Of a stretch of 46,259 nucleotides of DNA, positions 1 to 46,259 are shown piece after piece. The translations under genes were made by a program, and so were the position numbers. Position 1 is the first letter of the stretch. Each line of letters starts with the position of its first letter. Below the pieces are notes generated by a model that ran no database searches, was not told the DNA's origin, and was given only the letters and a program-made list of their open reading frames with translations. This stretch comes from Prevotella sp. (GTDB lineage: Bacteria; Bacteroidota; Bacteroidia; Bacteroidales; Bacteroidaceae). Location: NCBI GenBank assembly GCA_017412705.1, contig JAFPWS010000019.1, forward strand, positions 1 through 46,259, given 5' to 3'.

Positions 1-132
1 AGACGGTCTGAAAGGAAACGCCTGTCAACAGCATTGCACAGGCTTGTCAGTTCCATTGCGTCTGCTTGCGTCCAATGTCTTAGTTCCAATTTCAGATGTT
101 TCATTTTACAATAATTTTGTCATTCCGAGCCA

Positions 133-140
133 CAAAGTTA
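133..140 (-). promoter_or_regulatory. Bacteroidota-type -7 box (TAACTTTG)
   Basis: The minus strand reads TAACTTTG, matching the TAnnTTTG -7 consensus of Bacteroidota promoters. It would drive a gene lying off the left edge of the window. The 22 bases around it (120-141) recur at 7891-7912 in front of another gene, which supports a real promoter. No clear -33 element was identified. Confidence 0.45.
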
Positions 141-154
141 CAGAAAGTCCCACG

Positions 155-194
155 AAAAAGCCCTCGGCAAAGGCGGAAAAGTGGGGGGCGAGGG
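155..194 (-). terminator. Rho-independent terminator
   Basis: CCCTCG (161-166) pairs with CGAGGG (189-194). On the minus strand the stem is followed by CTTTTTCG, a short T run. It lies just beyond the stop codon of the truncated gene at 239-580 and would end that transcript. Confidence 0.5.
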
Positions 195-218
195 TGAAAG
201 TCTGAACAAATGTTCAGG
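194..218 (+). repeat. Dispersed CTGAACA palindromic repeat, copy 1
   Basis: A 25-base sequence beginning GTGAAAGT and containing the inverted repeat CTGAACA-AA-TGTTCAG. The same sequence occurs at 7964-7988 and, reversed, at 13894-13917. In copies 1 and 2 it sits directly against a terminator hairpin, between the end of one minus-strand gene and the promoter of the next. Confidence 0.75.
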
Positions 219-238
219 GTTTGGGGCGATTTTGTTTA

Positions 239-580
239 TTAGAGCTGGTGGTTGCGATGTTTACAGGCTCGTGGGTCGGCTGCGGTGCGCTGGTAGTTGA
301 GCGCTCGTTTGTTCCGTGCTGCCTCTTGATATAGCAGTTCATTCATCCCTTTGATGCTTTCTGATTCGCTGGCCCACTGCATGGCAATCTCCACAGGCGG
401 CTTGCTGCCCTCTGGCAACAGACACACGCCTTGATAGCAGACACCGACGAGCGACTGGCGTATGGCTGTCTGATACAATCGTCGCCATCCGTCGGCATCC
501 ACGTCAACAGGAAACTCCTGCGTCAGCCCTAATGACAGGCGCAGGAGTTTGTAGAATTGTTGCTCTTCTTGATGATTCAT
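239..580 (-). pseudogene. Truncated uncharacterised nucleotidyltransferase (NTP_transf_5-like) N-terminus
   Basis: The 113-residue frame starts MNHQEEQQFYKLLRLSLGL and continues with a conserved-looking segment (VDVDADGWRRLYQTAIRQS, residues 26-44) that I recognise as the N-terminus of a family of Bacteroidota nucleotidyltransferases of about 350-400 residues. The similarity ends near residue 89 and the rest (KRALNYQRT...) is unrelated, so the catalytic nucleotidyltransferase core is missing. It is read as a remnant produced by a deletion or recombination, although a short protein could still be made. It lies 18 nt downstream of the small gene at 599-724, apparently in the same transcript, and is followed by a terminator. 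In other gene clusters this nucleotidyltransferase family is found beside peptide-modification genes; that link is inference here. Confidence 0.6.
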
Positions 581-598
581 GAATAATCCTTGCAGTAT

Positions 599-724
599 TC
601 AATCGCCCTCGCCGTCCCACCAGGGGACATTGCGGACGGGGTCGCCGCTGCCGACCAAAATGCTTGCCTTATGCTGCAACACTACAACCCTACAGGTCGG
701 TTTCTCGTATGCTCTCTTTTTCAT
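599..724 (-). CDS. Small 41-residue peptide, MKKRAYEKP type
   Basis: The minus strand from the ATG at 724 reads MKKRAYEKPTCRVVVLQHKA, then a Gly/Asp/Trp-rich tail (SILVGSGDPVRNVPWW, ending DGEGD). The basic N-terminal half followed by a hydrophobic stretch, a GSG junction and a short acidic tail resembles the small 'YEKPxxxVVxLQH' peptides often seen in Prevotella and Bacteroides genomes, whose function I do not know. It starts 19 nt after the stop of the secreted-protein gene at 743 and is followed by the truncated nucleotidyltransferase, so the three are probably co-transcribed. A purine-rich GGAGG lies just before the ATG. Leader plus variable core plus a neighbouring nucleotidyltransferase would fit a modified-peptide precursor, but no modifying enzyme is intact here. 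Confidence 0.6.
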   Translation of the reverse strand: MKKRAYEKPTCRVVVLQHKASILVGSGDPVRNVPWWDGEGD

Positions 725-742
725 TGCTGTGTCCTCCATTCG

Positions 743-3616
743 TTATTTGATTACAATCTTTTTGCCATTGTTGATATAGATGCCCTTGGTGCTGGGCTTG
801 CCGCTCAGGCGCACACCGTCGAGCGTGTACCATGCCTCGCTGTCGAACGAGAGTTCGCCCGTATTGGTGTCGAGGGTGCCGATGGCGGTTGTCTCGCCGC
901 TGCGGCTGACGAGGCGCACGATGATGGTGGCGGGCAGGTCGTCGGTGGCGGCTGCGCGGGTCAAACCGCGAGCCGGGGCCGGGGCCTCCGTGCCGACATA
1001 CGACAGATAGCAGCGCATGGGCTTGATGAAGGCACCCGTGGTGAAGCGGACGAACTGCCCGGCCACCACTTCCTCACCGTGAACAGCGGTGCCACTTTTG
1101 GCTGCAAAGCCGTAGTCCTTGCTCGTTTCTGTCCACGTCTTCCCTTTGTACGTGCCGTAGAAATTCCAGTCGTAATCCGTCGTGGCGCCGCCATAGAGAC
1201 CATCGTTAGCCGTCGTGGGCAGCAGCGTTACGACTCCGCCCGTCATGCTCGAGATGTTCGGGAACGTCATCGTCGTCGCATCATCCGGCATGAACAGATA
1301 CGGCGTGTTGGCCGTCAGCGATGTCGCAGCCGTATTGCCCGGCTCCTGCATCGTGCAGACCCATTTGTGCAAGTTCTCGTCGTACACCACTTCCTTGAAG
1401 CCGTAGAACTTGCCGCCCTCGTTGCCGTTGCAGATATAGTCGAACGGCAGTATCACCGTCGCGGCCTTACCGCTGGAGAACGTGCGATTGTAGGTCACGC
1501 TCTTGATATTGCCTACCTCCTCCGTGATGTTCACACCCACGAGGTTGTTGCCCGTGCCGTTGATGGTCACGTCGGCCCTCTCATTCCAGTCATTGAAACG
1601 ATATTCAACCACTGCGTCGCCGTACTTTGGCGTGTAGTAGTTGCCGTTGTAGAGGAAGCCGTTCTCGTAGCCCTTCACCATTCCGTGGTCGGTGGTCGCA
1701 TTACCGAGGTTGCCGGGCGCAGTGGTCGTCGTGGCTGCGGGGCGGCCCTGCCTGTTGCCGAGGATGCTGGTGTAGTAGCAGTTCGTCATGTTGTAGGTCG
1801 GGCTGCTGTTTGGATAGACGAACGTGTTGCATTCGTCGCCCAGCGTGTTCTTGCCCGTGCCGTATGCGGCGGGGGCGTAGAGGCAGTCGGTGAACGTGAC
1901 GGTCAGATTACTTCCAAAAAGGTTTCCTATGAAGCCTCTGCAGTAGGTGGTCGCGTCGGCCTCGTTCGGGTTGTATATCAGTCCGTCATAGACGCAGCCC
2001 GTGACGGTGCAGGCGACGTTTGAGTCATACCAAAATGCAATGACACCGCCGTGCCATGCAGCGCCGCTGTGGGTGGTGCTGATTTGGGTGCTCACGTGGC
2101 AGTTCTCGATGGTGATGTTGCCCACGGCATAGCCCACCAGACCGCCCAGCGAAGTATTGTCGCCACCCGTGATGGTGCCCTCGACGTGGAGGTTGCTGAT
2201 GGTGGCGCCGTTGGTGTAGTGGAACGGGGCGCTATAGCCCTCGCTGGCCTGCAGATTGAACGTCAGCGTATTGCCCTGTCCGTCGAACGTACCCTTGAAC
2301 GGGTGACCGCTCTTGCCTGCCATCTCCGACGAACCGACGCTTGTGCCGAGTTTCACGGTCTTGCCGCTGAAGCCGTCGGGAGCCAAGTCGTAGCTCACGG
2401 TGAAGCAGAACCAGCCCCAGCCATTGGCGGTCTTGATGGTATATTCGTCGGTGCCAGTCTCTGCGAAGTCATCCTCGCTGATGGAGAACGTGGCGCCGAT
2501 GTTGACTTCTTCCTGAGGCATGGTGAACGTGTAAGTATTGGCACCCGTCGAGGTCAAGGTGATGTCGTTGCCAGAGGTTGCGCCCGTCGCGGTCACAGCC
2601 GTCAATGTCTCGCCGTAGAGTGACGTGAAGGTCAGTGTGACCGTCTCGCCGTCCAGGGCATAATTGCCTTCCTTGTCGGTAGTGAACTGCGGATAGTTGG
2701 TGTTGATGCCGCAGAATGTTCCCACGCTATAACTCGTCGTCAGCGTGTAGCCCGTGCCTCCGGCGGTGATGGTGACGCTGGCGGTGTAGGCCCCGATGTC
2801 ATGAGGCGATGAGGTGCCGAGGCTTTCGCTGGTCGTATTGTTCACGTAGGTGATGTCGCCCGCCGTGGCTCCCGTCTCCGTCGTGAAACCCGCAATGTTC
2901 GACAGCGTGGCAGGGTGATACACATATTGCCCGTAGGCGGGGAAAGTCGGCGGGGTCAGCGTCGTCGAAATCTGCCAGTTGTCCGACGCAAGGCTGCAAT
3001 CCTTTCCGTCGTTGTGGGCGCAGGTGGCAGTCAGCGTGCTGCCGTTCTTGCTATATGAGAAGTTGTGGGTGTGCGTCAGCGTCGATGCTGTAGGCTCGTA
3101 GGTGATGGTGATGGAGCCTTTGGAGAAGAAACTACCATTATATTGTGAGTCGTAGATTTTGATTTCGAGATAGTCGCTCTCGTTCTCCAGTTGGATGCCA
3201 TCGCTGTTGGTGAATGAGATAGAAGTCCATGGATTGCTGCCAGTCATATCTTCCGAAACGGAGTTGGTCCATGTGGTGCCTTTTCCAATCTTCATGTAAC
3301 CGTTGCCAGTTGACGTATATGCACTTGAGAAAACGATGCTTTTCACCTTGCCGCTGATGCGCGGATAAAGCCTGAGTGTCCCTTCCTGCTGGTATGGGGC
3401 ACGCAACGTTATTTGATAAGGATTATAGTTGGCCTTGGATGCTGTTGCGTCGCCTGTGGCACTGATGAAGAGATTGCCCTCGTAATTCAGTTGGTTGGTC
3501 GAGCCAGCCGTAATGTTGGAGTGGGAAAACACCTTTGTTTCGTCTGTCGCCCACGCCGTCTGCGCCATCGTGAGCATCACGGCGAGAGTGAGGATGAAAT
3601 TAAATGATAGTTTCAT
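743..3616 (-). CDS. Large secreted beta-rich protein with GLUG-like repeats
   Basis: A 957-residue protein when started at the ATG at 3616, which gives a clean signal peptide (MKLSFNFILTLAVMLTMAQT then AWA). The frame stays open for 41 codons upstream but that part has no signal and is probably leader. Residues about 470-640 hold GGLVGYAVGN-type segments with alternating small and aromatic residues, like the GLUG motif of bacterial adhesins. An earlier part has Ig/bacterial-repeat-like beta segments (VTLTFTSLYGETLT). The end, YTLDGVRLSGKPSTKGIYIN followed by a lysine-rich strand, is the type of C-terminal tail seen on many Prevotella secreted proteins, thought to act in sorting. Likely cell-surface or secreted adhesin-like protein; the ligand is unknown. 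A promoter at 4023 and a structured leader precede it. Confidence 0.8.
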   Translation of the reverse strand: MKLSFNFILTLAVMLTMAQTAWATDETKVFSHSNITAGSTNQLNYEGNLFISATGDATASKANYNPYQITLRAPYQQEGTLRLYPRISGKVKSIVFSSAYTSTGNGYMKIGKGTTWTNSVSEDMTGSNPWTSISFTNSDGIQLENESDYLEIKIYDSQYNGSFFSKGSITITYEPTASTLTHTHNFSYSKNGSTLTATCAHNDGKDCSLASDNWQISTTLTPPTFPAYGQYVYHPATLSNIAGFTTETGATAGDITYVNNTTSESLGTSSPHDIGAYTASVTITAGGTGYTLTTSYSVGTFCGINTNYPQFTTDKEGNYALDGETVTLTFTSLYGETLTAVTATGATSGNDITLTSTGANTYTFTMPQEEVNIGATFSISEDDFAETGTDEYTIKTANGWGWFCFTVSYDLAPDGFSGKTVKLGTSVGSSEMAGKSGHPFKGTFDGQGNTLTFNLQASEGYSAPFHYTNGATISNLHVEGTITGGDNTSLGGLVGYAVGNITIENCHVSTQISTTHSGAAWHGGVIAFWYDSNVACTVTGCVYDGLIYNPNEADATTYCRGFIGNLFGSNLTVTFTDCLYAPAAYGTGKNTLGDECNTFVYPNSSPTYNMTNCYYTSILGNRQGRPAATTTTAPGNLGNATTDHGMVKGYENGFLYNGNYYTPKYGDAVVEYRFNDWNERADVTINGTGNNLVGVNITEEVGNIKSVTYNRTFSSGKAATVILPFDYICNGNEGGKFYGFKEVVYDENLHKWVCTMQEPGNTAATSLTANTPYLFMPDDATTMTFPNISSMTGGVVTLLPTTANDGLYGGATTDYDWNFYGTYKGKTWTETSKDYGFAAKSGTAVHGEEVVAGQFVRFTTGAFIKPMRCYLSYVGTEAPAPARGLTRAAATDDLPATIIVRLVSRSGETTAIGTLDTNTGELSFDSEAWYTLDGVRLSGKPSTKGIYINNGKKIVIK

Positions 3617-3857
3617 GTGTTTGAGCGTTGCTCGAACATTGCTTTCCCCTTCGGCCAGCGACCGTTGGTTCTCACACTCGGCAAAGCTCATGCGAGCATG
3701 GCTCTGCTCTCGTTTAATCGAATGTTTCATACTCCTCATTTTGTTTCTTTTTTAATTGTTCTTGTATTATGGTTACTTGTTATTACTTTCGTCTCTACAT
3801 CTTGCGGGGAAAGCACTAACTCAAAGGCATAAAGAAAGCGCAGGCCCCGTTCCATAT

Positions 3858-3980
3858 ATCCTACCAGGCCTGCGACAGCCCCAAATTCGTTATGGTGGAG
3901 TCTGCGCTGTGGTGCGCAGCTCCAATACGAATTTGGATTTTGCTCGATAAATCCCTTTCGAGGTCGCAGTTCGGTAGGAT
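3858..3980 (-). ncRNA. Candidate three-way-junction leader RNA
   Basis: About 123 nt in the 5' leader of the secreted-protein gene fold, by eye, into three nested helices. P1 pairs 3858-3865 with 3973-3980 (ATCCTACC/GGTAGGAT) and 3870-3876 with 3963-3969 (CTGCGAC/GTCGCAG). One arm pairs 3881-3889 with 3928-3936, 3897-3900 with 3920-3923 and 3902-3907 with 3914-3919. The other pairs 3943-3947 with 3958-3962. It lies between the promoter at 4023 and the start at 3616. It could be a riboswitch, a protein-binding leader or a mobile repeat; I do not recognise a known class. Confidence 0.55.
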
Positions 3981-4022
3981 AATTGAGCAATATAAAGTGG
4001 TGTCTTTGTGAAAAGACGTCTG

Positions 4023-4030
4023 CAAAGGTA
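4023..4030 (-). promoter_or_regulatory. Promoter -7 box (TACCTTTG)
   Basis: The minus strand reads TACCTTTG, a match to TAnnTTTG. Transcription would start near 4019 and give a ~400-nt 5' leader before the ATG at 3616, containing the folded RNA at 3858-3980. Confidence 0.5.
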
Positions 4031-4160
4031 CGAACTTTCCATGAAAATTGGTCACGGAGGATGCTTTTTTTAGTCATTTTTACCGATTTAATCATATAAT
4101 TCTGCATGAGAGGCGCCGGATTCCAGAAAAACGGGCTGCGACGGGGGCGGTGAAAGTGCA

Positions 4161-4301
4161 GATTCCTGCAATCCGTCCCCGCCGCGCCCGCTTCCTGCCC
4201 GGATTCCTGAAATCCGAGGTCGCTTTGGTCGCAAACATCAGAATCTTTCGGAAATCCGAGATAGAATCTTCCAGTTTCATTGCCGATTCCTGAAATCCGA
4301 G
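4161..4301. repeat. Short interspersed GATTCCTGAAATCCGAG repeats
   Basis: The 17-mer GATTCCTGAAATCCGAG occurs exactly at 4202-4218 and 4285-4301. Degenerate forms lie at 4161-4175 (GATTCCTGCAATCCG) and 4249-4260, and both exact copies are followed within 10 bases by GGTCGCTTT. The gene-free stretch from 4031 to 4456 holds these repeats and otherwise nothing I can call. Confidence 0.6.
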
Positions 4302-4456
4302 CATACTTGGGTCGCTTTCGCTCAAAATTATAAGAAAATTGTTTTGAAAATTATAAAAACACATCGCTCTGATAATTTTTTGTTTCAATTTTTCTACAAT
4401 TTTGAGCTTGCGACCATAGAACTACAGTTCATTTTGAGCTATGCGACCACTGCGGA

Positions 4457-5233
4457 CTATGCCTCGGGCTCCACGGGCGTCACGTCGGGTTCGGGCTGCT
4501 GCTCGGGTTCGGGCGTCGGGTCGTCCTCGCCCTTGCCCTTCGGCAGGTAGTACTCGCGGGCGTAGCGCTCGAAGCCCTTCAGCTGGGTGTAGAGGGCGGT
4601 GAGGGCGTCGCTCGGCATGAGGTCCATCATGGCGATGATGGTGCGGTAGAGGTCGGCGATGGCCATGTCGGTCTGGCGGCGGGCGGTCTTCAGCTCACCC
4701 TTCACGAACTCGCCCTTGGTCTTGGCACGCTCGCCCAGCAGATAGCGCACCTGCTGTGCGGCCTGCGCGGCCTTGACGTACCACTGCCAGGCACCTATCT
4801 GGGTCAGGAACTCCTGCTTGGGCTGCAGGTTCTGGCCCATCTGCAGAATCTTGTCCGCCTCGGCACCGTAGCCGTCGTTGACGCGGAACTTGAAGTCCTT
4901 GAACGTGCGCTGCACCACCAGCGCGTCCGTCTTCTGCGCCTCGCCGTCGGGCAGCGCGGCATAGCCGTCGTTGATGTAGCGGAAGGCGGTCATGTAGGCA
5001 TCCTGCTGCTTGTCGGCGGCTTCCAGCTGCTTCACCACGGGGTCCACCTGCGACTTCTGCCACACGTCGTCCTCCTGCACGCGGGCCTGGTGTACGGCCT
5101 GTGCCTTCTGCAGGAACACCTGGTTCTCGGTCTCAAAGTTTCCGACGGCATCGTCAATCTGCTGTGTCGTGCCGTCGTGGTTGGCGTTGCTCAGCGCTGC
5201 CAGCCAGTTGGTAGGTAATGTCGGGTTCTCCAT
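4457..5233 (-). CDS. Alpha-helical protein of unknown function (possibly DUF6261-like)
   Basis: A 258-residue protein without signal peptide or membrane segment. It is rich in Gln, Ala, Lys and Glu and looks almost wholly helical, with probable coiled coils (residues 30-75 and 150-190). It ends in a Pro/Glu-rich low-complexity tail (TPEPEQQPEPDVTPVEPEA). I think it belongs to a group of ~250-residue Bacteroidota proteins of unknown function such as DUF6261, but this is a weak recognition from general pattern. It is separated by 110 bp from the esterase gene upstream and has no obvious partner. The codon use is GC-rich like the flanking chromosomal genes. Confidence 0.65.
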   Translation of the reverse strand: MENPTLPTNWLAALSNANHDGTTQQIDDAVGNFETENQVFLQKAQAVHQARVQEDDVWQKSQVDPVVKQLEAADKQQDAYMTAFRYINDGYAALPDGEAQKTDALVVQRTFKDFKFRVNDGYGAEADKILQMGQNLQPKQEFLTQIGAWQWYVKAAQAAQQVRYLLGERAKTKGEFVKGELKTARRQTDMAIADLYRTIIAMMDLMPSDALTALYTQLKGFERYAREYYLPKGKGEDDPTPEPEQQPEPDVTPVEPEA

Positions 5234-5342
5234 AATCCTTACTGTTTTTTTTGAAAGTTAGACATAAAGTGAATGGGTCACATCTTCTTATATATGCTAT
5301 ACGGAAGATTCTTGTTCTTTATATTTGTTTTATTTTTGACTT

Positions 5343-6548
5343 TTACTCTCCCATCCATGGATACCTCTCCCACAGGCGATAGACGCGGGTGGCGTGCTCA
5401 GCGTCGTGGATAATCTGGTTGCCCGTGTCGGCATTTGAAATGATGGCCTCGCGCTCCCAACTGCCTCGGGTGAACTTGAACTGGGCGGGCAGGTGCAGAC
5501 GGAGGTCGATGGAGGCGATGCTGTCGCTGGTGAGCGTCATCTTCACGCCCTTTGCCTCCCAGTTGGCCAGCGCATCCTGATTGCCAGTGATGTAGATGGT
5601 GTCCGTGAGGTTCTTGCCGCGTAGTTCGATATGGACGGGACAGGTCTCCTCACCGACATAGCTTACCAGATTCTTGGCACCGAAAACGATGTAGTCGTTC
5701 AGGGCTGCCGTCAGGCTGGGCATGAAGCCGTTGTAATGACCGTAGCCGGGAAAGGTGTGTACGGAGGTGACTGTGTTCTCGGGGAAGTGGGACTTGTCTT
5801 TGAGAACTGCGCTGACACGCTCCCAGCCCGCTTTCCAATCGTCGCCCCAGTATTCATGCCCGTCGTCAATCTCGCCCGACATCGACGTATAGATGAAGCG
5901 GGGAGCCTTGCGGTTCTTGAACTGGTGGTTTTCAATGTCCGTGGCCAATCGGTACTCGTCGTAGGCGCAGTTGGGCGAAATGGCGATGTAGTCGTCGAAG
6001 AGGTCGTCGGTAATCATCGCGTCGAGCACGAAAGACGCGCTCAGCGAATGGCCGATGCCGAGGGAGCGTCCCGACGTGCGATAGTGGGTTTTTACGTATG
6101 GCATCAGCTCATTCTTGACGAACTTCTTCAAATCGGGCGATTTGCCGTAGTAGTAGCCCTCCTTGAACAGCCCAGTGTTGCCATGCAGGGGCATGGGCAG
6201 GTAGTCGTGGTTGCGAAAATAGTTGATGTCCCAAAGGGTTGGTGAGCAGATGCCCACGATGATGAAACTCGTACTCCTGCCGCCGTCGGGGTCAGGCTTG
6301 CAAGCGATGTTGAGCAGACAGTGAACGAGGTCGAACATCGTGCGGTCTTGTGCATCGAACACATAGATGACATCGTAGTAGGTCTGGTCAAAGTTCGGGT
6401 AGTTGTCGGGCGTGTAGATGAGCAACTGCCGCTCGTGGTTGAAATACTCCGACTTCATCGTGAGTTCCTTCACGCTTTCGAGCGGAACCTGCCCCTGTCC
6501 AGCCATTGCGACGAGGGCGAGCAGGATGGTGATGATGGTTTTCTTCAT
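5343..6548 (-). CDS. Secreted alpha/beta-hydrolase, esterase D family
   Basis: A 401-residue protein with an N-terminal signal peptide (MKKTIITILLALVAMAGQGQ). The body matches the esterase family PF00756 (esterase D, enterochelin esterase and IroE-like hydrolases): an early YDVIYVFDAQD strand, a nucleophile elbow GHSLS at residues 166-170 (Ser168), and FPGYGHYNGF near residue 275 carrying a likely catalytic histidine. It probably hydrolyses an ester in the periplasm or outside the cell; the substrate cannot be told. A ~110-residue C-terminal extension after the hydrolase core (residues 290-401) looks beta-rich. It follows the protease-like gene at 6558 by 9 nt, so the two are probably one operon, and both carry almost the same signal peptide. 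Confidence 0.8.
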   Translation of the reverse strand: MKKTIITILLALVAMAGQGQVPLESVKELTMKSEYFNHERQLLIYTPDNYPNFDQTYYDVIYVFDAQDRTMFDLVHCLLNIACKPDPDGGRSTSFIIVGICSPTLWDINYFRNHDYLPMPLHGNTGLFKEGYYYGKSPDLKKFVKNELMPYVKTHYRTSGRSLGIGHSLSASFVLDAMITDDLFDDYIAISPNCAYDEYRLATDIENHQFKNRKAPRFIYTSMSGEIDDGHEYWGDDWKAGWERVSAVLKDKSHFPENTVTSVHTFPGYGHYNGFMPSLTAALNDYIVFGAKNLVSYVGEETCPVHIELRGKNLTDTIYITGNQDALANWEAKGVKMTLTSDSIASIDLRLHLPAQFKFTRGSWEREAIISNADTGNQIIHDAEHATRVYRLWERYPWMGE

Positions 6549-6557
6549 AAAGAGTGC

Positions 6558-7790
6558 TTAATTTGTTCTTTTCAGTCTTACTATCTTATCTATACCCTTA
6601 GGGCTGCGGAACTTAAACAGCGTTTCCTCGTCTTTACGCTCCATCAGCATGTAAGTACAAATATCCTTTATAGAGATTCCATTTACTTCTATCAGGTAAT
6701 CGCCTGTACGGATACCTTTCTTATAAGCTATTGACCCCTTACGAATGACGGCTTTGAGAACTCCGAGTGTGTCGCCTGCCTCTGAAGGGATAAATGAGGC
6801 GCTGCCAGTCTCGCTATTACCGACCGTGATATCCTGTCCGTTATGAGGCATAAATACGAACTGCTTTTTGGGAGCGTCAATAATCAATGAGGCATGTTTC
6901 AATACTGCGCTCCCTACTAGCATAGTCGGGTGTGCCGTAGTGATGTATAGGTCGTTGACAGGTAGCTTGTCTATCTTTATCTTTGTGAAGTGAAGAAGTC
7001 TGCCTACAAGGGTATCTGTGGACAGACCGTATAATCCCCAACTCGTATTGATAGTAGTGTCCGTCTGTAATGTCAAGTCATCAAGCAGTTTTCTCTTCTT
7101 TGGATTTTTCTGAAACCAATGGTCCAGATCTTCTTGAGACAGGGCAAGCCATGTATTCAAGGCACCAGTGTCAAATACCATTTCTATCCATCCGAAAGGT
7201 GAATCGACATAAACCAACGGACAGTATGCCCGCTTCATTCTGTATTTGGCGGTAGGCTGTCCTTTTTCTTCCTCAGCAAAGAACTTCTTCCTATCGGTCA
7301 CTATCAGCAGGCTGTCCTTTGTGTCCAACTTGAAAGAGAGGCCCTTGCCGACCAGATTGAAACCAATGACACCGTCAAACCTATTGCATGTAAACTCACT
7401 CATCGCATCCTCCACTATCATCGGATAGTTTTCTATCTGGAGATTTCCCATCTTGATGGTTGGGAACTGATAGATGATTTGATTACGACTTCTCTTGTTG
7501 ATATCACCAAACGTCAGACTGTCCGTTGTGAACTGTCTCATCCAGGCTTCTTTCTGTCCGTTCCATAGTCCAAGCGGTGAACCTGTATCAAACAGAAAGT
7601 GTCTGATTCGTCCCTCTATCTCTACAGGCACAACGACTGCTCCATCTATCACCTTTATCTTGATTGTGTCTACGAAATCTCTCTTCGAGAAACTGACAGG
7701 AGTCGTTGCGGTCTTTATGAGGTTTTGAGCCAGCACGGAAGTTGTGGTGACAAGAGCGAGCAGAACGGTGATGATGGTTTTCTTGTTCAT
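6558..7790 (-). CDS. Secreted retropepsin-like aspartyl protease with PDZ domain
   Basis: A 410-residue protein with a signal peptide (MNKKTIITVLLALVTTTSVL, then AQ). Two aspartyl-protease motifs are visible, FDTGS at residues 67-71 and FDTGA at 206-210, so both catalytic aspartates of a two-lobed single-chain retropepsin-like enzyme are present. The C-terminal 80 residues (about 325-405) form a PDZ-like domain (GSIAYKKGIRTGDYLIEVNG). This architecture is common in Bacteroidota secreted proteins of unknown substrate. It is the first gene of a pair with the esterase at 5343. A promoter box at 7904-7911, within a repeated promoter segment, precedes it. Confidence 0.85.
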   Translation of the reverse strand: MNKKTIITVLLALVTTTSVLAQNLIKTATTPVSFSKRDFVDTIKIKVIDGAVVVPVEIEGRIRHFLFDTGSPLGLWNGQKEAWMRQFTTDSLTFGDINKRSRNQIIYQFPTIKMGNLQIENYPMIVEDAMSEFTCNRFDGVIGFNLVGKGLSFKLDTKDSLLIVTDRKKFFAEEEKGQPTAKYRMKRAYCPLVYVDSPFGWIEMVFDTGALNTWLALSQEDLDHWFQKNPKKRKLLDDLTLQTDTTINTSWGLYGLSTDTLVGRLLHFTKIKIDKLPVNDLYITTAHPTMLVGSAVLKHASLIIDAPKKQFVFMPHNGQDITVGNSETGSASFIPSEAGDTLGVLKAVIRKGSIAYKKGIRTGDYLIEVNGISIKDICTYMLMERKDEETLFKFRSPKGIDKIVRLKRTN

Positions 7791-7903
7791 ATCCTTTTCG
7801 TTTTATGTTATACCTTTTTATTATATACGACGTTTTCGTGGAAATATCCCGTTCGGGGCATTCACGTCATGCTGTAACCGCCTCCGAGAGTCATTCCGAG
7901 CCA

Positions 7904-7911
7904 CAAAGTTA
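7904..7911 (-). promoter_or_regulatory. Promoter -7 box (TAACTTTG)
   Basis: The minus strand reads TAACTTTG about 115 bases before the protease gene start at 7790. The surrounding 7891-7912 is identical to 120-141, so the promoter core appears to be a copied unit. The upstream terminator hairpin lies immediately behind it. Confidence 0.5.
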
Positions 7912-7929
7912 CGGCATTCTCTGCGAATA

Positions 7930-7966
7930 CACCCCCGACAAGACCGAAAAAATGCTGTCGGGGGTG
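7930..7966 (-). terminator. Strong terminator-like hairpin
   Basis: CACCCCCGACA (7930-7940) pairs perfectly with TGTCGGGGGTG (7956-7966), an 11-bp GC-rich stem with a 15-nt loop. It lies 44 bases beyond the stop codon of the gene ending at 8010. No T run follows on the minus strand, so it may work with Rho or as an mRNA-stabilising end. Confidence 0.55.
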
Positions 7967-7988
7967 AAAGTCTGAACAAATGTTCAGG
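7964..7988 (+). repeat. Dispersed CTGAACA palindromic repeat, copy 2
   Basis: Identical over 25 bases to 194-218, including the CTGAACA-AA-TGTTCAG inverted repeat, and again placed against a terminator stem and behind the repeated promoter segment. Confidence 0.75.
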
Positions 7989-8009
7989 GGTTTTGTAACA
8001 TTTCGGGGG

Positions 8010-8360
8010 TTACATCTGATAAACGCGGCTCATGCCGTCGGGTTCCATCGGGGCGATGGGCTGGCGAAGTAGGACAAGATAGAAGCGGGGAAAGGTCTCG
8101 ACGGGTGGATGGTCGGCGATGTAGCGGTCTATCTTCTGTTGGGCCTCGGTGCGCAGGGCATCGTCACGGCATGGTACGAGGCGGTCTTCATCTACAAAGG
8201 CGATGTGCCAGAAGGCCATGTAGCCGATGACGTAATGCTCCACGGCTGCGGCCTCGTCCTTGTCGATGCCTGGGATGTGGGATAAAAGGGGCTGGCGAGC
8301 ATTTTCACAAATGCCCACCACGGCCCAACTCAAATCTATGTAATGATGAATAAGTTCCAT
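8010..8360 (-). CDS. Small protein of unknown function, coupled to the receptor gene
   Basis: A 116-residue protein starting MELIHHYIDLSWAVVGICEN at the ATG at 8360, one base after the stop codon of the TonB-dependent receptor. The frame remains open upstream inside the receptor gene, but that part is a shadow. There is no signal peptide and no membrane segment; the protein has a hydrophobic middle (YVIGYMAFWHIAFV, residues 43-56) that may be buried helix. I do not recognise the family. The tight spacing suggests translational coupling with the receptor, hence a role linked to its use or regulation. A terminator hairpin follows. Confidence 0.65.
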   Translation of the reverse strand: MELIHHYIDLSWAVVGICENARQPLLSHIPGIDKDEAAAVEHYVIGYMAFWHIAFVDEDRLVPCRDDALRTEAQQKIDRYIADHPPVETFPRFYLVLLRQPIAPMEPDGMSRVYQM

Positions 8361-8361
8361 A

Positions 8362-10662
8362 TCAGAAGCGGCTCTTGACATCGTTACCGGCACCTTGTCC
8401 GCGATACTTGCTCTTGGCTGGGTTGAAGTTATAGCGCACGGTGAGTTCGAGGTTGCGGGTGTCGAGGCGCTTGTCAAGATAGATTTCGCGGATGTCGCTG
8501 TAGATGGTCGCTTTCTGGCGGATGCTGCCAAAGAGGTCGGTGCAGGCCAGTTTGACGGTAAGGCGGTCGTTCCAGAAGGCTTTGTAGAGGCTGATATCGA
8601 ACTGCCACGACTGTGCGAGGTGTATGTTCTCGGTATCTCCAGCCGAACGCCACGAGAAATCGGCATTGAGCCATGAGTCGAAGGGCAAGTTGATGGCATT
8701 ATTGAAGCGAACGATGGTCATCGGGCTGTTCATCTTCTTGGTCTCGCCACGGTATTGCACTTCGAGGTTCTGCATCTGCGTGGCCACCATCAGTTGCGGA
8801 TGGTACTTGCCGAAAGTGGGTGCAACCGATACCATTAGGGAAAGATTGTCATAGCCACGGGCATTGTCCTTACGCAGCAGGGCGATGGTCGGGTCGTCCT
8901 TGTAGGATGAATAGGAGGTGATGATGTAGTCGTGGACGCGGGCATAGTCAATCATTCCCGTCAGCCATTTGTAATTGAGTGCCAGCGAGAGGTTGTCGCG
9001 GTACGACGGCTTCAAGTAGGGGTTGCCGCTCTCGTAGGTGTAGCGGTTGATGTACTTGACGTTGCCGCTGAGTTGGCTGAATGCCGGGCGATTGATGTTG
9101 CGAGAATACGAGAGTCGGGCACGCACGTTCTTCAGGGGATACATTAGCATCAACGAGGGGAAGAGGTCGCTGTAGGTACGGCTCTCGTCGCCCATCTTCA
9201 CGCCGCCCTCGTAGTAACGGCTGTCGAGGAATTCGTAGCGCAGTCCGGCTATGAGCGTCAGTTTGTTCAGACGCTGCATCAGTTGGACGAAGGCCGCCGT
9301 GCTGTTCTCTTCAATCTTCGTGTCGCTGGAACTGATGATGTTTTCCACGTTGCCGAACACGTCGGTACGGTGAACGTAACTGCCCTCGGCACCGATTTCG
9401 ATATTGCCTTTCCAGAGGGGATGACCTGCCACGAACTTGGCAGCATAGAGGCGGTTCTTCACGTCGTTGCGGGTGGTTATGGTGCGGTCGTCGCCCTGCG
9501 TGGCATCCTCAAAGGTCAGGTTGTCGGAGTTCTGTTTCTGTAGCAGCACGTCAGCATTGGCATCGAGCGACCATTTGCCCGTCTGTCCGGCATAGTAGCC
9601 GCTGATGATGTGCTGGATGTCGTCGCCGTCCACCTTGCCACGGCCTGTAATTTGGTCGTCAGTCTGCTGGCCTATGAGCATGGTCGTGAAGTAGTCGCTC
9701 GTCTGTCTGTTGGGGCGTGAGGTCACGGTGTAGGTCATGCCGATGGAATGTTTGTCGTTGAGCATGTAGTTGAATCCGAGTTTCCCGGCCAACATTTGGT
9801 TCTTGTTGTAGTAGTGCATCAGACTGTTCTGCTGATAGTGGCTCTGCAGGTAGGTGTCCTGTCGGCTGTCGTTGGTCTGACGGCTGCGGCGGTTCTCGTA
9901 TTCGGCCATACCGAAGATGTCAAGTCCGCCCGTGCGGTAATTCAGGTTCAGTTCCTCCAGACCATAGACGTAGTGGTTCACGCCCGCCACCGTGCGGCTG
10001 TTGAAACTGAAACCCTCGCCGACGGGACGGATGGTCTTGATGCGGATGACGGCCTTGACGGTGGCGTCGTATTTGGCACCGGGAGTCATCACCACCTCCA
10101 CATCCTTGATTTGGTCGCTGCTCAGTTGGTCGAGTTCGCTCTGGTTGCGCATCTGCCGTCCGTTGATGTAGATGAGCGGAGTGCCACGGCCCAGCACTTC
10201 CACGCCACCATGGTTGCTGATGACGCCGGGAATCTTGCCCAGAACGTCGCCCGCTGTTCCTGTCTTGGAAAGATAACTGCCCTCAACGGTGGTCACGAGT
10301 GCGTCATCCTTCATTTTCACCAGAGGACGTGAGCCTTTCACCACGACCTCGCCCAGCATCTGTGTGTCGGGCTGCATCTGGATGTCGCCCACATTGCCCG
10401 TCCGTGCGTCGAGAAACTTTGTCGTATATCCCACGCTCGTCACTTTCAGCAGACCGTCTTGTTTGTCGGTGCTGATGCTGAAAGTTCCGTCGTCCTTGGT
10501 CACGACTCCCGCAATGAAAGCGGAGTCGGCACGGCTGACGAGCACGACATTGGCAAATGGCATCGGCTGGGCTTGCTCGTCAATCACCCGTCCGCTGATG
10601 CCCTGTGCTGTCGAGGCGATTGCCACGAGGCACATCATTGAAACTAATACAATCCTTTTCAT
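8362..10662 (-). CDS. TonB-dependent receptor / outer-membrane beta-barrel family protein
   Basis: A 766-residue protein from the ATG at 10662, chosen because it gives a signal peptide (MKRIVLVSMMCLVAIASTAQ); the 45 codons before it are leader. Domains in order: a carboxypeptidase-regulatory-like domain (GISGRVIDEQAQPMPFANVV, about residues 21-100), a TonB-type plug (GDVLGKIPGVISNHGGVEVL, about 115-210), then a long beta-barrel with many aromatic-rich strands. The C-terminus (RYNFNPAKSKYRGQGAGNDV) is typical of the Bacteroidota 'outer membrane beta-barrel family' (PF14905) rather than of a SusC. It probably imports a small ligand or peptide using TonB energy. The LuxR-type regulator gene lies just upstream, with twin palindromes in the gap, and the small gene at 8010 is coupled downstream. 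Confidence 0.85.
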   Translation of the reverse strand: MKRIVLVSMMCLVAIASTAQGISGRVIDEQAQPMPFANVVLVSRADSAFIAGVVTKDDGTFSISTDKQDGLLKVTSVGYTTKFLDARTGNVGDIQMQPDTQMLGEVVVKGSRPLVKMKDDALVTTVEGSYLSKTGTAGDVLGKIPGVISNHGGVEVLGRGTPLIYINGRQMRNQSELDQLSSDQIKDVEVVMTPGAKYDATVKAVIRIKTIRPVGEGFSFNSRTVAGVNHYVYGLEELNLNYRTGGLDIFGMAEYENRRSRQTNDSRQDTYLQSHYQQNSLMHYYNKNQMLAGKLGFNYMLNDKHSIGMTYTVTSRPNRQTSDYFTTMLIGQQTDDQITGRGKVDGDDIQHIISGYYAGQTGKWSLDANADVLLQKQNSDNLTFEDATQGDDRTITTRNDVKNRLYAAKFVAGHPLWKGNIEIGAEGSYVHRTDVFGNVENIISSSDTKIEENSTAAFVQLMQRLNKLTLIAGLRYEFLDSRYYEGGVKMGDESRTYSDLFPSLMLMYPLKNVRARLSYSRNINRPAFSQLSGNVKYINRYTYESGNPYLKPSYRDNLSLALNYKWLTGMIDYARVHDYIITSYSSYKDDPTIALLRKDNARGYDNLSLMVSVAPTFGKYHPQLMVATQMQNLEVQYRGETKKMNSPMTIVRFNNAINLPFDSWLNADFSWRSAGDTENIHLAQSWQFDISLYKAFWNDRLTVKLACTDLFGSIRQKATIYSDIREIYLDKRLDTRNLELTVRYNFNPAKSKYRGQGAGNDVKSRF

Positions 10663-10720
10663 AATCCTTGCGATTTTATTACGTTTGACATTTTTATTCG
10701 ATAGACGTACTTTTACACCG

Positions 10721-10728
10721 CAAAGGTT
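10721..10728 (-). promoter_or_regulatory. Weak promoter -7 box of the receptor gene
   Basis: The minus strand reads AACCTTTG, one base off TAnnTTTG, with no good -33 element. A start near 10717 would place the nearer palindrome (10752-10765) around position -41, where class II activators bind. The weak core suits an activator-dependent promoter; this is inference. Confidence 0.35.
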
Positions 10729-10750
10729 GCAATAGATTTCAATAAATCTA

Positions 10751-10805
10751 CTACCCAAATGGGTAATTCTGCATCGCGGGGATGAAAAATTACCCATTTG
10801 GGTAA
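10751..10805. promoter_or_regulatory. Twin 14-bp palindromes, likely operator
   Basis: TACCCAAATGGGTA (10752-10765) and TACCCATTTGGGTA (10791-10804) are each perfect palindromes, 39 bp centre to centre, and their arms plus three flanking bases also pair with each other as a 17-bp inverted repeat. They lie between the LuxR-type regulator gene and the receptor promoter. Best guess is a regulator-binding site; an intercistronic hairpin is the alternative. Confidence 0.6.
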
Positions 10806-10836
10806 CAAAAAATGTTAAAATCGTGAGGATGACGGC

Positions 10837-11592
10837 TTAGACGAGGCCGTAATTGGTAGCGAGGGCGAGGGCTTCGGTGATGTTCTGCACGTCGAGCTTC
10901 TCGAAAATCTGGCGGCGGTAGAACTTCACGGTGTCGAACGAGCGGAGCATCTTCTCGGCTATCTCCTTCATAGTATAGCCCTGGGCTGAGAGTGTCAGGA
11001 TCTGCTTTTCCTCGGGCTTCAGGGTGATGGTCTCGCGGCTCTTCCATCGGTGGGCCTCCAAAGAGTACTCGCGCTTCTCGCCCGTATGGAATTGGAAGAA
11101 CTCGATGTGTCCGGCCTCCTTGTGGGGTGAGAGCGAGACGGTGCAGAGGGCGAGCCAGACGCGGCCACCGTCGGTCATAGCAAGGGGCGTAATCTTGTGA
11201 TTGACGAGTAGCAGACGGTCGCCGTGGGTGATGTGGAAGTCGTAGGACATCATGCACTGGCGGCGGTTCTCCACAGGCTCGTCGTAGAAGGCGCGGAAGC
11301 CGGAGCGGTTCAGTTCGGTGAGCATCGGCACCTCGTCCTCGGGAACATGGCTCAGGTAGAAGCCGTAGCCCATCTGACGTACCTCGTCGGCAGTGTGTCC
11401 GCAGAGGAAGAGCGGATTGTCCGACACGTAGAGGAAGTTCTTGCGGTAGTAGTCGATGATGTAGATGCTCTGGTAGGTGGTCTGCGCGAAAGCCTGTGCC
11501 GCCTCCACGTAGGGCTGCACCCGCTGGTAGTCGGCATCGGTGATGCCCTCCACGCGGTTCTCGTACATAAAGAAATCGTCTATCTGTGCCAT
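10837..11592 (-). CDS. LuxR-family transcriptional regulator with PAS-like sensor
   Basis: A 251-residue protein. Residues about 35-170 look like a PAS domain (YIIDYYRKNFLYVSDNPLFL; later VWLALCTVSLSPHKEAGHIE). Residues about 185-250 are a GerE/LuxR-type helix-turn-helix (LKPEEKQILTLSAQGYTMKE, then SFDTVKFYRRQIFEKL). It has no receiver domain, so it is not a classical response regulator; the PAS part probably senses a small molecule or redox state. It lies 13 nt downstream of the Crp-family gene in an apparent operon with the Fic gene, and directly upstream of the receptor gene. The twin palindromes in that gap are the obvious candidate target. Confidence 0.85.
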   Translation of the reverse strand: MAQIDDFFMYENRVEGITDADYQRVQPYVEAAQAFAQTTYQSIYIIDYYRKNFLYVSDNPLFLCGHTADEVRQMGYGFYLSHVPEDEVPMLTELNRSGFRAFYDEPVENRRQCMMSYDFHITHGDRLLLVNHKITPLAMTDGGRVWLALCTVSLSPHKEAGHIEFFQFHTGEKREYSLEAHRWKSRETITLKPEEKQILTLSAQGYTMKEIAEKMLRSFDTVKFYRRQIFEKLDVQNITEALALATNYGLV

Positions 11593-11605
11593 ATTGCTCT
11601 TTGTT

Positions 11606-12187
11606 TTATTCAGTTATACTGCTAAACGTGACGGCCTTGCGGATGCGTGACAACTGTTGGGGAGTGACGCAGAGGAACGAGGCGATGGCATTCAGGGGGA
11701 GATGGCGGGCGATGCCTGGGCAGCGGCGGAGCAGCAACTCGTAGCGTTCGAGGGGCGTGGCACGGTGGAGGTCGGTGTAGCGGGCACGGGCCTGACTGAG
11801 CAGGTGCTCGGCAATGAGGCAGCGCAGATCCATCGACTTCTTATCCTGACTGAACCGCTTCACCAACTGTTCGCCGCTCACACGGATGATGCGGGTGGGT
11901 ACCATCGCCTCGATCGTGGTCAGTGCGGGGCCACCGTCGAGGCATGCGGGATAGTCGCCCGCAAACTCACCCTCGAACGAGAACCACGTGATGTGCTCCT
12001 TGTCGTCGCTGATGCCGTGAGTCACGTACTTGAAGCACCCTTCGGTGACGAAGCCGAACCATCGTGCGGGGTCGCCCTCGCGCTCCATCTGATCACCCTT
12101 GCGGTAAGACACCGCCTCACCCTCACGCTCGCAAAACTCGCGCAGCGCCTTGATGTCAATGCTATTTTTCCCGAATTTCTGTTCCAT
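11606..12187 (-). CDS. Crp/Fnr-family transcriptional regulator
   Basis: A 193-residue protein with an N-terminal cyclic-nucleotide-binding-like beta-roll (FCEREGEAVSYRKGDQMERE; WFGFVTEGCFKYV) and a C-terminal segment (PGIARHLPLNAIASFLCVTP followed by QQLSRIRK) that matches the winged helix-turn-helix of Bacteroidota Crp-like regulators, where 'I(A/S)xxLxVTPxxLSRIR' is characteristic. The cysteines of Fnr are absent, so it is not an iron-sulfur oxygen sensor; the ligand is unknown. It starts 3 nt after the Fic stop codon and ends 13 nt before the LuxR-type gene, so the three regulators or effectors are almost certainly one transcript. Confidence 0.85.
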   Translation of the reverse strand: MEQKFGKNSIDIKALREFCEREGEAVSYRKGDQMEREGDPARWFGFVTEGCFKYVTHGISDDKEHITWFSFEGEFAGDYPACLDGGPALTTIEAMVPTRIIRVSGEQLVKRFSQDKKSMDLRCLIAEHLLSQARARYTDLHRATPLERYELLLRRCPGIARHLPLNAIASFLCVTPQQLSRIRKAVTFSSITE

Positions 12188-12190
12188 AAG

Positions 12191-13660
12191 TTAAAAGCGT
12201 AATATATATTCATCTTCTTCCTTGAAAGCGTTGCAGCGTTCCATGTAGTCGCGCATTTCCTCAAAGTTATCTCCACGGAGATTATAGCTGAACAGCCGTA
12301 CACGCTGGATGGCATTGATCAGCTTTTCGGGGTTGTCCTTTCGGGTGAGTTGGCGCAGTGCACTGAGATAGTCGGTGCGGAATACGGTGGGAATAATGAC
12401 CTTCGACTGTCCGGCGGCAGTCAGTTCGGCATTCATCATGATGCGGGAGATGCGTCCGTTACCGTCGGAGAACGGGTGAACCTCGCTAATCATAAAGAGC
12501 ATGAAGAGGGCACGGGCAAAGGGGTGACGCAAGGCGCTATAGACCTCGAAGCCTTTCTTCAGTGTTCCGCGAACCTGTTGGAAATCGACGAAATGGGTTT
12601 CGCCAGCGCGGTTGTTCTGTGTCTTGAACATGCCGGGATTGGCTTCTGGACGGGCAGACATCATCACTCGGTGACGATGCTGGAGGATGTCAAGCAGATG
12701 GTCGGGCGAGGTGGGCGTGATGGCCATTTCCTTTCGGTTGGAAACGATGTAATATGTGCCCAGCACGTCGTGACTGTCGGCGTTGCGGGCAGGCATCGGG
12801 GTACGGGTCTCGATGATCTGTCGGGCATCCTCCACCTCGAACTCCGTTCCTTCAATATAGTTGGAGAAATAACTCTCAAAGAAGGCAAAGTTGTTGTAGG
12901 CGGCATCCGTCTCGTTTGGCTCAGGGAAATTCTCAAACTCACGCTCGTTGAGTGCAGCCATTAGAATGCTGAAGAGCTTCAGTCGCTGACTGTCGAACGG
13001 CTCTCCCAAGGCACGGGCTTCGGCAACCGAGGAAGTGAGAATCTTCGAGGGCTTTGTGGAAAGGATGGCCCCGATGATGGAGTCCAGTTTCTTGAACTCG
13101 TCGGCCATGTCGAGCTGTCCGGCTATCTCGCGGGCTGTGTCGCGCAACTTGTTCAGTTCGTCCTCACCATTGGTCTGCAAGACTTTATCCAGTTTCTCTT
13201 CGATAACGTCCTGTGGCAGACACTTGGAAACGCCATCGCGGCTATAGCCTGTCTGTAGGTTTTCAAGATAGGCCCTGGCACTGCAAGACATGTGCAGACC
13301 TCCCATGAAAGGATAATCGGCGGGAAGGGCTTTCTGACCTTCAAGCAGATGGATGGTAATGCCTGGCAACGATACTTTCTTCGTGTAATTATAGGTGAGG
13401 TAGATGTGTCCGTCGTTAGTGGGGCGGCACTCGAAGGCACTACGATGACTCATGACGGCATCGGGGTAGAGTTCGCCAAGGATGAAGAAGAGATTTCTGC
13501 GGATGATGTTCTCTGGGGTGTCGTTGAGATTGGTAGTGTATATCTTCGTGGCAATCTTGACGAGACGGCCTTCTTTCTTCATCTTCGTAATGAAGTTGTT
13601 GGTTGTCTTGTCGGAAGAAGCCATTACGACTTCGTGATTCAATAGAGTATTTTTTTCCAT
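12191..13660 (-). CDS. Fic family AMP-transferase with AbiEi-like N-terminal domain
   Basis: A 489-residue protein. The Fic core is intact: HPFSDGNGR at residues 395-403 matches the catalytic HPFx(D/E)GN(G/K)R. SNYIEG at 266-271 matches the inhibitory (S/T)xxxE(G/N) motif placed ahead of the core, making this a class II, self-inhibited Fic protein. Residues about 1-120 (VVMASSDKTTNNFITKMKKE; GRLVKIATKIYTTN; MSHRSAFE) resemble the winged-helix and following domain of AbiEi-type antitoxins. Known Fic enzymes transfer AMP to hydroxyl groups on target proteins; AbiEi proteins repress their own promoter. The combination suggests a self-regulated modifier. It heads an operon with the Crp and LuxR regulators. 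Two near-palindromes lie in its promoter. Confidence 0.85.
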   Translation of the reverse strand: MEKNTLLNHEVVMASSDKTTNNFITKMKKEGRLVKIATKIYTTNLNDTPENIIRRNLFFILGELYPDAVMSHRSAFECRPTNDGHIYLTYNYTKKVSLPGITIHLLEGQKALPADYPFMGGLHMSCSARAYLENLQTGYSRDGVSKCLPQDVIEEKLDKVLQTNGEDELNKLRDTAREIAGQLDMADEFKKLDSIIGAILSTKPSKILTSSVAEARALGEPFDSQRLKLFSILMAALNEREFENFPEPNETDAAYNNFAFFESYFSNYIEGTEFEVEDARQIIETRTPMPARNADSHDVLGTYYIVSNRKEMAITPTSPDHLLDILQHRHRVMMSARPEANPGMFKTQNNRAGETHFVDFQQVRGTLKKGFEVYSALRHPFARALFMLFMISEVHPFSDGNGRISRIMMNAELTAAGQSKVIIPTVFRTDYLSALRQLTRKDNPEKLINAIQRVRLFSYNLRGDNFEEMRDYMERCNAFKEEDEYILRF

Positions 13661-13680
13661 AAATTATTGCAATTATGGTG

Positions 13681-13731
13681 CAAAGGTAGCAAAACTTTCC
13701 AAAAGAACATTTGTTTTATGGAAAATTTTCC
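13681..13731 (-). promoter_or_regulatory. Fic operon promoter with paired palindromic operators
   Basis: The minus strand carries TACCTTTG (13681-13688), a -7 box about 20 bases before the Fic ATG. Directly behind it is GCAAAACTTTCC (13689-13700), and 31 bp further the perfect palindrome GGAAAATTTTCC (13720-13731); ten of twelve bases agree. The positions overlap the promoter, as expected of a self-repressor such as the AbiEi-like domain. Confidence 0.5.
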
Positions 13732-13893
13732 AAATTCAAGATGTTTTTGTTGTTTTCAGCATTAGATTGATTGTAAAAGCGAGTTTTCACGGGTACAACG
13801 GGCCAAACCGCTCGTTGATGGCTACATAAATGGCGGTGCATAATCTTTTTTGCTAAAATCATGGTCTTGAATAGTGAAAATTGAACTGAAGGC

Positions 13894-13917
13894 ATGAACA
13901 TTTGTTCAGACTTTCAC
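13894..13917 (-). repeat. Dispersed CTGAACA palindromic repeat, copy 3 (inverted)
   Basis: The minus strand repeats the GTGAAAGT...TGTTCA sequence of 194-218 and 7964-7988. Here it lies between the divergent Fic and fimbrial promoters without an adjacent terminator hairpin. The rest of 13740-13960 contains nothing I can call. Confidence 0.7.
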
Positions 13918-13968
13918 TTCGATGCCCACATTTTAGATTTGCAAAGGACTTATTGCTTGGCTGTTTTG

Positions 13969-13976
13969 TAACTTTG
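13969..13976 (+). promoter_or_regulatory. Promoter -7 box of fimbrial operon
   Basis: TAACTTTG on the plus strand, about 50 bases before the ATG at 14029. Between them CGGGA (13991-13995) pairs with TCCCG (14000-14004), a small hairpin in the 5' leader. Confidence 0.5.
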
Positions 13977-14028
13977 CTGGTTTTTGTAATCGGGAATAGT
14001 CCCGAATCAATTCAAATTTATTATTACT

Positions 14029-15336
14029 ATGAAGAAAATTGTATTTTTTGCGTCAGTCCTGGCGGTGCTGGGGCTGACGGCGTGTGAGAAGACGCCCGAC
14101 GTTGGGGAGGATAATGCCTCGACGGGGCAGGTGAAAAACTCGGTGTTGCAGGTGCGGACACGTGGAGCATCGGGCGATGGTGTAACGGTGGCATACCCTG
14201 TTGCGGTGTATGTGTTCGAGGGGGACGAGTGCAAGGCATCAAAGACTATCGGCGACGAAGGACAGACGCTGAACATCGCATTGACGGAGGGAAATTATTC
14301 GGTGTATGCCGTGGGCGGTGTGTCGGCATCGGACTACGTGATGCCTACGGTGTCGGACGCTTTGACGACATCGGCGATAGCACTACAAGAGGGAAAAGTA
14401 CTGACCGATCTGATGACAGCTTCGGCTACGGTGACGCTGGTAGATGGCGGGACGAACACCATCACGCTTGGCATGACGAGGAAGACGATGCAGATTCAGG
14501 ACGTAACCATCAAGAAGGTGCCCTCAGCGGCTACGGCTGTCACGGTGACGATTGCCCCGCTATGGCAGAGCCTGACCATCGGCGGGACGTACAGCACGAC
14601 GAACGGCAGCAGCACCATTACGCTGACTCGCCAAGAGGACGGGAGGACGTGGAGGAACAGCGGCAGTGCCTATCTGCTGCCACCAAGCAGTCAGCCCGCC
14701 AGCGTGAGTGTGAACATCACCGTGGACGGCACGACGAAGACCTATACCTACAGCACCAGCGACGAACTGGAGGCTGGCTACAAGAACAATATCGACGGTA
14801 CTTATAGCGAGGCCGTGGGCGTCAACCTGACAGGAACCATCACGGGCGCAACGTGGCTTGGGGAAAGGACGATTAGCTTTACGTTCGACGAAAGCGGCGG
14901 TAGTACGTCGGGGAATGACAACAACGGTGGGGATAATGGTGGTGATACGCAGAACTTCCCATTGGTTGGCGACACCTATCAAGGATGCTATGTGCTGGCC
15001 GTGACGGTGGAAAATGATGAGCAGTCGGCTGAGGTTATGCTGCTTTCGCCCAACGAGCGGGCGGTGACGAGTGCCAGTGATGCAGAGTCGTCCTTGGCAA
15101 GCCTCGGTGTGGACGGCATCAGCGACTGGACGGTGCCAACCAAGGCGCAGATGGATGCCTTTGCAGCAGCACGGAACGACGTGACTCCTGCACCTGCAGC
15201 CGTTCACTACCTCTATAAGAATAACAATGGTGTTTATTGTCAGTACAATCTGGCCACTGGCGCTACTGGCTCTGCCAATTATATCACAGGCATCAACCTC
15301 CGTCCTGTCGCCATCGTTTCTATCACAAAAGACTAA
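14029..15336 (+). CDS. FimB/Mfa2-like fimbrial lipoprotein, first of two
   Basis: A 435-residue protein with a lipoprotein signal (MKKIVFFASVLAVLGLTAC; lipobox LTAC, Cys19 lipidated). The mature part is beta-rich: one domain about residues 40-150 (VAVYVFEGDECKASKTIGDE; EGNYSVYAVGGVSASDYVMP) resembles the N-terminal domain of FimB/Mfa2 and fimbrillin-type proteins of type V pili. A second follows to about 290. A Gly/Asn-rich linker (about 295-310) leads to a third domain with a fold like that of surface-exposed cell-wall modules (WTVPTKAQMDAFAAARNDVT). Expected on the outer membrane, as pilus anchor or minor subunit. The next gene begins 6 nt later, so they form an operon. Confidence 0.65.
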   Translation: MKKIVFFASVLAVLGLTACEKTPDVGEDNASTGQVKNSVLQVRTRGASGDGVTVAYPVAVYVFEGDECKASKTIGDEGQTLNIALTEGNYSVYAVGGVSASDYVMPTVSDALTTSAIALQEGKVLTDLMTASATVTLVDGGTNTITLGMTRKTMQIQDVTIKKVPSAATAVTVTIAPLWQSLTIGGTYSTTNGSSTITLTRQEDGRTWRNSGSAYLLPPSSQPASVSVNITVDGTTKTYTYSTSDELEAGYKNNIDGTYSEAVGVNLTGTITGATWLGERTISFTFDESGGSTSGNDNNGGDNGGDTQNFPLVGDTYQGCYVLAVTVENDEQSAEVMLLSPNERAVTSASDAESSLASLGVDGISDWTVPTKAQMDAFAAARNDVTPAPAAVHYLYKNNNGVYCQYNLATGATGSANYITGINLRPVAIVSITKD

Positions 15337-15342
15337 ACCGCT

Positions 15343-16224
15343 ATGAAGAAATATTTGTTTATCGTTCTCGCCGTACTGGTTGCAGCGTGCGAGAAGCCTA
15401 TCCTCGACGAGGACGTTGTATCAATGAAGGAGGCCAACGTCATCCTCCACATGAAGCAGTATGAGCAGGAGGCGTTTGGCAATAGTGGAAACCGTGCGGC
15501 TACCCGCGCCGCCACTGACATCACGGAACTATGCTCACGCCTGAACATCGCCATCTTCGACGCTGAAGGTACGAAGGTCAAGACCGTGGCGCAGAAAGAG
15601 GGCGACGCGTCGTTTGGCACTGTTGCCCTGACGCTTGCTGCCGGGACGTACCAATTGGTGGTCATTGCCCACAACGGCGAAGGTTCGGCCACGATTACCT
15701 CGACGGAAAAGGTGACATTCCCCAACAATAAAGTGACCGACACCTTCTATTACTATGGTGACCTGGTTGTGACCTCCGAGGTGCAGTCCTACGACCTCAC
15801 CCTTTCCCGTGCCGTCGCTATGTTCCGTATGGTGCTGACCGACGAAGAAATCCCGTCCACGGTGACAAAGTTCAAGTTCTACTATACGGGCGGCTCCTCG
15901 ACCTTCAGCCCCTCGGTTGGCTATGGCTGTGTCAACTCGAAGCAAACGGAGATTCGCACTGTTTCCGACGATGGAGTTTATGAAATCTTCACCCTGCCCC
16001 ACACCGAGGAAGACGTGTTGACAAAGCTCACCGTGACTGCCCTCGATGCCAATGACAACACTGTGAAGGAGCGCGTCTTCGAGAACGTTCCTGTCACCCG
16101 CAACCAGATTACCCGCTACACCGGCAGTTTTTTCGGTAGCGGCGGCAGCGGCCAGACCTCCGACGGCACCTTCCGCCTCACCGCCGATCCAGATTGGGAC
16201 AGCGTGAACGGCTACACGTTCTGA
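15343..16224 (+). CDS. FimB/Mfa2 family fimbrial subunit
   Basis: A 293-residue lipoprotein (MKKYLFIVLAVLVAAC; lipidated Cys16). Residues about 30-140 (LCSRLNIAIFDAEGTKVKTV; AAGTYQLVVIAHNGEGSATI) and 150-270 (YDLTLSRAVAMFRMVLTDEE) form the two beta-sandwich domains characteristic of FimB/Mfa2, with the motif 'LxRxVAxxx' that is common in this family. These proteins anchor type V fimbriae in the outer membrane and limit their length. It is co-transcribed with the gene at 14029. No fimbrial tip or shaft gene (fimA/mfa1 type) is visible downstream; the operon ends in a hairpin at 16238. Confidence 0.8.
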   Translation: MKKYLFIVLAVLVAACEKPILDEDVVSMKEANVILHMKQYEQEAFGNSGNRAATRAATDITELCSRLNIAIFDAEGTKVKTVAQKEGDASFGTVALTLAAGTYQLVVIAHNGEGSATITSTEKVTFPNNKVTDTFYYYGDLVVTSEVQSYDLTLSRAVAMFRMVLTDEEIPSTVTKFKFYYTGGSSTFSPSVGYGCVNSKQTEIRTVSDDGVYEIFTLPHTEEDVLTKLTVTALDANDNTVKERVFENVPVTRNQITRYTGSFFGSGGSGQTSDGTFRLTADPDWDSVNGYTF

Positions 16225-16237
16225 TCTCTCTAAACTT

Positions 16238-16269
16238 CGAGAGCCGAGGCAACTGCGCCCCGGCTCTCG
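16238..16269 (+). terminator. Terminator hairpin of fimbrial operon
   Basis: CGAGAGCCG (16238-16246) pairs with CGGCTCTCG (16261-16269), a 9-bp stem 14 bases after the stop codon. The following bases are only moderately T-rich (TTGTACT). It probably marks the end of the chromosomal block. Confidence 0.6.
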
Positions 16270-16396
16270 TTGTACTAATCAATTTGGGATTTGAACCTGA
16301 AATGCGTTTCTAAACATCAAATCAGCTTGTCTTTCCATATTTTTCAAGGCTGCGACCAATGACGGGAGCAGCCGACGGACTTCAAGGGAAAGAAAT

Positions 16397-16434
16397 GCCC
16401 GACACCGCTACACCGATTGATAACAGTGCCGGGC
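16397..16434 (-). terminator. Terminator of the small gene at 16563
   Basis: On the minus strand GCCCGGCAC pairs with GTGTCGGGC (one G-U pair) and is followed by ATTTCTTT. On the plus strand the same stem has an A/C mismatch, which points to a minus-strand transcript. It lies about 130 bases beyond the stop codon. The flanking 16270-16562 holds nothing else I can call. Confidence 0.5.
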
Positions 16435-16562
16435 TGATGTTTCATAGTGTAGATTTTATATCTTGTAGTCTATCGTCTCTTTGAAAATGACCTCCCTATT
16501 CTCACGAACCAAGAGGCCGCCTAACAATATGCACAAATTGATGTGCAGACAGAAAAGTTCAA

Positions 16563-16796
16563 TCAATAGCCGTACATCACTGCGTCGTACACCTCGCAAG
16601 GCTGGCCGAACTCAGGCGTACTGGAGAAATGCGGTTCTTGGCATGTGTCCCAATCAATGGAACATCCACGAGGGAAAGTAGATGCCATAAAGCCGTCAAT
16701 CAGCTCGATTTCGAGGTCACTCAGCCCCGTAGGGTCATCGTTGGCGATGTAGGGTACTGCATAAGCAGGAATTTGATACGTGTCGCAATGTCTCAT
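16563..16796 (-). CDS. Small protein of mobile-element type, unknown function
   Basis: A 77-residue acidic protein (MRHCDTYQIPAYAVPYIAND, then DPTGLSDLEIELIDGFMAST). The sequence 'xYAxxYIxNxDPTGLSDxEIxxID' is one I associate with small proteins scattered in Bacteroidota conjugative elements and phages; no function is known to me. It has four cysteines or histidines near the ends but no evident metal site. The gene lies about 20 bases beyond the end of the repeated leader cassette (16822-17034), in the same arrangement as the ComF-like gene and its own copy, and a terminator follows. It is the left-most gene that looks element-borne. Confidence 0.6.
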   Translation of the reverse strand: MRHCDTYQIPAYAVPYIANDDPTGLSDLEIELIDGFMASTFPRGCSIDWDTCQEPHFSSTPEFGQPCEVYDAVMYGY

Positions 16797-16821
16797 TTGC
16801 TATCTGTTTGAGGGTTTAACT

Positions 16822-17034
16822 TTTTCCCTTTGGTTTGGAGCTTTTGCTCCTTGCCGTTCGGGAATTGTTTTTACGATGCCCCAAAAGGTAGCCGTGCGGC
16901 GCATGACAATCGGAAGGTGTGTTGCCAACTGCCGAAAATACGCTCATCATGAAATAATGAGGAAGATTTTCGCCTGTTGGCAATGAAAACCGAGGCCATC
17001 CGACGACGGCTTCATACCTTTGCATCGGAAAATC
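16822..17034. repeat. Leader cassette, copy 1
   Basis: About 213 bp similar along its whole length to 19040-19256. A 36-bp block at 16822-16857 is identical to 19040-19075, and a 20-bp block at 17015-17034 to 19237-19256. It contains the small hairpin GGAGC-TTTT-GCTCC. Each copy is immediately upstream of a minus-strand gene. The minus-strand frame through it reads AVVGWPRFSLPTGENLP, closely matching copy 2 (AVVEWPRYSLPADRNLP). A plus-strand small frame also overlaps its right end. Confidence 0.75.
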
Positions 17035-17135
17035 ATCTCCTGAACGCCAAGGAGCGGCTGGCAAGAACATCGGGCCACCTTGCGGAGCAGCTTATGGCAC
17101 GACGGGCACGACGGAAAGGGCAAGCGGAACGATGA
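16983..17135 (+). CDS. Possible 50-residue basic protein
   Basis: A plus-strand frame reading MKTEAIRRRLHTFASENHLL, then NAKERLARTSGHLAEQLMAR and a basic end (RARRKGQAER). It is strongly basic and helical, and I believe similar short frames are found in other Bacteroidota elements. Its first 17 residues match the frame at 19205 in the second leader cassette. It could be a real small DNA- or RNA-binding protein, or simply the opposite strand of a conserved leader RNA. It overlaps the cassette, so only one strand may be used. Confidence 0.4.
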   Translation: MKTEAIRRRLHTFASENHLLNAKERLARTSGHLAEQLMARRARRKGQAER

Positions 17136-17156
17136 CAGAACCGCCAGCAGAGCCTC

Positions 17157-17601
17157 TGCCAGCAGTCAGCGGATTTCTGTCACAGGCTGAGTCATCGACC
17201 ATCGGGAGTGCAGCCCGTGCGGAAATCTGCCGACTGTCTGACAATGGCTCGATGACCCTCACTTCCGTCCGGCCCTGAACGGAAGGCGAAAGCGGTGTCA
17301 GTAGTGACGTTCGCACTCGCTGCGGACATGACTACCGACACGGCTTTCGGGGAACTCCAGTATTCCAGGGATAAAGGCACAGTGCAGTATGACCATCGGA
17401 GATACCTATGTCCCGAAGCAGTGTCTGCGGCTCGTCCGCTGACTCTGAAATTGCCCAGTGCAATTTGGCTTCTCTTGGACGGAACCTTTGCCTGCTGCCA
17501 GCAAGCCGTAAGCCGTCAGTCAGTACCGACTGATCAGTTGCCCATGCAATACTTGTACTGCATAGGCAGCGTAAGGAGCGTGCTGACTGACAGCCTACGG
17601 C
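17157..17601 (-). ncRNA. Array of long stem-loops, candidate structured RNA or DNA
   Basis: No convincing gene lies between 17136 and 17784. Instead there are several long imperfect hairpins. First: 15-base arms CAGTCAGCGGATTTC...GAAATCTGCCGACTG near 17164-17237 with an inner CAC-GGCTG/CAGCC-GTG helix. Second: CGAAAGC, GTGTC, GTAGT (17287-17305) with ACTAC, GACAC, GCTTTCG (17331-17349). Third: AAATTGC (17448-17454) with GCAATTT (17460-17466). Fourth: GCCGTA (17505-17510) and a 12-base arm (17515-17526) with 17580-17591 and 17596-17601, capped by TGCCcATGCA/TGCATaGGCA. GACCATCGG recurs near 17195, 17390 and 17683. Most mismatches are A/C on the plus strand, which become G-U on the minus strand, favouring minus-strand RNA. 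Confidence 0.5.
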
Positions 17602-17784
17602 AACGGCAGTGGGTAGTGGTTCCGTCCCACATCCTCCCAAGTCATCCGTAGCCCTCCCAATGATAAGGGCAAAGAACTATCGACCATCGGCGATACCTCT
17701 TTACGGGCGAAGCAGAACGGTTCGACACGAAGGTTGCGACCCATAGGGAGCAACCGACCCGACGAGGAAAAGGATGGAGAAGCC

Positions 17785-18480
17785 CTAAAGCTTCCCCACC
17801 TCATGATAACTGTAATAAGCCCCATCGGTCACTATCACATGGTCGAGGAAATGAATGCGCATCACCTCACATGCCTTCTTGATGGCCATCGTCAGCGTAT
17901 CGTCGCACTTGCTCGGAGTCAGGCAACCCGACGGGTGGTTATGCACAGCTGCGAGAATCGTTGCATTCGACAGCACCGCCTCGCGCATCATCACGCGGAT
18001 GTCGGCACACGTTTCGGTAATACCTCCCTGGCTGATACGTACCGACTTTATCAGCCGGTAGTTCTGATTCATCAGCAGGATATGAAACTCCTCCGTCTGT
18101 AGGTCGCGCATCCTTGGAAACATATAGTTGTAAATCCTCACTGCGGTTCCCATGTCGGGCTTCGGCTCCGCTGCTGCCATCTGTCTGCGCCTGCCGAGTT
18201 CCACCGCTGCCATAATCTTACAAGCCGTCTGCACGCCCACGCCCTCGATGTCCTCCAACTCATCGAAACGAGCCTTGCCGAGCGCATTGAGATTATTGCC
18301 GAACTTGCGAAGGATGTTGTTGGCCACATCGACGGCACTCTGCTGAGCCGTGCCGCATCCCACCAGCAGGGAAATCAGCTCTGCGTCGCTCATCTGCTCT
18401 GCGCCGAGGTTCTGAAGTTTGTCACTTGGGCGGTCTTGTGGTGCCCACTGCTTAATGCTAAGTCTTAATGCTGCATTCAT
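17785..18480 (-). CDS. radC: RadC family protein (JAMM/MPN+ domain)
   Basis: A 231-residue protein of usual RadC length. An N-terminal helix-hairpin-helix region (LEDIEGVGVQTACKIMAAVE, about residues 75-95) precedes a JAMM metalloprotease-like domain with HNHPSG...PS..D near residues 180-193, so the zinc-binding HxH(x)nD is intact. Despite the old name it is not a proven repair protein; element-borne copies are very common in Bacteroidota and often accompany antirestriction functions. It begins 2 bases after the stop codon of the ComF-like gene and must share its transcript. A hairpin-rich, gene-free region follows. Confidence 0.9.
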   Translation of the reverse strand: MNAALRLSIKQWAPQDRPSDKLQNLGAEQMSDAELISLLVGCGTAQQSAVDVANNILRKFGNNLNALGKARFDELEDIEGVGVQTACKIMAAVELGRRRQMAAAEPKPDMGTAVRIYNYMFPRMRDLQTEEFHILLMNQNYRLIKSVRISQGGITETCADIRVMMREAVLSNATILAAVHNHPSGCLTPSKCDDTLTMAIKKACEVMRIHFLDHVIVTDGAYYSYHEVGKL

Positions 18481-18482
18481 AA

Positions 18483-19019
18483 TCAGTTAAAATATTGTTT
18501 GGTTCTACGATAATTCTTTGTCTTGGCGAGGAAGAGCGTCATGCGCACGTCTGCCCCTGCTGCCTGCATCTGCTCGATGAAAGCGTTAGCGGTCTGACAG
18601 GTCGTGCAAATGTCATCTATCAGCAACACCCGCTTGCCTTGAAAGTAGTCGCTGTCTATCTGCACATTGCTCTCCGTCTGCTTGCCGTGCTTGCGGCTGA
18701 TATGCACCTTTTCGCGCTTTCCGACCACTTGGATATGCTCAAAGCCGTTGATGGCTCCGCACTTGGCGCACACGTCAGCCGAGAACCGCTTGTATCTGCG
18801 GTCGTTCGTGCGCTTGCAACTGGCAGGGATGCAAACGATGATGGTATTTGTCAAGTCCATCTGCGAGAGAGCCTTGCTTACAAGCTTCGTAGCCCAATGG
18901 GTAGCGAATCTCTGCCCTGCCTTGAACCCAAGCAGAAATCGGTCGGTCTCTTGCGTCTCGAAGTTCGCCTTGCGCATGTACCGCTGCGGAACGTAGTCTA
19001 AAAGTGCAATTTTGAGCAT
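18483..19019 (-). CDS. ComF-like phosphoribosyltransferase-domain protein
   Basis: A 178-residue protein from the ATG at 19019 (MLKIALLDYVPQRYMRKANF). The frame continues 72 codons upstream through the leader cassette, but that part matches copy 1 of the cassette where it is cut off by a stop, so it is not counted. The PRPP-binding loop VLLIDDICTTCQTANAFIEQ (about residues 135-154) identifies a type I phosphoribosyltransferase fold as in ComF. The zinc finger that starts true ComF proteins is missing, though a CAKCG pair occurs mid-protein. ComF proteins act in handling of single-stranded DNA during uptake; in this element a similar role at DNA entry is plausible but unproven. Co-transcribed with radC. 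Confidence 0.75.
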   Translation of the reverse strand: MLKIALLDYVPQRYMRKANFETQETDRFLLGFKAGQRFATHWATKLVSKALSQMDLTNTIIVCIPASCKRTNDRRYKRFSADVCAKCGAINGFEHIQVVGKREKVHISRKHGKQTESNVQIDSDYFQGKRVLLIDDICTTCQTANAFIEQMQAAGADVRMTLFLAKTKNYRRTKQYFN

Positions 19020-19039
19020 CTTGTATCTGAGTTTTAATC

Positions 19040-19256
19040 TTTTCCCTTTGGTTTGGAGCTTTTGCTCCTTGCCGTCTGCGGGACTTGTTTTTACGATGCT
19101 CACAAAAGGTGGCCGTCGGCGATAAGGCAATCGGAAGGTTACGTTGCCAACAGTCCGAAATACTCGTTCACCAATGGGGAAAGGAAGATTTCTGTCTGCT
19201 GGCAATGAATACCGAGGCCATTCGACGACAGCCATTTACCTTTGCATCGGAAAATC
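19040..19256. repeat. Leader cassette, copy 2
   Basis: Second copy of the ~215-bp cassette described at 16822-17034, with the same hairpin GGAGC-TTTT-GCTCC and the same conserved minus-strand frame. Here the minus-strand frame runs without a stop into the ComF-like gene. The plus strand carries TACCTTTG (19237-19244) as does copy 1 (17015-17022), a -7-like box pointing right. Confidence 0.75.
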
Positions 19257-19345
19257 TGGCACCGTTGACGGCCAAGGCGTTCAAAGACAAACAGGAAACA
19301 AAAACCCCACTCCAGTTACGAAGTGGGAATGAATATCGAAGATAA
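19205..19345 (+). CDS. Possible 46-residue protein sharing its start with the frame at 16983
   Basis: Reads MNTEAIRRQPFTFASENLAP, then diverges (LTAKAFKDKQETKTPLQLRS). The first 17 residues match MKTEAIRRRLHTFASEN of the other cassette, but the rest is unrelated and runs through a minus-strand terminator, so this copy is probably a broken or fortuitous frame. Confidence 0.25.
   Translation: MNTEAIRRQPFTFASENLAPLTAKAFKDKQETKTPLQLRSGNEYRR
19296..19327 (-). terminator. Rho-independent terminator of the DnaB-like gene
   Basis: On the minus strand CCCACT (arm at 19322-19327) pairs with AGTGGG (arm at 19306-19311) over a 10-base loop and is followed by GTTTTTGTTT. It lies about 50 bases beyond the DnaB-like stop codon, so the ComF/radC transcript must start within or beside the leader cassette. 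Confidence 0.75.
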
Positions 19346-19375
19346 CTGTCTCTACATGTTTTTCAGACTTTTCTT

Positions 19376-20332
19376 TTATAGAGGAAGACTCGATAAATTG
19401 TCTTCTATAGGAATCTCATAATTATCCATTTCTGAAAAATCAATCATTCCTTCATTTGCAAATGCACCACAATCCTCACGGAAATCCAGCAAGAAATCAC
19501 CGACAGGTCCTCTTACGTTCTTTGTAATGAAGATCTGAGCCTTATTATGGAGATCTCGCCCATAGCCATCCTCATAGATTTTATAAACAGACGGACGGTT
19601 GACTATCATAAGCACATCAGAGTAGCCATCTATGCTTTCTCTGTCATTGAGTTCTTTAATAGTTGGGTGCATCTTCTCATAATTAGATTCACCAACAACA
19701 CCATTCATATAGGCTGTAATGAAGATAGGAACGTTCAATTCGCGAGCAAGTTGTTTCACTCTGCCGACCATTGATGTTTCAAAATGATGATGATGATATA
19801 CCAATTCTATGCCATCAAGGAAAATTGCTTTGAGATGATGCTTTTCCACAGCATTCTTGCACATATCGCAGATTGGTCCTTCTTCAAAATGAAGGGAATC
19901 TTCAATAATAATGGGAGCTTGTACTAGTTTATCCATCTTGTCATTAAGAATTGACCATTGCCTGTCATTTATATCTCCATTAAGAAGGTTCCTAAGCGGC
20001 AATCCTGCTTGCAATGCAATCAACCGGTCTACACTTGCTTCCTTGACGTATCTTAATGAGTAGAACAACACGGGGATTTTATTCTCCACAGCCATATTCC
20101 TCATTATGGACATCTCCAATGACAACCTACCCATATTTGACCTGCCTGCTATCGTTATCAGTTCACCTTCTTGAAATCCACACACCGCTTCATCCAATCT
20201 ATAGAAACCTGAGTGCAAGCCGGGTGTCCCTGTATTCAAAGCAGCCCTTCGAATAAGTCGCTCCAGCGATCTCTTGGTACAAGTACCAACACGTAGTAGC
20301 TCTTCCTGCCTATTCTCATTTGATTTATTCAT
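19376..20332 (-). CDS. DnaB-like helicase-fold protein with degenerate ATPase site
   Basis: A 318-residue protein from the ATG at 20332. It covers the RecA-like C-terminal domain of DnaB (TPGLHSGFYRLDEAVCGFQE; LKAIFLDGIELVY; KNVRGPVGDFLLDFR) but key residues are changed. The Walker A is GRSNMGRL (residues 63-70) in place of GxxxMGKT, the SLE(M) catalytic segment reads SLR (92-94), the DYLQ Walker B reads DGIE, and the QLNR sensor reads YMNG. It lacks the DnaB N-terminal domain. It is therefore probably not an active helicase; it may load or regulate another helicase or form an inactive ring. A terminator separates it from the gene at 20475, although a readthrough transcript is likely because little room is left for a promoter. 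Confidence 0.75.
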   Translation of the reverse strand: MNKSNENRQEELLRVGTCTKRSLERLIRRAALNTGTPGLHSGFYRLDEAVCGFQEGELITIAGRSNMGRLSLEMSIMRNMAVENKIPVLFYSLRYVKEASVDRLIALQAGLPLRNLLNGDINDRQWSILNDKMDKLVQAPIIIEDSLHFEEGPICDMCKNAVEKHHLKAIFLDGIELVYHHHHFETSMVGRVKQLARELNVPIFITAYMNGVVGESNYEKMHPTIKELNDRESIDGYSDVLMIVNRPSVYKIYEDGYGRDLHNKAQIFITKNVRGPVGDFLLDFREDCGAFANEGMIDFSEMDNYEIPIEDNLSSLPL

Positions 20333-20364
20333 ATGCAATATCGTATTTTTAATGATAACTTTTG

Positions 20365-20399
20365 AAGTAAAAACCTCACGGCCTTCACAGGAGGTGAGG
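20365..20399 (-). terminator. Terminator or attenuator before the DnaB-like gene
   Basis: On the minus strand CCTCAC pairs with GTGAGG (arms 20394-20399 and 20374-20379) and is followed by TTTTTAC. It lies in the 143-bp gap between the genes at 20475 and 20332, only about 35 bases before the second start, so partial termination is likely. Confidence 0.6.
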
Positions 20400-20474
20400 G
20401 AATGCATAATTTGATTAATCGTATGAACTAAAAGATATTATCCTGAATAATCTTAGTACCTTAATACTAACCTA

Positions 20475-21719
20475 TTATATCTTGACCATAGCCGACTGGC
20501 TGCGACTGGCGAGCTGGCCTATCTCCGTGCCATAACTCTGGTGGAGTGCTGATCTTAGTAGCACCTCTTTCTCAGCCCCACCAGTCAGCCGCAGGTATCT
20601 GATACCCATTTCCGGCGAGATTTCCTTGTCGGGCAAGGCCACTCCATTCAGGCGAGCCCACACCATGTAGTCGCCATTGCGAGTTTTCTTGATTCCGCTC
20701 TCGTTGAAGTGTAACGTCTCGCTCAGCCCTTCGTTCAGCGGACTTGGCTTCAGGGCGAGTTCATCCCTCGACTCCATGATTCGGCTTTCCTCAATCAGCA
20801 CGTCGTCTGCCTCGGAGAGAACCTTGTCCACCTGATTGATGTTCAGCATCACCATTGGCACGACGAGACCGTTGCCAGCGTCCCTGTCCCAAAGCTTCAG
20901 ATGATACTTGCTGGCCATTGACACAGCATCATCACCAAGAGCCTCGTAGAAGTCCTGCTGCTCCATCAGCACATGGTCGTATCTATACTTGCTGAGGACG
21001 GAGTTGTACTCCTCCATAATATCATCCGTCTTCAACTGTCGCTGCATCTCCACTGAATTATAGTGTACCAGCGTGTGCTGCACATCTTCAAGCTGAGCAT
21101 TCAGCATGTTACCCGTACTGATGATATAATCTCCACCACCCATCATGTTCCATTCCTGGCCGTAAACCAGATTGATGGTCTTGCCGCTTTCTGTGAACAG
21201 ATTGACGCTTCCGCGACCATCGAAATCGACGAAGCATATATTCTCTGTGGTGTCAATGTCTCCATCTTTCGAGTAGATGGGGAACTTCCCAAGATTCACG
21301 ATGGCATGATCATTGCGGTTAAACTGAAGCAGATAGTCCAAGGTCTGCTGAGCCAAAGAAAGCCTGTCGGCCTTATAATCCTCTTCCGATGACCATCCGG
21401 CAACATTGATTTCAGCGTGTTTCCAGAGACTGATAGGATTCAAGTCAGTGAGCAACAATGCTTCTCTGCCCTCATCACTGAGATTCATCCAACTGATGGC
21501 ACCTTCATCCATCAGCTTTTCACTCGTCTGCCACCCCAGCACTTCAAAGAGTCTGTTGGCATCATCGTCAAAGACAAACCATTTGTCACCATTCGGGAAA
21601 ATAACAATGTCATCACGCCGGTTCTTTATCTTCGCGCGCTCTTTTCTCAAAGCCCGGATGTCATCCGAGAAAGTTTCGTCATTACCGACGGTATTCATTC
21701 TTTCTTGTGTCATAGTCAT
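20475..21719 (-). CDS. Protein with MutS domain-I-like segments, element-borne
   Basis: A 414-residue protein. Residues 233-305 (EEYNSVLSKYRYDHVLMEQQ, DFYEALGDDAVSMASKYHLK, VPMVMLNINQVDKVL) follow the consensus of the MutS mismatch-recognition domain I, including the FYE triad (257-259). Residues 34-66 (RDDIVIFPNGDKWFVFDDDA) look like a second, more degenerate copy. MutS core, ATPase and clamp domains are absent. The last ~70 residues (NGDYMVWARLNGVALPDKEI; MGIRYLRLTGGAEKEVLLRS) match the end of the ArdC-like protein at 25034. It could bind irregular or entering DNA; this is inference. Its ATG overlaps the stop codon of the lipoprotein gene by one base (TAATG). Confidence 0.65.
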   Translation of the reverse strand: MTMTQERMNTVGNDETFSDDIRALRKERAKIKNRRDDIVIFPNGDKWFVFDDDANRLFEVLGWQTSEKLMDEGAISWMNLSDEGREALLLTDLNPISLWKHAEINVAGWSSEEDYKADRLSLAQQTLDYLLQFNRNDHAIVNLGKFPIYSKDGDIDTTENICFVDFDGRGSVNLFTESGKTINLVYGQEWNMMGGGDYIISTGNMLNAQLEDVQHTLVHYNSVEMQRQLKTDDIMEEYNSVLSKYRYDHVLMEQQDFYEALGDDAVSMASKYHLKLWDRDAGNGLVVPMVMLNINQVDKVLSEADDVLIEESRIMESRDELALKPSPLNEGLSETLHFNESGIKKTRNGDYMVWARLNGVALPDKEISPEMGIRYLRLTGGAEKEVLLRSALHQSYGTEIGQLASRSQSAMVKI

Positions 21720-22216
21720 TATGGTAATGGAAACTCGATAGTTTTGATAATCACACCACCTTCCTTGTCGAAGAAGAACCAGCGTTCAGCGCGGTAGTCC
21801 ATTTCGTGCCCGCCTTTTGCCTCGTAGTCAATCTTCACCTTCCATCCGTTCCATTCACCTTTCTTGTCGCACTCGAACAGCATTCCTCTCAGGTCGGCAT
21901 TAGCTCTCATCTGACGTTCAGCCAGGTTGATGACATAATCATCACTGGGGTCAAAGGTTACCATGTTGTTTGTGCGGCTCATTATCTGCTTCGTCACCTT
22001 CTGCATTGTGGCCATCACTGCTTTCTTCTCTTCCGGTGACAGATAGCTTGTTCCGAAAGTGGAGTCAGGCTCCGACACACCGAGGATCTTCACGTCCGTA
22101 CTCTCGCCCAGGGATTGGCAGAGACTGATCTCCGCCAAATCCTTCATCTGCTGTTTCTTGTCCGAGCATGCTGTCATTCCAAGCAGGACAGCCACTGCTA
22201 TCATGAGTTTCTTCAT
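21719..22216 (-). CDS. Lipoprotein of unknown function
   Basis: A 165-residue protein with a lipoprotein signal (MKKLMIAVAVLLGMTAC; lipidated Cys17). The mature part is charged and mixed alpha/beta (SYLSPEEKKAVMATMQKVTK; ERWFFFDKEGGVIIKTIEFP). I do not recognise the family. It lies between the zinc-finger gene (12 nt upstream) and the MutS-like gene (overlapping by one base), so it belongs to the same operon. A membrane lipoprotein amid DNA-handling genes may assist the transfer apparatus or act in entry exclusion; neither can be shown from sequence. Confidence 0.7.
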   Translation of the reverse strand: MKKLMIAVAVLLGMTACSDKKQQMKDLAEISLCQSLGESTDVKILGVSEPDSTFGTSYLSPEEKKAVMATMQKVTKQIMSRTNNMVTFDPSDDYVINLAERQMRANADLRGMLFECDKKGEWNGWKVKIDYEAKGGHEMDYRAERWFFFDKEGGVIIKTIEFPLP

Positions 22217-22228
22217 TATTTCTGCAAT

Positions 22229-23080
22229 TTAAATTCTGATTACCTGATTCTCCTTGTTCAATCCAAGGCGCTTGTAGTAAATCGTGCCGTCCTCCTTAAA
22301 TAGTTCCAGCACTTCCTTGGTCTGTCCATCCTCACATATCTGTCTGGCTTCCTCCACAGTCACCTCGTGGCCCGAAATGTTCCGCCAGATGGAGAAGTTA
22401 CATGGATGATCCTTATCCTTGTAGTTACTGCAGTTGTAGGCTTTCATGCCCACATGTATCTCACCTCCGCAGACAGGACATTTGGTTATCTTCGACTCCA
22501 AGGACACACTTCCTTTCTCATTCAGCTGAAGCGTAGAGGAGAACATATGTCCGTCGTTCGTAGAAAAGCCGTCAAGTGTCAACCGCTCACCACTGAGGAA
22601 TCTCTCCACTTCCTCGTCCGTAATCTTACGGTTGCAGATGATACCCATCATATAGAAGTCGCAGGTGGGATTCGGCCCGACATGATTTTCACAGGCATAG
22701 CCCTTACTCGTTTTCTTCACCCTTCCACCGCATATAGGGCAGCTGCCTTCCATATAGTGAGATACGAAATCAAGATGCACTTTACCATCCTCGATGATGA
22801 ACATGGCCAGGAATGGCTGGTTCTTCTTGTTCTTCATCTCCATGATGCCCGTCCTACCCTCACTGAGCAACTGACGGCAAATCTCCTCCGTCATTTCCAC
22901 CCCATGCATCTTGCGGTGGATGACGAACTGGCAACGCCGACCCTCCTTGGTCGTGCCGTTGCAACAGAATCCCAACGGCGACTCCATTACGTCGCCGCCA
23001 CATACGGGACATTTTCCAATTACCTTTTTTTCTGTCATTTCTGTCTTTTCTCTTGTCATATTGTTAGTTTCTTCTTCCAT
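22229..23080 (-). CDS. Stand-alone triple zinc-finger repeat of type IA topoisomerase tail
   Basis: A 283-residue protein made of three repeats of about 85-90 residues. Each begins with a four-cysteine finger: C24/C27/C40/C50, C114/C117/C130/C140 and C201/C204/C217/C227 (CPVCGG or CPICGG first). Each is followed by a helix and a beta segment (EEICRQLLSEGRTGIMEMKN; EEVERFLSGERLTLDGFSTN; EEARQICEDGQTKEVLELFK). This is the repeated C-terminal DNA-binding unit of Bacteroidota topoisomerase III-like enzymes, but the catalytic topoisomerase part is absent. It likely binds single-stranded DNA or docks on a topoisomerase. It starts 3 bases after the upstream stop codon. Confidence 0.8.
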   Translation of the reverse strand: MEEETNNMTREKTEMTEKKVIGKCPVCGGDVMESPLGFCCNGTTKEGRRCQFVIHRKMHGVEMTEEICRQLLSEGRTGIMEMKNKKNQPFLAMFIIEDGKVHLDFVSHYMEGSCPICGGRVKKTSKGYACENHVGPNPTCDFYMMGIICNRKITDEEVERFLSGERLTLDGFSTNDGHMFSSTLQLNEKGSVSLESKITKCPVCGGEIHVGMKAYNCSNYKDKDHPCNFSIWRNISGHEVTVEEARQICEDGQTKEVLELFKEDGTIYYKRLGLNKENQVIRI

Positions 23081-23083
23081 CCT

Positions 23084-23806
23084 TTACAGATACTGCCAAT
23101 CGTATATCAGACCTTCCACGATAGCCTTGCCTGACATGACCGATGCCCATCCTACAGGGTCAAGCCCATACCAGAGGTCATTCCAAGAGTACGTTCTGAT
23201 CTGCCATGCCAACAGCCATAGGTCGGTATTGATGCTTTCCAACTTAGTGACTACCTCGTTGGCAACATAGTACCGTTCAGCCGAGTTCAGCAGGTTCACC
23301 TTGTGTTTCTTGTTCACAGGATTGCCCTTCTCGTCGTAATCCGATACGTTGTAGCTGCCACTGGTCACCAACTGCTTCATGAACGGATAGAGACTGGCCA
23401 TCTGCGTAGCAGCGTCTGTCAGCTCATCTGATACCAGTATGGCGATAGCCGTACCCTTCAGATGACCAGGCAATGACTTCTTCACAAGATTCATGTTCTG
23501 CGGAATCTCAGTAGTCACCAGTTCTGCAGCCCTCTTAATCTGGTAGAGGTTCTGCATGGCACCCTGCGCATTCGACAGGTAGTCGAGCATCTGATCCTCC
23601 ACCTTGTGCATTCTATCCATTGCTACAGTTACAGCCGTCTCTGCAGCAATAATCTTCTTCTGTGTCTTCTCACGTTTGCTAAACAGACTGTTCAACATAG
23701 CACTTTGTGCGCCAACAGCTGCCGTCAAGGTCGGGTCGGTCTGCTGTGCAAAGCACTCATTCGAGAGTACCAGAAGGGAAATGAAACAAATCAGTTGTCT
23801 TTTCAT
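23084..23806 (-). CDS. Secreted helical conjugation protein, TraI/DUF4141-like paralog
   Basis: A 240-residue protein with a signal peptide (MKRQLICFISLLVLSNECFA). The mature protein is helical (REKTQKKIIAAETAVTVAMD) and ends GWASVMSGKAIVEGLIYDWQ, which mirrors SWAAYFTGKNMVEGLINDWE at the end of the transfer protein at 40623; the NLLNSAERYYVANEVVTKLE segment also aligns with its NFIDRYERLTLANRIYTHLL. The two are therefore paralogs. In the Bacteroides transfer system such proteins are periplasmic and may play the part of VirB5. This copy sits in the DNA-processing operon rather than the transfer operon, 3 nt ahead of the zinc-finger gene. Confidence 0.7.
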   Translation of the reverse strand: MKRQLICFISLLVLSNECFAQQTDPTLTAAVGAQSAMLNSLFSKREKTQKKIIAAETAVTVAMDRMHKVEDQMLDYLSNAQGAMQNLYQIKRAAELVTTEIPQNMNLVKKSLPGHLKGTAIAILVSDELTDAATQMASLYPFMKQLVTSGSYNVSDYDEKGNPVNKKHKVNLLNSAERYYVANEVVTKLESINTDLWLLAWQIRTYSWNDLWYGLDPVGWASVMSGKAIVEGLIYDWQYL

Positions 23807-23819
23807 CGTCTTTCTGTTT

Positions 23820-25016
23820 TTAGAGTTTCATACCTTTAGCCCTATCCTCTGCCAGCTTCTCGTTGCGCTGGTACTTGTTGGCCAGAGCCAGTGGTTCCAT
23901 CGGTTTATTCATAGCCTGGTCGTTCCAGTCCTTGAAAGCCTTGGCAGGCTTCCACTCAGCCACACGAGGGTTCACCTCCATGAACTTGGTCAGCTCATGT
24001 ATCGATGCTGTTGCTGCATCCATCACATGCTCCTGGCCTTTGACAGTCAGATGGACCTCCTCGTTTGTCTTTGAAATATTGAAATGAACGCCGTCCAACA
24101 GTCCTGCCATACGGATGCCATAGATACGTCCGTTCAGGTCGTTGTCACAACAATCAACCGCCTTAGCCTGACCATAGTGACGCATGATGCCGGAAAACTG
24201 CTGATTGGAGAACGAACCGCCAAGCGACACAAAAACGGAACTTTCCTTCTCAATCTTCTGGCGGTTGAGTTGATAAAAGGCCATGATGTCATAGCCACTT
24301 TCCCCAAAGAACACGTTCTTCACGTTATCGGGATTGCCATCTGACATATCCACGATCCATGCGGCAGAGGAAGAATTTGTTCCGGCGGCCTTGCTCTTAT
24401 AGCCCTTATAGCCTCGAATCTCATAACCAGCCACTTCATCAGATCCAGGCACCTTGTAGGGGAAGCCCAGATTGAAGTTGTCGTAGTTCTTGGCCTGAAG
24501 GTCTTTGATACGGACAAGGAACGGAGCGAACACCTCCACCGTTTCCTGACGGATGCCGCGAGGCTCGAAGTAGCTCATCACATGATGCATGTGTTCCGTT
24601 GCAGGAGTCACCTCCCAGCGATTCGGGTCAAACGGCTGATTATCCTTGTAGCCAGCTTTCTCCAGATACTTACTGTCACCATAGTCGGGAATAGGCTCAT
24701 TGGCAAATTTTGCCATCACCTTCTGGGCTTTTTCCCATTTGTCCTTCCCAGATTCTGAAAAACTGTTGATATTCTCCATGATCAAGTCTACTACATCACC
24801 GCCTTTTGCTCCACTCCGATGGAAATAGAGCTGGCTGACCTTTGATTTCGGATTACTGATGACCAAGGTGTCAGTGTTACCACCCCTGCCGTCTGGCAAG
24901 GCCATCTCGATATACTTGCCTACACCAGCCTCTCTTTTCAACCGGTAGCCCAGGGAATAGGCGATGTCATCCACACCTACCTTCTCTTTGAGGGCCTTGA
25001 AACTTGCATTTGTCAT
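23820..25016 (-). CDS. Toprim-domain primase-like protein (DUF3991 type)
   Basis: A 398-residue protein. The N-terminal part (GVDDIAYSLGYRLKREAGVG; YFHRSGAKGGDVVDLIMENI) resembles the region that replaces the zinc-binding domain in plasmid and element primases (DUF3991). Residues about 233-330 are a Toprim domain, with the glutamate in FFGES (E239) and the acidic pair in DCCDND (D291, D293). No helicase domain follows. It probably makes primers or handles the transferred single strand; mobile-element primases are sometimes sent into the recipient. It ends RAKGMKL, similar to the tails of the proteins at 26614 and 27975. Same operon as the ArdC-like gene, 17 nt downstream of it. Confidence 0.8.
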   Translation of the reverse strand: MTNASFKALKEKVGVDDIAYSLGYRLKREAGVGKYIEMALPDGRGGNTDTLVISNPKSKVSQLYFHRSGAKGGDVVDLIMENINSFSESGKDKWEKAQKVMAKFANEPIPDYGDSKYLEKAGYKDNQPFDPNRWEVTPATEHMHHVMSYFEPRGIRQETVEVFAPFLVRIKDLQAKNYDNFNLGFPYKVPGSDEVAGYEIRGYKGYKSKAAGTNSSSAAWIVDMSDGNPDNVKNVFFGESGYDIMAFYQLNRQKIEKESSVFVSLGGSFSNQQFSGIMRHYGQAKAVDCCDNDLNGRIYGIRMAGLLDGVHFNISKTNEEVHLTVKGQEHVMDAATASIHELTKFMEVNPRVAEWKPAKAFKDWNDQAMNKPMEPLALANKYQRNEKLAEDRAKGMKL

Positions 25017-25033
25017 ACTCCTCCTAATTTCAG

Positions 25034-26359
25034 TTAACCTACTTTATAACCTCTTGTCTGGTGCTGAGTCAGCTTACTGATGTCAGCGGCATAGCTGCTG
25101 TTCAGAGTCGTGGTCAACAGCCGTTCCTTCTCCTTACCTTCCGGCAGAGAGAAGTAGCGGATGCCTATCTCACGGGCAATAGGCTTCATCTCCAGTTCTG
25201 TACCATTCAGCGAGGCACGGGCTGCAAACTCACCGTTCTTCTGCTTGACGATGGCAGCGTTCTCGAAGTTGGCACCTGCAGGCTCCAGCTTTGTACCCTT
25301 CCTGTCAAGGACGGGAGTCTCACCGAGGGCAATCTTCTGCTCATCAATCTTCTCCAACAGCATGTTTGAAGCCTTGTTCACATCAGAGAGAATACTAAGA
25401 ATGATCTTTGGGTTCTCCCGCAGGTTCTGAATCCACCCTTGGATATAGGCGGTGTTGTTATCGAGGATGCGCTTGTCGAAGCCGAGAGAGTTACCGACAA
25501 CAGCAGCAGTCATTTCCGCCACATATTCCTCATGGCCATACTGGGTATCTCCGAACTGCTTACCCTTGACACGGTTCAGGCGCTCAGGCGTACCCGTCGA
25601 GTGAGTGGCCTCATGGAGAAACGTTGAGTAGTATTCCATACCATCCTTATAGATTTCCTCCGGCGTACTGCTGATGTTGAACTGTGACTTCATCGGAATG
25701 ACGATACGGTCTTTCGAGGGAGAGAAGGATGCACCAGAAGCCATCTGGTCATACTGCACAGGGCAGAGCCATTCCTGACGCTGGAGCATACGGTCAATGG
25801 CTGCATTGACATACATTCCCTTGTCATCACGCAGTTCGGGAGCCTTGAAACGTTCCTGAAGCTTTGCATATTTCTCAGGATTGACCTCTGCAAGATTCGT
25901 CTGATCGACGTTGAACTCCTTATATACACGGAGGATGGGCGTAGATGTCAGTGCATTACGCTCCTCCTTGGTCATCATATCGATGTCGCTGCGGTCAACC
26001 TTCTTGCCGTTTTGGTCTTTGTAGAGCATGTCCCAGAAGATGACAGGCATGGACTCCGCACCCTTGTTGATGCGAAGTCCCATGTTCTGTGCTTGCAGGA
26101 AAGTCATATAGAGCGGCATCTTGTAGCCGTTCATGGCGGTGTCGAGCTGGAGGAAGAAGGAGTTGCCACCATTCAGGGTTCCGCTGGCGATGTTCTGCGG
26201 AAGGCCGTAGCCTCCTGTTCCGTCAATCCACCCCTTCTTCCAATGGCTCTCCTTCATTTCCTCCATCCGGGCTATCATCATGTCGGCAAACTTCTCGATA
26301 GCAAGCTGCGTCTGCGGCTTGCTGTCGCTATGCTTATGATAATTCTTTCCGTTCTGCAT
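25034..26359 (-). CDS. ArdC-like antirestriction protein (ssDNA-binding plus metalloprotease)
   Basis: A 441-residue protein. Residues about 15-145 match the ArdC N-terminal ssDNA-binding domain (GLPQNIASGTLNGGNSFFLQ; YMTFLQAQNMGLRINKGAES). Residues about 200-330 are the linked zinc metallopeptidase-like domain with HEATH at 249-253 and a downstream EEYVAEM (E282) as likely third ligand. ArdC proteins protect incoming plasmid DNA from restriction enzymes in the recipient. The last ~75 residues (NGEFAARASLNGTELEMKPI; IGIRYFSLPEGKEKERLLTT) are a module shared with the MutS-like protein at 20475. It lies in the operon directly after the 68-residue gene. Confidence 0.85.
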   Translation of the reverse strand: MQNGKNYHKHSDSKPQTQLAIEKFADMMIARMEEMKESHWKKGWIDGTGGYGLPQNIASGTLNGGNSFFLQLDTAMNGYKMPLYMTFLQAQNMGLRINKGAESMPVIFWDMLYKDQNGKKVDRSDIDMMTKEERNALTSTPILRVYKEFNVDQTNLAEVNPEKYAKLQERFKAPELRDDKGMYVNAAIDRMLQRQEWLCPVQYDQMASGASFSPSKDRIVIPMKSQFNISSTPEEIYKDGMEYYSTFLHEATHSTGTPERLNRVKGKQFGDTQYGHEEYVAEMTAAVVGNSLGFDKRILDNNTAYIQGWIQNLRENPKIILSILSDVNKASNMLLEKIDEQKIALGETPVLDRKGTKLEPAGANFENAAIVKQKNGEFAARASLNGTELEMKPIAREIGIRYFSLPEGKEKERLLTTTLNSSYAADISKLTQHQTRGYKVG

Positions 26360-26365
26360 ACCTAA

Positions 26366-26572
26366 TTAAGCTGTTGCCTGTAACTCCATAGCCTTTGCAT
26401 CTGTCATTTCCACGAACAGTTCGGCATTGTCCTCAGTTGGTTCCTCACCATGATCCTGGCACCACTGCTTGTACTCATCGGCATCGTCGCCTTTCATTAC
26501 GAAGTCGAGCCAGCCAATCTTACCATCCTGCTTCATCTGCACCAGTTCATCGTAACTTTTATTCTGTTCCAT
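26366..26572 (-). CDS. Small acidic protein of conjugative elements
   Basis: A 68-residue protein (MEQNKSYDELVQMKQDGKIG, WLDFVMKGDDADEYKQWCQD). It is acidic, with no signal or membrane segment. I believe near-identical short proteins accompany ArdC-like genes in other Bacteroidota elements; the function is not known to me. It lies 6 nt before the ArdC-like gene and 42 nt after the DUF4099-like gene. Acidic small proteins of this kind can be DNA mimics, but nothing in the sequence proves it. Confidence 0.7.
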   Translation of the reverse strand: MEQNKSYDELVQMKQDGKIGWLDFVMKGDDADEYKQWCQDHGEEPTEDNAELFVEMTDAKAMELQATA

Positions 26573-26613
26573 TGTGTTCTTGCTTTAATGATTAAACCTG
26601 TTGATGATTCTCT

Positions 26614-27567
26614 TTATAGCTTCAGTCCCAGACTGGTTTCCTGCTTCACCCCCATCTTCTCGTTGATTTCGGGAGTGAGGTACTTGGCTGCCAGCTGCTG
26701 ACGGGTAGCCGTCTTGGTATGGAACAGCGCATAGCCGTCATCGAAGCTCAGTTCCTTCTTGGGCGTGATGCCACGGTCGCCCATATCGGCAGAGATACGC
26801 CACTTGTTGTCCGCGTCTTTTGAGACACGGATATCCTTGATCTCTGCTCCTTCGGGCAGTTTGAACTGTTCGTAGTGTGAAGCGAGGTGAAGACGCTGAC
26901 CAAAATTCTTCTCCACAAGCTGGGAAGGAGTGGTCACACGGTCGAAATAAGCATTCAGGTCATGGTTGGGGAGCGTTGTTGACATCTTCTGCTCACCCAC
27001 CTGGGCGTAGAGCATCCACTTTCCAAAGTTCTGGCTTTGTTCGTTAGCCTCCTTATAGACGTTCATCTTGTCGATGACGCGACCATCGGAAAGCGTGTTG
27101 GAAGCTTTGTATTCCTCAACAGGAATCTGCTTCATCAGCTTGGTGGGGTAGTAGGTCTGCATCAGCTGTTCCACTGTGCGTTCCTTCTTGCTGTAGGCGG
27201 CAACATCCTCTGGAGTCATCTTCTGTGGATGCAGTTCCTTGCCGTCAATCTTGGCGGTAAAGAACCAGTCCTCCGGATTCTTGTTCGACTGGTAGGCATG
27301 GGCATGAGTGACCTTGCCACCATTGACAGTCACCATCTGCGGCTCACGGTGCTGCTTCTCGCCCTGCTGCTCTTCCTTCTTGGGAGCTTCAGCGGCAGAC
27401 TGCTGCTTGCCGTCAGCCTTCTTCTCAGTCTTGGTGGATGACTCTTTCGGCTCCTCCTCTGATGTGGATGCGGCCTTATTCTTACTTGCAGACTTTTTCT
27501 TTAGCTGGGTTTCTGCCACGGCCTCGACGGGTTGCTGCTTAACCTCTTGATCCTTTTTCTTTGCCAT
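26614..27567 (-). CDS. DUF4099/DUF3945-like protein with repeated beta modules
   Basis: A 317-residue protein from the ATG at 27567, which has a purine-rich site upstream; 13 upstream codons are discarded. The first ~90 residues are Lys/Glu/Gln-rich and disordered (AETQLKKKSASKNKAASTSE). After that come two or three similar modules, each a beta-rich segment and a helix: WFFTAKIDGKELHPQKMTPE, WMLYAQVGEQKMSTTLPNHD and WRISADMGDRGITPKKELSF. Similar modules end the proteins at 20475 and 25034. It ends SLGLKL. Proteins of the DUF3945/DUF4099 type are frequent in Bacteroidota conjugative elements without known role. A ~200-nt structured, non-coding stretch lies just upstream. Confidence 0.65.
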   Translation of the reverse strand: MAKKKDQEVKQQPVEAVAETQLKKKSASKNKAASTSEEEPKESSTKTEKKADGKQQSAAEAPKKEEQQGEKQHREPQMVTVNGGKVTHAHAYQSNKNPEDWFFTAKIDGKELHPQKMTPEDVAAYSKKERTVEQLMQTYYPTKLMKQIPVEEYKASNTLSDGRVIDKMNVYKEANEQSQNFGKWMLYAQVGEQKMSTTLPNHDLNAYFDRVTTPSQLVEKNFGQRLHLASHYEQFKLPEGAEIKDIRVSKDADNKWRISADMGDRGITPKKELSFDDGYALFHTKTATRQQLAAKYLTPEINEKMGVKQETSLGLKL

Positions 27568-27634
27568 AATCGTTTTTATTAAAAGTTTATGAAAGGTAAA
27601 CTTCACTCAAAAACTGGGTTGTTACTCACCTGCT

Positions 27635-27850
27635 CATCAGGCGTATTTTCCCATCGATTATGCTTGGAAGCAAGGTGTTGCCACCCTACACCAATCGTTT
27701 TGCAACGTGGTTGTTGGAACCTTACCAGACCTTATTTCAAGGCCTGGCAAGGGGGAATATAAATAGAATGGCAACATTGTATTCAGGCATATCTTCAAGT
27801 GAAAATGCGCCATCGCCTATCTTTAGGCAATCAGGGAATACAATTTAAAG
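27635..27850 (-). ncRNA. Candidate structured RNA between two DUF4099-type genes
   Basis: The 407-bp gap 27568-27974 has no gene. On the minus strand 27720-27752 folds into a fully paired 14-bp hairpin: CCTT-G-CCAG-G-CCTT, loop GAAAT, AAGG-T-CTGG-T-AAGG, in which two pairs are G-U (they would be A/C mismatches on the plus strand). Next to it TTGTATTC (27776-27783) pairs with GAATACAA (27836-27843), enclosing GCAT/ATGC and GCCTA/TAGGC hairpins, a three-way junction. GGTGT/ACACC (about 27673-27692) and CCTG/CAGG (about 27629-27640) add further hairpins. CCACC/GGTGG lies upstream. No T run follows the main stems, so they are not simple terminators. I do not recognise a known RNA class. Confidence 0.55.
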
Positions 27851-27974
27851 TCCCCACCTTATGGTACTCGGATTCGGGTTACGGTGGTTATAATATTAAA
27901 GCGACCCATCAAATGGTGCAACTGATATCTTATATAATCTCTCTTACCTTATTATATATAATACAGTGGGTTGA

Positions 27975-28748
27975 TTACAGCTTCAGTCCGGAGCTGTTCT
28001 TCTCTTCTTTCTTAACGGTATTCTTTACGTTATCCTTCTTACTCTGCTCATTGACACACTTCTGGTATTCCCAGCGGTTCTCGTCCGTCTGGACATAGCC
28101 CATGTAGTCGTCATGTTCAAGGTCGTACTTGATCTTCATCTGACGGTTCCATTCATCCATATCGCCATTGACCACCTTAAAGCCCTGCTGCTCACGGAGG
28201 TCAACACCGACAACGACCTTCTGGTCACCGACATTCAGTTCAATAGGCTTGCCTTCCTGTGCCTGCTGTTTCTGGTTCGCTCCCAGCTCAATGTGGTTGA
28301 TCTTCTCCATGTCTTTAAGCTTTTCAGCAATGCGGACATGGGCGACGCTGCGCGGAATGAGAGCATTGGTCTCTTTGTCGAGCTGGATGAACTTCATCTT
28401 GCGGATGCCGTTCTCTTCCAGTTCCTTACGGATGACCTCACCGTTCTTCACACGATTCAACTCACGGGGAGTCAGACAATAGTCGTTCTGAATTTCCTTT
28501 GTACGCTGGTAGGTAAGCAGTTTGACACTACCGTCATCATCACGGCTGAGCTGAATCTTCATAGGAATGGCAATCGTCTTACCGTTCTTGGCCTTGATGC
28601 GGGCTTCGATAATGGGTGACACCCTTCCATTGATGATCGGATCAACCAAATTCTTGGGCATCGATAGGAATGCATCCCTGCTGATGCCAAGCTTCTCCAA
28701 CTTCTCATAAGGAATTTCTTCCTCTAAAAAAGAATATTTACTTATCAT
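27975..28748 (-). CDS. DUF3945/DUF4099 domain protein
   Basis: A 257-residue protein. Residues about 5-110 (EEEIPYEKLEKLGISRDAFL; IPMKIQLSRDDDGSVKLLTY) match the DUF4099 type of domain seen at the start of element-borne Bacteroidota proteins. The rest (LTPRELNRVKNGEVIRKELE; SVAHVRIAEKLKDMEKINHI) resembles DUF3945. There is no signal peptide. It is the first gene of the minus-strand DNA-processing operon, starting from the divergent promoter at 28766-28784. It ends SSGLKL, almost the same as the SLGLKL tail of the gene at 26614. The function is unknown; a nucleic-acid-linked role is likely by context. Confidence 0.7.
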   Translation of the reverse strand: MISKYSFLEEEIPYEKLEKLGISRDAFLSMPKNLVDPIINGRVSPIIEARIKAKNGKTIAIPMKIQLSRDDDGSVKLLTYQRTKEIQNDYCLTPRELNRVKNGEVIRKELEENGIRKMKFIQLDKETNALIPRSVAHVRIAEKLKDMEKINHIELGANQKQQAQEGKPIELNVGDQKVVVGVDLREQQGFKVVNGDMDEWNRQMKIKYDLEHDDYMGYVQTDENRWEYQKCVNEQSKKDNVKNTVKKEEKNSSGLKL

Positions 28749-28765
28749 ATTTGTTAAATATTGAT

Positions 28766-28784
28766 TAACTTTGCTGCAAAGTTA
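28766..28784. promoter_or_regulatory. Face-to-face divergent promoters in one palindrome
   Basis: TAACTTTG on the plus strand (28766-28773) and TAACTTTG on the minus strand (28777-28784) form the 19-bp palindrome TAACTTTGCTGCAAAGTTA. Each fits the TAnnTTTG -7 box, one for the peptidase gene at 28809 and one for the operon starting at 28748. The two polymerases would compete for the same site. Confidence 0.55.
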
Positions 28785-28808
28785 CGGACATTTTATCAGA
28801 AAAGTAAC

Positions 28809-29900
28809 ATGAGTAGAGTGTTTTTTGTGTTTTTATTACTAGAATTGGCATATATCAAGAGTTATGCCCAGTTTTTCACCATTATGCCCGATTCTGGTCA
28901 ATCAACGAGATTGGCCGATGAGACTGCCTATGGTGACAGTGTAAACATCCCTTTAGTCCTGCATTCAGACACTATAAGGACGGAAGCAGACAGTCTGATG
29001 ATGGCTAAAAGGGAAGAAAACCTGTTTCCGTCATCCAAAGGCCTTCCTATCTTGATAGAAAAGAGAGTGCCGGTATTTGGACACGTGAGAAACAACCCCC
29101 TTTTGCAGCTTCTCGAACAACGGGTGACGGTCTGCCTCCCCTTGGATTATATGACTGTCAACTCCAGATACGGCTACCGAAAGGATCCTATATATAGATG
29201 TGAGCGTTTCCATGACGGTATAGACTTGAAATGTAACTATGGCAATGTATATGCTATGATGCCAGGTATCGTCAAGGAGGTTCATCGCGGCAACAGGGGC
29301 TACGGGAACTATGTCATTCTCCAACATGGAAGTATCGAGTGCCTGTATGGACATCTGAGCGTCATCGTCGTTAAAGAGCATGATGTTGTAGAAGCAGGCG
29401 ACATCGTGGCGATCTCTGGAAATACAGGAAAATCGACGGGGCCACACCTCCATTTGCGGCTGAGGAAAGACGGGAAAAGCATCGACCCGCAGCCCTTTGT
29501 CAACTATCTGAATGACTATATCGATGACCTTCAGGAAAGGATAGCGACCTTGAAGTTCGGTGGAAAGCCTGACAGGGAACTGAATATCGAGAATCTTGCC
29601 AGAGTATTGGAACAATACCATGTCAAATATCCCAAGATAGTCATTGCCCAATCCCTTTTGGAAACGGGCTACTACACGTCGCGGGTTTGCTGGGAGTGCA
29701 AGAACCTTTTTGGCCTGCGCCGTCCAAGTGATGGCAGCTACTATAAGTTCGACCGATGGGAGGACAGCGTGAAAGCTTATCGGGACTATGTGCAGTATAA
29801 GTACAAGGGTGGTGACTATCTCCAGTTCCTCAACCGAATCGGCTATGCAGAGGATAAGTCGTATGTCCTGAAGGTGCGCCAGATTGCCAAAACCTTATAA
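28809..29900 (+). CDS. Secreted M23 endopeptidase/glucosaminidase, conjugation-associated
   Basis: A 363-residue protein from the ATG at 28809 (signal peptide MSRVFFVFLLLELAYIKSYA). Residues about 118-225 are a LytM/M23 metallopeptidase with all ligands visible: HDGID (H135, D139) and HLH (H213, H215). Residues about 262-363 are a glucosaminidase/lysozyme-like domain (YPKIVIAQSLLETGYYTSRV, likely catalytic E285; NLFGLRR). Cutting both peptide and glycan bonds, it would open the peptidoglycan for the secretion channel. It is the only plus-strand gene of the element body and ends 3 bases before the oppositely oriented traX stop codon. Confidence 0.9.
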   Translation: MSRVFFVFLLLELAYIKSYAQFFTIMPDSGQSTRLADETAYGDSVNIPLVLHSDTIRTEADSLMMAKREENLFPSSKGLPILIEKRVPVFGHVRNNPLLQLLEQRVTVCLPLDYMTVNSRYGYRKDPIYRCERFHDGIDLKCNYGNVYAMMPGIVKEVHRGNRGYGNYVILQHGSIECLYGHLSVIVVKEHDVVEAGDIVAISGNTGKSTGPHLHLRLRKDGKSIDPQPFVNYLNDYIDDLQERIATLKFGGKPDRELNIENLARVLEQYHVKYPKIVIAQSLLETGYYTSRVCWECKNLFGLRRPSDGSYYKFDRWEDSVKAYRDYVQYKYKGGDYLQFLNRIGYAEDKSYVLKVRQIAKTL

Positions 29901-29903
29901 CGG

Positions 29904-30539
29904 CTATCTGAGCCAGTATATCAGCATCAGGTGTAAGGGGTAGAAGGCATAGAAAGCATATTTCATGGCCTTCCCCCTTATAAATCCTCGTTCACCGTTG
30001 TAGAGCCAGATGACGGAAAAGGCCATCATGATACCGATGATGCCGTATTCATACATCAGTGGTATGCCGAAAAGCGTCTGTATGTCAGGTCTGCCACGGA
30101 ACATATAGAAGATAAGCACCAGCCCATATCCTTTCCAAGAGTAGTCTGTGTCAACGAGCAAGGTGACAAGTCCAAGGAGTGTAACAGACACCGCTATTGC
30201 CCAATGTTGTTTCAGATTCTCAATGGCATACAATCCCAAGAGTCCTGTCAACAGCGTAAACAGGACATTATGACTGCCATCATGGTTCAGCATCAGCCAG
30301 GGAATCTCCGATACCAAGGCAAAAGCAAAGAGGCTCAGCATATACTTCTGTCTGTTCCTTGAATAGACAAAGCCCTCTGCCAACAGGAAGGCGAATGTCG
30401 GGAAAGCAATACGTCCGACAGTCCGCATCAGTTCATAGAAATACGGATTGGAACAACCATAGTAATAGGCCACATGGTCTATAGTCATTGAGAGCATGGC
30501 GATAATCTTCAGCCAGCTCCCACTAAGATCTTTCGTCAT
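29904..30539 (-). CDS. traX: TraX family membrane protein
   Basis: A 211-residue integral membrane protein with about seven hydrophobic segments. The start WLKIIAMLSMTIDHVAYYYG and the following RIAFPTFAFLLAEGFVYSRN match the TraX family, whose best-known member N-acetylates F pilin; many bacterial homologues have other or unknown acyl substrates. The gene follows the terminator of the transfer operon at 30562-30591 by only 22 bases, so it is expressed by readthrough or from a promoter overlapping that hairpin. It converges with the peptidase gene. Confidence 0.85.
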   Translation of the reverse strand: MTKDLSGSWLKIIAMLSMTIDHVAYYYGCSNPYFYELMRTVGRIAFPTFAFLLAEGFVYSRNRQKYMLSLFAFALVSEIPWLMLNHDGSHNVLFTLLTGLLGLYAIENLKQHWAIAVSVTLLGLVTLLVDTDYSWKGYGLVLIFYMFRGRPDIQTLFGIPLMYEYGIIGIMMAFSVIWLYNGERGFIRGKAMKYAFYAFYPLHLMLIYWLR

Positions 30540-30561
30540 TTCGTTATCCTAAAAAGTATTC

Positions 30562-30591
30562 AAAAAAGGCTGTCAGAAAAAACCGACAGCC
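30562..30591 (-). terminator. Rho-independent terminator of the transfer operon
   Basis: On the minus strand GGCTGTC pairs with GACAGCC (arms 30585-30591 and 30568-30574) and is followed by TTTTTT. It lies 11 bases beyond the XRE regulator stop codon and closes the long tra operon. Confidence 0.85.
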
Positions 30592-30601
30592 CATTCATAT
30601 C

Positions 30602-31084
30602 TTAGAGAAGTTCGATGGTTTTCTCCAGTGACTTTAATAAATCTTCTGACTGTTGCTTGGTGGCTTCCATCATGCGTTTATTCAAATCCTGAAACATGTC
30701 TTCCGTATGCTTCTCAATAATGATTTTTACGTTATCTTTGAAATCCTGCTGCATATTGGCTATATAGCCCTTGGAGTTTTGCTCCAACAATTGCAGGCGA
30801 GCCTTGACATGGCTTTGCAGAGCAGGATTCTTATCGTAGTTTTCATCATCGTCTGGATCAAAGTTCTTACTTAGCAATCTGTTCATATCAACGCTGATAG
30901 AGTAAAAGACAAGAGCGGCAACCGTAGAAGTCGTAATCTCACCCCTCTCCATGCGCGAGATGGTAAGGGGAGCGCATCCGATCTCTTTGGCGACATCCGC
31001 CTGTGTCATCTTCAGGTGCTGTCTAACCTTCTGGAGTCTCTCACCCAGAACCTTCACATCCAACTTCTCTACTAATTCATTCAT
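30602..31084 (-). CDS. XRE-family helix-turn-helix regulator
   Basis: A 160-residue protein. Residues about 14-70 are a Cro/C1-type helix-turn-helix (ERLQKVRQHLKMTQADVAKE; CAPLTISRMERGEITTSTVA). Residues 95-160 are a long charged helix, probably a coiled coil for oligomerisation (QHLKARLQLLEQ-like heptads; EDMFQDLNKRMMEATKQQSE). It is the last gene of the transfer operon, 3 bases after the coupling-protein stop codon, a position suited to feedback control of the element's own promoters, for example at 28766. The target sites are unknown. Confidence 0.85.
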   Translation of the reverse strand: MNELVEKLDVKVLGERLQKVRQHLKMTQADVAKEIGCAPLTISRMERGEITTSTVAALVFYSISVDMNRLLSKNFDPDDDENYDKNPALQSHVKARLQLLEQNSKGYIANMQQDFKDNVKIIIEKHTEDMFQDLNKRMMEATKQQSEDLLKSLEKTIELL

Positions 31085-31087
31085 ACC

Positions 31088-33406
31088 TTACGGTGTTTGA
31101 GGGGTTATACCAAGAAGCTCGGAAATCATAGCGTCCACTTCATCATTTATACGCTTGAAATTACGGTTAAGCATAATTTCTTTTTCCTTATCGCTTGCAA
31201 AGTTATACATTTTCGGCAAATTTTGGTAGTATTTCTCTTCCTTTTTGATTTTTTCCATATCAAAATTTGTCTTGCAGAAGTATTTGGTGGTCTTGAACTC
31301 CTCCGATTCCTCGATATTGAACACGTCAAGTGATGCCTTGTCCGTCGGTGTGAAGTCACGGGCGGCCTGACCCGCAAGCCATCCTGTGGCCATGTCCGCT
31401 ATCTTGGCAGCAGGAACGAGATAGTCCATCTTCTCCTGGATGGATGTTGATACCCGCTGTTCATTAATGGTGACAGACTTGGAGGTCTGCTTGGCCTTGC
31501 CGAACACGTCATTCTGTGCCCATTCCAGCGTTTCCTTGTTACGGGCGGCACCCATGAAGATGTTTCCGCACGTTGTCAGAATCTTCTGCATTCCTACCTT
31601 GCCGTAGTCAGCCTCCAGCTGCGGCAGTTCCTGAAAGCCCAGTGTTACAGCCACTTTATTGCTTCGTGCCGTACCAATCAGACGGTCAATCTTATGGAAG
31701 TAGAGCGTAGGCAGCTCATCGACGATGATAGAGACAGGGATGTTGCCCTTGCTGTTCACACGAGTCACGAGACGGTTCAGGATCAGTGCGTTCAATGAGC
31801 CGATAACCTGTTCCTTTTCAGGGTCGTTGGCTATGACAAGATAGGAAGGATGTGCCGGGTCTGAGATTTTCAAATCGAAGTCATCACCCGTAAACACCCA
31901 GTAGGCTTCGGGCGATACCAGACGGGCAGCGTTAACACGGAGCGTACCGACCATACCTTCCAACTGGTCGTTGGCCTTGTTCTTGTAAGCAGACTGGAAC
32001 GGAGCCATTAGCGACATAATCTTCTCATCCTGCATCAGAATGTCAAAGACCTCGCTGTAGGGTCGGCCCAGAAATGATAGCACATGGGGCATGTCAGAAA
32101 ACTCCCCTGTGATGGTGTCCGGCTCAACAATATTTCCCTCATCATCCTCATACCAAGCCTTGTCAATGATAATCAGGTCACCGTTCATGTCCTTATACAT
32201 GAATCCGTTCAAGTCCACGAACATACCGTCCTCGTCGGTGGCCACATTCCGGCTATGCTCATCGAGGAAGTCAAGGACGACCTTACCGTTCTCATCGACA
32301 GCGTTATAGTCCGTCCAATAACGGGTCACCAGTTTCAGCCGTTTGCCATTATAGAGAATGTAACGGGTCAGCTTCTTGCCATTCTTATAGCCTGTCGGGT
32401 GGAAGTTGATGAAGAAGTAGATGATGCTGGCCAGGAAGTTCTCAGCAGAGTTCTGGAAGAAAGCCTCTGAGCCACCTTTCTTCTCGCTACCTTTGTTCAG
32501 AGCCTCCAGCAGTGTGGCGGCAGTCTCGGATGCTCCAGCCAAATCGGGGATATACTTACGCTGGATAGGATTCACGCGGTTGGAATACTCCACATCGGAG
32601 AAGTTGACAATGTGAAAGCCACAGTTCTCAGGCAAATGACCATACCGTTTGTTCTTACAATACTGGTAGAACAGCGTTTTTCCAAGCGTCGGGAACTTGT
32701 AGTCATACACCATCATCGCAAAGCCCTTCGCGGCATGCTGCCGGATGAAGGGATCGATAATGCCGAATGACTTACCCGATCCTGGAGTTCCCAGCACAAT
32801 TGTCCCTCTGAACGGATTAATGATGTTGATCCAGCCCTTATGCATACGACGCTTGAAGTAATACACCATCGGGATATTTACAGAATACTCGTTGGCGTTC
32901 AAGTCCTCGGACTGCTCAAAGGACTCATTCTCGAAGTTGAAGCGATCCTCACCAAGCTTGTAGTTGTAGTAACGGGCGATGCCGTCACCTCCCTGATGCA
33001 CCAGCATGGTTCCCACGATACTTGCCAGGGCATAGAGTACGCGGTTGGTGGCAAAACCGCCAAGCTCGCCTCCCCACAGGCCATGCTGTAACACGATACA
33101 GAGGATAATCAGTGAGAATCCCATGACGATAGGGTATATCACCATCGTCTTGACATTGAATCTCAGACTCACCTTCGCCCTTGTACCGATACAGGTAACG
33201 GCGATGCAGACCAGTTCAATGAACTTGCAGGATGATACACTGTTGAATATCTGGAATCGACCTATCAGCTCCAGCACGAACTGCGTGGCACGGCTCTCAG
33301 AGGTGATAGGCAGGTTCATTACCAGCTCGATAATCAAAAAGATATAGATGCAGCTACGAAAGATGTTATACATCTGCTGCTGTTCCTTTGTCTCTTCTGT
33401 TCCCAT
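31088..33406 (-). CDS. Type IV coupling protein (VirD4/TraG family, MobC-like)
   Basis: A 772-residue protein with several N-terminal membrane helices (YIFLIIELVMNLPI; MVIYPIVMGFSLIILCIVLQ) and the coupling ATPase domain: Walker A GTPGSGKS at residues 206-213, Walker B region IPVSIIVDELPTLYFHKI, and the late GFQELPQLEADYG signature. It links the relaxase-DNA complex to the secretion channel. Residues about 338-432 form an insertion with four short repeats (DENGK, DEDGM, DMNGD, DDEGN) spaced 15-20 residues apart that look like beta-hairpins. In Bacteroides elements the equivalent gene is called mobC or traG. It is preceded by a hairpin at 33425-33461. Confidence 0.9.
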   Translation of the reverse strand: MGTEETKEQQQMYNIFRSCIYIFLIIELVMNLPITSESRATQFVLELIGRFQIFNSVSSCKFIELVCIAVTCIGTRAKVSLRFNVKTMVIYPIVMGFSLIILCIVLQHGLWGGELGGFATNRVLYALASIVGTMLVHQGGDGIARYYNYKLGEDRFNFENESFEQSEDLNANEYSVNIPMVYYFKRRMHKGWINIINPFRGTIVLGTPGSGKSFGIIDPFIRQHAAKGFAMMVYDYKFPTLGKTLFYQYCKNKRYGHLPENCGFHIVNFSDVEYSNRVNPIQRKYIPDLAGASETAATLLEALNKGSEKKGGSEAFFQNSAENFLASIIYFFINFHPTGYKNGKKLTRYILYNGKRLKLVTRYWTDYNAVDENGKVVLDFLDEHSRNVATDEDGMFVDLNGFMYKDMNGDLIIIDKAWYEDDEGNIVEPDTITGEFSDMPHVLSFLGRPYSEVFDILMQDEKIMSLMAPFQSAYKNKANDQLEGMVGTLRVNAARLVSPEAYWVFTGDDFDLKISDPAHPSYLVIANDPEKEQVIGSLNALILNRLVTRVNSKGNIPVSIIVDELPTLYFHKIDRLIGTARSNKVAVTLGFQELPQLEADYGKVGMQKILTTCGNIFMGAARNKETLEWAQNDVFGKAKQTSKSVTINEQRVSTSIQEKMDYLVPAAKIADMATGWLAGQAARDFTPTDKASLDVFNIEESEEFKTTKYFCKTNFDMEKIKKEEKYYQNLPKMYNFASDKEKEIMLNRNFKRINDEVDAMISELLGITPQTP

Positions 33407-33424
33407 TGCTTATGTCTTTATCAA

Positions 33425-33461
33425 GAGAGGGGACTACCACTATTGCAAATAGCCCCCTCTC
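33425..33461 (-). terminator. Intercistronic hairpin before the coupling-protein gene
   Basis: GAGAGGGG (33425-33432) pairs with CCCCTCTC (33454-33461), an 8-bp GC-rich stem in the 79-bp gap between the lipoprotein and coupling-protein genes. No T run follows, so it is more likely an attenuating or mRNA-processing structure than a full terminator. Confidence 0.45.
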
Positions 33462-33485
33462 CATCGATTATGAAAGGTATAAGTG

Positions 33486-34142
33486 TTATCTGATCCTCAA
33501 TACAGGGCGTACCCTGCCGGGTGTTGTTTTGATGGTCGAAGTGACAAAACCGCTTCGCACAGCCACACTCAGATAGTACATCTGCTCACTCTCCGACGAA
33601 CTGCCGTCCTGAGTCGAGCTGACATACTGGCCATCGGAAAAGGGCTCGCCACCGATCATACGCATGGAGTTCTCCACAACAGGCAGCATAGATGCCAATG
33701 CTCTCAGCTCTCCTGCCGACGGCAAAGCCCAGCTTGCCATCGGTGAACGGAACCCAGCCACAGCCTCGGCTGCAGGAGTAGGAATCTCGGAAACCAGCAA
33801 GGCTGCCGTGTTCTCTGCACCGCACAGGGTACGGCTGTCACTATCCACGCTGCCGACAGTACCTAAAGAGTCAGCATAGGCATAACTGCCCAATTCATGG
33901 GTAGAGACGACCAGAGCCGTGTCGCGGTTGCAATAGAAGATGACACCGACGGCTTGCTGACCATCCGCATCATAGCCCTGTGGTGAAACGACGGAGTTAT
34001 CAGCCAGCAGGATATTCCCGACTCTCAGGCTTCCGTCAAACTCATCAGTATGTTCCTCGCAGGAGGTCATGCCTCCCATTACGGCTACAGCCATCATCAG
34101 CATAGCCGCATAGTTCTTGATTTTTTTCTTCATATTGCTCAT
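33486..34142 (-). CDS. Conjugation-operon lipoprotein with DUF1566-like end
   Basis: A 218-residue protein with a lipoprotein signal (MKKKIKNYAAMLMMAVAVMG, then GMTSC; Cys about 28). An ATG at 34133, three codons in, is an equally good start. The C-terminal half (LPSAGELRALASMLPVVENS; MIGGEPFSDGQYVSSTQ; RVRPVLRIR) has the pattern of DUF1566/Lcl-type surface domains. It takes the operon place where TraP/TraQ-type proteins stand in CTnDOT but is not similar to them. It could decorate the outer-membrane part of the channel or help mating-pair contact. Confidence 0.7.
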   Translation of the reverse strand: MSNMKKKIKNYAAMLMMAVAVMGGMTSCEEHTDEFDGSLRVGNILLADNSVVSPQGYDADGQQAVGVIFYCNRDTALVVSTHELGSYAYADSLGTVGSVDSDSRTLCGAENTAALLVSEIPTPAAEAVAGFRSPMASWALPSAGELRALASMLPVVENSMRMIGGEPFSDGQYVSSTQDGSSSESEQMYYLSVAVRSGFVTSTIKTTPGRVRPVLRIR

Positions 34143-34144
34143 GA

Positions 34145-34642
34145 TTAGAATGGAATCTTCAGACCTATCAGAAGACCATTACGGAAAGAATCGCCATGCA
34201 GGAAATTAACCTGGTTCTTCTGAATCAATGAAAGTTGAACACCAGAGGGAAAGACATAATTGTATTCCAATCCTCCCTCTACAGCAAAGAAGTATCTGCC
34301 AGTATAGGCACCGAACTCCGGGCCGAAACGCAGTCTGAGGTTACTGTTCTTAAACTTCTTCAGACAGTGCTTGTAAAGCAAGCCACCATCCCAGTAGTAG
34401 CCTTTCCAGAACACATCCTTGCAGATCTTGCCACATACAGGGTCACGCTGCCATTGGTTTCCTATCTCTGCTGTCAGTTCAACGGCATTACCATAGGTCA
34501 GTTCATGCTCATAGCCCAATGTGGCGTTGAGTGTACTATTGAACAGGAAACCTGCATTAAACGTAAAATACTCGTCTTTCTCTCCTGCCATCGCTCCAGT
34601 ACCCACCAGAAAGGACAGCATCACAAACAATAGCTTCTTCAT
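34145..34642 (-). CDS. traO: TraO-like conjugal transfer protein
   Basis: A 165-residue protein with a signal peptide (MKKLLFVMLSFLVGTGAMAG). The mature part has alternating-polarity strands with many Tyr, Phe and Gly (YFTFNAGFLFNSTLNATLGY; LRFGPEFGAYTGRYFFAVEG) and ends in a GLKIPF-type strand, as expected of a small outer-membrane beta-barrel. This matches TraO of Bacteroides conjugative transposons. It follows traN by 5 nt and precedes the lipoprotein by 2 nt. Role in the apparatus is not settled. Confidence 0.75.
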   Translation of the reverse strand: MKKLLFVMLSFLVGTGAMAGEKDEYFTFNAGFLFNSTLNATLGYEHELTYGNAVELTAEIGNQWQRDPVCGKICKDVFWKGYYWDGGLLYKHCLKKFKNSNLRLRFGPEFGAYTGRYFFAVEGGLEYNYVFPSGVQLSLIQKNQVNFLHGDSFRNGLLIGLKIPF

Positions 34643-34647
34643 AGTGC

Positions 34648-35577
34648 TTATCTGTTGATGTTAAACGGAAGACGGCGAAGCAATCCCTTGTCAAAGCCAT
34701 CGGCATTGAGGATGTCCTCGTACTCTATGGGGATATAGATGACACGCCCTGAAATCTGACGCTCGGCAATCTCTATCCTCAGAACCTTTTCGTCTGGGAA
34801 TGTCAGCTTCGGCAGGACGATGACGTTACGATAAGCTTTCTTGAAGCTATGCGCACTATTCAAAGAGTAAGTCGGAGTCAGCTCAATAGTCTGTGAGTTG
34901 GTGGCCTTGGCCTCCTTCTTGTCTGTCAGTTTGATGCGTACCTCGTCGATGTCATACTTGATCTTCGTGCGGTTGTAAAGCGAGTAGTCAATGAAATAGT
35001 AGTCATTCACCGTGTAGATGTTATTTACCACAGCACGGATGCCGTTCGCGGTATAGTGGATGTTGTTATAGTTGGGCTGGCTGCCATAGATGGCCCAGGC
35101 GTATGCGGCCATCTCACTCTCAGGCATCAGCACGTCAGGATTCTTGTAGCGTTTCATCTCGTCCGACTGAATGCGGTAGATGCTGTTGGCACAGGCAGGG
35201 CCAGCTGTATAGACCACATCATACTGAGCCAGATGACGCTCACCAATGACGGTTATCGTACCCACCAACTCGTGGTCACGCATCCTTGCAGACGGTTTTA
35301 TCCGCACGATATTGTCAGCACATTGGTTGCCGACAATCTTATCCGTTGACATATCAACCAGTTTGATATTCTCCGGCATGATGACATGCGTAGTCACGTT
35401 CTCATTGATGAAGATGACATGGTTACGCTCGATACCCGGCATACAGTTATCGTCTGTCTGCATGGTATAGATATACCTTACCTTGACGGAATCCTTCTTT
35501 GCTTCCGTATTCTCTTGGGCATTAGCCCCTGCCGATAGGGCAACCAAGCCCATGACGGCCAAAACAATTCTCTTCAT
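34648..35577 (-). CDS. traN: TraN, VirB9-like outer-channel protein
   Basis: A 309-residue protein when started at the ATG at 35577, which begins the signal peptide MKRIVLAVMGLVALSAGANA. An ATG at 35613 in the same frame is also possible because the upstream region is duplicated. The body (YIYTMQTDDNCMPGIERNHV; YYFIDYSLYNRTKIKYDIDE; RIEIAERQISGRVIYIPIEY) matches the DUF4138/TraN family, regarded as the VirB9 counterpart that forms the outer ring with TraM. It is followed by traO. Confidence 0.85.
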   Translation of the reverse strand: MKRIVLAVMGLVALSAGANAQENTEAKKDSVKVRYIYTMQTDDNCMPGIERNHVIFINENVTTHVIMPENIKLVDMSTDKIVGNQCADNIVRIKPSARMRDHELVGTITVIGERHLAQYDVVYTAGPACANSIYRIQSDEMKRYKNPDVLMPESEMAAYAWAIYGSQPNYNNIHYTANGIRAVVNNIYTVNDYYFIDYSLYNRTKIKYDIDEVRIKLTDKKEAKATNSQTIELTPTYSLNSAHSFKKAYRNVIVLPKLTFPDEKVLRIEIAERQISGRVIYIPIEYEDILNADGFDKGLLRRLPFNINR

Positions 35578-35581
35578 ACTG

Positions 35582-35643
35582 AATTTCTGATTTACTGTTT
35601 TACTGTAATTCATAATTTCTGATTTACTATCTTTCTGTAATTC
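35582..35643. repeat. 30-bp tandem repeat ahead of traN
   Basis: 35582-35611 and 35614-35643 are direct repeats, 27 of 30 bases alike, with a 32-bp period. On the minus strand each copy ends AATCAGAAATT just before an ATG, so the duplication gives traN two possible translation starts (35613 and 35577). Confidence 0.8.
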
Positions 35644-35657
35644 TGTCTTTCTTATTT

Positions 35658-36875
35658 TCAGTCTTTCTGCGAATCCTTGTTGATCAGATAGACAATGGTG
35701 TTGTACTTGATACGCGCCTTATTCTTGCGGATATTGCCCGAAATGGCCGTAGATGCAGACTGATACATGTTTTGTAAGGCTTGTAAAGCGACAGCTTCAC
35801 CGCTCAGACCACCGCCATAGCCACCATCCAGACTGATATTGCTCTGCATGGCCTGCGCTCCGGCATCCTTCATCATGTCGCGGAAAGCAGACTCTGGCAC
35901 ATAGAAGCCCTCCATGCCGTCGTTATCAAAGACAGAGAGGCTGACCTTGATGAACTTGTCACCCACAAGAATGCTGGTGATGCTGGCCATGACACGCTGC
36001 TGCCCGAAGCCAGTGACAATGCCATAGAGGTAAGTTCCCTTTTTGAGTCGTACATCCTTGATAATGACATCATCGAGGAGTTTGAAGCGGAGTCGTGTAC
36101 CCTCATGCGCCTTGGTGGTCTTGTCAATCATCGCCTTAATTAGCGGAGCATCAGCCGCCTGCTGGTCATTGATGGTGTTGAACATCGAGGCACTGGCATC
36201 ATCGGCTTTCTTCACAACCTCTGGCTTCACCTCATTCTTCTTACGTTCCTCAGCCAGACGCTTGCGTTCTTCCTCTGCCTTACGCACCTTCTCTTCCTCA
36301 TCAGCACCGAAGGTTCGTTCCAGTACACGTTGCCGTTCAAGGCTGCGCTGCTGTATCTCCTCCAGCTCACGGGCATAGTCATCCATTTCAGCATTACGCC
36401 CATTTCGGCTGCCAGCACCTCTGCCACCATAGCCGCCACCACCTCCATAGCCGGAACCGCCATCATATCCGTAGGAGTTGATGTGCTTGCGCGACTCTGC
36501 CAGACTGCGCTCCAGGTCTTCGAGTTCCTTTTGCTTACGGGTTCGCTTGGCATTCTCGGCATCGATGTCGTTCAGCTCACTCTCTGAGTAGCCGCTCATC
36601 GTACTGTCGGCTTCCTCCTTGTCATCACCTAATGCGCCGATGGCGGTATAGGCACCGTCCTCGCTGAAGTGCTTGTTCATTTCAGTCATCTTGTTGCCCA
36701 TCTCCTCGTTGGCAGCATCAGGCAGTGACATATTGATATTGTCCGTCACCACCCCCTTCTTCGGGTCGTCACTGCCCTTCGTAAACTGGGATATTTCGTA
36801 GGCCAGGAATACGATGGGAAGGAGGATGACCAGCGGGAAGATGTACTTCGGCTGTTTCAAATTAAGTTTCTTCAT
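35658..36875 (-). CDS. traM: TraM, VirB10-like channel protein
   Basis: A 405-residue protein with one N-terminal membrane helix (YIFPLVILLPIVFLAYEISQ, residues 11-30). A long periplasmic linker follows: a Gly/Tyr-rich stretch (SGYGGGGGYGGRGAGS, near residue 140) and a highly charged coiled coil (EEEKVRKAEEERKRLAEERK, about 190-215). The C-terminal domain (TRLRFKLLDDVIIKDVRLKK; GTYLYGIVTGFGQQRVMASI) is the beta-barrel of the conjugative-transposon TraM family, equivalent to VirB10. It spans from inner to outer membrane and senses ATP use. Between the TraL-like gene (4 nt) and traN. Confidence 0.9.
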   Translation of the reverse strand: MKKLNLKQPKYIFPLVILLPIVFLAYEISQFTKGSDDPKKGVVTDNINMSLPDAANEEMGNKMTEMNKHFSEDGAYTAIGALGDDKEEADSTMSGYSESELNDIDAENAKRTRKQKELEDLERSLAESRKHINSYGYDGGSGYGGGGGYGGRGAGSRNGRNAEMDDYARELEEIQQRSLERQRVLERTFGADEEEKVRKAEEERKRLAEERKKNEVKPEVVKKADDASASMFNTINDQQAADAPLIKAMIDKTTKAHEGTRLRFKLLDDVIIKDVRLKKGTYLYGIVTGFGQQRVMASITSILVGDKFIKVSLSVFDNDGMEGFYVPESAFRDMMKDAGAQAMQSNISLDGGYGGGLSGEAVALQALQNMYQSASTAISGNIRKNKARIKYNTIVYLINKDSQKD

Positions 36876-36879
36876 TTGT

Positions 36880-37362
36880 CTATTGTCCTTTTTCTAAGTT
36901 GTTTACTATCAGTTCCAGTTGCTTGTATTTGATGACAATCTGCAGGGAGTCGTCATGCGTCTTACGGGGCATTCTCACCAAAGAATCCAGTTCATGCTTC
37001 AATATCTGGCCTTTCCTTGCCATCTCCTCCACCTGATTCACCTGATAAGCCTTTGCATTCTGAATCCGTTGCATACCGATGAACATGGGTTCCACAGGCT
37101 CTACGCCTGTCATGAAGTTGTCGGTCTTGTCAGAATCCGTACCCAAGGTAAGGAATGCGCCGATGATAAGGGAGAACAGGAGGCAACCGACGGTAATCAG
37201 CATGGTATCACCCCTATTCTCATCTGCCCACTTGTTAGCCTTGGCTACCCGCTCACGGACTTTCCATTTCACAAAGAGCCTCCAAAGCAGAATCCTGAAA
37301 CACCGGGTAGCCCTCGATTCCTTCTTGGCTTTCTTGTCTTTCCTAAACAGTTTCATAGCCAT
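36880..37362 (-). CDS. TraL-position inner-membrane protein
   Basis: A 160-residue protein from the ATG at 37362, whose A is the last base of the traK stop codon (TGATG). The first ~50 residues are very basic (MKLFRKDKKAKKESRATRCF; KWKVRERVAKANKWADENRG), then one membrane helix (MLITVGCLLFSLIIGAFLTL), then an acidic, helical periplasmic part (NQVEEMARKGQILKHELDSL). It holds the place of TraL in CTnDOT but is longer than the usual TraL (DUF3989, about 100 residues). It probably stabilises the inner-membrane complex with TraK and TraM. Confidence 0.7.
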   Translation of the reverse strand: MAMKLFRKDKKAKKESRATRCFRILLWRLFVKWKVRERVAKANKWADENRGDTMLITVGCLLFSLIIGAFLTLGTDSDKTDNFMTGVEPVEPMFIGMQRIQNAKAYQVNQVEEMARKGQILKHELDSLVRMPRKTHDDSLQIVIKYKQLELIVNNLEKGQ

Positions 37363-37958
37363 CAATAGTCAAGATCCTTGTTCTCCAATGTTCGCCAGTT
37401 GGTCACGAGCAAGCCATGTGGATTGTTCTGTGTCCTTGGTACGGTTTCAATGCCCCCCACTGTAACGATGGAGCGTTTGACATCACGGGAACGACGTTTG
37501 ATAATCTGCGTACCGTAATATTTGAACTTCCGTTCATGCTCGTCCAGATTGATGGAGTCACAGATGATGGTACAGACAGCCGATGACGAAATAATATCAG
37601 AATAAAAACCGTTCTCGTCCATAGCCTGCTTCTGCTTCATAGCCGTTCCGTCTGCCATGTAAAGTGCCTTGCCTACCGTCCACTTGATATAGTCATCATC
37701 CGGGGGAAGGTTGAAGAAATACTGATGGAAGAGCTGGATATGTGCCTTGGCTTCCATCACGAAGTTGGCCTCCTGCTTGGCGCGTTCGGCCAGAAAAGGG
37801 ATGTCACCGTCAATGACATAAATCTGTTCCCTCTCATCAGTGACCAGCTTGGCACAGTAGAATACGGTGAAGGCACATATCACCGTGCATCCTGCAATGG
37901 TGGCAAAGACTGTCATCAGCGCCAGTCTGGTCTTTTGTTCTAAACTCTGAATTAACAT
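37362..37958 (-). CDS. traK: TraK, VirB8-like inner-membrane protein
   Basis: A 198-residue protein from the ATG at 37958 (MLIQSLEQKTRLALMTVFAT); 21 upstream codons are discarded because they overlap the end of traJ. One N-terminal membrane helix (residues 14-36) is followed by a periplasmic domain with the TraK signature (VIDGDIPFLAERAKQEANFV; HIQLFHQYFFNLPPDDDYIK; RYYG-like KFKYYGTQIIKRRSRDVKRS). This is the VirB8 counterpart of the Bacteroides system. It lies between traJ and the TraL-like gene with which its stop codon overlaps. Confidence 0.9.
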   Translation of the reverse strand: MLIQSLEQKTRLALMTVFATIAGCTVICAFTVFYCAKLVTDEREQIYVIDGDIPFLAERAKQEANFVMEAKAHIQLFHQYFFNLPPDDDYIKWTVGKALYMADGTAMKQKQAMDENGFYSDIISSSAVCTIICDSINLDEHERKFKYYGTQIIKRRSRDVKRSIVTVGGIETVPRTQNNPHGLLVTNWRTLENKDLDY

Positions 37959-37983
37959 AATGTGAATCGTATAAATGAAATGT

Positions 37984-39258
37984 TTATATCCTATTGAAAG
38001 CCTCCTTGGCAGACTCATCACGGACAGTTACCCGTCCGCTTGCATGCTGCTCATAGACCTTGCCTCCCTCAGTCTTGCTGTTGATGACGGGGCCGTTCAG
38101 CCCTCTCTCGCCCAGACTTCCTACTACTCCTGCAGCAGCTGCACCGCCGGAGAGAACCATAGCACTGCCTGCAATACCGCCATAGATACCACCTGCAACA
38201 CCAGCCGTAGCCACTGAGCCTGCAGCACTGCCTGCACTGGAGCTGACACCTCCGGGAATCAACCATGAGGCAACCTCTGGTACAAAGCGTAGGATAAAGG
38301 CACCGACGAGCATACCCATTGCATACATACAGTTGGAACCGATGCCCTGAAGACCGAGTGCGCCTATCTGACTCCATGTATTCACCTGACCCTGCAACAG
38401 CTTGGAATAGGCGGTAATATCCTCCTGAAGATTGTAAAGCAGGATGAAGTCGATATAGTACAGGCACATATAAGTCACGAATCCCCAAAGGGAAAGAGAC
38501 AGGTACTTTGAAATCCATTGTGACCAGGCATTACTCCAGGGCGGCACTATCGAGAACGCAAACATGATTGGTGCGAACATCGCAAGGATGGTCATAAAGA
38601 TACGCTGCGCCACCAAGATACCGTAGTAGGTCATCTGGAAGATAAGCTCACCGATAAACCTAATGACATCATTAATCCATTCCGACACCTTGGTTTCTGC
38701 TGCGACTGCTGCCTGCTGCGCATACTTGTTGATGGTAGAACCGAGGTTTTCCATACTGTAGATAAGTTTGTCCCACCAGTGGGCATCCTGTCCGATTTCC
38801 TGAATCTGCTTGGCCGTTTCTACGCTGTCCTGTACCTCACGTAGCCGTTTCAGATACTCTGCTTGCTTCTGAGCAACCTTCAATTCCATCGCGGCAACTT
38901 GTTTGTTCTTTGCCTTGGCCATTGCCTTGGTGGTGTTCTCCAGAGCCTTGCCAGGCACCTGAAGCTCAGAGCATATCCAACTGCTTGACGTGATACACAT
39001 CGACAATGCAATGATTCGGGCCAGTTTCATAACATCCATAGCCCTGCGTCCAAGCATCATCATCCAGCATTCGTAAGAGCCGACACACAGAGCCAGCAGC
39101 AGACCGAGGACACGGGCATAGCCAACAGTGTCACCAAGGATGGCTGACTTCGGGAATGACTCCATCGCCACAAGCAACTTATCAAGGCTTTCATCAATGG
39201 ATGGCAGTCCCATGGTGAGGAACAAGTCCGATACGCTTAATAATAAATCCGTTGTCAT
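37984..39258 (-). CDS. traJ: TraJ, VirB6/TrbL-like polytopic membrane protein
   Basis: A 424-residue integral membrane protein with about six membrane segments (VLGLLLALCVGSYECWMMML; MTYYGILVAQRIFMTILAMF; YMCLYYIDFILLYNL; YAMGMLVGAFILRFVPEVAS). A charged helical stretch (residues 110-170) lies between the second and third. The AMFAPIMFAFSIVPPWSNAW segment and SQWISKYLSLSLWGFVTYMC are typical of the conjugative-transposon TraJ family. The C-terminal 90 residues are Gly/Ala-rich. It forms the inner-membrane part of the DNA channel. 13 nt after the DUF5045-like gene. Confidence 0.9.
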   Translation of the reverse strand: MTTDLLLSVSDLFLTMGLPSIDESLDKLLVAMESFPKSAILGDTVGYARVLGLLLALCVGSYECWMMMLGRRAMDVMKLARIIALSMCITSSSWICSELQVPGKALENTTKAMAKAKNKQVAAMELKVAQKQAEYLKRLREVQDSVETAKQIQEIGQDAHWWDKLIYSMENLGSTINKYAQQAAVAAETKVSEWINDVIRFIGELIFQMTYYGILVAQRIFMTILAMFAPIMFAFSIVPPWSNAWSQWISKYLSLSLWGFVTYMCLYYIDFILLYNLQEDITAYSKLLQGQVNTWSQIGALGLQGIGSNCMYAMGMLVGAFILRFVPEVASWLIPGGVSSSAGSAAGSVATAGVAGGIYGGIAGSAMVLSGGAAAAGVVGSLGERGLNGPVINSKTEGGKVYEQHASGRVTVRDESAKEAFNRI

Positions 39259-39271
39259 CTTCTATTCCTCC

Positions 39272-39955
39272 TCACTTGTAATAGTTCTGTGCCATGCCTA
39301 CCAGATGGGCGGTACGGCTCACCAGTTCCTCCATCTGTTTCTTGGCGTCAATGTAACCCTTCTGACGCTTGGCATTCTCCAACTCATAGCCGATGCCCGT
39401 CTTATGCAGATAGGCAATGTTCTGGCAGATGATATTGTTCTGGCGTGATAATTCATCAACCTGCGCTTTCATCTTGCCCTTACTCCTGGTCATGCAGAAT
39501 ACCAAGCCTTCGGAAATGCTGTTCTGCATACGGTTGAAGTCATCCTTGAAGGACTTATAGACCAGATCGACGTTGCGGTCAGCCTGACGAAGCACATCCT
39601 CCTTGTGAAGTTCCTCGATGTACTGTCGTTCATCCTCAACCTTCTTCATCTTCTGCCGTTGTGTCTCTTCCGAGATAACACGCACAGGCATGATACGCTT
39701 TACATTGGAGTCCTCCTCTTCAAATTCGACATAAAGTCCGCTATGGAAGCCCCTCCATCTCCAGTGGAGCGATGCACCGCTGTAGTTGTGATGAAACAGA
39801 TAGTAGTACCAGTCAGGGGCAAAGTCCCAGGGGCCGTTCTCCATCGACTTCCATTGTTTCTCTTTCTGGTCATCGTGAGAAATCTGTACCCACTGTGCTG
39901 ACATTCCCATCGGCAATAGTGCCAAAAGGGAAAAGATTAAAAGTTTCTTTCTCAT
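39272..39955 (-). CDS. Secreted conjugation protein, probably DUF5045 type
   Basis: A 227-residue protein with a signal peptide (MRKKLLIFSLLALLPMGMSA). The first mature part is aromatic-rich (WDFAPDWYYYLFHHNYSGAS; LHWRWRGFHSGLYVEFEEED), the second half is a long charged helix bundle (VEDERQYIEELHKEDVLRQA). I associate this with DUF5045 proteins of Prevotella conjugative elements, with moderate certainty. Its ATG overlaps the stop codon of the preceding gene by four bases (ATGA), so translation is coupled. It is not present in the classical CTnDOT gene set. Confidence 0.65.
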   Translation of the reverse strand: MRKKLLIFSLLALLPMGMSAQWVQISHDDQKEKQWKSMENGPWDFAPDWYYYLFHHNYSGASLHWRWRGFHSGLYVEFEEEDSNVKRIMPVRVISEETQRQKMKKVEDERQYIEELHKEDVLRQADRNVDLVYKSFKDDFNRMQNSISEGLVFCMTRSKGKMKAQVDELSRQNNIICQNIAYLHKTGIGYELENAKRQKGYIDAKKQMEELVSRTAHLVGMAQNYYK

Positions 39956-40626
39956 ACTTTATTCCATTGATTGATTAGTCCTGTTGCAATCTCATCCGTA
40001 ACCTCGCTGTTCAGGATGTCCCAAATATAGTCATAGTGAAAGCCTCCAACGGCGACAATGCTTGCCCAACAATAGGCACTATCTATGATGCCTCGCATGG
40101 TGTCGATACTTGTCTTGATGGAGTTCACGAGGTTCAGTTTCTCGTCCATGGAAGCCTTCATCACGTTCAGGCCGCTGGCAGTCATCGTCAGGTAAAGTGC
40201 CTTGATGTTCTTGATTTCACGGGAACAAGCAAGGTTCGCTTCTGCGAAATACCAAGCTACCATCGGTTTCTTTGTGGAATACTGAACTGACAATTGGGCA
40301 AACTCGGAATACTCCTGAATGAGCTTATACATGCTGCTGGCCGTGTAGCTAAGACTTGCTGCCAGCAGGACATAAGAGTAGCCGTTGGAGAGCTTGGAGT
40401 CCAAGGTGGTACGGGCATCATTGAACTTGTTGGCACCCTTGGTCACCATAGACTGCTCTCCGAAACTGACGGCAATCTTATCCCTTGCAGCATCCTCTTC
40501 ACCCTTTATCATCTTGTGAAGACTGATCAGGGCCTCGATGGTTGGGAAATCCTGCGGCCACTCAATGGCTAACGCCTTTCCCTGTATAAGGAGGACGGCC
40601 ATCATTATCAGAAAAATCCTTCTCAT
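39952..40626 (-). CDS. Secreted helical conjugation protein, TraI-related
   Basis: A 224-residue protein with a signal peptide (MRRIFLIMMAVLLIQGKALA) and an all-helical mature part (YSYVLLAASLSYTASSMYKL; LNLVNSIKTSIDTMRGIIDS). The ending VTDEIATGLINQWNKV resembles the VEGLINDW ending of its neighbour at 40623 and of the gene at 23084, so the three may form one family of VirB5-like periplasmic proteins. Start and stop codons overlap on both sides by four bases (ATGA), giving strong translational coupling. Confidence 0.7.
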   Translation of the reverse strand: MRRIFLIMMAVLLIQGKALAIEWPQDFPTIEALISLHKMIKGEEDAARDKIAVSFGEQSMVTKGANKFNDARTTLDSKLSNGYSYVLLAASLSYTASSMYKLIQEYSEFAQLSVQYSTKKPMVAWYFAEANLACSREIKNIKALYLTMTASGLNVMKASMDEKLNLVNSIKTSIDTMRGIIDSAYCWASIVAVGGFHYDYIWDILNSEVTDEIATGLINQWNKV

Positions 40627-41375
40627 GCGCCCAGACCCTCCCAGTCGTTAATCAGTCCTTCCACCATGTTCTTGCCTGTGAAGTAGGCTGCCCATGAATC
40701 ACAGTCGATGGCCAGCAGGAGGTTGTTCATGTCGCTGCAATACTGGCACATCATCGTAATGGCCTCCATCTTGTAGCGTATCTCCAGCAGATGGGTGTAG
40801 ATTCGGTTGGCCAGTGTCAGACGCTCATAGCGGTCAATGAAGTTATAGCCGTCTCCGTTGCCACTGGCGGCTGTACCTACATTGGGAACATCTTTACTCT
40901 TCTTGATAGGGTTCTTCACCTTGCCGTTGTTGACAATATCCACGAAGTCCTTGACCAGCGACTCTGTTTCCAGTACGATGTCCGTCACCTCTTTGAGGCA
41001 GATGACATAGTTCTTGCCGGGCGACTTGTTCATATACTTCAGTACGACTGGCACATCTTTGAAGATTTCGGCCACACAAGAACCAATCTCCACATAATAC
41101 TGTGACTCTGCACCGAAACCGCTGACATTTTCCATCGACATCTTGTAGAGTTCCTTGATGGTGGCCATCGTTGCCGTGTACTGCATGATCTTCTGCTGCT
41201 TGGAATTGATAGAGTCAAGCCTTGTGTTATGCTGACTCTCTATCAGTTCCTGTGAGGCGGCATTAGCAGTAACGGCTCCAGTCGTCCAAGGGTCAAACAC
41301 CACCTTCCATCCTGCGTGTGCCTGTACGGACAGCAGGACTGCGCCTAATACGATTGCTAATCTTGCTCTTACCAT
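40623..41375 (-). CDS. TraI-like conjugation protein (DUF4141 type)
   Basis: A 250-residue secreted protein (signal MVRARLAIVLGAVLLSVQAH, then AG). The mature protein is helical (DSINSKQQKIMQYTATMATI; YERLTLANRIYTHLLEIRYK) and ends SWAAYFTGKNMVEGLINDWE. Its start WKVVFDPWTTGAVTANAASQ is typical of VirB5-type proteins ('VxDPxxxxxN'). It stands directly after traG, with which it overlaps by 7 bases, the position of TraI in CTnDOT. Probably a minor pilus or adhesion component in the periplasm. Confidence 0.75.
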   Translation of the reverse strand: MVRARLAIVLGAVLLSVQAHAGWKVVFDPWTTGAVTANAASQELIESQHNTRLDSINSKQQKIMQYTATMATIKELYKMSMENVSGFGAESQYYVEIGSCVAEIFKDVPVVLKYMNKSPGKNYVICLKEVTDIVLETESLVKDFVDIVNNGKVKNPIKKSKDVPNVGTAASGNGDGYNFIDRYERLTLANRIYTHLLEIRYKMEAITMMCQYCSDMNNLLLAIDCDSWAAYFTGKNMVEGLINDWEGLGA

Positions 41376-44233
41376 AGTGACATAATGTTTTGATGATTAT
41401 TGATTTGTCTGGCAAAGTCGAGGTATTTTCCTACATTTGCCTTCTTACGGTCTTTCTCGATTTCTATGATGGCTTGTTGGATATTGCCGAAGTGACGCTC
41501 ATATATTTTCAGAGCTTCCTTCTCCAGACGTTCGGTGGTGTAAGCCCAGTAGCACTCTGGCGGTTCCTCCACTCCGAATACGTCCCAGGTGTCACCACGG
41601 CGAATCCATACCTCACGGAAATAGGCACGGCCTTCCTTGTTCTTCAGACTGTTAATAGTAAAAATCTGCTGAAGCTGCACCTGTGTCAATCCGAGTTGGT
41701 CGGCCACATCCTGATAATTGTCCTTGAACTTCGACTGGTCAAGAAGGATGGTCACGTCGGCATTGGCTACGACGGCGTTCTTCAAAATGTCCGATGAAAG
41801 CAAGTCCTCCAACTCCTGTGTCACCACGCCTGCGATACCGTTGAACTTACGGACAGTCTTGAACAGGAACTGCAAGTAGGCAGCCATACGGGGTGTGGCA
41901 ACGGCCTTCCATGCCTCTTCGATGATGATGGCCTTGCGACCTTTCTTCAGGCGCATCTTCTGAAGGAACACATCCATGATGATGAGTACGACGATAGGGA
42001 ACAGGACAGGATCCTCTTTAATCTTGTCAATCTCGAATACGACGAACTTCTGTTCAAAGAGCGAGGCATCGGCATCGTTATTCAGCGTGTATTCCAGCTC
42101 ACCGCCCTTGTAGAAACGACTGAGCAAAGCCGAGAAGTCGGCAATTCTGAACTTCACATCCTTATCCTTGCAGATCTGTGGGATGCGCTCGATGGCAAAG
42201 TCATAGAAGGAGTTGAAGGAAAGCGTAGTCACCTTCAGTTTGCGGCGGCGTTCCTCCATACGGTCAACCTCCTCGTTGAGTTTCATGAGGTAGGTTCCCT
42301 CCATCACTTCTGGAGTCAGACGGGAAAGCTGGTTCTCTGCTGCAGCAACCTCTCCAGCAGATGCGGCCTTGTCGTTGGCCAGATTCTGAAGCTTCTCCAC
42401 CCAGCGGCGTTTCTTCTCCTTCTCCCTGCGCATTTTCTCCTCAGTTTCATCTGATGGCTCAGTCTGCTCGACAGGTTCAACTACCTCTTGTTGCTTCTCC
42501 TGCTCTGCATACTTCTTCTCCAACTCTTCCTCAAACTTGTCGTATTCACCATTCATCTTGTGCTTTAAAGTCAGCAGATGGATGATGTCCTGACGTTCCT
42601 GCTCGGTGTACTTCTCGAAGGGATGGAAGTAAGCCTCGTAATATTCCACGATGACCTGATTCACCACAAGTTCCTCCACATCATCCGGGGCTTTCTCACC
42701 GATATAGATGAGGAAGATGAGGGTTTTTAGGAAGTTCTTCTTCTCTCCGAAGTTATCGTCATACTCCTGACGTGTAATCTTGAAGGGATTCATGGAGATT
42801 GGCCGTTCCTTGGAGTAGGTGATATAGGTTCCCTTGTAATATCGGCAGATACCTTCATAGGAGTCACCTGTATCGACCAGCACAATGTCGGTGTCCTGAA
42901 TCAGCAGCTGACGAACCACACTGTTCATATGAAACGACTTTCCACTACCAGACGGGCCGATACACAGGAAGTTGGCATTATTGGTATGCTTAATCTTACC
43001 CTCCTTACCCGTGAAGTCGATACCGATGGGCAGTCCGTCGCGGTCAGTGTAATAGACCAACAGGGGTGACAGTTCCGTCTGCTTGGTATGCTCCTTGAAA
43101 AAGAGGCAGACGGCAGCATCCGAGAGTGTCAGGAAGAGGTCATAGTCAGGATTGAAAGTGTAGGCATTGCCAGGAAAGGAAGCCTGAAACAACTCCAATT
43201 GGTTATAGGCAGTGCGAGACGGCATGATACCACAGCCATAGAGTTTTGTCTCAATGAACGATGATACAGGTGTGACCTTGTTCAACGGACAGCTGACGAT
43301 GATGTTATAGTTGGTATTGACCAGCAATTTGTTATCTGCTGCCAGCATATCCAAAACAGCGTCGATGTCTGCCTTGGCAATCTTGTTGGAAGGGTCAGGC
43401 ATGGAGCCGTGACGTTTCGACTTGCTCTCCAGCTTGCGCTTCAGTTTCTGTTGGGCAGGAATCTGGATGACCTGATTGTAGATGATGCAGTCCGCAAATG
43501 GGACATTGGTCATGAAGCCGAACAGATCGGTGGCGATGCGGTAGCCATTGATGGGAACCGGCAGATAGGGCTTTACGACAGTCGGCATATCGATAACGTC
43601 CACATCAACCAGTGAGAAGGAGCGCACGGCACGGTCGCCGATGGTCAGGAACTCATCACTGGCCTTGAAGTTGTTGACGCTGAAAGCACCGTCCTTGAAG
43701 TTGATGGTCATGAAACGGTGCAGATAGTCGGACACATCGTTCTTGTTCAGCTTGTAATACCAGATGTTTTTGTCTGAGAGGATGTCGCACACCTTCGCCA
43801 CCTTTGCGTGGAAGTCTAGCCATTTCTTTGGGTCGTACTTGACGAACATGTTTTTTCCTGCTTCCTGTGTGATGATGAGAAAGGTGCGGATGTCGGTATA
43901 CTCCCTGCCCTCGAAATAGCGGAAGTAACTCTGAGAGAGAAACTCCATTTCGGGTGGGATGTCATGATGATAGCCCCGTTTGCAGAAAATGTCCTGCTTC
44001 TGGAGAGCATAACCCTCTCCAAGTGTCTGGACGATATTGCTCAGTACGTCACAGAACTGCATATACAGCTCTGCATCGGTGCTGAAGCGAGGCACGGGGT
44101 TTTTTATTTCGAGAATGACAGAGCAATCGCCTTGCTTCGACCAGAGTACGGTGTTCAGATGCCTGCCGCGCTCGTCGTTGATGTCCTGAAGCTGGGCAAA
44201 GAGCTTGTCAAACGGTCTTTTCTTGTTTGCCAT
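41369..44233 (-). CDS. traG: TraG, VirB4-type conjugative ATPase
   Basis: A 954-residue protein. Walker A GPSGSGKS lies at residues 426-433 (NFLCIGPSGSGKSFHMNSVV), Walker B at about 755-765 (GRKAIIIEEAWKAVATP), followed by VTQELEDLLSSDILKNAVVA. The N-terminal half matches the TraG/VirB4 family of Bacteroides conjugative transposons, naming it traG in CTnDOT terms. It powers pilus assembly and DNA transport at the inner membrane. A highly charged insertion (residues about 555-665, with EEELEKKYAEQEKQQEVVEP and REKEKKRRWVEKLQNLANDK) within the ATPase domain looks like a coiled-coil arm. 11 nt after traF; overlaps the next gene. Confidence 0.95.
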   Translation of the reverse strand: MANKKRPFDKLFAQLQDINDERGRHLNTVLWSKQGDCSVILEIKNPVPRFSTDAELYMQFCDVLSNIVQTLGEGYALQKQDIFCKRGYHHDIPPEMEFLSQSYFRYFEGREYTDIRTFLIITQEAGKNMFVKYDPKKWLDFHAKVAKVCDILSDKNIWYYKLNKNDVSDYLHRFMTINFKDGAFSVNNFKASDEFLTIGDRAVRSFSLVDVDVIDMPTVVKPYLPVPINGYRIATDLFGFMTNVPFADCIIYNQVIQIPAQQKLKRKLESKSKRHGSMPDPSNKIAKADIDAVLDMLAADNKLLVNTNYNIIVSCPLNKVTPVSSFIETKLYGCGIMPSRTAYNQLELFQASFPGNAYTFNPDYDLFLTLSDAAVCLFFKEHTKQTELSPLLVYYTDRDGLPIGIDFTGKEGKIKHTNNANFLCIGPSGSGKSFHMNSVVRQLLIQDTDIVLVDTGDSYEGICRYYKGTYITYSKERPISMNPFKITRQEYDDNFGEKKNFLKTLIFLIYIGEKAPDDVEELVVNQVIVEYYEAYFHPFEKYTEQERQDIIHLLTLKHKMNGEYDKFEEELEKKYAEQEKQQEVVEPVEQTEPSDETEEKMRREKEKKRRWVEKLQNLANDKAASAGEVAAAENQLSRLTPEVMEGTYLMKLNEEVDRMEERRRKLKVTTLSFNSFYDFAIERIPQICKDKDVKFRIADFSALLSRFYKGGELEYTLNNDADASLFEQKFVVFEIDKIKEDPVLFPIVVLIIMDVFLQKMRLKKGRKAIIIEEAWKAVATPRMAAYLQFLFKTVRKFNGIAGVVTQELEDLLSSDILKNAVVANADVTILLDQSKFKDNYQDVADQLGLTQVQLQQIFTINSLKNKEGRAYFREVWIRRGDTWDVFGVEEPPECYWAYTTERLEKEALKIYERHFGNIQQAIIEIEKDRKKANVGKYLDFARQINNHQNIMSLW

Positions 44234-44244
44234 TGACAGTCGCT

Positions 44245-44532
44245 TTAATGATTGTACAGGCCTTGATAGACGAAGATTCCCCTGTCGTGCCGCTTGGCAT
44301 GGAGTCCGCTGCGCTGTTTGACGTAAATCGTGATCAGTCCTGCGATGGCCAGCACAATCATAGCGACGAAGCCTGCCAGTTTACCAATGAGGATGGAGAA
44401 CACGATAAAGCCGATGAACGACAGTCCAATGGCTCCGGCGGCATAGCTAAGGAACCTGCCTCTGATTCCCATGAACTCCAAAGGACGCTGAAGCCCTTTG
44501 AATACGGGATAGCCGTTGTAATTACCTTGCAT
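44245..44532 (-). CDS. traF: TraF (DUF4133) inner-membrane protein, VirB3-like
   Basis: A 95-residue protein from the ATG at 44532, which gives the conserved start MQGNYNGYPVFKGLQRPLEF; seven upstream codons are discarded. Two adjacent membrane helices (FLSYAAGAIGLSFIGFIVFS and GFVAMIVLAIAGLITIYV) follow. This is the DUF4133/TraF family, which precedes the VirB4 ATPase in conjugative transposons and corresponds to VirB3. It is the first complete gene of the transfer operon in this window. Confidence 0.9.
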   Translation of the reverse strand: MQGNYNGYPVFKGLQRPLEFMGIRGRFLSYAAGAIGLSFIGFIVFSILIGKLAGFVAMIVLAIAGLITIYVKQRSGLHAKRHDRGIFVYQGLYNH

Positions 44533-44617
44533 GATAGTGTCTCTTGAAAACAAAGGAAGGAAATGCCCTGCTGTCGAAAGACGATGGCGAGGGCATCTCC
44601 TTCTGTCACGTCCTGCT

Positions 44618-44800
44618 TTACTTGAAGAACATGGGGAGAGCCTCCGACATGGCGATGAATGCCACGCATCCTCCGATGGTCATCATAATGGTCTTCTTCA
44701 GAATCTGCTTCCGAATTGTAAAGTGCTGAATATCAACACTCCCAAAAAGCAAAAAGTACCAAAAGAAACAAACTGGAAACAAAAATTTCAAAAACCCCAA
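44618..44800 (-). pseudogene. Short membrane-protein remnant at the traE position
   Basis: A 60-residue frame whose last ~30 residues (LKKTIMMTIGGCVAFIAMSE, then ALPMFFK) look like the final membrane helix of a small pilin-like protein such as TraE (DUF4134), whose family members end in a similar 'xxGxCxxxxxxxxxLxxFF' helix. The first ~25 residues (MGFLKFLFPVCFFWYFLLFG) come from an AT-rich region unlike the operon. I read this as the truncated 3' end of the traE-like gene, cut near 44,715, but a genuine 60-residue two-helix protein cannot be excluded. It lies 85 nt before traF. Confidence 0.45.
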
Positions 44801-45069
44801 AATGAAAACATCTGCTTAACATATCTTAACACGGAAATGAACGGAAATTTTCATTTTCTATCATTTTGTGCTGCGTTCCTGAAGGTGCAAAATCAGGTAT
44901 TGTGAACCTTATTGTCGTTTCAGCAATCAGGTTGAAAAAATGGCTTTAGTTGGAAAAATGTGCACGAAAAGTGGGCTTTTCAGGTGGCATTTTATAGTAT
45001 TTTCTGCGAAAATACAGTTGTATGTTTAACTTTCTACGTATAAGTCTCTTTAGTCTCACGGAATTTTAT

Positions 45070-45077
45070 TAACTTTG
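45070..45077 (+). promoter_or_regulatory. Promoter -7 box of the nucleotidyltransferase gene
   Basis: TAACTTTG on the plus strand, 28 bases before the ATG at 45106, with a TTT-rich element about 20 bases upstream. On the minus strand TAAACTTTG overlaps it, so an opposed promoter toward the tra operon is possible. The rest of 44801-45069 is AT-rich with nothing I can call. Confidence 0.55.
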
Positions 45078-45105
45078 CACCAAAGTTTATTTTAATTGCA
45101 ATTTT

Positions 45106-45606
45106 ATGGTCACTTATTTTGATGCATGTGAGATTCTTGAAATGCTGTCTGAAGCATCTGTAAAGGTGTTTCTGGACGGCGGTTGGGGTGTCGATGCACT
45201 TATAGGCAGAGAAACAAGAATACATAACGACATCGATCTGTTCGTAGAGAAGAAAGACTATGGTAAGGCCATATCCGTGATTACCTGGAAGGGATACAGA
45301 GAAGTTGTAATGGACTATACGACCGATAGCCATACTGTCTGGAAAGATGACAACGGAAGAATAATCGATCTGCATTGTTTCGAATATGTCGAAGATGGAA
45401 TTCTATATGACGGATACACTTTCCCAAGCGAAACTTTCTCAGGTAAAGGAAATATCGGGAATATTGAGGTAACATGCATAAACCCGGAGGCACAGGTACA
45501 GTTCCATCTTGGATATGAATACGATGAAAATGATGTCCACGACGTCCTGTTATTATGCAGAACTTTCAATCTTGAGATACCGGAGCAATATAAAACTCAC
45601 ATCTGA
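45106..45606 (+). CDS. Lnu/ANT-type nucleotidyltransferase, possible drug-resistance cargo
   Basis: A 166-residue protein. The N-terminus ILEMLSEASVKVFLDGGWGV (to D30) and HNDIDLFV (H40, D42, D44) carry the nucleotidyltransferase fold motif GG(W)GxD...DxD of the small lincosamide nucleotidyltransferases (Lnu(A)/Lnu(C) type) and relatives in the aminoglycoside-resistance family (PF10706). Length is typical (about 160). DLHCF (about residues 85-89) provides the third acidic residue. Such enzymes add AMP to a hydroxyl of lincosamides or other drugs. The sequence is divergent from the known Lnu proteins I remember, so the substrate is open. The gene is AT-rich, unlike the tra operon. Followed 12 nt later by the nucleoside phosphorylase. 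Confidence 0.75.
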   Translation: MVTYFDACEILEMLSEASVKVFLDGGWGVDALIGRETRIHNDIDLFVEKKDYGKAISVITWKGYREVVMDYTTDSHTVWKDDNGRIIDLHCFEYVEDGILYDGYTFPSETFSGKGNIGNIEVTCINPEAQVQFHLGYEYDENDVHDVLLLCRTFNLEIPEQYKTHI

Positions 45607-45617
45607 TTCAATATGCT

Positions 45618-46259
45618 ATGATTACTGATAGTTATGATATTGAAACTGAACCAATGATCAATCTGTTTGATTTCTACGGCAGACGTGGAGATTTTGCAGA
45701 TATATGCCTGATAATATTCTCGAAGGAGATTCATCGGCATTTACTTGATTCCTACGAATCTGAAATTATTGCAACTATGCCGGCTTGCAATGGCGATACG
45801 CATATCTATAAAACAACTTATAAAGGAGTTACGATAACTTTCTACCTGTCAGGAATAGGTTCAGCAGTAGCATCCTCTCAATGTCATCTTGCAAGCTGGC
45901 TAACTGGAGCATCAAAGTTCATTATGTTCGGTTCCTGTGGCAGTCTTGACCGTACAACCACACAAGGTAGATTTATCATACCGACACAAAGTTACAGAGG
46001 GGACGGGTGTTCATATTATTTTGCAGCACCATCCGACTATATTGATATAGCCGCAAGCAAGGAACTTTCCATAATTTTCGACAAATTATCTGTACCATAT
46101 ATTACAGGTAAAATATGGACGACAGATTCGATGATCAGAGAAACAAAAGGACTTGTACGCAAACGTATGGAAGAAGGGTGCATCGCTGTAGAAATGGAAT
46201 TGGCTGGAGTTCAATCTGTGTGCGACTTCTACAATTTGAAGTTGTATGCTTTTTTTGAA
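45618..46259 (+). CDS. Nucleoside phosphorylase family protein (3' end outside window)
   Basis: The open frame from the ATG at 45618 runs off the window end after 214 codons. MFGSCGSLDRTTTQGRFIIP and the late WTTDSMIRETKGLVRKRMEE, GCIAVEMELAGVQSVCDFYN match the purine/uridine phosphorylase superfamily (PNP_UDP_1), with the nucleoside-binding VEMEL and the RET segment intact. Early residues IYKTTYKGVTITFYLSGIGS fit the phosphate-binding strand. It would split nucleosides with phosphate. Its tight spacing to the nucleotidyltransferase gene suggests one transcript, perhaps because both act on nucleotide-like substrates, but this is inference. Confidence 0.8.
   Translation, partial: MITDSYDIETEPMINLFDFYGRRGDFADICLIIFSKEIHRHLLDSYESEIIATMPACNGDTHIYKTTYKGVTITFYLSGIGSAVASSQCHLASWLTGASKFIMFGSCGSLDRTTTQGRFIIPTQSYRGDGCSYYFAAPSDYIDIAASKELSIIFDKLSVPYITGKIWTTDSMIRETKGLVRKRMEEGCIAVEMELAGVQSVCDFYNLKLYAFFE

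Follow-up and report, generated by a model that had tools for sequence, protein, structure and literature searches.

What is encoded by a 407-bp gap between two genes of a Prevotella conjugative element? The gap lies in a 46,259-nucleotide contig (contig C19 of a 3.4-Mb Prevotella sp. assembly that is 86% complete), referred to here as the window. Among the proteins encoded in the window are a TraG-type ATPase, TraM, DUF4138 proteins, a coupling protein, and ArdC-like and Toprim proteins; the window is therefore a Bacteroidota conjugative element, of Prevotella-type bacteria. The gap (27568-27974, minus strand; its length presumes ATG 27567 as the start codon of the downstream gene) and both neighboring genes are on the same strand. 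Directly upstream is a DUF4099/DUF3945 gene of 257 aa (27975-28748, minus strand; Pfam PF13351 at 1.7e-15 and PF13101 at 1.1e-8), and downstream is a gene of 317 aa (26614-27567, minus strand), followed by the ArdC-like and Toprim genes. The first-pass annotation had called both neighbors DUF4099-type: the length of the gap and the assignment of the upstream gene stand, but a Pfam scan of the downstream protein stays empty up to E 1, so that this label is not supported for it. Relatives of this protein at loci L033 (421 aa), L024, L008, and L028 have an extra N-terminal MutS_I domain that the window copy lacks; a separate MutS_I gene is present in the window at 20475-21719.

Fold of the window copy

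The gap folds more stably than expected on its coding strand (z -6.29, versus -3.97 on the reverse). Within it, positions 27635-27850 have a minimum free energy (MFE) of -77.8 kcal/mol as minus-strand RNA (z -6.55) and of -72.4 kcal/mol as plus-strand RNA (z -4.78), and none of 200 shuffles did as well on either strand; folded as DNA, the same stretch gives z -5.54 for the minus and -4.13 for the plus strand. The strong minus-strand fold reported at first is thus real relative to shuffles and better than that of the plus strand. The plus strand folds well too because any inverted repeat must. Within a single sequence the preference for one strand is gradual, and it becomes clearer with relatives.

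Read 5' to 3' on the minus strand, the RNA begins with H0, an AU-rich hairpin formed by UAUAUAAU and AUUAUAUA (27931-27958), in which two pairs are changed on both sides within the window's own lineage (lineage A, see below). A first sequence box, GGG-N3-CUUUAAU (27895-27907), and a second, CUUUAA (27845-27850), which starts 51 nt past the start of the first, are separated by hairpin H2 (27854-27887; CCACC/GGUGG in the window and CCACA/UGUGG in relatives, one of five pairs being changed on both sides), whose energy alone does not stand out from that of shuffles in the window copy. The boxes are followed by a three-way junction (27776-27844) closed by AUUGUAUUC and GAAUACAAU. The closing helix is where it had been placed but is 9 bp long (27776-27784 with 27836-27844) rather than 8, and it encloses two hairpins, at 27812-27831 and 27786-27811 (AUUGCC/GGCGAU and GGNGCAU/AUGCC). 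The junction is contained in the MFE structure of the whole gap, while longer-range pairs replace it when 27635-27850 is folded alone.

Helix P4 (GUUGCCA/UGGCAAC, 27677-27775; helices 7-9 of the lineage A alignment) encloses the P5 and P6 hairpins. P5 (27720-27752) reads on the plus strand as CCTTACCAGACCTT, 5 nt, and AAGGCCTGGCAAGG, forming a helix of 14 pairs in which two A.C mismatches turn into G.U pairs in minus-strand RNA; as had been claimed, this 14-bp hairpin is fully paired only as minus-strand RNA. With its arms aligned by hand, relatives show U-A/G-C and G.U/U-A exchanges. Hairpin P8 (27627-27643) is CGCCUG/CAGGUG in the window and CGCUGA/UCAGUG in relatives, again with hand-aligned arms, and the predicted fold ends with P9 (27609-27653), in which UGGG/CCCA is followed by GUUUUU, a weak terminator-like end of -12.4 kcal/mol.

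A structured RNA region under selection at one site in related elements

A search for related loci returned 11 loci, and a protein search of 398 genomes of the genus found 29 places in 24 genomes, which were assigned to lineages by the sequence after each DUF4099 stop codon. Of these places, 17 fall in lineages that bear the boxes (seven in A, four in B, five in C, and one in D), and the remaining 12 lack boxes. Among 399 genomes of the family, 24 places were found, comprising six with boxes, the doubtful L068, and 17 without boxes. The signature of GGG-N3-CUUUAAU and, 46-51 nt on (start to start), CUUUAA is common to lineages A, B, C, and D; within lineage B it is present in three of four members, with one mismatch in L096, and lineage E, which consists of L024, has CUUUA twice at a spacing of 50. 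L068 has a TCTGGAAAATT stretch in common with lineage D but no boxes, and a search of 121 genomes of its host genus turned up no further gene at E <= 1e-60. At all 17 box-less family places, a long ORF begins 7-15 nt after the DUF4099 stop; the RNA module is therefore an added stretch.

The full box pattern, which was defined after the sequences had been seen, never occurred when each of 14 gaps was shuffled 2000 times. In 23 genomes chosen for bearing a DUF4099 gene there were 22 matches to it, 18 of them at this site, and two of the four off-site matches look like one repeat type, judging from the one read (L117). At L117, tandem intergenic repeats (1478-1620, GGAGGGGTTGGGGGAGGCTTTAATAT) match the pattern by chance or likeness, and a further match lies in G046:C47.

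The gene that follows is of one family throughout lineages A, B, C, and E, mostly with the MutS_I domain; the lineage D contig ends within the gap. The lineage C protein has a further N-terminal part that is phosphoribosyltransferase-like below threshold, and at L008 (598-2385) a 595-aa frame fuses such a part (E 0.0028, below the cut-off) to the MutS_I-bearing downstream protein. At L098, L108, L111, and L113, which lack boxes, a frame of 466-480 aa, cut by the end of the locus, lies 55-71 nt past the DUF4099 stop and by eye begins phosphoribosyltransferase-like. A lineage B gap has an inserted frame of 186 aa (L026, 2347-2907) with a sub-threshold DarA_C match. On a contig titled Mogibacterium sp. 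MAG (L015), the DUF4099 gene and gap are 100% identical to those of the window, which is either mis-binning or very recent transfer. On a tree of DUF4099 proteins, lineages A, D, and E fall in one clade (support 85/87) and B and C elsewhere; the presence of the RNA changes twice on this tree, compared with a shuffled mean of 15.6.

The noncoding gap is better kept than the neutral sites beside it. Relative to L025 and L022, the window is 67.5% and 68.5% identical across the gap over ungapped columns (24 and 26 gap columns), compared with 44% (30/68) and 49% (32/65) at fourfold sites of the DUF4099 gene, and the gap is therefore under purifying selection. Pairing is kept as well. In a lineage A alignment of four rows (the window, its near copy L020, L022, and L025) modeled on the window's own fold, 86.1% of 359 pair cells were kept, versus 36.8-47.9% with slid partners. 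Ten cells were changed on both sides, a number reached by one of 500 shuffles; the seven pairs changed on both sides were not above shuffles (reached by 53 of 500), and the 15 pair types fell under the shuffle mean of 17.0. MAFFT misplaces P5 and P8 in this lineage, with three of the six P8 pairs broken in two of four rows. Setting the P5 and P8 arms by hand, which leans towards structure, brings out exchanges of U-A to G-C, G.U to U-A, C-G to U-A, and similar, and nine hand-aligned helices then hold 183 Watson-Crick, 17 G.U, one A.C, and four other cells. In a lineage B alignment of four rows (L065 being cut at 270 nt), scored against the rows' own consensus structure, 96.8% of 249 pair cells were kept, versus 32.5-47.8% when slid, and five pairs were changed on both sides, which three of 500 shuffles reached. 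Few independent sequences stand behind this comparison, in which the number of pairs changed on both sides exceeds that of shuffles in lineage B but not in lineage A; the conservation of the gap and its pairing bear out the earlier proposal of a selected minus-strand RNA.

The strand preference extends to several lineages. The coding-strand z was below the reverse-strand z in all seven gaps of lineages A and B (with the lower MFE in six of seven), and also in lineages C and E. In lineage D, neither strand of the gap folds better than expected, and in L068 the reverse strand has the better fold; two control gaps without boxes gave z of -1.31 and 0.01. Sequence likeness between A and B is weak, and C resembles the other lineages in the boxes only. 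By inspection, A and B have in common the junction layout, with a second hairpin GGNGCAU/AUGCC, in sequences that otherwise differ, so that their homology rests mainly on place, boxes, and layout. That the lineages have the boxes in common and not much more suggests that the sequence evolves quickly around a recognition feature that stays fixed, possibly a protein site.

As for known classes, Rfam 15 gave no matches at the gathering score in the window or in six relatives, and at E up to 10 the only matches in 27400-28100 were to two snoRNAs (16.7 bits against a threshold of 75, and 15.2 against 38); the comparison with Rfam that had been suggested thus leaves the RNA outside the families of that catalog. 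Taken together, these elements carry at one site a structured RNA region on the coding strand that is under selection and outside Rfam.

Transcript boundaries and the function of the RNA

The only exact match on the minus strand of 27401-29000 to TAnnTTTG, the -7 type promoter motif of Bacteroidota, is a candidate operon promoter upstream of the DUF4099 gene (28777-28784, minus strand). The gap itself has no exact TAnnTTTG, with one 5-of-6 match at 27598, and its three sigma-70-type matches are no more than in shuffles. As the gap thus has no clear promoter, the DUF4099 transcript probably includes the RNA. At the other end, the absence of a T run asserted by the first-pass annotation does not hold, as UUUUU (27613-27609) follows the UGGG/CCCA stem (27653-27650 with 27618-27615). 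This weak stem followed by GUUUUU is the form of the end in lineage A and has internal loops in the window. Three lineage B members end in strong stems (L064, -27.1; L092, -22.2; L096, -39.7 kcal/mol), with UUUUU after the stem in L064 and L096 and no U run in L092. A terminator scan did not flag the terminator-like end. In lineage B, the 3' arm of the closing helix, GAGAAGAC, can also pair with a later GUCUUCUC, found as perfect copies ~40 nt before the next start codon in L064 and L092 and as a one-mismatch copy ~170 nt before it in L096; none is present in the part of L065 read, and no second partner was found in lineage A. Such a second partner for the closing helix would suit a switch.

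The reading that we favor, with a probability of about 0.5, is that the coding strand of the gap, within the DUF4099 operon, specifies a structured RNA of ~300-400 nt that acts in cis and sets downstream expression by termination or processing. The RNA would be made within the DUF4099 transcript, the boxes and junction would bind a factor or switch the fold, and either event would determine the amount of transcription, or of intact mRNA, that gets through to the downstream genes. This is the likeliest mechanism given the terminator-like end stem, strong in the three B members and weak in A. Position by itself does not discriminate between a leader, a small RNA, and a processing site, as the same neighbor gene families recur in lineages A, B, C, and E. 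The existence of elements without the module fits an accessory control element and also leaves room for a small RNA derived from the 3' end.

A discrete small RNA of this kind, processed from the 3' untranslated region of DUF4099 mRNA or transcribed from its own promoter and acting in trans, for example by holding down transfer genes, is a serious though clearly less probable alternative. The module is at the 3' end of DUF4099 in every lineage found, terminator-like hairpins close it in three lineage B members, and there is a precedent in RteR, a small RNA of the Bacteroidota conjugative element CTnDOT that inhibits transfer. RteR is ~90 nt long and has its own promoter near the tra operon, while the RNA described here is ~300-400 nt, inside another operon and without a clear promoter, and is set apart from RteR by description. 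Against this reading, the gap has no clear promoter of its own and no convincing copy was found elsewhere: 10 of 33 places in one search and 18 of the 22 box matches are at this site, and the off-site places, judging from the two read (L050 and L117), look like chance or low complexity.

That the gap instead works as single-stranded DNA in conjugation, folding in the transferred strand as a single-strand origin or promoter, is unlikely. The ArdC-like and Toprim neighbors resemble a leading region, and the minus strand folds well as DNA too. Departures from Watson-Crick pairing on the coding strand, however, are G.U rather than A.C, by 17 to 1 in hand-aligned lineage A and 33 to 1 in B, although the structures were chosen on the coding strand, and the ratio is 38 to 15 in the A alignment before adjustment. 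A Frpo-like promoter here would moreover require the plus strand to fold, and no relaxase family was recognized among the 40 window proteins scanned. A small protein gene is highly improbable. An ORF starts at the ATG in the GGNGCAU hairpin (MPEYNVAI in lineage A and MPREDYSPV in lineage B); in lineage B it stays open for 65-166 codons in all four members and overlaps the next start codon in L064 and L092. Its lineage A counterparts have just 17, 30, and 28 codons, however, and in the single pair L064 versus L092 the differences fall evenly over codon positions (11/11/10, last 33 codons), with three synonymous versus 22 non-synonymous codons. Finally, although this intergenic sequence is rich in hairpins, the chance that this is a dispersed repeat (REP or MITE) or a chance fold is close to negligible, as the gap has one match at E <= 0.001 in its own 3.4-Mb, 86% complete assembly, is kept at one site, and has a fold that 0 of 200 shuffles equaled.

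Relation to known RNAs and significance

To our knowledge, conjugative elements of Bacteroidota have few regulatory RNAs, namely RteR and the tetQ leader of CTnDOT. The latter, which acts by attenuation at the 5' end of its operon with a leader peptide, is a cis-acting mRNA structure, as is proposed for the gap RNA; the latter differs in being internal to its operon and without a supported leader peptide. Candidate structured RNAs outside Rfam have also been obtained by comparison from the human microbiome, including two near uvrC that are exclusive to Prevotella and one adjoining phage genes (PMC8040213). The gap RNA is, like these, a comparative candidate outside Rfam, and the main text of that study, supplementary tables apart, contains no occurrence of 'conjugati', 'mobile', or 'transposon'.

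A further and rather doubtful proposal is that the gap represents a fast-diverging RNA class private to Prevotella-type conjugative elements, functioning via two CUUUAA boxes ~50 nt apart. These might be recognized by a dedicated RNA-binding protein, perhaps the upstream DUF4099/DUF3945 protein, which would make with them a ribonucleoprotein switch governing transfer or gene expression of the element. The gap has close copies in two records titled as strains and not as MAGs, Prevotella sp. tc2-28 (100%) and Xylanibacter ruminicola D31d (98%), and tests are therefore feasible. On sequence grounds, the RNA probably sets the expression strength of its neighboring genes. A conserved RNA class tied to DUF4099 and DUF3945 genes would offer a testable entry to the control of expression in these elements, and the paired-box signature a means of finding more members.
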